Below are positions 1-6,480 of a stretch of DNA of 6,480 nucleotides, piece by piece. Within the stretch, counting starts at the first letter, position 1, and each line of letters starts with the position of its first letter. Source of the stretch: Deltaproteobacteria bacterium RIFOXYA12_FULL_61_11 (GTDB lineage: Bacteria; Bdellovibrionota_F; JAHFAK01; YA12-FULL-61-11); contig MGSU01000278.1 of NCBI GenBank assembly GCA_001799195.1, positions 1-6,480 of the forward strand. The letters are read 5' to 3'. The notes below the pieces were generated by a model. It worked only from the letters and a program-made list of their open reading frames with translations. It had not been told where the DNA came from and did no database searches. The position numbers and the translations under genes are program-made.

Positions 1-907
1 CGATCAAACGCCGTTGCTGTTCAACCTGTTGAGCCCTCACCGCGCTGCGTTCTTCGGCCACGGTGAGGTTGAAGGCAGCGAGCTTGCCCATTTCGGGGTG
101 GATTTGTTCGGCCTGCCTGCGCAGGTCCTCCAAATAGGCTTCGTCCGCCTCAACCTGCTCACGTTGCAGCTTGGCGATCGTGTCCGCGAGATCTTCCCGT
201 CTCAGGCGCAAGCCTTCTCGTAGACGGTGTAACACCTCGGCACCATCGGCCAGCAATTCGGCATGTTCCGCACGCAACTCGACCTCCAGGGCCAAGCTCT
301 CGACCCGTTCGCGGGCTTGCTCGAGCCGAGCCAACTCCAGCAGATCATCGAGTTGCAGCGCCGCTCCTCGAGTGGGGGGCTGTAATCGCCCTACCTTGCC
401 CGTCAGCTCTCCCAGAACCCCCCGAGCCTCTTTGAGCTGTGCGGGCAAGGCTCCCATGCGATCCGCCGTGCCGACCTCCAATTCGTTCATGCGGCCGAGC
501 AAGGCTTCCACTTCGTTCGAACGCTCCTCGGTGGCGGCCGCAAGCTCTTGCCAAGCCTCCAGCGAGAGCTTCTTTGCCGGCAAGGCCTCGGTCTCGAGCT
601 TTTCCGCTTCGCGAGTCCAGACGTGGTGCTGATCGAGTTCGAGGAGCAGGGTCCGCCAAGCCTGGCGACGTTGCCGCAAACGGGCAGCTTCCTCGAGTTG
701 GCCTGCGATCTCGGCCACGAGCTTGCGCCGCTCGGCAACCTCCTCGACCGGCAGGCCGCTCTCCCGTTCGAGCGCTTGCTGCGCTTCGGTGAAGGCTTCG
801 GCCAAGGTCTTCCCCTCCTCGACCTGACCTCGCACCGTTCCGTTCGAGCTACACACCAAGATCAAACCGAGGATGATCCCACGTGTCTGAGCGAGCTGTC
901 CCGTCAT
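1..907 (-). CDS. Exported coiled-coil protein, 5' part only (possibly the N-terminus of an MscK/KefA-like mechanosensitive channel)
   Basis: This frame stays open from the ATG at 907 to the left edge, giving 302 codons without a stop, so the C-terminus is missing. Residues 1-27 look like a signal peptide: a short N-region ending in Arg9, a hydrophobic stretch (GIILGLILVCSS), then a polar segment. The rest is Glu/Leu/Arg/Ala-rich with heptad-like spacing, strongest at about residues 30-90 and 190-300, which suggests long periplasmic coiled coils. The start is supported by GGAG 6 nt upstream. An in-frame ATG four codons earlier (919) has no comparable ribosome site. The gene lies 50 bp downstream of lpd on the same strand, so it is probably the second gene of that transcript. 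A signal peptide followed by extended helices resembles the periplasmic N-terminal region of MscK-type mechanosensitive channels, but no membrane channel domain is visible here, so the function is a guess. Reality of the gene is well supported; identity is not. Confidence 0.8.
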   Translation of the reverse strand, partial: MTGQLAQTRGIILGLILVCSSNGTVRGQVEEGKTLAEAFTEAQQALERESGLPVEEVAERRKLVAEIAGQLEEAARLRQRRQAWRTLLLELDQHHVWTREAEKLETEALPAKKLSLEAWQELAAATEERSNEVEALLGRMNELEVGTADRMGALPAQLKEARGVLGELTGKVGRLQPPTRGAALQLDDLLELARLEQARERVESLALEVELRAEHAELLADGAEVLHRLREGLRLRREDLADTIAKLQREQVEADEAYLEDLRRQAEQIHPEMGKLAAFNLTVAEERSAVRAQQVEQQRRLI

Positions 908-913
908 GAGGAA

Positions 914-917
914 CTCC
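914..917 (-). promoter_or_regulatory. Ribosome binding site of the coiled-coil gene
   Basis: GGAG on the minus strand lies 6 nt before the ATG at 907. It decides the start, because the alternative in-frame ATG at 919-917 overlaps this motif and has no purine-rich element at the right distance. Confidence 0.6.
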
Positions 918-957
918 ATCGGTCGAGAAATGGGGGTCGCGCGTTCATGCCGGGTGT

Positions 958-2361
958 TTAGGCCAGGTGCAACGGCATGCCGGCCGCCGCCAGGGAGGCT
1001 TCTTTCAGCACTTCCGAATAGGTCGGGTGGGCGTGGACGATGCGACCGAGATCCTCGGCCGAGGCCCGGTATTCCATGGCTACCACGGCCTCGGCGATCA
1101 GGTCGGCGCATCGGGCACCCAGGAGATGCACCCCCAGGATCTCATCGCTCTGCTCGTCGGAGAGGACCTTGGCGAAACCCTCGAGGTCCCCCGAGGCCCT
1201 CGCCCGCCCCGAAGCCAGGAAGGGGAAGACGCCCTTGCGATAGGCGCGCCCCGAGGCCGCGAGCTGTTCTTCGCTCTGCCCGACCGAAGCGACCTCGGGC
1301 CACGTATAGACCACGGAAGGAAGGGTGGTGTAATTGACGTGCCCGACCTTGCCGGCGATGGTCTCGGCCACGGCCACGCCCTCTTCCGAGGCTTTGTGCG
1401 CCAACATCGGTCCGGCCACGGCATCCCCCACGGCGTAGATGCCCGGCACCGTGGTCTGCCAATGCTCGTCGATGACGATGCGGCCGGCAGGATCCGTCAG
1501 AACGCCTGTCTCTGCAAGTCCGAGGTCCGCGGTGTTCGGCCTGCGGCCGACGGCCACGAGCACGAGCTCGGCCTCGAGACGCACTTGTTCCCCCTGCGCC
1601 CCGTTCGCCTCCAGCACGACCCCCGAGTCTTTCCGTTCCGCAAGGCCGGTGATGGTCGTCGAGAGGTGGAAGGTGATACCCAGTTTCTTCAAGCTGCGCT
1701 GGAGCGCACTGCCCAACTCGCGGTCCAGGGTCGGGAGCAGGGAATCGAGCATCTCGACCACCGTGACCTTCGTCCCCAAGCGAGCCCAGACCGAACCGAG
1801 CTCCAGACCGATGACCCCGCCGCCGATCACGAGCATGGAGGCCGGCACTGCCTCGAGCGCCAAGGCTTCGGTCGAGGTCAGGATCTGCCGGCCATCGGTC
1901 GGGAGTACCGGCACGGCGGTGGGGATCGACCCGGGCGCGAGCAGGACGTGCTTCGCTTCGAGCTTCGCCGGCGAGGCACCGACGAGTTCCACCAGCCCAG
2001 GTCCTGCCAACCGGCCACGGCCGCGCACGACCTCGATGCCCGCTTTCTTGAACAGGTACGAGACCCCCTGGGTGCTGCGTTTAACCACCTCCTGCTTCCA
2101 ACGCATCATCGCGCCGAGGTCTGCCTCGACCCCACCGGTGCGGATGCCCATCTTCTCGAAGCCGTTCTTGGCCAAATGGTAGTGTTCGCTGAGGTCCAAC
2201 AATGCCTTGGAGGGGATGCAACCGATGTTGAGGCACGTCCCACCGAGATTCTCCCGCTCGTCGATCAGAGTGACCCCCAACCCCAACCTCGCCGCGCGGA
2301 GCGCCGCGACATCCCCCCCCGGACCACCTCCGATCACCACCAGTTCCCGCCGCTCTTCCAT
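958..2361 (-). CDS. lpd: Dihydrolipoamide dehydrogenase (E3 component of 2-oxo acid dehydrogenase complexes)
   Basis: This flavoprotein reoxidises the dihydrolipoyl groups of the E2 subunit (or of glycine cleavage H protein) and passes the electrons through FAD to NAD+, in the cytoplasm. The 467-residue length is normal for the family. Visible motifs, in order, are: the FAD-binding Rossmann loop GGGPGG (11-16); the redox-active disulfide in GGTCLNIGC (Cys43 and Cys48), followed by IPSKALL; the NAD-binding loop GGGVIG (180-185), with an acidic residue (Glu203) at the end of the second strand, as expected for NAD rather than NADP; the second FAD motif AVGDAVAG (Gly312-Asp313); and the C-terminal catalytic HAHPTYSE, with His445 and Glu450 as the dyad. 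Asp17 after GGGPGG replaces the Tyr often seen there and is probably harmless. There is no N-terminal lipoyl domain. The start has GAGGAG 7 nt upstream. No E1 or E2 gene is in the window; the divergent neighbour is unrelated. A coiled-coil gene follows 50 bp downstream. Confidence 0.97.
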   Translation of the reverse strand: MEERRELVVIGGGPGGDVAALRAARLGLGVTLIDERENLGGTCLNIGCIPSKALLDLSEHYHLAKNGFEKMGIRTGGVEADLGAMMRWKQEVVKRSTQGVSYLFKKAGIEVVRGRGRLAGPGLVELVGASPAKLEAKHVLLAPGSIPTAVPVLPTDGRQILTSTEALALEAVPASMLVIGGGVIGLELGSVWARLGTKVTVVEMLDSLLPTLDRELGSALQRSLKKLGITFHLSTTITGLAERKDSGVVLEANGAQGEQVRLEAELVLVAVGRRPNTADLGLAETGVLTDPAGRIVIDEHWQTTVPGIYAVGDAVAGPMLAHKASEEGVAVAETIAGKVGHVNYTTLPSVVYTWPEVASVGQSEEQLAASGRAYRKGVFPFLASGRARASGDLEGFAKVLSDEQSDEILGVHLLGARCADLIAEAVVAMEYRASAEDLGRIVHAHPTYSEVLKEASLAAAGMPLHLA

Positions 2362-2368
2362 TCCCGTT

Positions 2369-2374
2369 CTCCTC
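2369..2374 (-). promoter_or_regulatory. Ribosome binding site of lpd
   Basis: GAGGAG on the minus strand sits 7 nt before the ATG at 2361. This is near-ideal spacing and fixes the lpd start. Confidence 0.75.
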
Positions 2375-2401
2375 GGTCCTGCCGATCATCTCTCTGAGGT
2401 C

Positions 2402-2430
2402 TTCATCGCAGGGAGGCCGGAGCGCGTCAA
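2402..2430 (-). promoter_or_regulatory. Candidate sigma70-type promoter for lpd
   Basis: On the minus strand TTGACG (2430-2425) matches five of six bases of the -35 consensus. Seventeen bases later GATGAA (2407-2402) matches the -10 consensus at three positions. This would start transcription near 2395, about 34 nt before the ATG. The -10 is weak, so this is only a candidate. Confidence 0.35.
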
Positions 2431-2446
2431 GACCAAAGCGGGAATA

Positions 2447-2455
2447 TGGTACACT
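2447..2455 (+). promoter_or_regulatory. Candidate extended -10 promoter for the DPBB-domain gene
   Basis: TGGTACACT is an extended -10 (TGn followed by TACACT, four of six consensus matches). It would start transcription near 2461, about 24 nt before the ATG at 2485. The expected -35 position (about 2427-2432) has no good match and overlaps the -35 proposed for lpd on the other strand. An extended -10 can work without a strong -35, so the site is plausible but unproven. Confidence 0.35.
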
Positions 2456-2471
2456 AGAGGATCTTCGACCC

Positions 2472-2479
2472 AAGGGGGG
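2472..2479 (+). promoter_or_regulatory. Ribosome binding site of the DPBB-domain gene
   Basis: AAGGGGGG ends 5 nt before the ATG at 2485. It is the only purine-rich element at a suitable distance and supports this start. Confidence 0.6.
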
Positions 2480-2484
2480 TTCCG

Positions 2485-3549
2485 ATGCTGTGGTCCCGGC
2501 CGATCCGGGCATGGGGTATTCCCGGGCTCTTGTTCGCGAGCCTCTTCCTGTGCGATCCGACATGTACCCTGACCCCTCCCCCTCCCCTTCCCCCTCCTCA
2601 CTCCTATCCCGACAACACCCTCACCGCTCCTCCCTCGGGCATGAGCTTCTCGATCCCGCCACTGCCCCGTTCTCTCAGCAAGACGGGGGTGCTCTCGACC
2701 TTGTGGCCCCCCCCAGGAAAACCTCGAGGCCGCAGTCCCCAGCGGCCCTATCCGGACGGAACTTACATCCTCACGACCTTCGGCGGTCCGGACGACGAAC
2801 AACCCACGGCCTGCGGCACCTTCGCCGACGGCACTACCTACTACGCGACCGGGGTCTACGGTTGGGGCTGCGATGCCAAGATCATGATCCGCAATGGCGA
2901 CCGCTGCGTGATCGCCACGGTGTTGGACAATGGTCCCGCCACCTGGGTCGAGGACAACGCCCGGAAATACTGCGGTCTCGGCAGGATCCTCGATGTGTCC
3001 CCCCTCGTCGCGGGGGAACTCTTCGAGCGCATGGCCCTAGGTTGGAGCGACTGCCAAGAGGTCGAGGTCCGGAGGGTCGAGGACGATCTCCCGGAAGGTC
3101 CCTGTACCCTCAGACCCACGGGGATCGCCGACCAACTCGAGGAGCTAGCTCCCAGTACCGGCGAGCAACCCCTCTCGCAGGAAGAACCCGCTGCCGGGGC
3201 TGAACCGGGCAATGAAGCCATTGAAGTCATAGGAATCTACGAGGAAGAATACCCCGGAGAGTCGGAACCTCCGCCCGGAGAAGAAGCTCCGACAGAGGAA
3301 GAACTGTATCCCTCGTCCTCAGAACCTGCCGCAGAAGAGCTGGAAGAAGGAGAAGCAGAGACAGAAGCGGAAGAGGCGGCAGCAATCCCGGAGAGCGACG
3401 AAGACCCCGGGCTCCTCGAACCCCAGGACAATACCGAGGAAACTCTTGAAGAAACCCAGCCGGAGGGCACGCCGGAAGTAGACCAGGACCAACCCGCGGA
3501 GACCGGAGAAGAAGCACCACCCGAGGATGATGGCGAAGCCGCCGAGTAG
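2485..3549 (+). CDS. Exported RlpA-like double-psi beta-barrel protein with a long acidic tail
   Basis: The 354-residue protein has four visible parts. Residues 1-23 form a likely signal peptide (basic N-region, then a hydrophobic run). Cys23 is preceded by Leu rather than Gly/Ala/Ser, so it is a poor lipobox. Residues 29-90 form a Pro-rich linker. Residues 91-198 look like an RlpA/expansin-type double-psi beta-barrel: ACG (109-111), GC (128-129), the IMIRNGDRCVIATVLDNGP segment (Asp148-Pro151), then ILDVSPLVAGELF with Asp170. Six cysteines (110, 129, 141, 163, 190, 207) suggest disulfides in an oxidising compartment. Residues 211-354 are Glu/Pro/Ala-rich, with 43 Glu and 8 Asp and no Lys, Arg or His. 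RlpA proteins bind or cleave septal peptidoglycan, and expansin-like relatives loosen cell-wall polymers. I see no SPOR domain and cannot confirm catalytic residues, so enzymatic activity is uncertain. The gene diverges from lpd, and glgP follows 88 bp downstream. Confidence 0.85.
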   Translation: MLWSRPIRAWGIPGLLFASLFLCDPTCTLTPPPPLPPPHSYPDNTLTAPPSGMSFSIPPLPRSLSKTGVLSTLWPPPGKPRGRSPQRPYPDGTYILTTFGGPDDEQPTACGTFADGTTYYATGVYGWGCDAKIMIRNGDRCVIATVLDNGPATWVEDNARKYCGLGRILDVSPLVAGELFERMALGWSDCQEVEVRRVEDDLPEGPCTLRPTGIADQLEELAPSTGEQPLSQEEPAAGAEPGNEAIEVIGIYEEEYPGESEPPPGEEAPTEEELYPSSSEPAAEELEEGEAETEAEEAAAIPESDEDPGLLEPQDNTEETLEETQPEGTPEVDQDQPAETGEEAPPEDDGEAAE

Positions 3550-3553
3550 GGTC

Positions 3554-3583
3554 TTGACTCCCCCGACGCAACCCCGCTATCGT
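3554..3583 (+). promoter_or_regulatory. Candidate sigma70-type promoter for glgP
   Basis: TTGACT (3554-3559, five of six matches to the -35 consensus) and TATCGT (3578-3583, four of six matches to the -10 consensus) are separated by 18 bp. Transcription would start near 3590, giving a leader of about 48 nt before the ATG at 3638. The elements begin 5 bp after the stop of the upstream gene, so glgP could be transcribed independently of it. Confidence 0.45.
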
Positions 3584-3624
3584 CACTCACCTCCCGAGAG
3601 GCCCGACCATCTCCCACCCTATCC

Positions 3625-3630
3625 AGGAAG
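3625..3630 (+). promoter_or_regulatory. Ribosome binding site that sets the glgP start
   Basis: AGGAAG lies 7 nt before the ATG at 3638. The longer in-frame reading from 3527 would overlap the previous gene by 23 bp and would add 37 residues of low-complexity Pro/Arg-rich sequence, so 3638 is the better start. Confidence 0.7.
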
Positions 3631-3637
3631 CACGACC

Positions 3638-6199
3638 ATGACCCGCGATACCCAGGCCGCACCACCTCGTTCCAAAGGTTCTTCCTCTACGGCAGGCCGG
3701 CGCGCGCGCTCCGGTTGCGGCGATAACTCCACCTGTCACTGCCGAGTCCCGGACGCTGCAACCCTGCAACGAGAGATCCTGGACAACCTGCGCTACGAGT
3801 TGGCTCGTTTCCCCGAGGTCGCCACCAACTACGACTGGTATCTCTCGCTCGCCGCGACCATCCGCCACCTCCTGCTCGACCGCTGGACCTCGACCGCTCA
3901 GACCTACCTGCAACGAGAGGCCCGCACCGTCTGCTACCTCTCGGCCGAATTCATGCTCGGTCCCCAACTCCGCAACAACCTGCTCTGCCTCGGGCTCGAG
4001 GGACCGGTCCGCGAGGCCCTCACCGGTCTCGGTCTGGACCTCGAGACCCTGGCCGAACTCGAGGAAGAGCCGGGGCTGGGCAACGGTGGCCTGGGTCGGC
4101 TGGCCGCTTGCTACCTCGATTCCCTAGCCACGCTCGACCTCCCCACCATCGGTTACGGTCTGCGGTACCAGTACGGGATCTTCGACCAGCGCATCGAGGA
4201 CGGCTGGCAGGTCGAAGAGAGCGACACCTGGCTTAAACTGGGCAATCCCTGGGAGGTGCGACGTCCCGACGTGGTCTATACCGTATCCTTCGGGGGACAC
4301 ACGCTCTCCGGCCATGACGAACGCGGCCGTTACCGGGTCCGCTGGCTCCCCCAACGGACGGTCCGCGTGCGCGCCTACGACACCCCCATCCTGGGCTACC
4401 GCACCAATACCGCCTGCCTGTTGCGGCTCTGGACGGCGGAAGGGTATCAAGCCTTCAACCTCGCGGCCTTCAACCACGGGGACTTCTGGGGAGCCGTCAT
4501 CGAGCAGACCGCGGCCGAGAACCTGACCAAGGTCCTCTACCCGAACGACAAGCAAGCTTCGGGCAAGCTCCTGCGCTTACAACAGCAATACCTCCTGGTC
4601 TCCTGCGCCCTCCAGGACATGGTCCGCATCCACCTGCAGCGGGCCAGCAACCTCGACGGCTTCCATCGCAAATACGCGGTACAACTCAACGACACCCATC
4701 CTTCTCTCGCCATTCCCGAATTGATGCACATTCTCCTCGATCACCACGGCTACACCTGGGAAGCTGCCTGGGCCATCACCGAACGCACCTTTGCCTACAC
4801 CAATCACACCCTCCTTCCCGAGGCCCTGGAATGCTGGTCCTTGGAATTGTTCGCGCAGGTCCTGCCGCGACACCTCGAGATCATCTACGAATTGAACCGT
4901 CGCTTCCTGGCTCAGGTCCGAGCAGGAGGAGCCGACGAGGCTCGTATCCAGCGCCTCTCGCTGATCGACGAGAGCGGTGAGCGTTCCTTGCGGATGGCCA
5001 ACCTGGCCACCGTGGGCAGCCACACCGTCAATGGCGTTGCCGCTCTGCACAGCTCCTTGCTCACCAGCGACTTGATGCAGGACTTCTTCGCCCTGTGGCC
5101 GGAGAAGTTCACCAACGTCACCAACGGCGTCAGCCCGCGCCGTTTCGTCGGGCTCTGCAATCCCGGCCTGACCGCCCTGATCACCGAGGTCATCGGCGAG
5201 GGGTGGTTGGCCAGGCTGGAACGCTTGCGCGACCTCGAGCCCCTGGCCCGCGATCGGAACTTCCAAGAGGCCTTCGCCAGGGTCAAACTCCTCAATAAAC
5301 AGGCGTTGGCCGAACGGGTCCGGTCCGTCACCGGGGCCGTCATTGACCCCCACAGCCTGCTCGACGTGCAGATCAAGCGCATTCACGAGTACAAACGGCA
5401 GCACCTCAACATCCTCCACGTCATCGCCCGTTACTTGCGGCTGCGACAAGATCCCTCGTACGACGCGGCCCCCCGTACGATCCTGTTCGCGGGGAAGGCC
5501 GCGCCCGGCTATGCCATGGCTCGCCTGATCATCAAACTGATCCACGCCGTGGCCGAAGTCGTCAACAACGACCCCCTCACCCGGGACCGGCTCAAGGTGG
5601 TGTTCTACCCTGACTTCAACGTCAAGAACGCCGAGCACATCTACCCGGCCGCCGAAGTGTCGGAACAACTCTCCACGGCGGGGAAGGAAGCCTCGGGCAC
5701 CGGGAATATGAAATTGGCGCTCAACGGCGCCCTGACCCTCGGGACTCTCGACGGCGCGAATGTCGAGATCCGCGAGCAGGTCGGTGCCGAGAATTTCTAC
5801 CTCTTTGGCTACAACGTCGACGAAATCAAAGCCCTGCGCGCCGAGGGTTATCGTCCCTGGGAACTGGTCTCTCAAGACCCCGAACTCGCGGCGGTGCTCC
5901 TGACCCTGCACGACGGGACCTTCGCGCCGAGGGATTCACAACTCTTCCAACCGATCCTGGACAGCCTGGTCGGCTGGGACGAATTCATGGTCCTCGCCGA
6001 CTTCCGCTCCCTCCTCCGGACTCAGGAACGCATCGACGAGGATTGGCGCAACCACAACGATTGGAGCCGCCGGGCCATCCTCAACGTGGCCCGCATGGGC
6101 ATGTTCTCCTCGGACCGGGCCATCGCCGAGTACGCCCAGCGCATCTGGCGGATCGAGCCCCAGGAGGTCCCCCTGTGCCCGCCCGAGGGGCATACCTGA
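3638..6199 (+). CDS. glgP: Glycogen/starch (alpha-glucan) phosphorylase, GT35 family
   Basis: This cytoplasmic PLP enzyme releases glucose-1-phosphate from the non-reducing ends of alpha-1,4-glucan using phosphate. From the ATG at 3638 it has 853 residues, slightly longer than typical bacterial members (about 800-840). The extra length is an N-terminal segment of about 40 residues rich in Ser, Arg and Cys (GCGDNSTCHC, Cys27, 33 and 35). Family motifs in order are: TVCYLSAEFMLG (97-108); the glycine loop GLGNGGLGRLAACYLDS (146-162); NPWE (203-206); LNDTHP (350-355); TNHTLLPEALE with His390, matching the catalytic His of muscle phosphorylase; KRIHEYKRQ (580-588) with Arg581 and Lys586 in the phosphate site; and EASGTGNMK, with Lys692 as the PLP Schiff-base lysine. 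All key residues are present, so it should be active. The regulatory Ser14 region of animal enzymes is absent. The symbol could equally be malP, since glycogen versus maltodextrin preference cannot be read from sequence. No other glg gene is in the window. Part of this gene (5746-5832) is repeated at the right edge. Confidence 0.96.
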   Translation: MTRDTQAAPPRSKGSSSTAGRRARSGCGDNSTCHCRVPDAATLQREILDNLRYELARFPEVATNYDWYLSLAATIRHLLLDRWTSTAQTYLQREARTVCYLSAEFMLGPQLRNNLLCLGLEGPVREALTGLGLDLETLAELEEEPGLGNGGLGRLAACYLDSLATLDLPTIGYGLRYQYGIFDQRIEDGWQVEESDTWLKLGNPWEVRRPDVVYTVSFGGHTLSGHDERGRYRVRWLPQRTVRVRAYDTPILGYRTNTACLLRLWTAEGYQAFNLAAFNHGDFWGAVIEQTAAENLTKVLYPNDKQASGKLLRLQQQYLLVSCALQDMVRIHLQRASNLDGFHRKYAVQLNDTHPSLAIPELMHILLDHHGYTWEAAWAITERTFAYTNHTLLPEALECWSLELFAQVLPRHLEIIYELNRRFLAQVRAGGADEARIQRLSLIDESGERSLRMANLATVGSHTVNGVAALHSSLLTSDLMQDFFALWPEKFTNVTNGVSPRRFVGLCNPGLTALITEVIGEGWLARLERLRDLEPLARDRNFQEAFARVKLLNKQALAERVRSVTGAVIDPHSLLDVQIKRIHEYKRQHLNILHVIARYLRLRQDPSYDAAPRTILFAGKAAPGYAMARLIIKLIHAVAEVVNNDPLTRDRLKVVFYPDFNVKNAEHIYPAAEVSEQLSTAGKEASGTGNMKLALNGALTLGTLDGANVEIREQVGAENFYLFGYNVDEIKALRAEGYRPWELVSQDPELAAVLLTLHDGTFAPRDSQLFQPILDSLVGWDEFMVLADFRSLLRTQERIDEDWRNHNDWSRRAILNVARMGMFSSDRAIAEYAQRIWRIEPQEVPLCPPEGHT
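5746..5832 (+). repeat. Direct repeat, copy 1 (inside glgP)
   Basis: This stretch encodes residues just after the PLP-lysine motif of the phosphorylase, from the middle of GTLDGANVE to VDEIKA. It recurs 648 bp downstream at 6394-6480 with one difference in 87 bases (C5801 versus T6449). Confidence 0.95.
6183..6194 (+). repeat. 12-bp direct repeat, copy 1 (end of glgP)
   Basis: CCGAGGGGCATA covers the last codons of glgP. The same 12 bases recur at 6256-6267, 73 bp downstream. The flanks do not match, so this may be a remnant of a local duplication or chance. Confidence 0.5.
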
Positions 6200-6393
6200 C
6201 CCCGCGGGGACCCCTTTCGCTCTCTTGAGGACCAGGATCCCTTTTGGGTTCATGACCGAGGGGCATAGCAGATTCGAGGCCTAGCGGTCGGTATACATAG
6301 GATCTTGAACTTCTTCAGAAACCGAAATTCCTCCCGCGTCAGGATTCGCGAAGCCGATTCAATCCTTCGAAGTCCGACCTGGGATTGGATTGT
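6200..6393 (+). other. Non-coding gap between glgP and its partial duplicate
   Basis: No convincing gene is present. The stretch begins with the palindrome CCCCGCGGGG (6200-6209), which has no loop and no following T-run, so it is not a normal intrinsic terminator. GC falls to about 50% over 6285-6393 and to about 35% over 6291-6330, well below the flanking gene. The phosphorylase reading frame of the downstream duplicate stays open upstream to a TAG at 6266-6268, but that upstream part does not resemble phosphorylase. Confidence 0.7.
6256..6267 (+). repeat. 12-bp direct repeat, copy 2 (downstream of glgP)
   Basis: CCGAGGGGCATA repeats the sequence at the glgP 3' end (6183-6194). It lies in the non-coding gap before the larger repeat. 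Confidence 0.5.
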
Positions 6394-6480
6394 TCTCGAC
6401 GGCGCGAATGTCGAGATCCGCGAGCAGGTCGGTGCCGAGAATTTCTACTTCTTTGGCTACAACGTCGACGAAATCAAAGC
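6394..6480 (+). repeat. Direct repeat, copy 2: partial duplicate of glgP, cut by the window edge
   Basis: The last 87 bases match glgP positions 5746-5832 at 86 sites. The single difference (T6449 for C5801) changes a Leu codon to Phe, giving FYFFGYN instead of FYLFGYN. Similarity begins abruptly at 6394; the preceding bases are unrelated to the sequence before copy 1, so the PLP-lysine motif is missing from this copy. It continues to the end of the window. It could be a truncated pseudogene, the 3' part of a rearranged second phosphorylase gene, or a false join at a contig end. As seen, it cannot encode a functional phosphorylase. Confidence 0.9.

Follow-up and report, generated by a model that had tools for sequence, protein, structure and literature searches.

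The right end of contig C278 contains a partial second copy of glgP, which starts just outside the end of a mobile element remnant. The window, that is, the whole stretch of 6,480 nucleotides which we have analyzed, is exactly the complete contig (6480 bp), so the right edge of the glgP copy is also the contig edge. The repeat is really present in the sequence as assembled, and a chance origin is excluded. We consider the chances to be about even that it represents a real partial duplication of glgP at this contig end, probably an ordinary one adjoining the element remnant. The genome contains 4.64 Mb in 342 contigs, is 87% complete and has a contamination of 1.23%. The features discussed below are the following (LE, left end of the element):

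3638..6199, + strand: glgP, glycogen/starch/alpha-glucan phosphorylase (Pfam, TIGR02093, list of open reading frames; the open frame could start at 3527)
5746..5832, + strand: repeated glgP segment (86/87 identity with 6394-6480, spacing 648 bp)
6114..6192, + strand: glgP 3' segment with a second copy at C38:144-222
6247..6391, - strand: LE remnant of an IS200-like/RAYT element (alignment and nhmmer with 10 other copies; dispersed copies; Y1_Tnp context)
6365..6386, + strand: terminal 22-nt LE motif CTTCGAAGTCCGACCTGGGATT
6394..6480, + strand: partial second glgP copy, up to the contig end, with neither a start nor a stop codon of its own (repeat and own-genome searches, contig end)

The repeated segment and the adjoining left end

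The glgP protein matches the Pfam Phosphorylase family with 1041.7 bits and TIGR02093 with 1124 bits (cutoff 553). Another gene of the window, at 2485-3549, codes for a 354 amino acid protein which has no Pfam match and ends in a long acidic tail, rich in Glu and Pro, at the C-terminal end. The nearest genome compared, which shares only the class, contains neither a full glgP match nor the LE tip motif.

Both copies of the 87-nt segment have the same orientation and are 99% identical. The own-genome search (4.64 Mb) detects the pair with E=1.2e-37 and finds no third copy. Their sole mismatch, C5801 to T6449, is in the first base of codon 722 (numbered from the ATG at 3638) and changes CTC to TTC, Leu722 to Phe. 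The left edge of the second copy is abrupt: No homology is found from 6393 and 5745 leftwards, and the 6393|5746 junction shows no microhomology on its left side. Since the copy begins within codon 703 and lacks a start codon and the upstream 700 codons, we would not expect it to encode an enzyme. The preliminary description had already reported the near-perfect repeat at 648 bp, its abrupt left boundary, the absence of a right boundary and the missense difference, and all of this is borne out by our searches. It missed, on the other hand, the mobile element LE which defines the left boundary.

This LE remnant occupies an intergenic stretch, and diverged copies are dispersed elsewhere in the genome. 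The transposase of the window copy would read leftwards, and its gene is reduced to the ATG-AAC start. With up to three mismatches, the tip motif is found at 20 places in the genome, and its reversed sequence, used as a control, at none. The glgP copy follows the tip motif of the window at a distance of 7 nt. In three complete copies (C5, C341 and C295) the LE repeat is directly upstream of a Y1_Tnp (IS200-like) transposase gene. The gene beside the C5 copy matches PF01797 (Y1_Tnp) with 39.6 bits (gathering threshold 23), and there are dozens of tnpA matches in the genome, many of them fragments. The NCBIfam models REP_Tyr_transpos (29.3 bits, cutoff 80) and transpos_IS200 (20.9 bits, cutoff 55) both match below their cutoffs, so we have named the element RAYT/IS200-like. 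As regards a possible hairpin in the conserved end, folding gives z values of -2.5 and -3.4 for the C5 end and -1.1 for the window end.

The similarity among the LE copies compared is 70-93%, and no exact match between them and the window LE is longer than 28 nt. For the 6240-6400 region as a whole, the longest exact match to other sequence of the genome is 28 nt, in a comparison which covered a minority of the genome. A misjoin through a shared LE word, one of the candidates considered, was rejected because of this length: In the sequence compared it makes a graph misjoin at this point unlikely. We have also looked for a pseudo right end at glgP 5746. The right ends of four copies share only GAGTCC (6 nt) with this site, and we have given it no weight. 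No right-end-like sequence is recognised there, so cleavage by a transposase at 5746 would be putative.

Gene fragments and short duplications outside other left ends

When nearly all of glgP (3600-6243) is compared with its own genome, the only other match is C38:144-222, which is 91% identical to window positions 6114-6192 (7 differences in 79, E=2.4e-24) and ends 7 nt short of the end of the stop codon. A third copy of glgP was sought and, apart from this fragment, none was found. The C38 fragment is 21 nt outside another LE of the same family (C38:33-123), and the two are situated at the left contig end, ahead of a sigma-54-dependent regulator gene. Thus, the only two glgP fragments detected outside the gene in 4.64 Mb are both next to an LE, at 7 and 21 nt. 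The fragments at the right end of C278 and the left end of C38 are compatible in order and orientation, and they correspond to separate parts of glgP.

The divergence from glgP is 1/87 for the C278 fragment and 7/79 for that of C38 (Fisher p = 0.028). The duplication had been described as very recent: This agrees with the 99% segment, and the 91% segment speaks against it. A single event would require either gene conversion or two ages, so the difference appears to be a mild argument against the origin of both fragments in one event of the same age.

A parallel case is found in another gene, which we call SDR-like from its translation alone (loci L030, C41:282-513, and L235, C118:1716-3082). 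The intact gene is at C118:1928-3082(-). Its last 178 nt, including the stop codon, are repeated at C41:335-513 with 99% identity and one deleted base. Contig C41 starts within a tnpA gene and continues through the LE into this fragment, which begins 5 nt past a second copy of the tip motif and is located in the contig interior. A 3' remnant of tnpA is also found about 90 nt past the stop codon of the intact gene in C118. Duplicated 3' gene fragments directly outside an LE are therefore not restricted to glgP. No further near-identical gene fragments were found when the flanks of most other LE copies were compared with about 1.7 Mb of sampled genome.

Short tandem duplications are also present at the LE tips in C5, C295, C7, C38, C56, C194, C266, C41 and C141 (loci L023, L026, L028, L029, L035, L038, L041, L030 and L036). 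They repeat neighbouring sequence, mostly with an offset of 10-15 nt; the units at C41 and C141 have 27 and 54 nt. Their sequence varies between copies, along with that of the adjoining target. The mean longest repeat at these tips is 7.2 nt, against 5.3 nt in permuted pairs of ends and flanks, and none of 2000 permutations reached 7.2.

Contig ends and possible origins of the glgP copy

Several other contigs of this assembly end in 82-95 nt which are shared exactly with another contig end, in the orientation expected if two contigs enter the same repeat and then stop. IDBA-UD and metaSPAdes are known to keep non-unique sequence at contig ends (PMC7111523). A contig which stops after 87 nt of repeated sequence is therefore typical here, and this suggests that the glgP copy continues. 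The preliminary description left the choice between a duplication and a misjoin at a contig end, and took the coincidence of the window end with a contig end, if combined with single-copy coverage over 5746-5832, as a sign of artefact. The coincidence exists, yet it does not settle the question, because the assembly regularly keeps non-unique ends of this length. A general assembly artefact was also considered and rejected: Among 214 ends of 122 contigs, including that of C278, a repeat of the same contig (at least 97% identity over 40 or more nt) is found at no other end.

Many contigs break within copies of tnpA. At least 10 tnpA (Y1) matches begin no more than 10 nt from the start of a contig, and this family is probably a main reason why contigs break in this genome. 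A second dispersed family, with a size of about 100-190 nt and palindromic cores similar to GTGGGGGTCCCCCGTCGGCGCCACCCC, is REP/BIME-like and often found at contig ends. It is present in C3, C36, C40, C43, C56, C191 and others (for example L139, L169, L173, L176 and L208).

If the duplication is real, C278 would leave the LE remnant at 6393 and enter a partial, non-functional glgP copy, and the assembler would have halted after 87 bases because the sequence was no longer unique. The copy would continue beyond C278, be interrupted by a further element of this family and resume at C38 as the last 79 nt. There would then be one partial copy, extending from 5746 to about 6192 with an element at 6113/6114, and C278 and C38 would be neighbours. 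As to its origin, a duplication with one breakpoint at the LE is the most likely. The 6393|5746 junction is what a tandem duplication of the 648 bp from 5746 to 6393 would be expected to give. The same junction would also be expected from a single-stranded circle formed by the Y1 transposase between the LE and a fortuitous glgP site. The adjacency of C278 and C38, the continuation of the copy and the participation of the transposase are what we infer from this arrangement.

The second glgP fragment, at the C38 end which would face C278, and the SDR-like parallel favour a real duplication, and the coincidence of the breakpoint with an element tip at three fragments makes the involvement of the element plausible. 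Other observations point in the opposite direction. The copy touches the contig end, which judging from the sequence would count against a duplication, and so does the absence of a same-contig terminal copy at all the other ends surveyed. A graph with equal coverage would also be expected to break glgP at 5746, where the gene is assembled straight through, unbroken. Furthermore, with a long word size a single mismatch should keep the two copies separate, so the stop after 87 nt could equally be the tail of a single read.

This last point leads to an artefact of the library or assembly, which we regard as possible but somewhat doubtful: One or a few chimeric reads may have joined the LE remnant to a site 648 bp upstream in the same molecule, the contig end being extended by the remainder of the read and the single mismatch being a read error. 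The copy and the contig do stop at the same base, the length of 87 nt fits what would be left of a single short read, the mismatch falls in the second half of the copy, and a single case in 214 sampled contig ends suggests a singular event. Against a chimeric read, the breakpoint is 7 nt from an element tip, where the gene fragment copies of C38 and C41 also begin. The presence in the assembly of a second, diverged glgP fragment and the lack of microhomology on the left side of the junction also disagree with it. A mixture of strains appears unlikely. An element of the same family might be inserted in glgP at 5745/5746 in another strain, with its LE facing right, and the assembler might have gone from the resident LE remnant into the flank of the other strain. 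Such an insertion would produce a junction between the LE and glgP 5746, the change from Leu to Phe would be a strain difference, and contig breaks within tnpA copies are frequent, as indicated above. Nevertheless, the LE copies compared are too different from the window LE: 28 nt are too few for a de Bruijn misjoin, unless there is an unassembled near-identical copy. The figure of 1.23% given for the contamination of this assembled genome also argues against a mixture.

A broader proposal goes beyond a real duplication of glgP: The RAYT/IS200-like transposase might generate duplications of neighbouring gene 3' ends in this lineage. Cleavage at the LE and at a fortuitous second site would give circles or tandem copies. 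The result would be 3' gene fragments just outside the LE (glgP twice, the SDR-like gene once) and tandem repeats of 10-54 nt elsewhere. We consider this quite improbable.

Significance and comparison with known systems

In the case of a real duplication, the result is a small partial copy, probably without function, which could recombine with glgP and alter the 3' end of the gene. This genome would then have at least two cases, that of glgP included, of a duplicated gene fragment whose edge coincides exactly with the end of a Y1-transposase element, and this would give a testable hint at side reactions of Y1 transposases. If it is an artefact, the last 90 nt or so of short-read contigs should stay unannotated.

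The element resembles RAYT/TnpA-REP and the Y1 HUH transposases of IS200/IS605 (PMC2817692, PMC6006769, PMC8266576) in its dispersed Y1_Tnp gene copies, in its GNHQHLL (HUH) motif and in its conserved subterminal sequence. As in RAYT systems, this genome is also rich in REP-like palindromic repeats. On the other hand, the protein is under the NCBIfam cutoffs for both equivalogs. Another difference is the presence, outside some LEs, of gene 3' fragments or tandem duplications of 10-54 nt, which we have not found in the text of PMC6006769. The contig end is similar to those described for short-read metagenomes (PMC7111523): 87 nt are repeated, compared with 82-95 nt at other ends of this assembly. 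In this case, however, the other copy is in the same contig and has a one-base difference. Finally, the direct orientation, the 648-bp spacing and the partial coding copy without a start codon are also found in ordinary partial tandem gene duplications of bacteria; the difference is that one breakpoint coincides here with the end of a mobile element.
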